In this document: one piece after another, positions 1 through 35,558 of the stretch
How positions within the stretch are numbered: position 1 is the stretch's first letter
How the letters are laid out: each line of letters opens with the position of its first letter
IMG/VR virus record: IMGVR_UViG_3300020200_000081
Coordinates: 1 to 35,558 of that record
Direction: 5' to 3' (one strand)
DNA: 35,558 nucleotides
From: a virus
Translations under genes and position numbers: made by a program
Notes under the pieces: generated by a model
Told to the model about the DNA's origin: nothing
Database searches by the model: none
What the model saw: the letters and a program-made list of their open reading frames with translations, nothing else

Positions 1-336
1 TTCAGAGTAAGCGATATTTGTATCAAGATTTTCAGCTATGTATTCAGCATACTTAATACTACTATCAAGATTTTCAGCAATATATTCAGAATAAGAGATA
101 TTTCTATCTAAGTTTTCAGCTAGATATTCGGAATAGGAGATATTTCTATCTACATTTTCAGCTAGATATTCAGAATAAGAGATATTTCTATCTAAGTTTT
201 CAGCTAAATACTTTGAGTAAGAAATATTTCTATCTACATTCTCAGCAAGATATTCAGAGTAAGAAATATTCTTATCTAGATTTTCAGCTAGATATTCAGA
301 ATAGTTAATTGCTTTTTCTAGATTTTCGGCTAGATA
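1..336 (-). repeat. Tandem 42-nt coding repeat (14-residue units), eight copies
   Basis: Eight consecutive 42-base units (1-42, 43-84, 85-126, 127-168, 169-210, 211-252, 253-294, 295-336) encode variants of NISYSEYLAENLDR in the prohead protease fusion. The units differ at several positions, so the array is not freshly duplicated. Degenerate versions continue to about 440, and the array probably runs past the window start. The exact multiple of three and the conserved YLAEN core show protein-level selection. Confidence 0.9.
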
Positions 337-1203
337 GTCATTATGAGAAATAATTTTCTCAGTTCTTGTTTTCAGGTCTTTGTTTTCATTAACAACGACT
401 TGAATTTTCTCAGCGAGATAATCTAAATATTTAACTACTTGACCGTTAGTCTTATTAAGTTCATCATAATACTCAATAAGTTTTTCAACTTTTCTCGGTT
501 CAACACTACCTTTGGTGATAGCTGTTTTTACCTGTTGTTTTGTTGAAGCGATCTCATTAATTAAATAATTTGAATAGTCCGTGAGTTGTCTTTTTGTAAC
601 AAATTCGTTTTTGTTCATATTAAAAAGTTCATTTATTTTGGACTCGTTGGATACTTCATATATCCTAAAGTTGCTTTTATTATTGAATCCTAAAGATTCA
701 TTGATTGAAGTCATCTTAGCTGAAGCAAATCCAGGATCTGCTACAATGTCATAAGTAAATAGTTTTTTGAGTGTTACTGATCCGTCGGACTCAGTAACAC
801 CAGCTGCTCTCGAGGAAACAAAGATCGGACAACCATCGTCGACAAGTGATTTAGCCTCTTTACCCCAATAAGTTGATAGTAGTTTAATTCTACCATCTAC
901 TCTGTTTTCATCTTTGTGGTATCTAGCTTCTAGAACTAGGTGGGAAGCTCTTGAAAGAGATGTATCAAAAACATCCGGGTGATCAAACTCGCCGTAGACG
1001 ACACCCATGTTTTCAATTCTTTCATTTAACTCGTTTAGTGCTGGAATAAACTTATTCGCAGTGTAGATTCTTTCGTTACGATTTTTCTTATCGAACTCTG
1101 TAAAAATACCACCTAGAACATAATTATTCCCTTTTGATGATGATGCGCTCTCATTTACCCTAAGCGGATTTGCGTTGTTTTCAACAATTAGTATAGGTTT
1201 CAT
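1..1203 (-). CDS. Prohead protease (gp21-like) fused to repetitive scaffold-like region, partial at the window edge
   Basis: The frame opens at ATG 1203-1201 and reads 401 codons to base 1 without a stop, so the C-terminus lies outside the window. Residues about 40-135 match the T4 gp21/S80 prohead protease pattern: NERIYTANKF, then YGEFDHP with the likely catalytic His75, then IFVSSRAAG with the likely catalytic Ser130 or Ser131. This family matures the prohead by cleaving scaffold and capsid proteins. From about residue 270 onward the protein becomes a 14-residue repeat (NISYSEYLAENLDR type), heptad-compatible and probably coiled coil. Inference: protease and internal core scaffold (T4 gp21 and gp22 roles) are joined in one chain. 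T4 gp21 is only about 210 residues. An AATATATAA promoter-like element lies just upstream. Confident for protease, moderate for scaffold. Confidence 0.8.
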   Translation of the reverse strand, partial: MKPILIVENNANPLRVNESASSSKGNNYVLGGIFTEFDKKNRNERIYTANKFIPALNELNERIENMGVVYGEFDHPDVFDTSLSRASHLVLEARYHKDENRVDGRIKLLSTYWGKEAKSLVDDGCPIFVSSRAAGVTESDGSVTLKKLFTYDIVADPGFASAKMTSINESLGFNNKSNFRIYEVSNESKINELFNMNKNEFVTKRQLTDYSNYLINEIASTKQQVKTAITKGSVEPRKVEKLIEYYDELNKTNGQVVKYLDYLAEKIQVVVNENKDLKTRTEKIISHNDYLAENLEKAINYSEYLAENLDKNISYSEYLAENVDRNISYSKYLAENLDRNISYSEYLAENVDRNISYSEYLAENLDRNISYSEYIAENLDSSIKYAEYIAENLDTNIAYSE

Positions 1204-1216
1204 GAAGGCTTTTTTT

Positions 1217-1230
1217 GTTTATATATTATT
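1217..1230 (-). promoter_or_regulatory. Late-promoter-like element before prohead protease
   Basis: On the minus strand this reads AATAATATATAAAC, 14 bases before the ATG at 1203, followed by an A-run leader with no Shine-Dalgarno. It matches the AATATATA(A/G) element seen before many genes in the window. Confidence 0.45.
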
Positions 1231-1231
1231 T

Positions 1232-1264
1232 AAAAAATCCACTATTAAAGAAGGTGGATTTTTT
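1232..1264 (-). terminator. Intrinsic terminator after the homing endonuclease gene
   Basis: An 11-bp perfect stem (AAAAAATCCAC with GTGGATTTTTT) and an 11-base loop lie 17 bases past the stop of the gene at 1281-2987, with a T-tract on the minus strand. It also abuts the prohead protease promoter. Confidence 0.7.
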
Positions 1265-1280
1265 ATATAAACTAAAAAAC

Positions 1281-2987
1281 CTACTTATTTAGAATCCATT
1301 TTTTATTACCACAATTCCAAACTCTTATGTATCCAAGTTCTTGTGTTATTTGCTCTTCTGTTTTGTTTGGATCCGCCCCTTTTTTTACAAGTAAGTGTTT
1401 TCTGTAGTTAAAGCGGTGCTTTCTAATACCATTTACTACATACCAAAATCCAGGTCTTGAATCTCCCAAATAATCAAAACCTAAAGTTTCATATAGATCC
1501 CCTTGTGAGATCATATTATCTGAGTAGGTTTGTATTTGTAGCCAAGAATAATTATTTTTAAAATGTTTTAATAATTTTGAGGCACTTCCCGGGCAACTGG
1601 TATAATTTCTATTACAAAATCTAGTCAATTCCCATATGCCTTCGCCACCTTTTCTAGAAATAGGTAATCTTATTTTAGAAAAACACATAAGTGATATTAA
1701 TTCTGATTCGTAGTACAATCCCAACCTTACCGAAGATTTACAATCTCCTTGTAGATGATTATCCTCTAGGAACTTTTTTGATTCTAGATAGGTCGCTTCC
1801 TTTATTTCACATTTTCTAGCCCAAATACGAAAAGTTGGTCTTTTTAACTTATTTATTATAAAAGATTTAACAATATCCTCTTTAGTCAGATAATCATCTT
1901 CCCAAATTGTGTAGAGTTTTATTCCTAGTTCTTCACACACTTTCATTTTTTCTAGATGGTAATCTTTTGCTTTAAATCTAGATGAATGCCAAAAAACTCC
2001 ATTAAATTCGAATGCAATTTTAAGATCTGGTATATAAAAATCAAGCTCTTTAGGATATATTACTGATTTATCATTCATAAGAACTTCGCCATCAAAATTT
2101 TCCTGAAATATTTTTAATAATTCTTCCTGTTTCAATGAACTAGTCTCACCTATAGGATGACATATAGTACATAGTGGTGTTGAGTTTTTAATTCTTGTGT
2201 AAAACTGATAGGTTAAGATGTTGAAATTATTTGAACATTTCTTACATTGAAAATTCAAATTGGTTGTATCTGTATCCCTATCAAATCCTAGAAATGTATA
2301 GTCTGATGGATTTATTTTTTCTTCAATTCTATCCTTATAGTTTTTGTAAAACTCGGTGATTGTTTTTCTATGAACTTCAGGGTTAGACCATGGATGTTCT
2401 GTGCCCCATCTCTGTAGAGAACTTTTCTTGAAAGATTCCTTCCAAACATCAATATTTTCCCTGAAACTTTTAACTCTCTTTTGTAATATATCTTTATTCT
2501 TTGATGGATTATCAACATTCCAGTTTTTGATGAGCGTTTCTTTTGATTTATTTTTTATAATATCATCAGACATAGGTGAGTTCCCACCCCATTTGCTTTG
2601 ATTGGTTTTTATTATTTTATTACGAATGGTGGGTGATTCACTTGGTGTTTTAGTTCCCCACTTTTCAAGTGATTTAGTTTTTTTTAGATCTTTTATGTCC
2701 GGATCAGATGAAATGCATTTTGTTGAACAATAAGAAATGTAACCCAAAGTTGAATTTTTGTATTTGGTGTGATTTTGACAGCCATCTCTTTTACATGTTG
2801 GACGAATAGAAATCCGATGATATGATAAATAAACCTTTTCTTTGAATGGTAAATCATTTAACTCATTTTCTTTGCAGAAATTTAGAATATCTAAATAATG
2901 TTCTGGATAGTGATATCTAACATAGGATTCTTTTGACATTTTTCCTGAAACATCATATTTCAATAGTTTATCAAAATCCTCTAACAT
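1281..2987 (-). CDS. Free-standing homing endonuclease, VSR-like (EDxHD / PD-(D/E)XK type)
   Basis: 568 residues. The N-terminal part has a Cys-rich segment (CKRDGCQ ... YCSTKC), then several repeats of the form K-x-x-x-x-K-W-G-x-x-x-P-x-x-x (for example LQRWGTEHPWSNPEVHRK), which look like NUMOD-type DNA-binding repeats. A second zinc-finger-like pair follows (CKKC ... CTIC). The nuclease core is in the middle: ELDFYIPDLKIAFEFNGVFW, then a His/Lys segment (YHLEKMKVCEELGIKLYTI) and WEDDYL. This is the VSR-like arrangement known from phage homing endonucleases such as I-Bth0305I. The C-terminal about 150 residues form another conserved-looking domain (WELTRFCNRN ... FDYLGDSRPGFWYV). The gene sits alone between two morphogenesis genes, with its own promoter-like site and terminator, as expected of a selfish insertion. 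Confident of the nuclease class; target site unknown. Confidence 0.75.
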   Translation of the reverse strand: MLEDFDKLLKYDVSGKMSKESYVRYHYPEHYLDILNFCKENELNDLPFKEKVYLSYHRISIRPTCKRDGCQNHTKYKNSTLGYISYCSTKCISSDPDIKDLKKTKSLEKWGTKTPSESPTIRNKIIKTNQSKWGGNSPMSDDIIKNKSKETLIKNWNVDNPSKNKDILQKRVKSFRENIDVWKESFKKSSLQRWGTEHPWSNPEVHRKTITEFYKNYKDRIEEKINPSDYTFLGFDRDTDTTNLNFQCKKCSNNFNILTYQFYTRIKNSTPLCTICHPIGETSSLKQEELLKIFQENFDGEVLMNDKSVIYPKELDFYIPDLKIAFEFNGVFWHSSRFKAKDYHLEKMKVCEELGIKLYTIWEDDYLTKEDIVKSFIINKLKRPTFRIWARKCEIKEATYLESKKFLEDNHLQGDCKSSVRLGLYYESELISLMCFSKIRLPISRKGGEGIWELTRFCNRNYTSCPGSASKLLKHFKNNYSWLQIQTYSDNMISQGDLYETLGFDYLGDSRPGFWYVVNGIRKHRFNYRKHLLVKKGADPNKTEEQITQELGYIRVWNCGNKKWILNK

Positions 2988-2996
2988 ACCTTTCTA

Positions 2997-3010
2997 CATA
3001 TATATAAAAT
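2997..3010 (-). promoter_or_regulatory. Promoter-like element before the homing endonuclease
   Basis: The minus strand reads ATTTTATATATATG about 10 bases before the start codon at 2987. It belongs to the same TATATA-type element family as the other units. Confidence 0.35.
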
Positions 3011-3030
3011 ATTCCAAAAGTTTTCTGCAT

Positions 3031-3063
3031 AAAAAAACCAGACACACAGGTCTGGTTTTTTTT
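3031..3063 (-). terminator. Intrinsic terminator after the tail sheath gene
   Basis: AAAAAACCAGAC pairs with GTCTGGTTTTTT around a short loop, with flanking A and T runs, 13 bases past the sheath stop codon. The hairpin is nearly symmetric and could stop transcription from either side. Confidence 0.75.
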
Positions 3064-3075
3064 GTGGAATATTTT

Positions 3076-6000
3076 TTAGTAAGTTGAGATAAATCCACCA
3101 CTTTGTATCGCGCCAGTTCTTAGGATTGTTACATTATTTACTATAACACCCATAGCCTTAATCGGTTCTACATACGTATCCAATACACCAATCTGATTAT
3201 CGATAATATCAGGTGTGTTGTTCTCTTCATCACATTTGTTGAAGTAGTTGTACAATCCAGATCTGTTAACATATGTTTCACAGATTACATCAGCTCTAAG
3301 TTTAATTTCAGCTCTGATTTCTGGTGTGTTAAACTTCCACTGGAAGTCGAGTAACATATCAGCTAGTTCTCTCTCTAGTTCAATGAGAACTTCTCTAACG
3401 TGGATATAAGATAGAGCAGATACAAACTGAGTCTGTGCTGTATTCTCTGTTTCAATAACAAATCCTCTGTTTCTCTTGAACACGATTGGATTCATTTTAG
3501 CCCCGTTTAGGTTCTCAATATCCGTTTGTGAGAAGTCCATTTCAAGGTTGTTTATTCCTAAAACTCTACCATTAGTAACACCAGCGACAACAGTCCAAGG
3601 ACTGATTGTTGAGTTTGTTGTTACAATTTTACGTAGATATGAACCTGCTACATACATAGCTGGTGGAACATCTATTATTCGCCCATTATCACTTATTGTA
3701 ACATAAGGTGCGAAATAACCAACAGCAGATACACCCTTCCCTTGACCAAAAGAGTATAAGAAAGCAGCGGATGTATCGGGATCACCACCCTCTGCTATGA
3801 AACTAGTCTGAAGAACATTTTCGCTATCTACAAAACTTGGTGATACAGAATTTCTGAAGCTTCTCATCGAAGGCATATTTATGAAACCAAATGCGTCGAG
3901 TCTTTCACCACAAATATCAACCAGTTGTTGTTTTGAGTTCTCAATCAGACCAAGTCCAAAAGAGTCGACAACATATCTTAAGTCGAGAGCTTCTTTATTT
4001 GTAAGAGCTCTGAAAAGTGGTGTTCCTTTAGCTACCAGATTTAGAATCTGGTTTTGACGAGTTTCTGTTCCATCCGGCATAGATGCTTCTCTTATATTGA
4101 AACCTTCAAATGCCAGACCTTTGTAAGTTGTCACATAACTCTCAATTGGACTATATCTTTTAGTAATATAATCACCATTAACTGTGATCTTCTTGATAGC
4201 TGAATCACAAGTAAGTTCTGTAAGTGCTGTATTACCTGACCATCTTCTCTTTGTAAGGATTCGGGTAAGTTTCCTTGGCACTTCACCAGTTGCTAGAGAA
4301 GCAGTTGAGTAGTCTGCTTCAAGAAAATCACCGATTTTTATTTCTGGATATCTTGTAGAATCTACTAGTATTTTGTTAGTATTATCTGTCCAGCCTGTTG
4401 GAACTAAGATATCTACAGTTTGATCGAAGTTTCCTCTTTTTGAATATGGGAAGAAATTTGTGTTGTAATCTAAGTTTACTAAAGGTTGAGAGCCGGCTAA
4501 TGTTTCATCTGAAAATTTACATACAAGATTTTCATTTGAACTTGTATCAGAAGTATACATTTTAAGGTAATGTTTAGTGCTAGCATCCCAAATATAATTT
4601 GCAACACCTGTCTCGTCGGTAACTACTTTGTTTAATACCCAATATGATCCACTTGCGGAAATAATTTCATATACACTTGTATTGAGTGTGGAATCTGGTA
4701 AGACGAAAGAAAAACCTGCTGCTATTTCTGCTGGAATACTCGCAGTAGGTGAAAATAATATCAAATCAAGATCAGAGTTTATAAACTGGTAGCTGATAGT
4801 TTCCGATAGTATATTAGGATGGAAGTAATCACCAGTGTTTATATTTCCATCGTAGTAGTTTCTGTAAAAAGTTGACCATTCACCAACAGAACCCGTGGCT
4901 GAATTGGCTACTGCTGTCTTTGTTTCGAATCCATTTTCACCAAGTATCAACTCATTATCTACTCTGTAGAGTATAAGAACACCAGACTTCATCAAAGTAG
5001 TCACAGCTTGTGGTAAAACAAGTTGGAAAGATTTATTCTGTGTTTGTGTATTAACTACATTTTGAACTTCGGTGTTTTTTAAACTTAGTTTATCAAAAGC
5101 CGTGTTCAAAACAATAGATCCCTTGTATTTATCAGTTGATTGTAAAAAAGATGTTAGAGAATTGAATGTTTTAATTCTTCTATAATTTTCATAATCAGAT
5201 GTAGGTATTGTTCCAGTAGTTGATGGGAATAATACGTTCAATGTTTTAAGATCTGAACCAGTTGCTGTAATATAGTAATCTGATGAAGATCCATGCACAA
5301 GTTCTTTGTATCCTGAATGGCCTACAGTAACATTCGAATAAGTAACGCTACTAAATGATCCAGAAACTATATCGTAAGTTGTAAAACCTAAAACAATATC
5401 TGTAGCAGCAACCGTTGGATTTGTAGAACCTCTAAGTGTTTTAAATTCACCACTTGAGTTTAGGAAAAACACTTGAGAATAAGTTCCATCAGAAAGTGTT
5501 CCACTACTAACAGTAAAGGTAAAACTATCAGTTAATGATATAGTTGATGAACCAATAACCACAAAAGAATCTACACCAACTGTATATTCAAAATTGAAAC
5601 TTGTGTCACCCATTAGGCTAAAAGACGATGTATATCCACTTATTGTTCCGGCCACAAGATCATATACATATCCATCACCATAGAAAGCTGTTCTTTCTTC
5701 TCTAGTTGGAGCATCTCTAAAATCACCAGAAAAAGTACCAGCTAGTCCGATTACATTACCGGGTGAGTCTAAATATTTCTCTGAGTATGAAAGTTTTTCA
5801 ATAAGTGTTTCTTTGTAAGATAGGAATTCTACAGAAGTGGCTGATGTTCCAACTAAATTAGCACCAATCAAATCTATGCAACCAGTTGGAAAATCTGTTT
5901 CGTATTGGTCATTATCAAAAGTACAAAATAAACCAGTTCTATCTGTATCGTTATTGATGATTGTCTCAACAAATATATTTCTACCGTTAGCATCTCTGAA

Positions 6001-6798
6001 GTAAGGAACAAGTGATAAACCTTCATAATAAGCTAGAAGATTTATGTTTCTGTCGTTGGCAAAATTTCTAAGCTCGCTCTTTTTGATACCTTCTGTGGTA
6101 AAGTAGTTTGACCATCTTGGATCAGATGTAAGTTCGATGTAATTTGTCCAATCACCACCTATAACAATAACATCAATCATATAGTCTGATGCATAATCTT
6201 GCATATTTAGGGATCTTGGCATGTTTTCTACAGTTCCATACCACTCAATCATCGTTCTATCAAAGCCAGTCAGTGAAGATTTTACAACAAAAACAGTAAT
6301 AACTCTATCAGAGAAATTTGTGAATGAAAGAATTTGTTTTGTATAGTCTGCTTGATTTTGTTTGGTATATGAGCCAAATGATTGCTCATCCCGCTTCCAA
6401 AAACCAGTAGTATCAAAAAATCTCCTGTAAGGAGCAGTTCTTTTAACTAGATTAGTATTGTTTGTTGAAGTAGAAAGGCTTCTATATCTTAGTAAATCTT
6501 GGGTATCAGAAGTAGATAAAAGATTGACCGCCGTTACTGGTGTTTGTTCAAGTAACTTGCTAATAGTCCTGTGAAAAAAAGATCCTTTTCTTTCTAGATT
6601 TCTATCTAATGGGCCAAAAATCCTTTCTAGATCAGAAGTATTCTGAATAAGAACTGCTGTGTTTACAGGACCTTTCCTAGAAAATCCAACTACTAGAGTA
6701 CTGAATGTATCTATGATAGTAGGTGAATCGATTATTGACCTATCAATTTCTTCTAAAAAGACACCTGGTCTTTTGTATTTTCCAATTTGAATTGCCAT
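3076..6798 (-). CDS. Tail sheath protein (gp18-like), unusually long
   Basis: 1240 residues. The N-terminus (MAIQIGKYKRPGVFLEEID, then STLVVGFSRKGPVNT and a segment ending LEQTPVTAVNLL) is the classical start of contractile tail sheath proteins. The C-terminal about 350 residues also look sheath-like, with AFEGFNIREASMPDGTETRQ, DAFGFINMPSMRSFRNS, GVSAVGYFAPYVTISDNGR, an ALSYIHVREVLIELERELAD segment and a final beta region. Between them lie about 500 residues of Ser/Thr/Gly-rich beta-type sequence (about 380-870), which would make surface domains on the tail. T4 gp18 is 659 residues, so this is nearly double. It is monocistronic by appearance, with a TATATATA promoter-like element upstream and a strong terminator downstream. 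The sheath contracts to drive the tube through the host envelope. Confidence 0.9.
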   Translation of the reverse strand: MAIQIGKYKRPGVFLEEIDRSIIDSPTIIDTFSTLVVGFSRKGPVNTAVLIQNTSDLERIFGPLDRNLERKGSFFHRTISKLLEQTPVTAVNLLSTSDTQDLLRYRSLSTSTNNTNLVKRTAPYRRFFDTTGFWKRDEQSFGSYTKQNQADYTKQILSFTNFSDRVITVFVVKSSLTGFDRTMIEWYGTVENMPRSLNMQDYASDYMIDVIVIGGDWTNYIELTSDPRWSNYFTTEGIKKSELRNFANDRNINLLAYYEGLSLVPYFRDANGRNIFVETIINNDTDRTGLFCTFDNDQYETDFPTGCIDLIGANLVGTSATSVEFLSYKETLIEKLSYSEKYLDSPGNVIGLAGTFSGDFRDAPTREERTAFYGDGYVYDLVAGTISGYTSSFSLMGDTSFNFEYTVGVDSFVVIGSSTISLTDSFTFTVSSGTLSDGTYSQVFFLNSSGEFKTLRGSTNPTVAATDIVLGFTTYDIVSGSFSSVTYSNVTVGHSGYKELVHGSSSDYYITATGSDLKTLNVLFPSTTGTIPTSDYENYRRIKTFNSLTSFLQSTDKYKGSIVLNTAFDKLSLKNTEVQNVVNTQTQNKSFQLVLPQAVTTLMKSGVLILYRVDNELILGENGFETKTAVANSATGSVGEWSTFYRNYYDGNINTGDYFHPNILSETISYQFINSDLDLILFSPTASIPAEIAAGFSFVLPDSTLNTSVYEIISASGSYWVLNKVVTDETGVANYIWDASTKHYLKMYTSDTSSNENLVCKFSDETLAGSQPLVNLDYNTNFFPYSKRGNFDQTVDILVPTGWTDNTNKILVDSTRYPEIKIGDFLEADYSTASLATGEVPRKLTRILTKRRWSGNTALTELTCDSAIKKITVNGDYITKRYSPIESYVTTYKGLAFEGFNIREASMPDGTETRQNQILNLVAKGTPLFRALTNKEALDLRYVVDSFGLGLIENSKQQLVDICGERLDAFGFINMPSMRSFRNSVSPSFVDSENVLQTSFIAEGGDPDTSAAFLYSFGQGKGVSAVGYFAPYVTISDNGRIIDVPPAMYVAGSYLRKIVTTNSTISPWTVVAGVTNGRVLGINNLEMDFSQTDIENLNGAKMNPIVFKRNRGFVIETENTAQTQFVSALSYIHVREVLIELERELADMLLDFQWKFNTPEIRAEIKLRADVICETYVNRSGLYNYFNKCDEENNTPDIIDNQIGVLDTYVEPIKAMGVIVNNVTILRTGAIQSGGFISTY

Positions 6799-6820
6799 AT
6801 TTGTTTATTTATTTTGATAC

Positions 6821-6832
6821 TATATATATTTA
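6821..6832 (-). promoter_or_regulatory. Promoter-like element before tail sheath
   Basis: The minus strand reads AAATATATATAG about 22 bases before the sheath ATG, followed by an A/T leader without Shine-Dalgarno. Confidence 0.45.
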
Positions 6833-6835
6833 TTT

Positions 6836-6857
6836 AAAAGTGATTTTTTTCACTTTT
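6836..6857 (-). terminator. Possible weak terminator hairpin after the endolysin
   Basis: AAAAGTG pairs with CACTTTT around an A/T loop directly next to the endolysin stop codon. On the transcribed strand the following sequence is TTTTAAATAAATA, a poor U-tract, so termination may be partial. Confidence 0.4.
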
Positions 6858-7709
6858 TTATGAAAGTAGTGTGAAATACTCCTTGAAGTGCTTAAGACGA
6901 TCTGCAAGACCGATAGTTCCACCATTTACTCTTTTTGTAACAGCTGTTACTGTAGCTTCATCACTACCTTTATCACAAATAGCCCATAGTTTATTAGAAT
7001 CAAAAAAGAAAGCAGCTGATGCTAGTGGATATTTACTAGCTACTAGATCTGGGTTACCAACTGTATCTTCACCGATAAACTTTGCGAAGTTTGTATAGTT
7101 TGATTTACCGGTTAATTGAATATAACCACGTCCTCTGAATTTGTAACCCTCTTTTGTAGATTCGTCACCGTTACCCATACGACCACCATATACTTTTGAA
7201 GCTATCTTTTCTGGATTTTTAGCGTAAGAATCAGCAGTAGCCCCAGGGAAATATTTTGGAAATATCTTTTTTAGACCATCTGCAGAATAGTTCAGGTTTT
7301 CCTGAATATGCTTAAATCCACCAGATTCGTGTCCACATTGTGCTAGAAAATGAGCTAGTCGAAGTGGTGTGGTAATGTTGAATTTTTTTGATGTATCCGG
7401 AATTTGAGCGATCACAGCATCTGGAATATGCCCTTTTAGTTTTTCAAGTTTGAAATTTGAATCTGTTGGAAATACTACATCTTCTTTGATTGGTTTTGCA
7501 GCGGCTGGTGCAGTAGATGTAGCTACCGCGGGAAACATCTTAGCCCATGTGCCATCACCTACAATACCATCAGCAGTTAAGCCATTGGCTGCTTGCCATT
7601 CTTTCACTTTCTTTTCAGTTCCAGGACCGAACACACCATCAGCGGTCAATCCCAATTTTTGTTGAAGTTTTTTTACTTCTTCTCCTTTTGAATTTAATTT
7701 AATTACCAT
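6858..7709 (-). CDS. Endolysin: peptidoglycan-binding domain plus GH19 chitinase-like lysozyme
   Basis: 283 residues. Residues 1-60 are a PG_binding_1 domain, with LNSKGEEVKKLQQKLGL and the TADGVFGPGT / TADGIVGDGT pattern. An Ala/Pro linker follows (60-75). Residues 85-283 are a glycoside hydrolase family 19 domain with HFLAQCGHESGGF (catalytic Glu128 expected), QENLNYSADGL (second acid Glu137), and the YKFRGRGYIQLTGKSNY substrate-cleft motif. It should cut the glycan backbone of peptidoglycan at the end of infection. There is no signal peptide, so release would need a holin; the two-TM protein at 16602-16952 is a candidate. The start ATG at 7709 lies 22 bases after a TATATATA element. Confidence 0.9.
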   Translation of the reverse strand: MVIKLNSKGEEVKKLQQKLGLTADGVFGPGTEKKVKEWQAANGLTADGIVGDGTWAKMFPAVATSTAPAAAKPIKEDVVFPTDSNFKLEKLKGHIPDAVIAQIPDTSKKFNITTPLRLAHFLAQCGHESGGFKHIQENLNYSADGLKKIFPKYFPGATADSYAKNPEKIASKVYGGRMGNGDESTKEGYKFRGRGYIQLTGKSNYTNFAKFIGEDTVGNPDLVASKYPLASAAFFFDSNKLWAICDKGSDEATVTAVTKRVNGGTIGLADRLKHFKEYFTLLS

Positions 7710-7730
7710 AGTTTTTTATTTTTTTTCTAG

Positions 7731-7742
7731 TATATATAAAAT
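7731..7742 (-). promoter_or_regulatory. Promoter-like element before the endolysin
   Basis: The minus strand reads GATTTTATATATAC... about 22 bases before the endolysin ATG. Confidence 0.4.
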
Positions 7743-7748
7743 CAAAAA

Positions 7749-8153
7749 TCATTTATTTTTCATAGCATTCTCAAGTGATTGACGAAGAGCAGAGGAAAAT
7801 TCTGTTCTCTCGAAAGGTAGTTTTTCATCTTGAAGTTGCAGAATAGTAGAACTCACAGAGGTTTTATTTGATCCTTCTCCGATGAATTCCTTTCCATCAA
7901 TAATAACTTTTGTTTTTACTATTGTTTTCTTTTGTTTGAACTCAAAAGGTCCAACTCTAATACCTTTTGTGGGAGCTTCGATTGAAAGTATCTCTACGTT
8001 AATAGCCCTTCCACTATCACACAAGGTATATTTATCGTTAGCAAGTTCAGTAACGATTTGTTTTGCACCATAAGTTAGTTTTGTATCTTGAACACCGTTC
8101 ATATGAGCCAGTGTAATAACACTAGCTATGAAATAACAAATTATTGTATCCAT
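7749..8153 (-). CDS. Small protein with hydrophobic N-terminus, function unknown
   Basis: 134 residues. The first 17 residues (MDTIICYFIASVITLAH) are hydrophobic but lack the usual positive charges, so this could be a membrane anchor or a weak signal peptide. The rest is soluble and mostly beta, with VEILSIEAPTKGIRVGPFEF and KVIIDGKEFIGEGSNKT as prominent stretches, then a helical C-terminus. I do not recognise the family. Its position between the endolysin and the secreted-protein region suggests an envelope-related role, but this is only context. A TATATA element lies 42 bases upstream of the ATG, and a small hairpin (CTTGAAA/TTTCAAG, 8173-8192) sits in the leader. Confidence 0.65.
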   Translation of the reverse strand: MDTIICYFIASVITLAHMNGVQDTKLTYGAKQIVTELANDKYTLCDSGRAINVEILSIEAPTKGIRVGPFEFKQKKTIVKTKVIIDGKEFIGEGSNKTSVSSTILQLQDEKLPFERTEFSSALRQSLENAMKNK

Positions 8154-8194
8154 TTTATTTTCTAGATTTTATCTTGAAAAGTTAATTTCAAGTA

Positions 8195-8206
8195 ATTTAT
8201 ATATCT
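8195..8206 (-). promoter_or_regulatory. Promoter-like element before the 134-residue protein
   Basis: The minus strand reads TTAGATATATAAAT, 42 bases before the start at 8153, leaving room for a short structured leader. Confidence 0.35.
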
Positions 8207-8212
8207 AAAAAA

Positions 8213-9382
8213 TTAATCCCGAATTTTAGAAGCAGTAGTTGTAGTCCTGTGTTTACCTTTAGAAACTATCCAGAGTTGCGAAGTATTCTCGAAAGTTCTC
8301 GTACTACTTCTTGGTTTTGTAAGGTAATAATTTGTTGTTGAGGAGTTTTGTTCTATATCTAATTTTTCTGTATTTGAAAAAACTGAATTTTCATTAACTA
8401 CTAAACCACTAGAAAAGCTAGACCAACAAGATCGAATATCAAAATAATTGATTGTAGAATCTGAGTTGAAATCACAGCTGTAAAAATCCCAACTTCTTGC
8501 TTCTGATAGAAAAGTTTTGATGAAGATTAGGTAATTCAAATCACCTTCAGATATAGTGTTTGTATAATTAGATGCGTCAACCGTAACTCGGTAGGTATAA
8601 TTTTGTGGATTAGAAAAAGAACTTACACCTTGAGAGTTTGTAGTAGTAGTTCCTTGTGAAGTCCAAGTTGAACTTTGAACAAAAGGTGTGAAAACAACAG
8701 ATGAGTTTGAAGTTCCACTCCAATTAACACCATTTCTACCAGAGGTGGTGATTATTTGTGAGCTATTGCTATTGGATATACCTTGAAGAGAAGCTAAAGA
8801 AGAGCATCCGGGATGCGAAAGAACATTTATTCTTATTGTATTGGATGTTTCTGATAGTATAATCTGAAAATCAGTAAAGAGTGTAGTGTTAGTTCTGCAG
8901 TTGTAGTAACCTATATGATAACTTACTATAAATCTTCTATCGGGTGAGGATCCCAAGGTCTGGTATCTTACAAAATAACTAGATATTGGAAATAGATCCA
9001 TGGCGTTTGCATGAATACCATTAGGTACTACATTGTTTGGAGAACCCCCCACAATATTACCACCCGTATTGGTAAATGATATCCATCCGTTTGAGGAAAT
9101 ATTTACTGTTGTAAAATTAGTTCCCCAGTAGTTGAAACTGAATCCGATCGGGAGGTTTGTTATTGTTTGGTCATCTCCAAGAGTAAGTGAAGTTCCTGAT
9201 GTTGATTCATATGCATATGCGGCTACACCTTGTGTATATCCAGTTTGACCTGGAACAAAATGTTCAACTGTTACTGGTATACCTTGTGGAATTCTACCAT
9301 CGATTGTTGAAACATTAATAACTTGGCCATGTATAGCACCGGATATTAAGAGAAAACAGGTAAGGATTCCAAATATTTTCAT
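8213..9382 (-). CDS. Secreted multidomain protein with dockerin-like module
   Basis: 389 residues from the ATG at 9382; a TTG at 9400 in the same frame is rejected because it lies inside the promoter-like sequence. MKIFGILTCFLLISGAIHGQ is a signal peptide. Residues about 20-225 are a beta-rich domain containing LPIGFSFNYWGTNFTTVNIS and SSNGWISF, a pattern common in Bacteroidota exoproteins. A short beta domain follows (TTTTNSQGVSSF...YTYRVTVDA). Next is a two-part dockerin-like segment: ISEGDLNYLIFIKTF, then DFNSDSTINYFDI, a D-x-N-x-D-x-x-I-x-x-x-D calcium loop. The C-terminal 60 residues are Ser/Thr-rich with no sorting domain seen. The module order TTNSxG-beta-dockerin is shared with the protein at 10934-12085 and, more loosely, with that at 14695-16596, so these look like paralogues. 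Role unknown; export beyond the inner membrane is likely. Confidence 0.75.
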   Translation of the reverse strand: MKIFGILTCFLLISGAIHGQVINVSTIDGRIPQGIPVTVEHFVPGQTGYTQGVAAYAYESTSGTSLTLGDDQTITNLPIGFSFNYWGTNFTTVNISSNGWISFTNTGGNIVGGSPNNVVPNGIHANAMDLFPISSYFVRYQTLGSSPDRRFIVSYHIGYYNCRTNTTLFTDFQIILSETSNTIRINVLSHPGCSSLASLQGISNSNSSQIITTSGRNGVNWSGTSNSSVVFTPFVQSSTWTSQGTTTTNSQGVSSFSNPQNYTYRVTVDASNYTNTISEGDLNYLIFIKTFLSEARSWDFYSCDFNSDSTINYFDIRSCWSSFSSGLVVNENSVFSNTEKLDIEQNSSTTNYYLTKPRSSTRTFENTSQLWIVSKGKHRTTTTASKIRD

Positions 9383-9397
9383 TTTAATATATATAAA
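9383..9397. promoter_or_regulatory. Promoter-like element, probably bidirectional
   Basis: TTTAATATATATAAA lies immediately before the ATG at 9382 on the minus strand. On the plus strand it is followed by an A-rich leader and an ATG at 9420, closely resembling the leader of the gene at 26899. It may have served two divergent genes before the IS insertion. Confidence 0.4.
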
Positions 9398-9419
9398 CAA
9401 AAAAACAAAAGTCCAAAGT

Positions 9420-9435
9420 ATGAAACTTATGAACT
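9420..9435 (+). pseudogene. Possible 5' fragment of a small gene split by the IS element
   Basis: ATGAAACTTATGAAC begins here on the plus strand after a promoter-like AATATATATAAACAAAA leader, then runs straight into the IS terminal hairpin. The remainder of the gene may be the open frame at 10683-10940. This is inference from position and leader similarity. Confidence 0.35.
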
Positions 9436-10588
9436 ACACAAGAGCTAAAGACTTTTGTGTTTCTACGGCACACGCATAATCCAATGATTTACGTTGAGTG
9501 ACGCTGGGTTGGTTCCTCAACCCGAAATTTTTTATATTTATGGCAGCATTTATGTCGCGATCATGTATTTCACCACAATCCTTACATACCCATTCACGAT
9601 CTGATAATTTCAGGTCCCTATTCTTCGCACCACAAGAATTACAAGTTTTACTAGATGGTTCAAACCTATCAATTACTTGGAGTTTTTTACCATACCAATC
9701 ACACTTGTATTCCAACATAGACTTGAGTTTGGACCAACCCATGTCTTGAATAGCTCTTGATAATTTACCATTCTTCATCATATTAGAAGTTCCAAGATCT
9801 TCAATACATATTGTATCATAATTATCCACTAGATATTTAGATACTTTATGTAAATAGTCTTCACGTTTATTCCTGATATGCTCATGAATTAATGATACTT
9901 TAAGTTTTTGGTTGTTGTAGTGATTTGATCCTTTTTGTTTTCTAGCTAAGGATCGCTGCTCAATCCTTAACCTATTTAATTCGGATTTGAAGAAGTCTTG
10001 GTTCTTGAACTTCTTACCATCCGATGTTATAGCAAAATCTTTAATTCCTAGATCCACACCAACACTAGTGTATAATTTAATTGGTTTCTTTTCTGGTTTG
10101 GACTCATGTGTATCTACCAATATACTTATATAATATTTATTAGTTGTTGATTTTGAAATAGTTGATGTCTTTATAGTTCCACTAAATTCTCTATGCATAT
10201 CTATATCCACCAATTTAAGTTTAGGTATGAATACTTTACCTTCCTTTAAATAGACACCTTGTGGTAATTGGAAACTCTGCTTTGAATATTTATTCTTAAA
10301 CTTTGGAAAACCACCACCTTTGAAGAATCCGATATAAGCACTATCTAGATTTTTCATAGCCATTTGGAGTGATTGACTCGGTGCGTCAATCCAGTCTATA
10401 TGGTCTTTGAGGTCTTTAATTTGATTATTTAGATCGAAAGCTGATATAGATTTTCTGTGTGATTTCCAAGCATTTATCTTTGTTTCTAATCCTAAATTAT
10501 AGACAAATCTAACTTGACCAAAGATATTTGATAGTTTAACTATTTGATCGTCAGTTGGTTATATTCTATATTTATAGGATTTTAACAT
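9434..10588 (-). pseudogene. tnpB: TnpB RNA-guided nuclease gene with a premature stop at codon 10
   Basis: The full frame starts at ATG 10588 with MLKSYKYRI, then TAA (10561-10559), then PTDDQIVKLSNIFGQVRFVY and onward to the stop at 9434. The TAA stands where TnpB proteins have Tyr in the conserved RIYPT motif, so one base change (TAT or TAC to TAA) broke the gene. The longest intact frame starts at ATG 10363 (309 residues). It keeps the RuvC residues (Asp104 in GVDLGIKDFA, Glu188 in CIEDL, Asp in IHDRDINAA) and the CNSCG/CKDCG zinc finger, but lacks the first 75 residues, which help bind the guide RNA. The protein end (TQKSLALV) is encoded inside the terminal palindrome. The guide (omega) RNA normally overlaps this 3' end. 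Probably inactive as a nuclease unless an internal start still gives a functional protein. Confidence 0.8.
9436..9460. repeat. IS terminal palindrome, tnpB 3' side (RE)
   Basis: ACACAAGAG, loop CTAAAGA, CTTTTGTGT: nine paired positions with one G-T. It overlaps the last codons of tnpB and matches the palindrome at the other end in its loop and inner stem. Confidence 0.7.
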
Positions 10589-10590
10589 AA

Positions 10591-10602
10591 TTTATATATT
10601 AA
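10591..10602 (-). promoter_or_regulatory. Phage-type promoter-like element before tnpB
   Basis: The minus strand reads CACTTTTTAATATATAAAT directly before ATG 10588. This closely resembles the element before the phage gene at 30494 (CACTTTTTAAATAATATATA), suggesting the tnpB unit is adapted to this phage's transcription. Confidence 0.4.
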
Positions 10603-10662
10603 AAAGTGTATTTTTCCACAAACTTTTTGGTTATTTTTTATAAAAAGTTAAGTCAAATTCAT

Positions 10663-10685
10663 CACAGAAGCTAAAGACTTCTGTG
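10663..10685. repeat. IS terminal palindrome, tnpB 5' side (LE)
   Basis: CACAGAAG, loop CTAAAGA, CTTCTGTG: a perfect 8-bp stem. It has the same orientation and loop as the palindrome at 9436-9460. Confidence 0.7.
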
Positions 10686-10940
10686 TTGTCTTTGACCGTC
10701 AATATAAAACAAGTTCTAGATTGGGATATTTACGAAGAGCCGAAACTTGTTATTGAGTTACCAGAAAGAACATACAAAATAGCCTATAACAAAGCAAAAG
10801 ATATTTTTTACATTGATAGATACTATCTAGTAAATCAAATTGTAGGAAAAAGAGTAGTTGATAAAAATATTTTAGACGAGTTTAAGGAGTTTTTTTATGG
10901 CCAACTTTTTGATATTAATCAAAAGTATGGAGATCAATAG
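10683..10940 (+). CDS. Small protein, probably 5'-truncated by the IS element
   Basis: 85 codons counted from a GTG that lies within the IS palindrome, so that start is not credible as the original. The body is soluble, charged and well formed (VNIKQVLDWDIYEEPKLVIE, then YKIAYNKAKDIFYIDRYYLV and a helical end). It ends with TAG at 10938-10940, overlapping the convergent gene at 10934 by 7 bases, a typical phage packing that implies the 3' end is original. Joining the ATG fragment at 9420 (MKL...) to ACC GTC AAT (10697 onward) would keep one frame (MKLTVNIKQ...). The family is not recognised. No promoter of its own is visible after the insertion. Confidence 0.5.
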   Translation: MLSLTVNIKQVLDWDIYEEPKLVIELPERTYKIAYNKAKDIFYIDRYYLVNQIVGKRVVDKNILDEFKEFFYGQLFDINQKYGDQ

Positions 10941-12085
10941 ACTAAACTAGATTGATTAGTAAAACCAGGAGAAAGTAGATAAAAATTTGACACCCCTCCC
11001 GAAATCGGTGTAAAACTATAGGTTGTTAAAACTCCAGGGATAGAAACTCGTGTGTCTACTGTTCCAGATAAGAGATTATCCCACTGAGTTTCGGTAAAAA
11101 GTAAAGTTCTTTTTTGATAGCTAAGACCGTTTATTCTTCTTGATATAGTATAGATATCACCAACACTTATTCTAGTATCACCATTTAGTTCGTATTTGTG
11201 AAAGTGAATAGATTTAGTAGGTATCCTACCTAAAACTACACTATCAATACCTAAATAATCACTACTTGTTAAGTTTGATGAAACTGTAGGTATAGTAATT
11301 TCAATAGACCATTCATCACTAGCAGTTGTTGGCGAAGAATATGAATATTGACCTAGTGAGTTTGTTGTTTGAGTTGATTGAACTTGCCAACTACCCGGTA
11401 TAGTTGTTAAAATACCTAGTTCAGAGGTTTGCAGTGTATATGTAGATTGACCAGGTCTTTTCCATACAACTGTTAATCCATCCCCCCCACCATATTCTTG
11501 CATCCTTGCTCTGAAGGTATATTGTGTTCCAGCTACTAGATTTATGGTTCCGTAAATAGGACCACTCATACCGTGACCTCCATAATAACTTACAACAAAA
11601 GTTCCACCAATGAATAAATCACTTCCATCATCTGAGTTTATTCCAAAAGAATATTGACCAGTAACTTGAGGTATAAAAGTTCCAGAGACTTCAACAGAGT
11701 AAAAATCACCGTTGTTTGGTATAGTAGCACCTGCGTTTCTAAGAGTAGTAAAAGTAGTAAAGTTAAGACAAGTTGTTATAGGAAGAGTTCCCGTCCATCT
11801 TAGTTGAGTGTTGGAAAATCCAGTATTAAATAATCTATCAAAATCTGATGTAACTGTTGGGTACTGACCATATTGAGAAGTGTTTCCATTTCCAGCATGA
11901 GTTGAATAAACCCGAACATTAAGAGTCGAGGATAAGGCCGCTTGTGGAGATCTCTTAGATAATTTAGTAACTATATTTGGTATTGGTGTGCTGCCCTCAG
12001 CTCTAATTGTGCCTGAATGAGTGAAATTTTGAGCACCTACACCTAATGTTAGAAGAAGAAATAAAATAGAAAATAAACTCTTCAT
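10934..12085 (-). CDS. Secreted protein with PA14-like and dockerin-like domains
   Basis: 383 residues. MKSLFSILFLLLTLGVGAQ is a signal peptide. Residues about 45-230 resemble a PA14/GLEYA carbohydrate-binding domain: VSGTFIPQVTGQYSFGINSD, DDGSDLFIGG, then AGTQYTFRARMQEYGGGDG and LTVVWKRPG. A beta domain follows (TQTTNSLGQYSYSSP...WSIEITIPT). Next is a dockerin-like pair: LTSSDYLGIDSVVLGRI, then ELNGDTRISVGDIYTISRRI, where Glu replaces the first Asp of the calcium loop. No T9SS sorting domain is seen at the end. It is the last gene of the operon starting near 16980, and its ATG overlaps the stop of the upstream gene (12082-12085, ATGA). It is paralogous in its C-terminal half to the protein at 8213-9382. 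Probably a surface or extracellular binding protein; ligand unknown. Confidence 0.75.
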   Translation of the reverse strand: MKSLFSILFLLLTLGVGAQNFTHSGTIRAEGSTPIPNIVTKLSKRSPQAALSSTLNVRVYSTHAGNGNTSQYGQYPTVTSDFDRLFNTGFSNTQLRWTGTLPITTCLNFTTFTTLRNAGATIPNNGDFYSVEVSGTFIPQVTGQYSFGINSDDGSDLFIGGTFVVSYYGGHGMSGPIYGTINLVAGTQYTFRARMQEYGGGDGLTVVWKRPGQSTYTLQTSELGILTTIPGSWQVQSTQTTNSLGQYSYSSPTTASDEWSIEITIPTVSSNLTSSDYLGIDSVVLGRIPTKSIHFHKYELNGDTRISVGDIYTISRRINGLSYQKRTLLFTETQWDNLLSGTVDTRVSIPGVLTTYSFTPISGGVSNFYLLSPGFTNQSSLVY

Positions 12086-13599
12086 AATAAAATTTTAGTT
12101 CCGGTTAAAACTTGCCAGTTTAAAAAAGATTGATTTAGTTGATAAACACCTGAGAAACTTACAGTCCATTTGAATTTAGAGGTAACTTTCATATCGGTGT
12201 TTACCATCGGTATAATCAATAGGCCACTTTGATACCACTGACCGGCATAATAATATGTATAGGGTGAATAAACACCAAGACCTAAAAAGTTTATACCTAA
12301 AGAACGACCACCTTTGAAATTTGTAAATCCTCCACCCATAAGTGCCCAGTTTCTGAAATCTTGGTCGCCTAGTTTTCCAAAGGTGTAAGTAGTTCCAGCC
12401 ATAAGAGTAACTTTATTCATTTTTTGTGCGTTCAGAAGTGATGCTGTTAAAAACCAGTCCTCTTTAAAGTTTGTCATATAGGATGTTGAAAATATTCCCA
12501 TATAATCCTTTACTTTTAAAGATCCGTAACCTGATAAATTAAAAATATTTTGACCGGTTTGATAGTTAATATTGATACCTTTAATAAAAGTTTGATTAGT
12601 GTTCATATGAGTTAGTGAGGTATTGAAACGAAAATTATCGTTACCTGTCTTAGTGATATCTGAGTCGTTTCTTATAACGACGATATCACCAGTAGCTATA
12701 AGAGCACCGTTAGCTGCTCGAGAAGAACCTCTTGATGATTTTCCACCACCTGATGATCCAGATCCATCTCCACTACCACTTTCTCCTCCGCTTGATACTT
12801 GTTGATTCTGCTCACCTACAGCAGTTACACCACCTCCGGTTTCTGAACTTCCCTGTCCGGTCCCACCACCAGTATTACCACCTGGCCTTTGATTAGATCC
12901 ACCAGAGCCTGAATTGTTGCCGGGAGATGATGAGCCACCTGAGCCACCTGAGCCACCTGAGCCACCCGAACCACCTGAGCCACCCGAACCACCTGAGCCA
13001 CCCGAACCACCTGAGCCACCTGAACTACCACTGGTGCTACCTCCTTGTCCTCCAGAACTTGATCCATCACCACTACCACCAGAGCCAGAATTTCCTGATA
13101 CAGAACCACCTGAATTGTTTGAGTTTTCCGAACCCGAATTATTTTCTCCACCACTACTACCGTCACCACTACCTACTGAACCACTACCTACTGAACCACT
13201 ACCCATACCACCTATTGAACTTCCAATTGAACTAGCCATAGAAACAACTGAAGTGAGTGATGCTACACTATTCGCAGTAACACTTCCTATAAAGTTTGTA
13301 ACATTTGTAGCTTCACTCGCCGCTTCTGAAGCACAAGGATTTGCACCTGCTGGCAATGAGTTTCTAATTGAAGTTACCCATTGTTCGTAAGCACCCGCCT
13401 CTAATTCAGCATATGTAAAGTTTTTTGCTTGACCAGCAAAAAACATAGTAACTTGTGAACTTTGTGTTGTTAATTGAACGGATTGTTGTCTTCCGTTACA
13501 AGGGTTTATATAAGTATAGGTGAAATCCTGAGCTTTTACGCTCAAAATTCCACCTATACAAAGAGTGAATATTAAAGATAATAGAAATTTACCAACCAT
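12082..13599 (-). CDS. Exported protein: faintly CsgF-like N-terminus, Gly/Ser linker, predicted outer-membrane barrel
   Basis: 505 residues. MVGKFLLSLIFTLCIGGILSVKAQ-type signal peptide. The mature start, QDFTYTYINPCNG, faintly resembles the N-terminus of CsgF (aromatic beta strand followed by N-P...G), the part that sits in the CsgG pore; this is suggestive only. A helical region to about residue 130 precedes a very Gly/Ser-rich tract (about 130-290). From about residue 300 to the end, amphipathic strands alternate with turns (FNTSLTHMNTNQTFIKGINI, WFLTASLLNAQK, TLMAGTTYTFGKL and so on), as in an outer-membrane beta-barrel of about 200 residues. The gene starts inside the end of the CsgG-like gene (13589-13599) and is followed by an ATGA overlap, so the three are translationally linked. 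Function unknown; an outer-membrane partner of CsgG is my best inference. Confidence 0.65.
   Translation of the reverse strand: MVGKFLLSLIFTLCIGGILSVKAQDFTYTYINPCNGRQQSVQLTTQSSQVTMFFAGQAKNFTYAELEAGAYEQWVTSIRNSLPAGANPCASEAASEATNVTNFIGSVTANSVASLTSVVSMASSIGSSIGGMGSGSVGSGSVGSGDGSSGGENNSGSENSNNSGGSVSGNSGSGGSGDGSSSGGQGGSTSGSSGGSGGSGGSGGSGGSGGSGGSGGSGGSGGSSSPGNNSGSGGSNQRPGGNTGGGTGQGSSETGGGVTAVGEQNQQVSSGGESGSGDGSGSSGGGKSSRGSSRAANGALIATGDIVVIRNDSDITKTGNDNFRFNTSLTHMNTNQTFIKGININYQTGQNIFNLSGYGSLKVKDYMGIFSTSYMTNFKEDWFLTASLLNAQKMNKVTLMAGTTYTFGKLGDQDFRNWALMGGGFTNFKGGRSLGINFLGLGVYSPYTYYYAGQWYQSGLLIIPMVNTDMKVTSKFKWTVSFSGVYQLNQSFLNWQVLTGTKILL
12928..13027 (-). repeat. Gly-Gly-Ser coding microsatellite
   Basis: Tandem 9-base units (AGGTGGCTC/AGGTGGTTC on the coding strand) encode GGS repeats. 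An 18-base higher-order alternation is visible from ccacctgagccacccgaa. The tract is prone to length change by slippage in steps of whole codons. Confidence 0.85.
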
Positions 13600-14281
13600 T
13601 TTGCTCTAGACGCTTTACTAGGTTCATTGTAGCAACCTCTAAAGCTTTCTGAGTAGCAATACCAACAGTTGATTGGTCAAATCCCATTTCTGGATTCTTG
13701 AAGTAACCCTCACCAAATTGTGTGGATTGACCTTGACCAGAGGCAACGATATATTGTGAATTTTCTACGTTAACTAAACGAATTTGAATACCCATAATAG
13801 TTGTGTTGGTTTTCTTTAATTTACCTTTATCGTAGTTTTCACTATATGATACAGAAAAATCATAAATCTCTGCGTAAACGATATATTTTGGTAAGCGGAT
13901 ACCCTCCATTTTTAGTTTAGTTTTACCATCATCTAAACCATCAATCTTCTTTTCCCACGCATCCAACATTTGGTTTACAACAGCATCTTTTTCTTCAGTA
14001 AATTCGAAACGATTGGTATAAAGTAGATTTTCTACAATACGGTTAGATACACCAAGACCTAGTCTTTTTTCCCTTAGTTCAGGAAAAGTTTCCCAGAGTT
14101 CTTTGTTGACATTCAGTTTTGAAAGCTGTACGGTTTGTTTTTTACCCGTATAGGTTGAGATAGACTCTAATGTTCTATCTGTTTTTTCAAACTCTGCTTG
14201 GTATTGAGTAGTTGAAATGCTAGATTTACAACCTGCCAATACTAGAAGACTAAGTGAGAATATTGATAACCACTTTTTCAT
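13589..14281 (-). CDS. CsgG-like outer-membrane lipoprotein
   Basis: 230 residues. The lipoprotein signal MKKWLSIFSLSLLVLAGCKS has a clear LAGC lipobox. The body follows the CsgG/HfaB pattern: LGLGVSNRIVENLLYTNRFE (activator helix), EEKDAVVNQMLDAWEK, then YIVYAEIYDFSVSY, IMGIQIRLVNVENSQYIVAS, GQGQSTQFG and a C-terminal helix ATQKALEVATMNLVKRLE. In bacteria CsgG forms a nonameric outer-membrane channel that exports curli subunits. CsgG homologues are also known in some T4-like cyanophages, where their role is unresolved. It sits in the middle of a membrane/exoprotein operon with an ATGA overlap upstream and an 11-base overlap downstream, suggesting coordinated translation with both neighbours. 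Confident for the family, not for the cargo. Confidence 0.75.
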   Translation of the reverse strand: MKKWLSIFSLSLLVLAGCKSSISTTQYQAEFEKTDRTLESISTYTGKKQTVQLSKLNVNKELWETFPELREKRLGLGVSNRIVENLLYTNRFEFTEEKDAVVNQMLDAWEKKIDGLDDGKTKLKMEGIRLPKYIVYAEIYDFSVSYSENYDKGKLKKTNTTIMGIQIRLVNVENSQYIVASGQGQSTQFGEGYFKNPEMGFDQSTVGIATQKALEVATMNLVKRLEQNGW

Positions 14282-14679
14282 TCTTCGCCCTCCTGTTCTT
14301 GTTGTTTTGCTCTAAGTCTCTTCATCCTTTCGGCTGGAGTTTCTTTCTTTTCTTCAACAGGTGCTGCAGCTGCTGGAGCTGGAGCTGATTGAGCTGGTGC
14401 TACCTCTCTGATAGTTTCTTTTTCTCTGATTACAGTAGTTCCACCACCACCCCCTGCGGATGCGTTACTTTGGTTGTTGTTTTCCAAGTTAAGGTTAATG
14501 ACCGGAGCGGCAGCCGGAGCTGCTTGCTCGGTTTTTTCACCTTCATTGTCATTTCCGCCACCTCCGAAGAGAGTAGTAGAAATCCATACACCACCACCTG
14601 TTACTACAGTTGCTAGTGTGCCTACGATGGTTTTTTTCAATCCACCCCAGGAGCTATCGTTTTCGGTTTCTTCTGCCAT
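14278..14679 (-). CDS. Small single-TM protein with charged disordered tail
   Basis: 133 residues. Residues 13-40 (LKKTIVGTLATVVTGGGVWI, then STTLFGGGG) form one transmembrane segment after a short acidic N-terminus. The rest is low complexity: Ala/Pro-rich stretches, an Asn-rich stretch (INLNLENNNQSN), GGGGG, and a highly charged end (MKRLRAKQQEQEGEE). There is no signal-peptidase site, so the tail probably projects from the inner membrane. The stop overlaps the CsgG-like start by 4 bases. It could be a periplasm-spanning linker (TonB- or spanin-like) serving the cassette; this is inference from topology only. Confidence 0.6.
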   Translation of the reverse strand: MAEETENDSSWGGLKKTIVGTLATVVTGGGVWISTTLFGGGGNDNEGEKTEQAAPAAAPVINLNLENNNQSNASAGGGGGTTVIREKETIREVAPAQSAPAPAAAAPVEEKKETPAERMKRLRAKQQEQEGEE

Positions 14680-14694
14680 ATTTTTTATTTTTTT

Positions 14695-16596
14695 TTATTT
14701 TTTAATAAACTTATATATTTTTTGTTTCGTGTCTGTAGTTAATCTAACAAAATATAAGCCAGGCTCGAGAGTGTTTGTTTCGATTCTTCTGGTGACGATT
14801 TGATCTTGTGCTACGAATTGTGTTTCTCTACTGTGGATTTTTCCAGATAAATCGAAAATTTCTGAAATTAGATTGCCTGGTGCTGTTTGGAAATAATCTA
14901 CATACATTTCATCAATAACTGGATTTGGATAAATTCTAAATCCGTTGACAAGCTGATCTACAAGATCTCTAGCTCTTCTACCATTAACGATTGTAGCATC
15001 AGTAGGTGAAGGAATAATATTTAAATCTTGTGCTTTTTCACTACCAGCCGCTTTGTTAATGATTTGTATAGGAGCTTCTTCCCAGTTATTGTTTAAGATT
15101 TCAAATTTGAAGTTAAACATTTGTGTAGGATTGGTGATTAGAGAAGGTGCCATTTTTGATTCGTGACCACCCCATAAGATTTCACCTGATTTAGAAGAGA
15201 TAAATGAGTTCCAATAACTAGCTTCTGGACCTACAGATACACCTACAAACTTGAAGATTTGAGGATCATATTTAAGACCAATTTGTGATGCTCCTACTTT
15301 ATTTCCGTGAGTGATAAGTGTAACATTAACATCTACCGTATTATCACCTGAAATAGTAAGTTTTGGAATTCTAAATTGAACTGAATCCTTAATGTTTTGG
15401 TAGATCATACCTTGATCAAGAACATAAGATGTTCCAGAATTTCCAGTATTAAGTCTCTGTATTTGGAAAGATACGTTGTTAAGACCTGTTCCAGTAACAT
15501 CACCAAGAACATATCCAATGTAACTCATAGAACTCATACCATTAAGTAATAGATCAATGAGAGTTGTCCCGATAATTGAACTTTGGAATGTGTTCGGGTT
15601 GGTTATTATTTGATCGTATTCTCCTGGTGTATAATACCTTACGTTGTATTCGTTGGCAACAACTGGTGACCATGTCGTTCTACCAGTAGCTAGACGATTG
15701 AAGATAAGATAAGCATCTGAAACTGAAATAGAACTACTTCTATTTACGTCAGCTTGTTGAAACTCATAAGATTGAGCCGTGTCAGCGTAGATACTCATAT
15801 CAGAAAGACGATAAGCATCAGTGATATTAATAGCTGAGTTATCGGATAAAGTATCTAAGTTTGATACTAATTTTACATCGTAGAAAGAAGTATCGTATGG
15901 TATTTTGATATCAGCAATACCAATGGCATCGGTAGTGAATCTTTGACCTCTTTGATATGTCTGTGCTGACTTTAACTTGAAGTCATAAGCAAAAGGCATT
16001 CCACTCGCTGGTGTGCCATCAACATTCAATACCGAAACCGGTATGGAAATAGTATCCATCTGGAATCTACCACCTAAGTTGTATGTTCCTAGGGTATTAT
16101 CGATACCACTTGTAGTTGTAGCTATATTGTTGTATGTTGGAATGCCCGTCACTCTTAGTGAGTCTACCGATGAAGGGTTGAAACCAACTGCGTGTGGTAG
16201 TAGAACTTCAAACACAGCACCATCTGGCCAATCAAAAACAGCAGATGAACCAGTATAAATAGCAGTTGCGTTAACCCAACCTGGTTGAGAATAATACGAA
16301 CCGTATTTAGTAATGATTGAAGTAGTAGTAGGTCCCCATTTAACAATAGGCTGTTTAAATGAAGATTGTGGATAGAAAAACCTTACCTGAAAACCAGCAT
16401 AGTTCGTTAGGGTTGGATTGTGATAGTGAAGATAAACCTTAGTAGTATCTTGAAGAATGCTACCAAGTGTAAACACAGTGTCAATAATGAAGTGTGGTGA
16501 AGATGAGTTTGGTGAGATCAAAACTTCATTTCTACCGTTTTGGCCGAACGCGTTGAGCGTGATTAGGGCAAAAAGCCCAACAAGAAACTTTTTCAT
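14695..16596 (-). CDS. T9SS-sorted exoprotein with cohesin-like and dockerin-like modules
   Basis: 633 residues. MKKFLVGLFALITLNAFGQN is a signal peptide. Residues about 25-170 are a beta domain. A short beta segment (about 185-240) leads to a dockerin-like pair: INITDAYRLSDMSIY, then DVNRSSSISVSDAYLIFNRL. Residues about 400-545 resemble a cohesin fold (VDVNVTLITHGNKVGASQIG, LKYDPQIFKFVGVSVG, then a closing beta segment). Residues 552-633 are a type A T9SS C-terminal sorting domain: GFRIYPNPVIDEMYVDYF, EIFDLSGKI, LEPGLYFVRL, then a Lys-rich end KQKIYKFIKK. Such domains direct Bacteroidota proteins through the type IX machine to the cell surface. The phage protein would therefore use the host T9SS. 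It is the second gene of the operon, 5 bases after the two-TM gene stop and 15 bases before the next start. Confidence 0.8.
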   Translation of the reverse strand: MKKFLVGLFALITLNAFGQNGRNEVLISPNSSSPHFIIDTVFTLGSILQDTTKVYLHYHNPTLTNYAGFQVRFFYPQSSFKQPIVKWGPTTTSIITKYGSYYSQPGWVNATAIYTGSSAVFDWPDGAVFEVLLPHAVGFNPSSVDSLRVTGIPTYNNIATTTSGIDNTLGTYNLGGRFQMDTISIPVSVLNVDGTPASGMPFAYDFKLKSAQTYQRGQRFTTDAIGIADIKIPYDTSFYDVKLVSNLDTLSDNSAINITDAYRLSDMSIYADTAQSYEFQQADVNRSSSISVSDAYLIFNRLATGRTTWSPVVANEYNVRYYTPGEYDQIITNPNTFQSSIIGTTLIDLLLNGMSSMSYIGYVLGDVTGTGLNNVSFQIQRLNTGNSGTSYVLDQGMIYQNIKDSVQFRIPKLTISGDNTVDVNVTLITHGNKVGASQIGLKYDPQIFKFVGVSVGPEASYWNSFISSKSGEILWGGHESKMAPSLITNPTQMFNFKFEILNNNWEEAPIQIINKAAGSEKAQDLNIIPSPTDATIVNGRRARDLVDQLVNGFRIYPNPVIDEMYVDYFQTAPGNLISEIFDLSGKIHSRETQFVAQDQIVTRRIETNTLEPGLYFVRLTTDTKQKIYKFIKK

Positions 16597-16601
16597 GGCT
16601 A

Positions 16602-16952
16602 TTATTCTTCTGTATTTCCAGATGAGAGAGACACTCCGTCTTCTTCATCCATCTTTTGAACGAGCATTTTATCTCTGTCTTCGTTTGAGAACCAGAAATC
16701 AATTACTTTGTTCAAATTACCAACAAAAGCACCTAGAAGGATAAGTAAAAGTTCTTTCCAGGCTTCGGCAATTGTAGCTTTGAATAGTACGGCCATGACT
16801 ATACCAAAGATTATAAAGAAAAATGTTGATAGAATAATCAGTGTAATCTTCCATCTATTAGACTGCATAGTTTGCAGCATGAAAGTGAACCGTTCGTCCG
16901 GCTCAACTTTTTGGTACTCTGTGTTGTAGAGTAGTTTTGTAAGTAGTCCCAT
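16602..16952 (-). CDS. Two-TM membrane protein, holin candidate
   Basis: 116 residues with two hydrophobic segments: ITLIILSTFFFIIFGIVMAV (about 36-58) and WKELLLILLGAFVGNLNKVI (about 68-90), then FWFSNEDRDK and an acidic tail. The second segment plus the FWF end resembles the holin-like pattern common in phages (LL-GA-G--NKVIDFWF). It is the first gene of the envelope operon, with a TATATA element 17 bases upstream. It might be the holin for the endolysin at 6858-7709, or an accessory of the secretion cassette. No charge or dual-start signature settles this. Confidence 0.5.
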   Translation of the reverse strand: MGLLTKLLYNTEYQKVEPDERFTFMLQTMQSNRWKITLIILSTFFFIIFGIVMAVLFKATIAEAWKELLLILLGAFVGNLNKVIDFWFSNEDRDKMLVQKMDEEDGVSLSSGNTEE

Positions 16953-16968
16953 AACTTATTTTTTTATT

Positions 16969-16980
16969 TCTATATATTAA
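16969..16980 (-). promoter_or_regulatory. Promoter-like element for the six-gene envelope operon
   Basis: The minus strand reads TTTTAATATATAGAAAT, 17 bases before the start at 16952. The same AATATATAG core precedes genes at 20691, 27588 and 29645. No other such element is obvious until 10591, so six genes probably share it. Confidence 0.45.
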
Positions 16981-17017
16981 AACAAAAAAACGAGTTTTTA
17001 ACAAAAAGATAGGTTTT

Positions 17018-17572
17018 TTACTTGAAATTGTCTATTTGTATTCTAAGATCTGATAGTTTTTTCTTAGAATCTGTAATTAGTTTTTGATGTTTAGTCTCTT
17101 CTTCAGATATTTTTCTCTTAAGAAGATTTATTTCACCCTCTTTGGTGGATAGTTGAGTATTCAGAAGTTTTGATTGTTCTTCGAGTTCTTTAGAAAGTTC
17201 AGGTTGTGATTTTTCAATTTGTGCTTTTTCTTGACCTTCTTTTTGAGTTTTTACCTTGAAATTTTCTAGATCTTTGACTTTTCTTTTTAGATCCAAAATA
17301 GATGAATAGCTAGAAAAAAGAGGATTTATATAGGATATCTCTTGCTGCTGGGTATCTTGAATAAACTTACCAAGTTTCAGACGGTTGACTAAATCTGTCT
17401 TATCTAGATAGGTATTATAGATAGTTTCTAATCCCGGTCTTTGAGTATCGTACTGCTTTATCTGGTCTTCTAAGGTATTATAGTGGTTTTTTTTATCTAC
17501 TAGAGAAACATTTTCACCAGGTTCTATACTATATTTTTCTAGGAATAATCTAAAAGTTTTTAAAATTTTCAT
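17018..17572 (-). CDS. Coiled-coil protein, function unknown
   Basis: 184 residues. The first half is charged and helical (MKILKTFRLFLEKYSIEPGE...). Residues about 93-184 form a long heptad-bearing coiled coil rich in Glu, Lys and Gln (LKRKVKDLENFKVKTQKEGQ ... LLKRKISEEETKHQKL). No membrane segment. The start overlaps the stop of the 1040-residue gene by 4 bases (ATGA), so the two products probably work together. The family is not recognised. Confidence 0.6.
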   Translation of the reverse strand: MKILKTFRLFLEKYSIEPGENVSLVDKKNHYNTLEDQIKQYDTQRPGLETIYNTYLDKTDLVNRLKLGKFIQDTQQQEISYINPLFSSYSSILDLKRKVKDLENFKVKTQKEGQEKAQIEKSQPELSKELEEQSKLLNTQLSTKEGEINLLKRKISEEETKHQKLITDSKKKLSDLRIQIDNFK

Positions 17573-20500
17573 TTTCTTAACTCTATTAATCTGGGATCGT
17601 TGACCGGACTAGTTTGTAATATAGATTTCATATAATCCATAAATTTAGGTGAGCCTGAAACTGAGGAAACTTGTCTTTCAAATATGGTATCATAGGCTAG
17701 TCTGTCGTCAGTTATTACCGGACTTTCATACTTATCTATATTTTTGCTATTATCTCTCAGTCTGGCTGACTTTAGAGTGACCGGCCCAGACTTTGGTGGT
17801 TTTTCTCCACCCGGATTTTTTCTACTTGTGTGAGTATCACTAGACAGTGTCACTTTTTGAAAATCTATTGTAGTAATTGGATCTTGGTTGTATTTTACAT
17901 AAAAAAGACATAATTTATTATCATCTTTCAAAAAATAATATCCATAATAAAGAGTCGGATTAGGATTCAAAGTATCTGTTAAATCGCAATATCTATTGCA
18001 CGGAGTTATTTTTTTACTGTAGATTTCATTTGCAACTAGAGGTGTTTTGAAAGTGATTTTGACAGGATAAAAATTCAATTCCGATGTGCCTAATGTAGTC
18101 CTTATTTTTTTCACCTTTACAGTATCTAACTCACTTAAAAAAACTAATGTTGGATTCGGATTTATGTTAACCAGACTAGATGGATTTGATGCATCTTCAA
18201 CCTTAGTGAAATCTACTGTATCTCTTTGTATGGAGAAAGCCCAATGACCGGAAAGTTTTGGTGAAGTTATAGTTTGATTCTGAAATTGAAGTGTTTTGAG
18301 AGCAGTATCATCATTTTCACTGTTTGATGCTGCGTTTCCTGGTTTATCTGGATTTTTGAGTTCCTCTAGACCGAAATACCTTCTTTTTACATTACTTATT
18401 AGTAAAAGTCCATCACCACATTTATTGGGTGTGATGAGGTCTTCTAATAACATGAAAATCGCTGGCCCCATCTGTCTTTCTTTAGTTTGTGCATTTTCAT
18501 TAACTATTTTATATCGCATAGATTCGTTTGGTTCATTGAACTTATCCTCACTACCCGGATAACTAAAGTTAATATTAGCAAATATTTTTCTAAGTTCTTG
18601 ATCTTCTAATAACTCACGCATAGCTTTTTGGAATTTCTCATAAACTTTTCTCTGCGCCCAAGGACCAAAATTTGGGATAATAGAAGTCCCACCAGCATCT
18701 AGAGGTGTACTAGTAGCGCTCCTTTGAGGGTTATCACCTGTTCCTAACTTTTGGTATTGTTTGAAAGTCTTCATAGAGACCCTACCACCTGGTCGCCCTG
18801 ATGGGATATACTCAGTTGCAAAAAGTTCATAAGCTGTTGTCAGTAAGTTTAATAGTCTAATGATAGCATCTGAAGCTTTTTTTCTGGTAAGTGTAAATTT
18901 ACCAGAGCTCAATTCAGATTCTAACTTTTTGAATTCTACTAGATCATCACGAGTCAATTCATATTTAGAAATATCGTTTCTTCCACCGAAGAAACCAGAA
19001 TAAACCTCCTCTTTCACAGATTCATTATCTTTATCTTTCTTGGGTATACTTCCATGAATAAATAAGTCATTATATAGTTTACCTACACTATCTGTATCAG
19101 AACCCTTCTCAACACCATCATCACCATCATCGCCACCATCATCGCCACCATCATCGCCACCATCATCGCCACCATCACCACCACTATCATCATCAACAGG
19201 CACAATATCATCTGTGCCTCCAGTATCTACCTTCTTGACTGGACCTTCTATCCATTCACCCTCACTACCAGTCATCTTAGGCCCTTCAACTAGACCAGTC
19301 ATAAGTTGATTCTTCATATTATATAGGAAAGAAAAGAATTTTTTCAATAATCCATAAATTTCTCCATGTTCTTTTTCATCAAATTTATTTGATCTTTTTA
19401 ATCCAATGAGATAACTCAATATTGATTGAAAATAGGTTATTAAAACCGATAAATCAGAAATAAAAATTCTTCTCTCTTGATAAATTTTATTTAGTTGTGA
19501 TTGGCTAGCAACTGTTTCATTGATACCCATTTTTCCTATCTTTTCATAGAAATCTTCACCACCCTTGAACTGTATACCATAAAGTGATTTAATAAAAGTA
19601 CTTAAAAAAATTCTCAATGATTTAGGATCTGAAACAAATAGCTCATCGATCCAATTTTGACTTGCTGACCACTTAGAAAAAATTTGGCTTTTAATTCCAG
19701 AACCAACTAGTTGTGATAGATTTGCGTCACTTGGTTTATACTTACCCAAAAATGCCATAATATTTTTTAACATTCTCAATATGTTATCTAAATTCGTCAC
19801 TGCATCGGTAAGTAATTCAGGTTTTAGTTCACTCGGTTTGGTTAAGGTCATAGAGTCATTTTTTTCTTGTTCACCTCTTTTATTGACCACTTTTGCTAGT
19901 GATCCTGAATTATTACTATCTGCAAATTCAAGAATTAATTTTCTTTTCGCTTCGAAGTCGGAAAACTTTTTAAATATTTTTGATTCATTTTTTACCGAGA
20001 TCTCATCTCTTAGTGCTGCGTCTGTATCTCTTATAACATCTTTACCCTTCCATTTTTGTTTACGATTAATAGATCTACCACCTATAGGTGTACCACTATT
20101 GCATTTTTTCCATCTGAGCCTTCTTAATTCAACAGCAAAATCTGAGTGAATGTTACGTAACTCATCGAGTTCTTGTCTAGTAAGAACATTTTTTAGGTCC
20201 TGGTCTCCATCCCTTGCACTAGTTAGATTATCTAGTTCTTGAAAAAAGTCATGCAAAAGTCCACTAGACAACTCTTTTGAGCTCTGAGAAAAGTCTGGAG
20301 TAGCGATATCACTAGCATCAGTACCTATAAGATTTGAAATTTTAGTACCAGAGCCACCAGGGCCACCACAATCAACAGAACTTCTAAAAGCAGGAAACTC
20401 TGTTGTAAGTGACATATTTCTAATACCAGACACAAAATTCTTAATGCGATAACGATAAAGTTTGACTCTCAAATCTTTATCAAGACTTTCTTTTAAGATT

Positions 20501-20691
20501 TCATAGATGGTCGCTTTGATTTGTGTATTGACACCCTCTATTTGAACAGCGTCGTAATTGAGTTTAAGTACTCTAATAGTCGAGTTGATAAGTCGACCGA
20601 ACAAAGATCCACCCCAAGTGACTTCGTTTTGAAAGACTTCGTTTATTTTATTTTGATCTAAAAAAACATCTCTTTTAAGAATATATCGCAT
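17569..20691 (-). CDS. Large protein with acidic Asp/Gly tract, function unknown
   Basis: 1040 residues, no signal peptide and no membrane segment. The N-terminal 450 residues are mostly helical and charged (MRYILKRDVFLDQNKINEVF ... VTWGGSLFGRLINSTIRVLK). A strongly acidic GGDDGGDD tract occurs at about 505-530, then a second helical block and a beta-rich end (about 800-1000) with DTVKVKKIRTTLGTSELNFY and CDLTDTLNPNPTLYYGYYF. I do not recognise the family. Its size and the coiled-coil partner make a virion or injected protein plausible, but nothing proves it. A TATATA element lies 18-29 bases upstream of the start. Confidence 0.6.
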   Translation of the reverse strand: MRYILKRDVFLDQNKINEVFQNEVTWGGSLFGRLINSTIRVLKLNYDAVQIEGVNTQIKATIYEILKESLDKDLRVKLYRYRIKNFVSGIRNMSLTTEFPAFRSSVDCGGPGGSGTKISNLIGTDASDIATPDFSQSSKELSSGLLHDFFQELDNLTSARDGDQDLKNVLTRQELDELRNIHSDFAVELRRLRWKKCNSGTPIGGRSINRKQKWKGKDVIRDTDAALRDEISVKNESKIFKKFSDFEAKRKLILEFADSNNSGSLAKVVNKRGEQEKNDSMTLTKPSELKPELLTDAVTNLDNILRMLKNIMAFLGKYKPSDANLSQLVGSGIKSQIFSKWSASQNWIDELFVSDPKSLRIFLSTFIKSLYGIQFKGGEDFYEKIGKMGINETVASQSQLNKIYQERRIFISDLSVLITYFQSILSYLIGLKRSNKFDEKEHGEIYGLLKKFFSFLYNMKNQLMTGLVEGPKMTGSEGEWIEGPVKKVDTGGTDDIVPVDDDSGGDGGDDGGDDGGDDGGDDGDDGVEKGSDTDSVGKLYNDLFIHGSIPKKDKDNESVKEEVYSGFFGGRNDISKYELTRDDLVEFKKLESELSSGKFTLTRKKASDAIIRLLNLLTTAYELFATEYIPSGRPGGRVSMKTFKQYQKLGTGDNPQRSATSTPLDAGGTSIIPNFGPWAQRKVYEKFQKAMRELLEDQELRKIFANINFSYPGSEDKFNEPNESMRYKIVNENAQTKERQMGPAIFMLLEDLITPNKCGDGLLLISNVKRRYFGLEELKNPDKPGNAASNSENDDTALKTLQFQNQTITSPKLSGHWAFSIQRDTVDFTKVEDASNPSSLVNINPNPTLVFLSELDTVKVKKIRTTLGTSELNFYPVKITFKTPLVANEIYSKKITPCNRYCDLTDTLNPNPTLYYGYYFLKDDNKLCLFYVKYNQDPITTIDFQKVTLSSDTHTSRKNPGGEKPPKSGPVTLKSARLRDNSKNIDKYESPVITDDRLAYDTIFERQVSSVSGSPKFMDYMKSILQTSPVNDPRLIELRK
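19114..19195 (-). repeat. 12-nt tandem repeat encoding Gly-Asp tract
   Basis: Units of ccatcatcgcca (about five near-perfect copies) encode GGDD repeats inside the 1040-residue gene, flanked by degenerate copies. Confidence 0.8.
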
Positions 20692-20708
20692 AGTAATATT
20701 AAATTTAT

Positions 20709-20720
20709 TCTATATATTTA
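20709..20720 (-). promoter_or_regulatory. Promoter-like element before the 1040-residue gene
   Basis: The minus strand reads AATAAATATATAGAAT, about 18-29 bases before the start at 20691; its upstream edge touches the stop codon of the preceding gene (20718). Confidence 0.4.
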
Positions 20721-21155
20721 TTTTAACATTTCGTTTTTTAGAGCAAACTCATAAATATCTAAAAAATTAACTTCTTTTAGAAACCCACTCCTTACATCCG
20801 ATAGTGTTTTTGCTCTTTTTGATATTTTAAGTATTTTATCAGACCATTTTTCTGAGAATTTAGATGAAAATTTCCCCCAGTTACCTCGATAATGTTCTGG
20901 TTGTCTCCACTCTTTATGACCACCAGTAAGCCAATAAAGTGATTTTACGGGATTTATATTTCTATCAAAAACTATTTTTGTAGACCAAATAGAATCATCT
21001 TTTCTTATCTTTGACATCATTATAGCTACTGCTTCACAAAAATCAATTGTGATTTCATTTCCAATTTCAAAGAAAAATTGACCATTAGCCTCTTTTTCAA
21101 TAAGAACTACTCTATTAGTTCTTAGGTTTTCGTTGCTCTCTAAATTCTTTTTCAT
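20718..21155 (-). CDS. Soluble protein of unknown function
   Basis: 145 residues, no signal or membrane segment. It contains VVLIEKEANGQFFFEIGNEI, a central DDSIWSTKIVFDRNINPVKS stretch, then aromatic residues (YWLTGGHKEWRQPEHYRGNW) and a basic helical C-terminus (KILKISKRAKTL). I do not recognise it. It has no obvious TATATA element and probably shares a transcript with the upstream MORN-like gene (27-base gap). Confidence 0.5.
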   Translation of the reverse strand: MKKNLESNENLRTNRVVLIEKEANGQFFFEIGNEITIDFCEAVAIMMSKIRKDDSIWSTKIVFDRNINPVKSLYWLTGGHKEWRQPEHYRGNWGKFSSKFSEKWSDKILKISKRAKTLSDVRSGFLKEVNFLDIYEFALKNEMLK

Positions 21156-21182
21156 ATCCGTAAATTATTTTTTTTTAAGTGT

Positions 21183-21467
21183 TTATTCTCGAACACCACT
21201 TATGAACTTGCCATAAAATTGGCCTCCTTCGATAATACCGTTATGAAAAGTTCCCCAGAACTTTCCGCCTTTCAAAATACCATAATACCAGTCACCTGAA
21301 TAGAAAAATCCATCCCACCATATAAGTGTCCTCTTTTTTATTTCTATTTTGGCCATCTCTATCTCAGAGTCTATAAGCCAGTGAAAACCTTCAGATTTCA
21401 GGATTTCATCAATACGATCCTGATCAGTTATTATCGAAGTAGCGAATTTTAATTGTGAGTACCTCAT
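21183..21467 (-). CDS. Small MORN-like repeat protein
   Basis: 94 residues. The N-terminal half is helical. From about residue 50 the sequence is a row of aromatic/Gly beta-hairpin-like units: WWDGFFYSGDWYYGILKGGK, then FWGTFHNGIIEGGQFYGKF, ending ISGVRE. The pattern x-G-x-F-x-x-G-x-W/F resembles MORN or related repeats that bind surfaces or other proteins. The start ATG at 21467 lies close to a TATATATA element shared with the divergent gene at 21513. Function unknown. Confidence 0.55.
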   Translation of the reverse strand: MRYSQLKFATSIITDQDRIDEILKSEGFHWLIDSEIEMAKIEIKKRTLIWWDGFFYSGDWYYGILKGGKFWGTFHNGIIEGGQFYGKFISGVRE

Positions 21468-21482
21468 AGATCAGATACTCTA

Positions 21483-21503
21483 TATATAAAAAATAATATA
21501 TAA
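21483..21503. promoter_or_regulatory. Divergent promoter region (two TATATA elements)
   Basis: CTATATATAAAAAATAATATATAAC holds two TATATA cores between divergent starts at 21467 (minus) and 21513 (plus), so each gene may use one. Confidence 0.4.
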
Positions 21504-21512
21504 CTTCAAGAT

Positions 21513-22352
21513 ATGAAATCACACTTTTTCGATATAGATTGTTTATTGAAGGTTAATCAAAAAGCCTGGATCGTTGATAAGCTCAATCCAAATAAGCCTA
21601 TCATGAAAATTTCACCAGAAGACTTCAATTTATTTGAATCTGGTATCTACCAAAAACTCGGTCATAAAATTGATTTTAATGGAAAAAGGTTTTATTTAGA
21701 CACCGATACCTACAACCGTCTTCGTGTAAAGATAAAAAAATCAGGTGTTAATCTAGGAAACTTAGGTATTTCACTCCAAGAGTTCTTGAATCCTGATATT
21801 ATTGGTGGGCTTGATTATAAAATAAACTATCAAATATTAGAACCTCTAAAAAACTCAGAAGATGATATCTATATTATACTCTCGAAACAAACTAGATCGT
21901 CCTATACAAAAATGCTTGAAAAACTTCAAGATGCCTTTAGAGAGTTTGGTGTAAATGTAAAAAGATATTATTTTGTTACAGAAACTTTTTATTCTCAAAA
22001 AAGAGATGAAGTTAAATACGCTAAACTAAAAATATTAGCCCAGCACCTGACCGGTTACAAAATTGAAGAGAATAAATTTATTGATAAAGAAGTAGAAGAA
22101 TATCGCCAAGTAAATTATTGGGATAACTCTATAGAAACACCAAAATATAGAGGGTATATCAACGATATTATTCGATATTGTTTGAAAAACTCAACGCCAG
22201 CTATACAGGAAGTTATCAAAGAAAATCTCATTCAACTACCTTGTAAGTTTATAACACATCAGGTATTTGATAACGGTGTAAATCCAGTAGAAACCCAAGA
22301 GGGGCAGGTTGTTCTACAAAAGTTTATTAAAACTTTCGAGTCTTTTAAATAA
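21513..22352 (+). CDS. HAD-like hydrolase domain protein
   Basis: 279 residues. MKSHFFDIDCLLK has the D-x-D (Asp7, Asp9) of HAD motif I. It is followed by WIVDKLNPNKPIMKISPEDF and LFESGIYQKLGHKIDFNGKR, a layout I associate with a phage HAD-like family. A hydrophobic strand ending in Ser (DDIYIILSKQTRSS) fits motif II, Lys residues in EVKYAKLKILAQHL fit motif III, and VNYWDNS fits motif IV. HAD enzymes remove phosphate from nucleotides or nucleic acid ends; the substrate here is unknown. The gene ends convergently with the GNAT-like gene, overlapping by 8 bases. Confidence 0.5.
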   Translation: MKSHFFDIDCLLKVNQKAWIVDKLNPNKPIMKISPEDFNLFESGIYQKLGHKIDFNGKRFYLDTDTYNRLRVKIKKSGVNLGNLGISLQEFLNPDIIGGLDYKINYQILEPLKNSEDDIYIILSKQTRSSYTKMLEKLQDAFREFGVNVKRYYFVTETFYSQKRDEVKYAKLKILAQHLTGYKIEENKFIDKEVEEYRQVNYWDNSIETPKYRGYINDIIRYCLKNSTPAIQEVIKENLIQLPCKFITHQVFDNGVNPVETQEGQVVLQKFIKTFESFK

Positions 22353-22779
22353 TTTTCTCAAAATCTAAAAAAGGTACATCTGTTTGTCTTGACATTTTCC
22401 TAAGATAGGGTCTTATCTTTTTCCAACCTGTTTGTGAATATCCACTAACCAACAGAGTTATCTCCTTTTTCCCAGCCCAATTTAGAATTTCATCTATTAT
22501 GGTCTTTGCAAAGCCTCTACCTTCAAAACCTAGACGAGTAGATATAAAACTTATCTTCCAAGGGTTTTGATATCTAAAAGAAGCTATTTTTTGTGAAAAA
22601 TCATAATCTTTAGCAAGATGGGCCACACAAACAGGTGTAGAATTCATTTCGATTACAAAAAAAATTACCGAATTTTCTGGATATAAATATTTATCAATAG
22701 AAGTGAAAAACTTAAACTGTCCTGAAAAGCAGTTCCGACTCCAAAAATAATCAGATGCCTCTAAAGAGCCTAGAATCAT
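22345..22779 (-). CDS. GNAT-like acetyltransferase
   Basis: 144 residues. The central VIFFVIEMNSTPVCVAHLAK strand pair, the STRLGFEGRGFAKTIIDEIL segment (acetyl-CoA binding pattern R-x-x-G-x-G/A followed by a helix) and ITLLVSGYSQTGWKKIRPYL fit the GNAT fold. The Q/R-x-x-G-x-G/A loop is present as G-F-E-G-R-G-F-A. It starts inside the stop region of the upstream gene (22776-22779, ATGA), so both are co-translated. Substrate unknown; possible targets are small molecules or protein N-termini. Confidence 0.5.
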   Translation of the reverse strand: MILGSLEASDYFWSRNCFSGQFKFFTSIDKYLYPENSVIFFVIEMNSTPVCVAHLAKDYDFSQKIASFRYQNPWKISFISTRLGFEGRGFAKTIIDEILNWAGKKEITLLVSGYSQTGWKKIRPYLRKMSRQTDVPFLDFEKII

Positions 22780-23387
22780 TCTTTATTTTTTAGATATTTA
22801 TCAATCATGTCGTTTAGTGAACGGTTATCCATAAGACCCGTTGTAGAACCTGTTGACTCGTCACCACCAGATATTACATCATCTTGAGTAGATATTTCAT
22901 TCAGTCCAAAATCTTTACGCATATCTTTATAGAATTTCTCAAGCTCAGTTCTTTGAGATTGAGAAAATTTAGTGTTTTCTCTTATCTGTGAAATAGATTG
23001 ATTAATAACTTCATGCATTCTAGCTGAGTTATCACCATTGTCTACTTGTTTTAGTTGAGTTAAGAAGTTTCTTCTAGCCATGCGTTGTAAAAAAAGAGCT
23101 TCTGCGTAGATATTAGCATCTTCTTTTAGTTTATTGATAACATAGGGGTGTTTTCTGATTGATGGATTATCACCTAGGTATAGGTCTACTAAGCTCTCTA
23201 AAATCTCTATAGACTGCTCACTAGTTTCATCAATATCTTTATCATAATCATAGATCTGTATAGTTCCAAGATCCGGTAAATCTTCTCTTTTAGCTAAATA
23301 TTTACCTACTTCAATCTCTTTACTCTCATTTTGTAGGCGTGCAAACTCCTCTTGAAGTTGGGACATTTTTTGCTCTTTTTTATCCAT
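22776..23387 (-). CDS. Helical protein, possible small terminase subunit
   Basis: 203 residues, all helical and charged: a coiled-coil start (KMSQLQEEFARLQNESKEIE), then EILESLVDLYLGDNPSIRKH, KEDANIYAEALFLQRMARRN and ELEKFYKDMRKDFGLNEIST, ending in a Ser/Gly/Asp-rich tail. The length, helical nature and position directly divergent from the large terminase are compatible with a gp16-like small subunit, but I see no clear helix-turn-helix. Its opposite orientation to terL is unusual. Alternative: scaffold or other DNA-packaging accessory. Confidence 0.5.
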   Translation of the reverse strand: MDKKEQKMSQLQEEFARLQNESKEIEVGKYLAKREDLPDLGTIQIYDYDKDIDETSEQSIEILESLVDLYLGDNPSIRKHPYVINKLKEDANIYAEALFLQRMARRNFLTQLKQVDNGDNSARMHEVINQSISQIRENTKFSQSQRTELEKFYKDMRKDFGLNEISTQDDVISGGDESTGSTTGLMDNRSLNDMIDKYLKNKE

Positions 23388-23407
23388 TTACTTAAAAAAC
23401 CGTTTTT

Positions 23408-23424
23408 CTATATATATTATTAAA
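23408..23424. promoter_or_regulatory. Divergent promoter region before terminase
   Basis: CTATATATATTATTAA lies between starts at 23387 (minus) and 23440 (plus). The core is nearly palindromic and could serve both directions. Confidence 0.45.
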
Positions 23425-23439
23425 AACATACTGGTTCAT

Positions 23440-25584
23440 ATGCCTGCACAAAAAAAAGAAGAAGTCGTAAGACAGATAGTATTCACAACCAAGATGGTTG
23501 AGAATGTTACTAAAAGTATCAACGATGGTGTTGTAGTTAAAAGATTTCAAAATCCATGGTTTCAAAATGAAATCGGTGTAAGAAGAAGTGGGATTGTGTT
23601 CAACAGAACAGAAGAAGAAGTTCAAGAATACATAAAATGTAAGCTTGATATTAAATATTTCGCCCAAAAATATTGTAAAATAAAAACCGAAGATGGAACG
23701 ATTACTCACATCCAACTTCGTGATTATCAAAAAGAAATCTTGGATTTATTTTCTAAAAATAGATTTTCTATATTGTGTTCAAGTAGACAGGTAGGAAAAA
23801 CTGTCAATACCGCAATCACAATATTACACTTTTTACTATTCAATAACGATAAAAACGCGATGATCGTAGCAAACGTCGCGGCTACTACTATTGAAATTGT
23901 AGATAAGATCAAATCTATTTATGTTCTACTACCTTTCTTTTTGAAGGCTGGTATAAAAAACTGGAATCAACGAAGTATAGTTTTTGATAATGGATGTAGA
24001 ATAAAAACCGCAGCTAGATCTAAAACACCAGCTATTGGTTTTACGATTGACCTTCTTTATATGGATGAGTTCGCACATATACCTTCAAATATCATCGAGC
24101 CATACTATACGGCTGCTTACCCAACAGTATCTGCTATACAGAACTCAAAAATTATTATTACCTCAACACCAAACGGTATGAATCTTTTCTATAAACTCTT
24201 AACTGCAGCCGAAAGACCAGAGGGTGATCCTCTTAAAAACAACTACAAAGCTATGCGAGTTTATTGGTATCAAGTTCCGGGTAGATTTGTAACTTATTAC
24301 CGATTGAATCCATTTAAGATGAGAGATCTAGGTCTCACTAAAGAGATGGTATTCGAGCTTGCTGAAGAAGAGTTTAAAGATTCTACAAAAGTTTTACTTA
24401 AATACAATCCAGATTTTGATAAAGATGTTGTTCATGTGTACAATAATGATATTATAACCGAAGAGGTATCTAAGGGGTTTAGATTTTTAACACCTGGTGG
24501 AAAGGAAATTCATATCTCCCAAATAAGTGAAGTTTCAACATGGAAAGAAGAAGCCATTAAAGATATCGGCGGAGAAGATGCCTTCAATCAAGAGTTTGGA
24601 TTAAGATTTATTAACTCATCAAGATCGCTGCTTTCAGAGAGTATTATAGAGGGTCTCATTAAGGGTAAGAAAAATTACGAGTGGCAAGAGATTGATAAGA
24701 TGGAGACCTTTCTCAATTTTTCTTATCAAGATCTTAAATGGATAGATGATCCTGATGTTTTTTCTCAAGAAAGAAGAAAGTTAGTTAAAGGTATAATCTC
24801 GATTGATATTTCAGAAGGTTTAGGTCAAGATTATTCAGTCATGAATATATTTAAGATTTCACCTAAATCTATGGACACCGTGGAAGCTTTCAGCACAGAT
24901 TATAAAAACCTTTCTGATTTCTTTTGCTTAGAACAAATCGGGTTATTTAGAAGTAATGTTATATCGGTCAAACAACTAGCTGAACTTTTTTATGTTCTAG
25001 CATTTGAGTTTTTCGATCCTGATAATTTTAAGGTAGTTTTAGAAATTAATACCTACGGAAATGAGTTTTTAGCACACTTGCCCCATGTGTTTGACGGTAA
25101 TAATAACTATGGTAGTAATATATTCTTTCGATATAAACATAAATCTGATGCAGTAGAAGAAAAAGTCGGACTAAAATTAGGTGACAATAAAAATCTTCTA
25201 GTTAAAGATTATCAAGATAATATGAACAAGAAAAATATTATCATCAACAACGAAGATAATATACGAGAGATAACTACTTTTGTTAAACACACGACTGCTT
25301 TTGGAAACACACGTTATGCGGCTGATATTGGAAATGATGATATTGTTATGACCGTTGTAAACTCTTCATCTGTTTTTCAAAAACATCCCTATAGAGAAAT
25401 TGTCGAGGATGCCGCACCTACCATCGCGGGAACTGAGCTCTATAAACATTTTCAATCTATTTTAGGTAATCAAGTTGATGAAAACTCAATCAACTACTCT
25501 TCAATTATTAAAGAGCAGAGGCATAGAAAGGATAGACTAAAAAAGATTCTAGGTTACGAAAAAAGTCCTTGGGCTAGAGATTAA
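23440..25584 (+). CDS. Terminase large subunit (gp17-like)
   Basis: 714 residues. The ATPase half has Walker A SSRQVGKT (114-121), Walker B LLYMDE (205-210, catalytic Glu210) and coupling motif TSTPNG (241-246). The RNase H-like nuclease half has GIISIDISEGLGQDYS (Asp456), VVLEINTYG (Glu535) and ADIGNDDIVM (Asp633/634). All catalytic residues needed for DNA translocation and headful cutting are present. T4 gp17 is 610 residues; the extra length lies partly around 310-380 between the two halves. The start is chosen at ATG 23440, 16 bases after the divergent TATATA element. The stop overlaps the stop of the convergent clpS gene in a shared TTAA. Confidence 0.95.
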   Translation: MPAQKKEEVVRQIVFTTKMVENVTKSINDGVVVKRFQNPWFQNEIGVRRSGIVFNRTEEEVQEYIKCKLDIKYFAQKYCKIKTEDGTITHIQLRDYQKEILDLFSKNRFSILCSSRQVGKTVNTAITILHFLLFNNDKNAMIVANVAATTIEIVDKIKSIYVLLPFFLKAGIKNWNQRSIVFDNGCRIKTAARSKTPAIGFTIDLLYMDEFAHIPSNIIEPYYTAAYPTVSAIQNSKIIITSTPNGMNLFYKLLTAAERPEGDPLKNNYKAMRVYWYQVPGRFVTYYRLNPFKMRDLGLTKEMVFELAEEEFKDSTKVLLKYNPDFDKDVVHVYNNDIITEEVSKGFRFLTPGGKEIHISQISEVSTWKEEAIKDIGGEDAFNQEFGLRFINSSRSLLSESIIEGLIKGKKNYEWQEIDKMETFLNFSYQDLKWIDDPDVFSQERRKLVKGIISIDISEGLGQDYSVMNIFKISPKSMDTVEAFSTDYKNLSDFFCLEQIGLFRSNVISVKQLAELFYVLAFEFFDPDNFKVVLEINTYGNEFLAHLPHVFDGNNNYGSNIFFRYKHKSDAVEEKVGLKLGDNKNLLVKDYQDNMNKKNIIINNEDNIREITTFVKHTTAFGNTRYAADIGNDDIVMTVVNSSSVFQKHPYREIVEDAAPTIAGTELYKHFQSILGNQVDENSINYSSIIKEQRHRKDRLKKILGYEKSPWARD

Positions 25585-25865
25585 ACTACTTCAATAGTAA
25601 CGGATAAACCATTAAGTTTTAGAGCTTCGTAAGGCTTTTCAACTTCTGATTTTGTGCCTCTCTTTACATCACAAATACCTCTGAAATGAACAATGTGTGC
25701 GCACTGATTGGCTTGATCGAAATCATGATCACAAAACTCAATTAGGCAATTGATTACATGTTGAAAGCTATTATGATCGTCGTTGTGTAGATAAAGAACA
25801 TACCCAGAAGAATAAATCTGGTCTAATTTTTCTTCGGTTTTATCTTTGGTGATTGTTTTGGACAT
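25581..25865 (-). CDS. clpS: ClpS-like N-degron adaptor
   Basis: 94 residues from ATG 25865; an upstream in-frame start at 25928 overlaps the divergent gene and promoter and is rejected. The core VLYLHNDDHNSF aligns with the ClpS VNDD motif (Asn28, Asp29, Asp30 for binding the alpha-amino group; Phe34 at the hydrophobic gate position). QCAHIVHFRGICDVKRG supplies His60, equivalent to the conserved pocket His. The end GLSVTIEVV matches the last strand. ClpS hands proteins with destabilising N-terminal residues to ClpAP or ClpCP. Length is normal for the family. Inference: the phage redirects host Clp proteolysis. The gene shares its stop region with terL and has a leader of about 50 bases with a TATATATA element. 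Confidence 0.85.
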   Translation of the reverse strand: MSKTITKDKTEEKLDQIYSSGYVLYLHNDDHNSFQHVINCLIEFCDHDFDQANQCAHIVHFRGICDVKRGTKSEVEKPYEALKLNGLSVTIEVV

Positions 25866-25900
25866 AGTAGTTATTTTTTTGTGTAAAGATAAGGAATTTT

Positions 25901-25914
25901 TTTTATATATAAAA
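25901..25914. promoter_or_regulatory. Divergent promoter region, clpS / spanin-like pair
   Basis: TTTTATATATAAAA is palindromic and lies directly before ATG 25917 (plus) and 36 bases before ATG 25865 (minus). Confidence 0.4.
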
Positions 25915-25916
25915 TC

Positions 25917-26354
25917 ATGACAGATCAAAATATTTCATCAAAAGATACAACTTGGAAGATACATGTTATCTACCTGTTTGTTGTAGTATGTCTAGGTGGT
26001 TGGATAGTCTATACACACCTAAAACCAAAAGAAACAAATCCCGAAAACGTTAAACTTCTCGAAGAGATTGCAAAAATAGGAGCTGTAAGAGATTCTCTTC
26101 TCGAGGAAAGGACCGGTCTAAGGACTAGAATTTCAGATATAGAATCAGAAATTGAGAAAAAAGAACTTGAAATCAAATTAGTTAAGCAGAAAGTTGCTAA
26201 TCTAGAGAGCAAAGTAACTACCGCTAATAATGAACTAAAAAAGTCGGATCAAAGAGTATCTGAAGTAAAATCACAAATAGAAAATTTAGAAAAAAATATA
26301 CCTCTCAAAGAAGGAGACGATCTTCTTAACTCATTAAAAAATAAATACAAATGA
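25917..26354 (+). CDS. N-anchored coiled-coil membrane protein (inner-spanin-like)
   Basis: 145 residues. One transmembrane segment near the N-terminus (HVIYLFVVVCLGGWIVYTHL) follows a short hydrophilic start, so the body is periplasmic. Residues about 42-125 form a strong coiled coil (IEKKELEIKLVKQKVANLES). This is the topology of Rz-type inner-membrane spanins, which fuse inner and outer membranes at lysis. The next gene overlaps by 4 bases (ATGA) and also encodes an envelope coiled-coil protein, as spanin pairs do. Not adjacent to the endolysin, so the assignment stays tentative. Confidence 0.5.
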   Translation: MTDQNISSKDTTWKIHVIYLFVVVCLGGWIVYTHLKPKETNPENVKLLEEIAKIGAVRDSLLEERTGLRTRISDIESEIEKKELEIKLVKQKVANLESKVTTANNELKKSDQRVSEVKSQIENLEKNIPLKEGDDLLNSLKNKYK

Positions 26355-26848
26355 AAAAAATATTATTATCCGCACTTGTAAGTTTTTTATTCTTTTCTAC
26401 TTCAGTAGCGCAGACCACAGAAGAAACTTTCCCACAACTCTACAAACAAGGTGGAAGTGTTGTTGGTATTGTCTTTTCTGTTAAACAAGCTCAACAGATA
26501 GATAGAGATAGAGAACTATTAGAACTACTAAAAACACTAACCTCAGAGCTAGAAACCAACAAAGTAGCTAGTCTAGAAGTTATAAATGTTCAAAAACAAA
26601 CTATTGAAGCAAAAGATGATCAAATAAAACTTCTCGAAGGTGAAATACTTGATTATAAGATTAATATCAAAACAAGAGATTCTTTAGAAATCAATCTGGA
26701 GAGTGATGTAAAACTTTGTGATGAACAATCAAAGAAAAAAGATCAGATTATCTCAAATAAAAATGATGAGATAAAAAAATTAAAAGGTCATCGTTTACTG
26801 CTCGGATCTACAACTTTGTTATTCCTAGTAGTATCGATAATTTTCTAA
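26351..26848 (+). CDS. Exported coiled-coil protein with C-terminal TM segment
   Basis: 165 residues. MKKILLSALVSFLFFSTSVAQ is a signal peptide (no lipobox). A coiled coil spans about 50-140 (VINVQKQTIEAKDDQIKLLE ... KDQIISNKNDEIKKLK). The last 20 residues (LLLGSTTLLFLVVSIIF) are a transmembrane segment. Signal at one end and membrane anchor at the other is the layout of a unimolecular or unusual spanin, or of a periplasmic stator-like partner. Translation is coupled to the upstream N-anchored coiled-coil gene. Confidence 0.55.
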   Translation: MKKILLSALVSFLFFSTSVAQTTEETFPQLYKQGGSVVGIVFSVKQAQQIDRDRELLELLKTLTSELETNKVASLEVINVQKQTIEAKDDQIKLLEGEILDYKINIKTRDSLEINLESDVKLCDEQSKKKDQIISNKNDEIKKLKGHRLLLGSTTLLFLVVSIIF

Positions 26849-26861
26849 AAAAGTGATTTTT

Positions 26862-26880
26862 TAAAAATAATATATAAACA
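26862..26880 (+). promoter_or_regulatory. Promoter-like element before the Gln/Gly-repeat gene
   Basis: TTTTTTAAAAATAATATATAAACAAAA with AATATATAAAC core lies about 20 bases before ATG 26899. It is nearly identical to the element before the prohead protease (AATAATATATAAAC). Confidence 0.5.
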
Positions 26881-26898
26881 AAAAAAAACGAACAATTT

Positions 26899-27507
26899 AT
26901 GAAAAGTTATGTAGCTAGATTTAATTCTTATCAAAAACAAAAAAGAAGAGAAGATATCATCAATGAGTCAGTTCTTCAAGTAAATGATATTTATAAGGTA
27001 AGAACTATGGTTGATATTCCACAAAGTCTCATCAACGCATATGTTAAAAAAGTTAAGGATGTCACTGGTAATAATCTTAGACAGTTTTTCGGTGATGTAG
27101 ATATCGCTGAAGAAATAATCAAGCATATAAATCTTAATTATTTGGATGCTGATAAAATTCCAGCGAATGCTTTAATGGGTGGTCCATCACAGACACAGCG
27201 TCAGGCTCAGGGACAAGGTCAAGGACAAGCTCAACCACAAGGACAAGCTCAACCACAAGATCAGGATCAACCACAGGGACAGGCTCAAGGTCAAGAACAG
27301 GCTCAAGGTCAAGGACAGGATCAAGGTCAAGGACAGGATCAAGGTCAAGGACAGGCTCAAGGTCAAGGACAGGCTCAAGGCCAAGTTCAAACACAAGTTC
27401 AAGGACAAGGTGAGCCTGAAGATGAAGATTTTGAAGATTTAGAAGATGAAGAACCAACTGGTGAAGAAAAAAGAGAAAGAGAAGAAGATACCGAGGAACT
27501 TCCATAA
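26899..27507 (+). CDS. Protein with Gln/Gly/Ala repeat tract and acidic tail
   Basis: 202 residues. The N-terminal about 90 residues are a folded, helical, basic region (MKSYVARFNSYQKQKRREDI ... LRQFFGDVDIAEEIIKHINL). Residues about 100-172 are almost only Gln, Gly, Ala, Asp and Pro in a GQxQ pattern. The C-terminus is strongly acidic (PEDEDFEDLEDEEP then mixed Glu/Arg). No membrane segment. I do not recognise the family. It has its own promoter-like site and a strong terminator, so it is probably made in quantity; a virion or scaffold role is possible but unproven. Confidence 0.65.
   Translation: MKSYVARFNSYQKQKRREDIINESVLQVNDIYKVRTMVDIPQSLINAYVKKVKDVTGNNLRQFFGDVDIAEEIIKHINLNYLDADKIPANALMGGPSQTQRQAQGQGQGQAQPQGQAQPQDQDQPQGQAQGQEQAQGQGQDQGQGQDQGQGQAQGQGQAQGQVQTQVQGQGEPEDEDFEDLEDEEPTGEEKREREEDTEELP
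27190..27411 (+). repeat. Gln/Gly coding minisatellite
   Basis: Repeats of CAAGGTCAAGGACAGGAT/GCT type (18-base units with 6-base sub-periodicity) encode GQGQDQ/GQGQAQ. Several adjacent units are identical, suggesting recent slippage. Confidence 0.85.
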
Positions 27508-27530
27508 AGAAAAAAAAAATAGAAAAATCA

Positions 27531-27558
27531 CCTCACTTTTTTTAAGTGGGGTTTTTTT
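27531..27558 (+). terminator. Intrinsic terminator after the Gln/Gly-repeat gene
   Basis: CCTCACTT pairs with AAGTGGGG (one G-T) around a T-rich loop, followed by seven T. Confidence 0.75.
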
Positions 27559-27573
27559 CTGCCCTAAATATTT

Positions 27574-27585
27574 CAATATATAGAA
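27574..27585 (+). promoter_or_regulatory. Promoter-like element before the isochorismatase-like gene
   Basis: TTTCAATATATAGAAAT lies directly before the start at 27588, with an unusually short leader. Confidence 0.4.
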
Positions 27586-27587
27586 AT

Positions 27588-28199
27588 ATGATGATAAAAA
27601 CCTTTGAGAAGTTTAGACACCAAGACATACTCATAATTGTAGATGTTCAAAAAAGTTTTCGTAAATTTTTTACAGAGATGTATATAAACGAGTTGAAGAA
27701 ATATTGCAAAGAATTCGATAAGGTCTATTACATTTTTGATAATCATGTTGATGGAAAGAATGTAGATCAAGATTATCTCTACGATCGAAATGCTCAAGTC
27801 GAAGGTCATCCTGATCTGTATGAATTTCCAAATATGGAGGATATGATTGAAAAAAGATACAACTATGATGTTGATGTCGAATTTTTTAAGGAAATTTTAA
27901 CACATAAAACCTATCAACAAATTAAAAAATTAGAATCAAGAAAAAAATTAAGACGAGGTGATTATTTTAGAACAAAAGAAAACACAATTTTAGTCTATAT
28001 CGGAAATAATCATAAGTGGTTTCATTGCCCAAAGAAACTCTACGAAGTTTTGATAGAAAACACACAGAACACGATTACCATAGTGGGTGGAAGTGATAAA
28101 GAATGTCTAGAAGATGTTTTTATTACCGCCTCTGCGCTAGGTGTCGAGATGAAAAGAAATTGGAAGTATATCTACTCGGGATCTCACTGTCCTTTATAA
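27588..28199 (+). CDS. Isochorismatase-like cysteine hydrolase
   Basis: 203 residues from ATG 27588; an earlier GTG at 27546 lies within the terminator stem and is rejected. DILIIVDVQKSFRKFF has the family's catalytic Asp in the VDVQ strand. YYIFDNHVDGKN follows as the next strand. Near the end, IVGGSDKECLEDVFITASAL carries the expected nucleophile Cys before a helix, as in nicotinamidase and isochorismatase (x-x-x-C-V/L-x-x-T/V). The middle is less typical. Possible substrates include nicotinamide, so a role in NAD metabolism or in counter-defence against NAD depletion is conceivable but not shown. The downstream gp25-like gene follows after 13 bases. Confidence 0.55.
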   Translation: MMIKTFEKFRHQDILIIVDVQKSFRKFFTEMYINELKKYCKEFDKVYYIFDNHVDGKNVDQDYLYDRNAQVEGHPDLYEFPNMEDMIEKRYNYDVDVEFFKEILTHKTYQQIKKLESRKKLRRGDYFRTKENTILVYIGNNHKWFHCPKKLYEVLIENTQNTITIVGGSDKECLEDVFITASALGVEMKRNWKYIYSGSHCPL

Positions 28200-28212
28200 A
28201 TAAATCTTATAG

Positions 28213-28602
28213 ATGAGAAATATACTTGATTTTTATATACTTTTTCCGGGTCATCCACGATACGAGAATGCTAATTTAATAGAGGATGATCTTATAAGAA
28301 TTATTATTCAAAAATACGAGATGATCATTTTTACAATTAAGGGTGATGTACTCGGAGATCCTGATTTCGGAGCTTCTCTAGAGCAACTACTTCATCAAAC
28401 ATTAGTGTCGGGAGAAGCAGTTGAAGAAGATATAAGATCACAAATACAAACCTACATTCCTGAAATTGCAGATAAAAACTATTCGCTCAGAGTTCGATTT
28501 TTAGAAGATCCCGAAGATTTTAGAGAGATGATGTTTATTTATTTTCAAATAGCCGATTTTGAAGTATATTCAATCTTTGGAGAAAGATCTATGCAAAGCT
28601 AA
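28213..28602 (+). CDS. Baseplate wedge protein, gp25-like
   Basis: 129 residues. The family hallmark GDPDFGASLEQLLHQTL is at about 53-69, followed by the helix EAVEEDIRSQIQTYIPEI and beta strands LRVRFLEDPEDFREMMFIYF. gp25 nucleates sheath assembly at the baseplate in contractile tails, and also exists in type VI secretion systems. T4 gp25 is 132 residues, so the length fits. The stop overlaps the convergent clamp-loader gene by 14 bases. Confidence 0.8.
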   Translation: MRNILDFYILFPGHPRYENANLIEDDLIRIIIQKYEMIIFTIKGDVLGDPDFGASLEQLLHQTLVSGEAVEEDIRSQIQTYIPEIADKNYSLRVRFLEDPEDFREMMFIYFQIADFEVYSIFGERSMQS

Positions 28603-29572
28603 CTTCACGCATACGACCTATATAGGCAACCGCTACGACAAGTGGATCTGATGATGTTGGTAGAAGTCTCTGAGATTCACTTAATATCCAGTTGTATTTA
28701 AATAATTTTTCTGAATCTAGTTTTTTGTTGTCCAAATGCCAAAGGATAAAACCTTGGCCCCAAAGATCTAAAAACTCCACAACTCTATCAGCTCCAAATT
28801 TATCTGAAATGAAAAAGTAAATCTTCTCATAATCCATAGACCTATCATAAATAAGATTGTAACATTCTAGAAGAACTTCATTTGATAGATTTTGCGAACT
28901 CCAAGTTGGTTGGCCTGATTTTTTAAAGTATTCCAACTCTACAAGTATTGAACGAAAATCGGGAAACTTTCTTTTAATAAGCGAAATTAAATCATCTTTG
29001 GTCATCGTTAAACCTTCAGAAGGTAAGATGTGATCTGATATCTTCTTGAACATATCAATTTTAAGAGCTCTTTCTTCTTGAATATTTTGACACTCTAAAT
29101 CAATTTGAATAAAACGACTACGAATACCTTCAGATATTTTACTCAAATGGTTAGTTGATAGTATAAAACGAACATTTTTTGTTGAATAGTCTTCGATGTA
29201 GGCCTTGAGCGCGTCTTGATATTGGATAGAAGTTCTATCGAACTCATCTAGAAAAACATATTTAATAGTATTTGCTGAGAAATCTTCCGCCTCGAAGTCA
29301 AGGAATACTTTTGAACAAAACTCATCAATTTTTCCTCGAAGAATATCGATAGAGGTATAGAAAGAAGAGTTTATCTCGATATGTGGTGAAGATTTTGAGT
29401 ATTTACCAATAAGTATTCTAGCTAGAGATGTTTTACCTATGCCGTAGTGACCATGAAGAATGATATTTTGAGTAAGACCTTGACTAAAATAATCTCTTAC
29501 TCTTTTTGGAAGTATAAGATCATCAAGAGTTTTAGGTCTCCATTTATCAGAAATAAGAAGTAGTTTATCCAT
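28589..29572 (-). CDS. Sliding clamp loader ATPase subunit (gp44-like)
   Basis: 327 residues. AAA+ ATPase with LLISDKWRPKTLDDLILPKR at the start, Walker A GHYGIGKTS (41-49), Walker B YVFLDEFDR (105-113), sensor 1 STN (139-141) and the arginine-finger motif IRSRF (150-154). The C-terminal collar domain is present (about 225-327). Length matches T4 gp44 (319). It loads the sliding clamp for DNA replication and, in T4, the clamp also activates late transcription. It faces opposite to its neighbours. A short palindrome, ACTGGGCCAGT (29573-29583), touches the start codon and might be a translational or transcriptional operator. Confidence 0.9.
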   Translation of the reverse strand: MDKLLLISDKWRPKTLDDLILPKRVRDYFSQGLTQNIILHGHYGIGKTSLARILIGKYSKSSPHIEINSSFYTSIDILRGKIDEFCSKVFLDFEAEDFSANTIKYVFLDEFDRTSIQYQDALKAYIEDYSTKNVRFILSTNHLSKISEGIRSRFIQIDLECQNIQEERALKIDMFKKISDHILPSEGLTMTKDDLISLIKRKFPDFRSILVELEYFKKSGQPTWSSQNLSNEVLLECYNLIYDRSMDYEKIYFFISDKFGADRVVEFLDLWGQGFILWHLDNKKLDSEKLFKYNWILSESQRLLPTSSDPLVVAVAYIGRMREVSFA

Positions 29573-29628
29573 ACTGGGCCAGTTATATGTAAAGATTTTT
29601 TGATTGTTTTCAAGAAAGATAGAAAAAC

Positions 29629-29640
29629 AAATATATAGAA
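29629..29640 (+). promoter_or_regulatory. Promoter-like element before the gp15-like gene
   Basis: AAATATATAGAATAAT lies directly before ATG 29645, with the same AATATATAGAA core as at 16969 and 27574. Confidence 0.45.
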
Positions 29641-29644
29641 TAAT

Positions 29645-30409
29645 ATGATAGGAAACAAATTTAATTTCGATGATGTGTATTTCAGAGATTTAACCGTTTG
29701 TCTTTTAGATTTACTTGAAGGTAAACTTAAATGGATAAATCGGTTTTCTGATGAGGATAGACAAGTTGAGGTACCTATGTATTATTCTCTTACCGGTGAT
29801 GAAAGATACCTACTTGATTCATTTTCCGATGATGTAGTATCTAACAATCGTCTTGTTGAGATAAACACCGATATTATACCTAGAGGTCATATCACATTAA
29901 AATCTTGGCAAATAAAATCTGATGAATTTGCAAATCCGAATGTTTGGCTTAAAACTATCGTTGAAAACGAAAGTGAAATCAAAACGATGCTATCAAAAGT
30001 AAGAGCTATACCTATTCAAGCAACGTATGATCTTTCAATCAAGGTTAAAAATGAAATTGATGTATTCAAATGCTCACAAGCTATTATGAATACTCTTTGG
30101 CTCTATCGGTATATGTATTTCGAGTATAACTATATGAACATCGATGCTGTAGTTATGGTTCCAGATACAGAACAAGTAACCATTTCAAGAGAGAAGAACT
30201 TAACTTCAGATAATACAATAAAAATTGATATTACTCTAGATGTTCATTCTTACTATCCAGCATTCATGGAAAATTTAGAAGATTATAACTCAGCTGTTCT
30301 ATCAAAATGGAGAGGAAATCTATATACCACAGTAAGTAAAACAAACAACTACCTGAAGATCAGGTTGTTGTTTGATACACTTAAAAATTCAAATCAAACA
30401 ACAACCTGA
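29645..30409 (+). CDS. Probable tail completion / sheath stabiliser protein, gp15-like
   Basis: 254 residues. The opening FNFDDVYFRDLTVCLLDLLE, then RQVEVPMYYSLTGDERYLLD, then IPRGHITLKSWQIKSDEF resembles the T4 gp15 family (VP-x-x-Y-x-x-x-x-R and P-R/x-x-x-x-x-L/E pattern). That protein caps the tail and joins it to the head. T4 gp15 is 272 residues. The neighbouring gp25-like gene supports a tail role. The last codons and the stop lie inside an inverted-repeat structure (30342-30410). Family assignment is from pattern memory, moderate confidence. Confidence 0.5.
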   Translation: MIGNKFNFDDVYFRDLTVCLLDLLEGKLKWINRFSDEDRQVEVPMYYSLTGDERYLLDSFSDDVVSNNRLVEINTDIIPRGHITLKSWQIKSDEFANPNVWLKTIVENESEIKTMLSKVRAIPIQATYDLSIKVKNEIDVFKCSQAIMNTLWLYRYMYFEYNYMNIDAVVMVPDTEQVTISREKNLTSDNTIKIDITLDVHSYYPAFMENLEDYNSAVLSKWRGNLYTTVSKTNNYLKIRLLFDTLKNSNQTTT

Positions 30410-30410
30410 T
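30342..30410. repeat. Three-arm inverted repeat at the 3' end of the gp15-like gene
   Basis: Arm A (CAAACAACTACCTGA, 30342-30356), arm B (30359-30376) and arm C (ATCAAACAACAACCTGAT, 30393-30410). B pairs perfectly with C over 18 bp with a 16-base loop, or with A over 14 of 15 bp with a 3-base loop. The two hairpins exclude each other. Arm C contains the stop codon. No U-tract follows, so it is not a standard terminator. Confidence 0.8.
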
Positions 30411-30450
30411 ACAAAAAATATAATTTAAAAAAGATAAAAAAACACACTTT

Positions 30451-30470
30451 TTAAATAATATATATAGTTT
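30451..30470 (+). promoter_or_regulatory. Promoter-like element before the 427-residue gene
   Basis: CACTTTTTAAATAATATATA runs into TATAG and an A-rich leader, about 25 bases before ATG 30494. Confidence 0.45.
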
Positions 30471-30493
30471 AAAAAAAAACAACATTTTTTAAT

Positions 30494-31777
30494 ATGAAGA
30501 ACTTGAAATTAGAATTATTTAACTTTGTAAGAAGTTTAAATTTAGATCAAGAAGAAATATCTACTATTGTAAATTCCCATATGGGTGCCCTTGGTAGAGT
30601 ATCTGAAAAACAGGTAATTTCTTCCTTGAATGAATCATTGAAAATTCACACCTATGACAAATCAGTTAGGAATTTACTTGAATCTCTCAATGATGACGTA
30701 GCTAATCATAGCCTTATTTATGAACTGAAACACCTCTATAATGTTCTTAATTCTAAGAATCAAGGTGAGCTTTACAGACAACCCATCAATGTTGTTCTTG
30801 AAGTTATCAACATGGAAGCAGATCAGGATAGATTGGGTAAAATCGTTAACGAACTCGCTATTTATGATTGGGTTCCAGAAATTAAATTATTTGTTCATAA
30901 TCTCACCAAATCACCAGAACAAAGATCAAATCTTCTATCTGGTGGTAGTTCAGAAAGTATTTATACTATCGTAGAACAAGTAGAAGGTGGTTATTGTGCT
31001 TATATCAATGGTAGTTGGTTTCTACTCACCGAGGGTGGCGTCGAAAAAACACTTCTTGAAAATTGGATTAAAAACGACGAAGATCTTAGAGTTTTAAGAA
31101 ATATTGAAACCGGTCTTAGATATTCAATGATTCACGAAGATAGAATTAACTTCAGAATTTCTGAAAATTTAACTATTGGTCTTTCGGTAGCTAATGAAGG
31201 TCTTATCTATATCAATGATGATAAAATGAACAAAGAAACCACTCTTGAGACCTTATTCCAATCACCTATTATTCCTATTGCTAACAAAAACTTTTATCCT
31301 ATTCTATTAGAAACTCAAAAGAATATTGATAAGTTTGTTGAACTTGATGTAGTAAAAAGAGTTACTAATTTAGTTAACCCATATTTAGAATGCTTCGTAT
31401 TCAACTACAAAGCAGGCAACTATGTATATCGTTGCGATCAAAGATACGGCAATTCATTCTATAAATACGACACGGCACTTGAACTTGTAAATGAAATCAA
31501 AAATGAATTAAATAGTGATCTTACCTATTTCTTTGAAAATAAACTAGATAAAGAAATCGTAAAAAACAGAAGATTAGAAGATAAAGAAAGAGAAATAACC
31601 CTAAAACTTGAAGATGTAAATATAAATCTATCAAAAATTAATAATTCACTTAGAGTTACCGGAGAATCCAAAGTTCTTTTAGAGGCTCGTAAAAATCTTT
31701 CTAAAAGAAAAGAACATTTAGAAGAAGAGCTGATGGCAGTTAAAGAAGTAAAGAGTTCAAATAAGTATAGAATGTAA
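30494..31777 (+). CDS. Protein with C-terminal coiled coil, function unknown
   Basis: 427 residues, no signal or membrane segment. The N-terminal 140 residues are helical (LELFNFVRSLNLDQEEISTI ... LYNVLNSKNQGELYRQPINV). The middle is mixed alpha/beta with VEQVEGGYCAYINGSWFLLT. The last 75 residues are a coiled coil (LEDKEREITLKLEDVNINLS ... KRKEHLEEELMAVKEVK). I do not recognise the family. A dedicated promoter-like site and a strong terminator make it a separate unit, probably highly expressed, consistent with a structural protein. Confidence 0.6.
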   Translation: MKNLKLELFNFVRSLNLDQEEISTIVNSHMGALGRVSEKQVISSLNESLKIHTYDKSVRNLLESLNDDVANHSLIYELKHLYNVLNSKNQGELYRQPINVVLEVINMEADQDRLGKIVNELAIYDWVPEIKLFVHNLTKSPEQRSNLLSGGSSESIYTIVEQVEGGYCAYINGSWFLLTEGGVEKTLLENWIKNDEDLRVLRNIETGLRYSMIHEDRINFRISENLTIGLSVANEGLIYINDDKMNKETTLETLFQSPIIPIANKNFYPILLETQKNIDKFVELDVVKRVTNLVNPYLECFVFNYKAGNYVYRCDQRYGNSFYKYDTALELVNEIKNELNSDLTYFFENKLDKEIVKNRRLEDKEREITLKLEDVNINLSKINNSLRVTGESKVLLEARKNLSKRKEHLEEELMAVKEVKSSNKYRM

Positions 31778-31798
31778 AAATAAAGTTCGGAAAGATGT

Positions 31799-31827
31799 AA
31801 AAACCTCTATATAACATAGAGGTTTTT
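31799..31827 (+). terminator. Intrinsic terminator after the 427-residue gene
   Basis: AAAAACCTCTAT pairs perfectly with ATAGAGGTTTTT (12 bp, loop ATAAC), followed by ACTTTTTT. Confidence 0.85.
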
Positions 31828-31915
31828 ACTTTTTTAAAGAAAAAATAAAAACTTTTAACAAATTATACAATAAAAAAAATTAAAACCTGTGTATCTTCAT
31901 AATAAAGATCTTTAC

Positions 31916-32254
31916 ATGGAGATAATCGTCTCCAAAGCAACCGGAAAACTTACCAATAAATCAAAACTTATGCTAGAGATTTTAGCAAAAAGAACGATTA
32001 AAAAAATGAGATATAGAAGTAACGACGATAAACTTGATTGTTATCAATCTGGTATACTTGATATGTTCTCTAATTGGTATAATTTTAACGAGGAAAAATC
32101 AGATAATGCCTTCGCCTACTTCACTGAAATATTTAAAAGAGGTATAGCTCGTGGATATAACGACTTATACAAGAAAAAAGGTGATAATGATCATCAAATC
32201 AGACTTATTTCCATAGAATCATCCAATGATGGACAAGGCCTTCATTCTATCTAA
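31916..32254 (+). CDS. Probable late-transcription sigma factor, gp55-like (short)
   Basis: 112 residues from ATG 31916; a GTG at 31889 would add nine residues. The centre reads CYQSGILDMFSNWYNFNEEK, then SDNAFAYFTEIFKRGIARGY and NDLYKKKGD. This aligns well with the T4 gp55 core (a helix ending in W/L-x-x-F-x, D/N-x-x-K-x-x-N-P/A-x-A-Y-x-T, then a helix F-x-x-x-I/G-x-R). It corresponds to the sigma region 2-like part that binds RNA polymerase and melts the late promoter. T4 gp55 is 185 residues, so N- and C-terminal parts are reduced. It would recognise the short TATATA-type elements seen throughout. No TATATA element is seen immediately upstream, so it may be expressed earlier or from elsewhere. 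Confidence 0.6.
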   Translation: MEIIVSKATGKLTNKSKLMLEILAKRTIKKMRYRSNDDKLDCYQSGILDMFSNWYNFNEEKSDNAFAYFTEIFKRGIARGYNDLYKKKGDNDHQIRLISIESSNDGQGLHSI

Positions 32255-32270
32255 GAAAAAAAACAATACT

Positions 32271-32708
32271 ATGAATAAAGTATCACTTCGTAAAAAAATA
32301 CAACTTTATCTTACTTATAGAAAAACTTTAGAAAAAAATAGAGAGAATCTATTTCAGAATTTTACTAGTCGTATTGATAAAGTCTATAGAATTTATACGG
32401 TAATTAATCTTCCAAAAGAAGAACTGGACGAGCCCTATAATTTCAGAAAAAGAGATTTAGATATTTTTGCAGAAAAATACATTCGTGATTATTCACAAAA
32501 TATAGCTAAGTATCTTAATAGTTTAGGTTTGAATGAGCTTTATGATATTTATGAAGTAAAAAAAGTAGATAAATTTTCTTATCTTATTGTTATTGGATAT
32601 AAATTATTTAATACCGATAAACTCGCAAGAACTTTTTGGCTGAAAGTATTGCCCTGGACATCGGGAATTGTAACATTAGGTCTAGTTATTTTAAAACTTC
32701 TTTTGTAG
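32271..32708 (+). CDS. Small protein with C-terminal TM segment, function unknown
   Basis: 145 residues from ATG 32271; an in-frame ATG at 32226 overlaps the previous gene and is less likely given the A-rich leader before 32271. The N-terminal 120 residues are helical and basic (MNKVSLRKKIQLYLTYRKTL). The end (LPWTSGIVTLGLVILKLLL) is one membrane anchor, so the body is probably cytoplasmic. Function unknown. Confidence 0.55.
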   Translation: MNKVSLRKKIQLYLTYRKTLEKNRENLFQNFTSRIDKVYRIYTVINLPKEELDEPYNFRKRDLDIFAEKYIRDYSQNIAKYLNSLGLNELYDIYEVKKVDKFSYLIVIGYKLFNTDKLARTFWLKVLPWTSGIVTLGLVILKLLL

Positions 32709-32737
32709 GCTAGATATAAGTTACAAACAATTAAAAA

Positions 32738-33193
32738 ATGTCAAAATATTATAATCTTTCACAAGACTCCATTAACCTATTCAACCAGATTTTTGATACG
32801 AAAGCTTTTCCACTAGGAATTAACTTTGCATTTATCGGTCATGAAGAGCAAAAAGAACTTATTAAAATCACAAAAGTTCCTGATCAGTATAACTTTCTAC
32901 TTCAAAATGAACTTCTTGTTTGTATGAACGAAGAACTTCTTACAAAATTTGACCAGGAGAGTATTACTATTCTTATTGAACAGGAACTCGATAAAATCAG
33001 TATTAATTTAGATACTGGTAAAATCAAGTTTGTAAAACCTAATCTTTCTACTTTTACTTCACTTATATCGAAATACGGTCTAGAAAAAGTAGGCAGAGCA
33101 AATCAAATTGAAGATTTATACAACGAACAACAACTCGACACTGAACAAGGATTCGTAGAACAAAAAAAACCACATTATGGAAAACGAAAATAA
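32738..33193 (+). CDS. Small soluble protein, function unknown
   Basis: 151 residues. Mixed alpha/beta start (YYNLSQDSINLFNQIFDTKA), a segment ITILIEQELDKISINLDTGK, then KFVKPNLSTFTSLISKYGLE and an acidic/Gln-rich tail. The helix-plus-KPNLSTF-KYG layout faintly recalls phage metallopeptidase-like proteins, but the HExxH zinc motif is absent (EQELD instead), so no enzyme function is claimed. The next gene starts inside its end (17-base overlap), pointing to coupled translation. Confidence 0.55.
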   Translation: MSKYYNLSQDSINLFNQIFDTKAFPLGINFAFIGHEEQKELIKITKVPDQYNFLLQNELLVCMNEELLTKFDQESITILIEQELDKISINLDTGKIKFVKPNLSTFTSLISKYGLEKVGRANQIEDLYNEQQLDTEQGFVEQKKPHYGKRK

Positions 33194-33842
33194 AAAACTC
33201 ATTGAAACCGCTACGGTAAAACCAAAACTTACAATATTCGAAAATGAAACCGAATATAGACTTCTTGATCTAGAGGATGAAGTTCATATGGACAGACTTA
33301 TAGGTCAAATAGAAGACTATATGAAAAACAACAACGGATATGGTGAAAGTGATAACACAAAAGATGTACTTTACGCCGATGCGCAAGGGCTGTGGAATGA
33401 ATATGCTAAAATCTTAAGAGATGTAAGATTTACTTTTTATATCAACAGAAAGCAGTATCAATACCTCACCGAACTTCTTCGTGATAAACTCGAATACGAT
33501 GTAAACACAGTTTTTATCGCTATAGAACTTACCGATATGCTTGGAACTTGGGTATCTGAAGGCTCAAACAAAGATGATACTTCAGTAAAAGGTTATAGAG
33601 CTAACGCTACTGAGATGACCTATATGTATCACCTTATATCAAAACATAAAGTTAAAGGTCTTGGATATTCTACGTATATTTTCGCAGATATCTTAAGAAG
33701 AATTGGTGAAATCTCAAAGATTATTAATTATTATGATAATCACGCTAAACAACTCTCAAGTGATATCCAAAAATGGGTTGCGTCTTGGGAAGATCCAGAA
33801 ACCGGTGATGAGGTGGCACCAACCGAAGCTCAAGAAGCTTAA
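33177..33842 (+). CDS. Soluble protein of unknown function, probably structural
   Basis: 221 residues, acidic, mostly helical. It contains YRLLDLEDEVHMDRLIGQIE, LWNEYAKILRDVRFTFYINR, YQYLTELLRDKLEYDVNTVF and TYMYHLISKHKVKGLGYSTY. No signal or membrane segment. Family not recognised. It ends the plus-strand run and is closed by a terminator shared with the convergent Thr/Pro-repeat gene. Confidence 0.55.
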   Translation: MENENKKLIETATVKPKLTIFENETEYRLLDLEDEVHMDRLIGQIEDYMKNNNGYGESDNTKDVLYADAQGLWNEYAKILRDVRFTFYINRKQYQYLTELLRDKLEYDVNTVFIAIELTDMLGTWVSEGSNKDDTSVKGYRANATEMTYMYHLISKHKVKGLGYSTYIFADILRRIGEISKIINYYDNHAKQLSSDIQKWVASWEDPETGDEVAPTEAQEA

Positions 33843-33866
33843 AAAACTATTCGTTTTACTAAACTG

Positions 33867-33894
33867 AAAACACACCTACTGGTGTGTTTTTTTT
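33867..33894. terminator. Bidirectional terminator between convergent genes
   Basis: AAAACACACC pairs with GGTGTGTTTT (loop TACT), with T-run on the plus strand and A-run on the minus. It closes genes ending at 33842 (plus) and 33893 (minus); the minus stop codon overlaps the T-run. Confidence 0.8.
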
Positions 33895-35221
33895 ATAGGC
33901 AGTAATTTACTGACATAATCGATCCATTCGTATTGATCTGGAATGGTTTCAGGGGACCTTGACCCTGAGCACTCAGTGCGATCCATTTTGTCCCGCCATT
34001 TGTGGGTTGAGTTAAACCGATGTTGTCATAAATAATATCACCATTTATGAGTGAATTAATTGATTTGGTACTATAGTAGGCTCTTGTGGGTTGGTATGTG
34101 AGGCAAGCACCCGCATAGTTGATAGCATCAGGTGTAGACCTTCCCATGAACATGAACAGAGTTTGAGTTGAGGTTGGTGTTTTTGTTGGAGTAACTGTTG
34201 GTGTTTTTGTGGGTGTCCGAGTTGGTGTTTTCGATGGTGTGGGTGATGGAATACATACATTACCACAGATACCAACATTCGGAGAAACAATACCCGAACC
34301 ACCAGAAATCCAAGTTATTTCTCCGGAAGCTATACATTCTGTTTCGATAACAGAATCCGATAGAACTGCAAAACTTGTTATTATATCACCGTTACAATTC
34401 AAATAGGAATAGTATCCTGTAGCCACTCCTGTTTGATCAATAGTGTAAGTTACACATAATTTGCATGATAAACTAGGTGTGACTGTAGGTGTTATTGTTG
34501 GTGTAGATGTACCAGTTGGTGTGACTGTAGGTGTTATTGTTGGTGTAGATGTACCAGTTGGTGTGACTGTAGGTGTTATTGTTGGTGTAGATGTACCAGT
34601 TGGTGTTATAGTATTTGTTGGTGTTTGTGTTGGTGTTTGAGTTGAAGAAGCATTCGGTGTTCCTGTCAATGTTGGTGTTAGAGTATTTGTTGGTGTTTGT
34701 GTTGGTGTCCGGGTATTAGATGGGGTGAGTGTTATTGTCTGTGTGTTGGTAGGAGTTAGTGTTTGAGTATTTGTAGGTGTTTGAGTATTTGTGGATGTTG
34801 GTGTGGGTGTAATAGTTGGTGTAATTGTGGGTGAAGCTCCAGGTGTACCTGTAACTGTTGGTGTTGATGTATTTGTAGAAGTTAGAGTAGGGGTTGGTGT
34901 AACAGTTGGTGTCGAATCCGGTGAAGCACCCGGTGTTTTTGTAGGTGTTGTAGAAGGTGTTACAGTTGGTGTTTGTGTGACAGTCGATGTTGGTGTTGGT
35001 GTTAGAATATAATCAGATACTAAAACCGTGTAATCACATCCATCACAGTTGAAAATATAAGTTCCGTTCAGCTCATCTGTACCTCTCCCATATAAAACCG
35101 GATTAAAAGTCCACGGAAAACTAAAAGTAGAGGTAATATTAAGAACTCCACCTCCACTTGGAAAAATAAGTTGTAAAGTGCAGTTGGTAAGCGGACTAGC
35201 CTCAAATGTTACTGTAGCCAT
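33893..35221 (-). CDS. Thr/Pro-repeat protein, probably a virion surface or fibre component
   Basis: 442 residues. A beta-rich N-terminal domain (about 1-72: [20 protein letters not shown] ... [15 protein letters not shown]) is followed by a mucin-like tract of TPT, TQTPT and TPTxT repeats (about 73-250). A small Cys-bearing beta domain (about 250-325: [20 protein letters not shown]) comes next, then a second short TPT tract, and a C-terminal domain of about 90 residues ([20 protein letters not shown] ... SIMSVNYCL). There is no signal peptide. Stalk-like Thr/Pro tracts separating small beta domains suggest a tail-fibre- or capsid-decorating protein that binds the host surface. Three exact 42-base repeats lie in the first tract. 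A TATATA element lies just upstream. Confidence 0.6.
34476..34601 (-). repeat. Three perfect 42-nt direct repeats in the Thr/Pro gene
   Basis: Units 34476-34517, 34518-34559 and 34560-34601 are identical base for base and encode 14-residue [14 protein letters not shown] blocks. Perfect identity amid otherwise degenerate TPT repeats suggests recent expansion. Confidence 0.95.
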
Positions 35222-35228
35222 ATATAGA

Positions 35229-35240
35229 CTATATATCTAA
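35229..35240 (-). promoter_or_regulatory. Promoter-like element before the Thr/Pro-repeat gene
   Basis: The minus strand reads TTTTAGATATATAGTC, about 10 bases before ATG 35221, with a second TATATA abutting the start. Confidence 0.4.
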
Positions 35241-35265
35241 AAGTGAGTTATCAATCTCTAAATAT

Positions 35266-35532
35266 TCAAGAAAGTTTAATCAGTTTTATCTTGAGATCAC
35301 CAGAACCTTTGATTACTCGGTGATAAACTCCTTGTGGTATGAAAATTTGACCGGATATTTTTCGTGGAAGTTCGTTATCTATCTGTATCATCCAATCTGT
35401 GGGCTCTAATGATTCTATTATTCTGTCTTCCAGATCTCGGTGCCAAACATAATCTCCAGAATCAGTATGTTGATCGAAAATACGTATGAATGTATTGTTT
35501 TCTATTAATTTTTCATCAAAAGGTAGTTTCAT
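35266..35532 (-). CDS. Small cupin-like protein
   Basis: 88 residues. VWHRDLEDRIIESLEPTDWM carries an H-x-D and the segment QIFIPQGVYHRVIKGSGDLK a second His, in the order expected of a single-domain cupin (G-x-x-x-x-H-x-D ... P-x-x-x-x-H). I recall similar small proteins in T4-like cyanophages, where the function is unknown. It might bind a metal or 2-oxoglutarate-like ligand. It lies 44 bases upstream (in the transcript sense) of the Thr/Pro-repeat gene. The start ATG 35532 has only 26 bases before the window end, so its promoter cannot be judged. Confidence 0.55.
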   Translation of the reverse strand: MKLPFDEKLIENNTFIRIFDQHTDSGDYVWHRDLEDRIIESLEPTDWMIQIDNELPRKISGQIFIPQGVYHRVIKGSGDLKIKLIKLS

Positions 35533-35558
35533 AATATTTTTTTATAATTTAAAATGAA

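Follow-up and report, generated by a model that had tools for sequence, protein, structure and literature searches.

The locus and its genes

The window analysed here, 35,558 bases long, corresponds to an entire IMG/VR virus record. On its minus strand, positions 14695-16596 form a single open frame encoding a protein of 633 amino acids, and many stops occur on the plus strand of this interval. The initial annotation had singled out this gene as a phage gene with a type IX secretion system (T9SS) sorting domain, without giving its strand. Its assignment to a phage is borne out by the PHROGs matches in the window, which comprise large terminase, tail sheath, prohead protease and also endolysin. 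The gene belongs to a cassette whose proteins have no confident family in PHROGs and whose features are as follows.

16602-16952, minus strand: small membrane protein (two hydrophobic segments) whose gene lies 5 bp upstream of the scaffold gene, without confident family (sequence)
14695-16596, minus strand: scaffold protein of 633 aa ending in a T9SS type A sorting domain (profiles; the four-part architecture recurs in 84 unique full-length homologues)
16540-16596, minus strand: Sec signal peptide of the scaffold, residues 1-19, MKKFLVGLFALITLNAFGQ (sequence)
16072-16509, minus strand: N-terminal cohesin-like domain, residues ~30-175 (beta sandwich in the AF2 model)
15847-16059, minus strand: Ig-like 'X' module, residues ~180-250, adjoining the dockerin-like segment (AF2 strands)
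15691-15843, minus strand: dockerin-like segment, residues 252-302 (PF00404, 15.5 bits, below the cut-off of 22.9)
14977-15387, minus strand: C-terminal cohesin, residues 404-540 (PF00963, 29.7 bits, cut-off 24.1)
14698-14943, minus strand: T9SS type A C-terminal domain (CTD), residues 552-633 (TIGR04183, PF18962, motifs and fold)
14278-14679, minus strand: small protein with one hydrophobic segment and an Ala/Pro-rich tail, its end overlapping the lipoprotein gene by 4 bp (sequence)
13589-14281, minus strand: lipoprotein with lipobox LAGC and CsgG fold (Foldseek, structure superposition, hhalign)
12082-13599, minus strand: secreted barrel protein, predicted (sequence alone)
10934-12085, minus strand: secreted PA14-domain protein with a C-terminal X-dockerin-like module (PF07691, 50.4 bits, cut-off 24)
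8213-9400, minus strand: second secreted protein, with a related C-terminal dockerin-like module, in a TTG-started ORF (sequence comparison)
7749-8153, minus strand: small protein, a second family kept at the far end of the cassette (distant kin of the CsgG-type proteins of the Ignavibacteriales locus L095)
6858-7709, minus strand: endolysin (PG-binding and GH19), a neighbour whose membership of the cassette is uncertain (profile matches)

The operon runs from the small membrane protein through the scaffold, the small protein, the lipoprotein and the barrel protein to the PA14 protein; its first two intergenic gaps measure 5 and 15 bp, and the next three gene pairs overlap by 4, 11 and 4 bp. 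Beyond the PA14 gene lie a TnpB insertion, the second dockerin-like adhesin, the second small family protein and the endolysin, which is also found near the cassette in two other loci (L096 and L097). Scaffold, lipoprotein, barrel protein and adhesin keep the same order in nearly all loci and occur together in 144 of the 175 fetched, a set in which loci partly overlap and in which contig ends explain many of the incomplete cases. In other phages, the small membrane protein gene sits between scaffold and lipoprotein; a role of this protein as holin was considered and rejected for want of family support. The small protein at 14278-14679 matched no family in Pfam or PHROGs, and that at 7749-8153 gave no Pfam match over cut-off.

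The inserted gene, of the IS605-family OrfB/TnpB type, occupies positions 9434-10363 (minus strand) between the two adhesin genes, and no TnpA gene was noticed. The interval at this site measures ~1.27 kb in the window versus ~171 bp in a relative (L015), which points to a recent insertion or loss of the element. Elsewhere in the window, the prohead protease frame (1-1203, minus strand) leaves the record and contains many near-identical 14-residue repeats (SEYLAENLDRNISY), and between the protease and sheath genes lies a 568-aa protein (1281-2987, minus strand) that by eye has the look of a homing endonuclease.

The T9SS sorting domain

The type A pattern described by the initial annotation in the last 82 residues is recovered in full, since the C-terminus reads YPNP...DLSGK...LEPGLYFVRL...KQKIYKFIKK and thus contains each of the motifs then listed, including the Lys-rich end. 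The proposed membership of TIGR04183 and PF18962 is likewise established, with 42.1 bits for the former (cut-off 23, E 6.4e-11, residues 555-633) and 39.3 bits for the latter (cut-off 27, E 7.9e-10, residues 555-631); a search of the whole record found no other domain of this type. In an alignment of the window protein with 33 homologues sharing 25-77% identity with it, all 34 members match PF18962 independently. The invariant residues of the domain are PNP 557-559, G585, G613, Y615 and the C-terminal K632, the role of the C-terminal Lys in type A tails having been described (PMC10994853). Structurally, the modelled residues 552-633 fit the CTD of NucA (8glk_D), a T9SS substrate, with a Z of 11.2 and an rmsd of 1.9 over 75 residues. 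The dN/dS ratio of the domain is ~0.13-0.25 in every pair with estimable dS, and that of the scaffold relatives 0.25 or less in all such cases. Taken together, the matches in all 34 members, the invariant residues, the superposition on NucA and the low dN/dS argue against a chance resemblance, and it is virtually certain that the tail is a real T9SS type A domain.

Clients of the T9SS are carried by Sec to the periplasm, where they fold; their CTD is then recognized and they pass through SprA to PorV, ending either released or attached to lipopolysaccharide, and for this route the type A tail is both necessary and sufficient (PMC10202324, PMC10994853). Judged from its sequence, the scaffold of this virus of Bacteroidota is very probably exported by the host T9SS.

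Architecture of the scaffold

The initial annotation had rightly identified the tail and had missed what precedes it, namely the cohesin and dockerin modules, as well as the operon of secreted partners and its conservation in many phages. From its sequence, the 633-aa protein is predicted to be a scaffold and not an enzyme, its order being signal peptide, cohesin-like domain, Ig-like and dockerin-like modules, cohesin and T9SS tail. According to a crude hydrophobicity heuristic, the signal peptide has a hydrophobic core in 98% of the unique homologues and ends in [AGS]Q in 96% of them. The AF2 model of the scaffold is of modest confidence (pLDDT 69).

The C-terminal cohesin is the better defined of the two. 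PF00963 covers residues 408-527 in the window protein and is matched by 33 of the 34 aligned sequences, and the jelly-roll fold superposes on the cohesin 6kge_A with a Z of 16.8 and an rmsd of 2.2 over 133 residues. In the N-terminal sandwich, several homologues show a second, weaker PF00963 match (E 3e-5 to 3e-4). Between the two sandwiches, the Ig-like module, named 'X' by analogy with X-dockerin dyads, is common to scaffold and adhesins in profile comparison. The dockerin-like segment is the most conserved domain of the scaffold (88-98% identity between variants); PF00404 is detected at E<=0.1 in 16 of 34 scaffold homologues, with a best E of 2e-4. In the window, the scaffold stays below the PF00404 cut-off and the two adhesins give no match to this family. 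One calcium loop resembling DxNxDxxITxxD is evident in many relatives, and in the window's segment only the second repeat looks canonical.

The adhesins and their possible docking

The secreted proteins encoded downstream share their C-terminal end with the scaffold. Comparison by hhalign shows the last ~150 residues of the adhesins to be homologous to the X-dockerin region of the scaffold (probability 99.3, E 2.8e-20), a match that indicates kinship and says nothing on binding. Their N-terminal ends vary, with Lectin_C in 18, PA14 in 10 and Laminin_G_3 in 7 of 39 adhesins, plus rarer domains; the second secreted protein of the window has no Pfam domain. Signal peptides are present by a crude hydrophobicity rule, that of the protein at 8213-9400 starting at an internal Met. 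That the C-type lectins are varied by a diversity-generating retroelement was considered and rejected, as no reverse transcriptase occurs in 16 records.

One tail-bearing gene is found in 9 of the 13 phage contigs tested and in the cultured phage described below, and two in the other 4 of 13. As the single tail in most contigs is that of the scaffold, the adhesins would need another anchor. The simplest reading of the shared module is that the lectins are mounted onto the scaffold by cohesin-dockerin contact, which seems fairly likely even though the dockerin matches are weak (best PF00404 match among adhesins, E 1.3e-3). Separately, a second T9SS-tailed protein was observed in a carrier phage of 135 kb (G009; L175:2014-3570, minus strand); it is beta-rich, 518 aa long and has no other Pfam domain.

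A cultured carrier is available in Flavobacterium phage vB_FspM_immuto_2-6A (immuto), whose host is Flavobacterium sp. LMO8 and whose scaffold homologue shows 30% identity. The scaffold, lipoprotein and barrel genes keep their order in immuto, and the lectin gene comes first. Here, the scaffold is divided between two genes, gp14 encoding a signal peptide with cohesin-like and dockerin parts, and gp15 its own signal peptide with cohesin and tail. Such a split is what would be expected if the parts can join through cohesin-dockerin contact, and the signal peptide of gp15 suggests that the half made of cohesin and tail can stand as a separate export unit.

The lipoprotein and the barrel protein

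In a Foldseek search with the AF2 model of the lipoprotein, which is of modest confidence (pLDDT 63), CsgG occupies ranks 1-24 (E 5e-8), and superposition by VIA on CsgG gives a Z of 12.4 over 180 residues. Comparison by hhalign with three members of the CsgG family yields a probability of 93 and an E of 2.5e-7. At the sequence level, none of the phage lipoproteins reaches the cut-off of CsgG (PF03783) and the profile finds no useful match in the PDB; a chromosomal homologue from Ignavibacteriales, ~41% identical to the lipoprotein, does pass PF03783 (28.6 bits over 20.8). It is therefore solely through the fold, this Ignavibacteriales bridge (L095) and the profile comparison that the lipoprotein is tied to CsgG. 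On this modelling, the phage lipoprotein has the CsgG fold, and its kinship with CsgG is probable. Where CsgG has the two membrane hairpins per subunit that form its pore, the hairpins of the lipoprotein look, by eye, shorter and polar.

In the barrel protein, a small N-terminal domain, marked by two conserved PC motifs, is followed by a Gly/Ser-rich linker, and the C-terminal ~210 residues probably resemble an outer-membrane beta barrel, as far as the sequence can tell; the protein has no Pfam or PDB relatives. A kinship of its N-terminus with CsgF, suggested by eye from FTYTYINPCNG, was dropped because none of 38 members matched Pfam CsgF and the PDB gave no support.

The Ignavibacteriales chromosome contains two adjacent CsgG-type genes (L095:9980-13850) related to both phage families; the neighbouring gene encodes a large secreted protein that shows a weak match of transglutaminase type. 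This genome has at least 150 T9SS tails. The locus may possibly represent a cellular source of the CsgG-type families of the phages.

Distribution and movement between phages

Relatives of the lipoprotein and of the scaffold were collected from viral contigs, and the last scan returned 199 stretches encoding relatives, 80 of which were kept, on contigs of up to 373 kb. Scaffolds with four modules (cohesin 1, X-dockerin, cohesin 2 and tail) are encoded by 162 full-length ORFs of the fetched loci, corresponding to 84 unique sequences in 51 clusters. The remaining cohesin- or tail-bearing ORFs of the family in this list are explained by cuts at contig ends, by the immuto split or, in one case, by locus L096. 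In the latter, a phage-like contig assigned to a Flavobacterium MAG, a 597-aa cohesin protein (L096:6406-8199) lies at the scaffold position without a T9SS tail and is followed by a small lipoprotein; it possibly uses a different anchor.

Among 84,980 species genomes, a scan with the lipoprotein alignment found three loci, namely the Ignavibacteriales relative, which is without the phage cassette, and two phage-like contigs binned in Flavobacterium and Bacteroidetes MAGs. A tblastn search of isolated phages with the lone CTD gave no matches, a result that reflects limited sensitivity since immuto does have a CTD.

The terminases of the carriers range from 95% down to ~30% identity with that of the window. 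In some carriers, the terminase matches at ~33% while the lipoprotein is 68-76% identical; in others the values are ~44% and ~40%, respectively. Terminases that lie far apart while lipoproteins stay alike indicate that the cassette moves between distant phages and is kept. In three loci (L083, L088 and L173), the terminase matches that of the window (23440-25584) in two pieces, residues 11-282 and 367-683, so that ~85 residues of one long frame are skipped; either the window's terminase has gained an insert specific to its lineage, or those three have undergone a deletion.

Relation to known systems

The closest precedent is Cryophage, in which an endoglucanase, a GH39 protein and a PA14 protein each end in a type A tail (Bellas et al. 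2020, PMC7468147). Common to both cases are phage genes with type A T9SS domains, presumed export by the host T9SS and, for one Cryophage protein, the PA14 domain. In Cryophage, the tail is carried by the binding or enzymatic proteins themselves, whereas here it is on a cohesin scaffold whose PA14 or lectin partners end in dockerin-like modules. The CsgG-fold partner is a feature of the present case, and neither cohesin nor dockerin is mentioned in the Cryophage passages found (PMC7468147). The view of the initial annotation that T9SS export is unusual for phage proteins thus holds only in part: it is not unprecedented, because the Cryophage cargo came earlier (PMC7468147), as did UniProt A0A6J5M064, a structural relative of the window protein from an uncultured phage labelled 'Secretion system C-terminal sorting domain'.

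Partial curli operons (CsgG/CsgF) of pelagimyophages and of the Melnitz phage resemble the cassette by their CsgG-fold outer-membrane lipoprotein and their small operon with secreted proteins (PMC7029224, PMC9004378). They differ by their hosts, and the present lipoprotein stays below the CsgG Pfam threshold with the CsgF family unmatched; named adhesion domains and a T9SS scaffold are present here and absent from the curli phages. Similarly, the scaffoldins and anchoring scaffoldins of cellulosomes carry cohesins on a surface-anchored protein and have partners ending in a dyad of the X-dockerin type. In the present case, by contrast, the anchor is a T9SS tail, the system is phage-encoded, dockerin matches are weak, and lectin or PA14 partners stand in place of polysaccharide hydrolases.

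RemA and other type A gliding adhesins of Flavobacterium share surface adhesion, the type A tail and PorV with the proposed system (PMC10202324); they are cellular single proteins, whereas here adhesins would be docked on a scaffold. The PelB/PelC exporter also pairs a CsgG-fold lipoprotein with a separate outer-membrane barrel, and PelC is among the fold matches of the lipoprotein; it differs in exporting polysaccharide, and its likeness to the phage pair is seen at the level of fold and arrangement.

A search of open-access literature yielded no description of a phage cohesin/dockerin display cassette, and the relevant reports on phages with cohesin/dockerin and T9SS are those on Cryophage and the curli phages only. 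Phage T9SS cargo as such was already known from one paper (PMC7468147).

Proposed function of the cassette

Phages are known to alter host surfaces. We lean, with some reserve, towards the reading that the protein encoded at 14695-16596 serves as the surface scaffold in a cassette by which the phage displays adhesins and through which the infected surface turns adhesive. Sec would carry the scaffold, lectin-type adhesins, lipoprotein and barrel protein across the inner membrane, in keeping with their signal peptides. The host T9SS (SprA/PorV) would then accept the type A tail, which would be cleaved off, the scaffold reaching the outside and either staying on the surface or being released. Its cohesins would bind the dockerin-like C-termini of the downstream PA14, C-type-lectin or laminin-G-like proteins, and one docking anchor for all adhesins would allow the phage to swap the ligand-binding end. 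The CsgG-fold lipoprotein and the barrel protein may help the adhesins, which have no tail, to pass the outer membrane or to settle on it; alternatively, these adhesins may ride out with the scaffold.

By sticking to glycans of neighbouring cells or particles, the infected cell would have hosts near when virions are freed. Keeping host cells close, or 'sibling capture', has been proposed for pelagiphage curli genes (PMC7029224). For the present cassette, adhesion or capture of neighbouring hosts as its purpose is a proposal drawn from domain names, plausible yet short of probable. The distantly comparable Melnitz phage, which has CsgGF but no known adhesin, caused no clumping (PMC9004378), which counts against an adhesive reading.

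Surface export is equally part of superinfection exclusion, in which the displayed scaffold and lectins would mask or occupy receptors and block the adsorption of other phages or, in a variant, an abundant client would compete for the T9SS that supplies gliding adhesins. Bellas et al. propose roles in inter-strain competition or superinfection for the Cryophage cargo (PMC7468147), and variable binding domains would suit changing competitors. Exclusion has no obvious need for several interchangeable lectins on a scaffold, however, and would matter less at the late stage of expression suggested, from position only, by the adjoining endolysin and sheath genes; we consider it unlikely.

Two further readings appear improbable to a similar degree. 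In the first, the secreted scaffold and lectins would attach to progeny virions when the cell lyses or afterwards and improve their adherence to glycans or hosts, a reading favoured by the frequent role of lectin, PA14 and laminin-G-like domains in ligand binding and by the position of the cassette, which has structural genes around it in the window. Against it, the signal peptides and the T9SS tail point away from assembly in the cytoplasm, none of the structural genes seen in the window bears a cohesin, and in most contigs the scaffold's cohesins are the only ones. As for a lysis or envelope module, the lipoprotein and barrel protein would open the outer membrane, or time its opening, with the T9SS protein as a partner there; the adjacent endolysin, the small membrane protein encoded 5 bp away from the scaffold gene and the similar role proposed for Melnitz CsgGF (PMC9004378) would fit, but cohesins, dockerin-like tails and swapped lectin domains are left unexplained, and both the CsgG and CsgF Pfam families are unmatched by the phage proteins. 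The reading of the gene as a host fragment or chimeric assembly product instead of a phage gene, which its domains typical for secreted proteins of Bacteroidota and the two carriers binned in bacterial MAGs could suggest, has practically no chance in view of the 199 virus stretches, the complete genome of the cultured immuto, the flanking terminase, sheath, protease and endolysin genes, and the lipoprotein scan of species genomes, in which just one of the three loci is cellular and a distant relative.

Implications

Returning to the adhesin-display reading, its fullest form is a widespread, horizontally exchanged phage system that would assemble lectins into a cellulosome-like array on the infected cell by means of the host T9SS, with a phage-made CsgG-type device for the docked lectins, and would reprogram adhesiveness before lysis as a means of sibling capture; we hold this composite only tentatively. 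With the cassette present in a cultured pair of phage and host, immuto and Flavobacterium sp. LMO8, laboratory experiments can decide the question. The cassette gives the idea of sibling capture, left open for the pelagiphage curli genes, concrete and testable adhesins. If true, a phage scaffold that borrows host secretion to mount interchangeable sugar-binding proteins would represent a new strategy.

Follow-up and report, generated by a model that had tools for sequence, protein, structure and literature searches.

A clpS gene conserved beside the terminase gene in a clade of giant phages

In E. coli, the adaptor ClpS contacts the N-domain of the unfoldase ClpA via E79, E82 and K84 (PMC12493166), while its N-terminal extension enters the ClpA pore; the pages in question note that this extension shows little conservation among orthologues except for a short junction, typically with prolines, and that ClpS becomes degradable when these prolines are altered (PMC9663308). 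E. coli ClpA without its N-domain shows no response to ClpS (cited in PMC6274998). That paper's account of M. tuberculosis supplies a precedent of the opposite kind, in which ClpS binds and inhibits, by way of the middle domain, a ClpC1 from which the N-domain is missing; a ClpS may thus still act where its docking domain is absent. The precedent is bacterial, and the sections on ClpC1 show inhibition of unfolding and report no N-degron delivery (PMC6274998).

Phage ClpS as a kind is already in print, where it has been annotated and given a suggested role. Iyer et al. (2021) named ClpS in several jumbo phages (AMM43882.1 being a phage-encoded ClpS from that work) and, in the section concerned, suggested delivery to host ClpAP (PMC7824862), and the relevant section of Attai et al. 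(2018) attributes to phage Atu_ph07 seven Clp-like proteins, among which are ClpA, ClpB, ClpX, a ClpS (gp708) and a proteolytic subunit (PMC6102473). Further phage ClpS models are present in BFVD. A first-pass annotation of the DNA described here was aware of no characterised phage ClpS, and with regard to biochemistry we too found no study in the open-access literature, but the protein had been annotated and discussed in the cited sections of these two papers. The cyanophage paper PMC5082946 deals with the clpS of the host and offers no phage precedent. For the Mahaphages, the genome descriptions of Al-Shayeb et al. (2020) give complete genomes of 634, 636, 642 and 735 kb with predicted Bacteroidetes hosts (PMC7162821); the term Clp is absent from the main text of that paper, and the main text of PMC12607003 likewise holds no Clp term. 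A linkage of ClpS to terL, or a phage ClpC lacking the N-domain, is not described in the open-access literature that we could find. What is new here is the position of clpS beside terL, a conserved N-terminal extension, and the finding that three ClpS-bearing Mahaphages also encode ClpP along with a ClpC-like unfoldase that has no N-domain.

The stretch of DNA analysed, hereafter the window, is a fragment, the 35,558-base IMG/VR record IMGVR_UViG_3300020200_000081. On its minus strand an open reading frame runs from an ATG at 25865 through 94 codons to a stop ending at 25581 (Table 1). Its identity as a ClpS, suggested in the first-pass annotation, was borne out by a PF02617 match at E 6.6e-14, well above the cut-off of 23 bits, which rules out a chance open reading frame; against the NCBIfam ClpS equivalogs the protein falls below the cut-offs (best 35.7 versus 117 bits). 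A profile search of the whole record found no second ClpS. The predicted structure has a mean pLDDT of 86, with at least 93 in each ten-residue block from residue 21 onwards, and the 21 best PDB matches to the model were all ClpS or ClpS complexes, which points to a ClpS fold: E. coli ClpS gave the best fold matches to the predicted structure (E 3.7e-07), and the target TM was 0.89 for 7d34 (AtClpS1) and 0.92 for 9ayn (M. smegmatis ClpS). A start at the upstream in-frame TTG (25928) would lengthen the protein by 21 residues, but the clpS genes of relatives begin at the equivalent of the window ATG and not there. Among bacterial proteins, the best matches that we found share only 42-57% identity with the window protein, and bacterial contamination is ruled out by relatives of 95-99% identity with the same neighbours on five further viral contigs. 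The Atu_ph07 protein matches in fold at 16% identity, and is a distant ClpS from a phage of another host.

Table 1. Positions of the genes and sites discussed (window numbering)
Feature	Position	Strand	Basis or remark
clpS	25581..25865	-	94 aa, ATG start; PF02617 51.9 bits, predicted ClpS fold, start kept in relatives
N-terminal extension, residues 1-21	25803..25865	-	Conserved in phage clade; low pLDDT
Asn28-Asp29-Asp30 codons, alpha-amine end of pocket	25776..25784	-	Equivalent to E. coli Asn34/Asp35/Asp36
Phe34 codon, gate position (E. coli Met40)	25764..25766	-	Phe in 33/33 phage and 59/59 Bacteroidota rows
His60 codon, pocket (E. coli His66)	25686..25688	-	33/33 phage and 59/59 Bacteroidota rows
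terL, T4-type terminase large subunit	23440..25584	+	PF03237 68.6 bits; convergent with clpS
TTAA shared by the clpS and terL stop codons	25581..25584	.	Sequence
Divergent neighbour, membrane-anchored coiled-coil protein	25917..26354	+	Weak Rz-like spanin match, phrog_739 25 bits
Second upstream neighbour	26351..26848	+	By eye, a signal peptide and a hydrophobic stretch at the C-terminus; synteny

The terminase places the window among very large phages. Its five best terminase records are phages of 634-735 kb; identity is 60-62% to LR756502 (642 kb) and LR745206 (about 634-635 kb) and 41-42% to LR756504 (636 kb) and LR756501 (735 kb), records which we equate, on the basis of their size, with the 634, 636, 642 and 735 kb Mahaphages of Al-Shayeb et al. 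(2020). LR745206 and LR756502 share the clpS position with the window, and a tblastn search of 50,697 phage records with the window ClpS gave matches in LR745206, LR756502 and LR756504 only. The window would thus appear, by these sequence matches, to belong with the 634-642 kb Mahaphages. For its host phylum, Bacteroidota, we rely on the literature and on the ClpS tree described below.

The first-pass annotation also proposed that the N-degron pocket is intact, and all five residues named for it (Asn28, Asp29, Asp30, Phe34 and His60) are indeed present at those numbers. Compared with E. coli ClpS, the window protein has equivalents of N34, D35, D36, V43, V65, H66 and L99, and differs in having Phe for the Met40 gate and Ala for Met62. 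Equivalents of E. coli N34, D35, V43 and H66 occur in 33/33 phage rows (thinned from the best 80 of 381 stretches plus four) and in 59/59 Bacteroidota rows, and that of D36 in 32 of the 33 and 58 of the 59. Bacteroidota ClpS resembles the phage protein in fold, in the pocket pattern N-D-D-x-N-[ST]-F plus His, and in the Phe gate; since Phe is found in every phage row and every sampled Bacteroidota row, the gate is a lineage trait and is ruled out as a phage-specific one. The surface that docks on ClpA is another matter: the E79 position is acidic in 32/33 phage rows and Ser in the window, and the E82 and K84 equivalents, both ClpA N-domain contacts in E. coli, are mostly lost in the phages, K84 being lost in most Bacteroidota too. 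This E79/E82/K84 pattern does not decide between host and phage ClpC as the partner.

The clpS gene faces the terminase gene, as the first-pass annotation had it, with stop codons overlapping in TTAA: the terL stop codon covers 25582-25584, and that of clpS, read on the other strand, covers 25581-25583. A single-sequence scan of viral contigs with the window ClpS gave 5 loci and an alignment scan gave 381 stretches encoding a ClpS relative, the best 80 of which, together with the window and three phage records (L007-L009), make up the 84 viral loci compared here. Near-copies occur among these 84; there are 49 distinct cores, and 33 rows remain after thinning. terL is convergent with clpS in 81 of the 84, the exceptions being L009 (terL not nearby), L037 (contig end) and L040 (both genes on one strand). 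Among the 81 convergent loci from this sample (best 80 of 381 plus four), the two genes lie no more than 100 bp apart in 60, their ends overlap in 40, and the exact spacing of the window recurs in 34. On the other side, spanin-like or o26899-family genes lie upstream in 65 of the 66 loci, again from the best 80 of 381 plus four, that have 3 kb of upstream sequence; a search with Pfam assigned no family to the product of the second neighbour in the window. A T4-type late promoter (TATAAATA) is found upstream of clpS in just 2 of 55 distinct loci and was rejected as a feature of the gene. clpS is a conserved, syntenic gene across a diverse giant-phage clade.

As to its origin, a ClpS tree of 106 rows places the phage set nested within Bacteroidota ClpS, and the 33 thinned terL-linked phage rows group with L285, the ClpS of a 508 kb contig (G032), and with L101, a chromosomal ClpS, in a single supported set (100/89). 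We make no use of the fine branching of this tree because it has 76 columns and an unsettled bootstrap. The support for L101 inside the set is weak, and the AU test does not reject a grouping of the phage rows without it (p 0.355). Bacterial genes surround both L101 and L110, which is similar to it. Phage clpS is under purifying selection, with a median Nei-Gojobori dN/dS of 0.126 and a maximum of 0.42 over 139 non-independent pairs (loci from the best 80 of 381 plus four), and selection, together with a pocket that is invariant across the phage clade at the first Asn, first Asp, His and Phe positions (33/33 thinned rows), upholds the earlier view of a real ClpS with an intact pocket. The simplest reading of these comparisons would be an old acquisition of clpS from Bacteroidota. 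The first-pass annotation proposed a phylogeny to see whether the gene is a recent host capture. For such a capture, which might be passive and have no role for the phage, speak the nesting of the phage branch in Bacteroidota ClpS and the weakly placed chromosomal L101, but it is contradicted by synteny and selection, that is, by a terL position common to 81 of the 84 loci (best 80 of 381 plus four) and by the low dN/dS, as well as by the wide diversity of the phage genes and the alternative set without L101, and we regard it as scarcely credible.

The window ClpS is most likely a working N-recognin. N-degron binding, the ATPase partner, the timing, and the host or phage proteins destroyed are all things that we infer, but N-degron recognition is much more secure than either partner assignment. 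Our tentative preference is for an N-recognin that feeds N-degron proteins to host ClpC and ClpP. Delivery to host Clp had been proposed in the first-pass annotation, which had no view of the ClpP and ClpC-like unfoldase genes of related phages; host and phage partners are both candidates. The phage ClpS would bind proteins with bulky hydrophobic first residues and would pass them, during infection, to a ClpC-type unfoldase with ClpP. In the clade of the window, host ClpC may be the likeliest docking partner because the N-terminal domain, the usual seat of ClpS, is present there, and by docking on it the phage copy would both raise the dose of the host N-degron protease and reprogramme it. Clp_N proteins occur in 19 of 20 ClpS-bearing Bacteroidota genomes examined, ClpS in 284/296 Bacteroidota genomes and Leu/Phe-transferase in 91/99, and Bacteroidota genomes therefore usually carry an N-degron pathway; a phage-borne Leu/Phe-transferase was found in 0 of 17 phage and viral records. 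It is because Bacteroidota offer a normal Clp_N partner that we lean slightly towards host ClpC over the N-domain-less ClpC of the phage. The effect on dose has to be assumed, since Bacteroidota nearly always have ClpS already. We also note, as points that may count against a host partner, the conserved phage extension and the E82 and K84 contacts, which most phage rows do not keep.

That same abundance of host ClpS bears on an alternative in which the phage protein acts as a decoy or brake, occupying host ClpC and diverting it from SsrA-tagged or phage proteins, with N-degron delivery secondary. The phylum has ClpS already, so extra ClpS might tip the balance; the passages cited record that ClpS inhibits degradation of SsrA-type substrates by ClpAP (PMC9663308), and the inhibition of ClpC1 unfolding in M. 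tuberculosis (PMC6274998) is of a similar kind. The substrate pocket is retained in 33/33 phage rows, although a pure blocker could do without it, and we consider this alternative improbable.

The phages also have Clp machinery of their own. Seventeen records, picked as ClpS carriers or terminase relatives, were searched for Clp genes. ClpS is present in nine, namely six viral contigs picked for it plus LR745206, LR756502 and LR756504, and absent from LR756501, LR756500, PAU, PTm1, MaF61, pT24, MA9V-1 and Lak-B5. ClpP was found in 9/17, with two or three matches each in LR745206, LR756502 and LR756504. These last three, and a 228 kb contig (G002) whose ClpS is 95% identical to that of the window, encode an ATPase of the ClpA/ClpC type, about 650-710 residues long, in which Pfam finds no Clp_N; ClpP and an N-domain-less ClpC-like unfoldase thus occur together in all three ClpS-bearing genomes that exceed 600 kb. 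A UVR middle domain is present in the ATPases of LR745206, LR756502 and G002, LR756504 being the exception, and all five phage ClpC-like ATPases examined with Pfam show AAA_2, AAA_lid_9 and ClpB_D2-small, equivalent to two AAA+ modules, the NCBIfam ClpB and ClpA models matching below cut-off. Clp_N occurs in one of the 17 records, LR756501 (735 kb), which is without ClpS or ClpP and whose ClpC keeps the domain.

The shortened form is common beyond these records. Among 80 viral relatives of the G002 ATPase, 71 could be parsed, and the residues before the first ATPase module number 36-69 in 68 of them and about 200 in three (185 in E. coli ClpA); with two of the nine unparsed relatives N-less and seven bearing a long N-terminal region, 70/80 lack the N-domain by length. 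The parsed proteins have an aromatic middle-domain tip in 71/71 cases and a [VIL]GF ClpP loop in 69/71. In 20 viral records tested with Pfam, Clp_N was confirmed in nine, the nine with full-length forms. PF02617 was matched in three of the 20 ClpC-bearing viral records, two with linked clpS and clpC and G032, which carries ClpS (L285), an N-less ClpC (L211) and ClpP. This low frequency also counts against a general pairing of ClpS with ClpC, although the missing ClpS is weak evidence either way because most of the other records are fragments too short to span the clpS-clpC interval, which is 142 kb on G002 and roughly 240 kb (up to 244) in LR745206 and LR756502.

Alternatively, then, the phages might run an N-degron protease themselves, with the phage ClpS serving the N-less phage ClpC and ClpP, and with its extension, inserted in the pore, and the middle domain of ClpC holding it in place of the N-domain. 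The extension provides one argument. It is 20 residues long in 44/49 distinct phage rows (best 80 of 381 plus four), and at a core identity of 0.6-0.7 its mean identity is 0.50 among phages (594 pairs) versus 0.24 among bacteria (929 pairs, with bacterial starts uncertain); a junction proline occurs in 47/49 distinct phage rows versus 5/103 Bacteroidota, whose start sites are likewise uncertain. The two phage rows without it are the window and L004, which is to say the window's own subgroup. The 20-residue extension, the junction proline (outside that subgroup) and the fixed place beside terL set the phage clade apart from Bacteroidota ClpS, and a conserved extension so unlike bacterial ones hints at a fixed, phage-encoded partner.

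Co-occurrence is consistent with such a protease as well: ClpS, N-less ClpC-like ATPase and ClpP are together in 3/3 ClpS-bearing records above 600 kb and in G032, and the eight phage-collection records without ClpS are also without an N-less ClpC-like ATPase. The middle-domain binding of ClpC1 by M. tuberculosis ClpS (PMC6274998) would lend it a mechanism, given the UVR middle domain, aromatic tip and ClpP loop of the phage ClpC. In S. aureus, according to the passages cited, the ClpC N-domain is required for the repressed resting state (PMC12583610); an N-less ClpC should therefore be de-repressed, and by an analogy that we extend to the phage, loss of the N-domain would free its ClpC from repression and from host adaptors. 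Several points weigh the other way, among them the missing usual docking site, the distance between clpS and clpC, the lack of the junction proline in the window's subgroup, the small number of independent genomes, and the residue at M. tuberculosis ClpC1 Asp440, which is apparently Lys/Arg in phages (judged by eye). We regard phage-run N-degron proteolysis as possible but doubtful, and its fullest version, a self-contained protease with co-evolved extension and middle-domain tether that would be constitutively active and blind to host adaptors, as unlikely.

A second phage lineage shows a different arrangement. In seven of the eight loci found with the L264 ClpS (L286-L292), clpS is followed on one strand by an open reading frame of 68-92 residues and then by a clpC of 844-850 residues (four of these loci have identical ClpS, L287-L289 having the same ClpS as L286 and not being drawn separately); the remaining locus, L293, has an N-less clpC 4.3 kb downstream of clpS. 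Since clpS is just upstream of clpC in seven of eight, phages do pair ClpS with a ClpC of their own, which speaks for a phage-run protease, as does ClpP on 4/5 such records searched. Clp_N is present in 5/5 tested clpS-clpC records of this lineage, so the second lineage pairs ClpS with its own ClpC and retains the docking domain. The absence of Clp_N from the unfoldase of the ClpS-bearing Mahaphages and its retention where clpS and clpC are linked are, side by side, observations that favour the host partner which we tentatively prefer, and they count against the phage-run protease. Another viral ClpS set (L324-L401) was examined for neighbours and pockets only.

These results turn a scattered jumbo-phage annotation into a conserved, syntenic gene of a giant-phage clade. 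If its role is confirmed, bacterial viruses would be seen to manipulate N-degron proteolysis, as eukaryotic viruses do with ubiquitin, and the phages that encode ClpS would provide a natural test of ClpS function without the N-domain, a question raised by the work on M. tuberculosis.

Directly 5' of clpS and on the same strand, 55 of the 83 viral clpS loci carry, by motif search, a gene for HAD_SAK_1 (PF10307), an RNA-repair type HAD phosphatase; the same search found no such gene just upstream of clpS in the window, unlike those loci. The Bacteroidota -7 box has the consensus TAnnTTTG, and sequences resembling it lie 5' of clpS in the window and in the related loci L050, L052, L068 and L077.

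Two further viral arrangements were seen. In another phage lineage (L286-L292) the gene row is clpS, a small ORF, possibly encoding a membrane protein, and a full-length clpC. The second large viral set (L324-L401), kin to the ClpS of the 636 kb phage LR756504, has neither terL nor clpC nearby in most loci, and its ClpS pockets appear intact.

Elsewhere in the window, the TnpB-like gene is surrounded by phage structural and lysis genes, the sorting-domain and PA14 proteins adjoin other signal-peptide proteins, and the tandem repeats that follow the prohead-protease-like half continue past the contig end.

Some ClpP-family matches in phage records contain one in-frame TGA or TAA, for which decayed copies, introns and recoding are the alternatives. 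The terL of some relatives (L012, L066, L021, L051, L055 and L063) is unusually long or split in two pieces, which suggests inteins or introns in these genes.

Features of the window and of related phage records
Feature	Record	Position	Strand	Remark
Prohead-protease-like N-terminal half, then tandem YSEYLAENLD-type repeats	window	1-1203	-	weak S77/S80 matches
TnpB-like protein	window	9434-10363	-	OrfB_IS605 and Cas12f1-like TNB domains
PA14-domain protein	window	10934-12085	-	phage-borne
Type IX secretion C-terminal sorting domain and cohesin	window	14695-16596	-	phage-borne
-7-box-like sequence	window	25884-25891	-	one mismatch to consensus
Long protein of Thr-Pro repeats	window	33893-35221	-	from translation
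HAD_SAK_1 (PF10307), example	L007	9459-9977	+	just upstream of clpS
terL, unusually long or split	L012	3230-6553		
terL, unusually long or split	L066	2491-5736		
ClpP-family match	LR756504	146269-146691		one in-frame TGA/TAA
ClpP-family match	Lak-B5	506597-507025		one in-frame TGA/TAA
ClpP-family match	LR756500	44340-44891		one in-frame TGA/TAA
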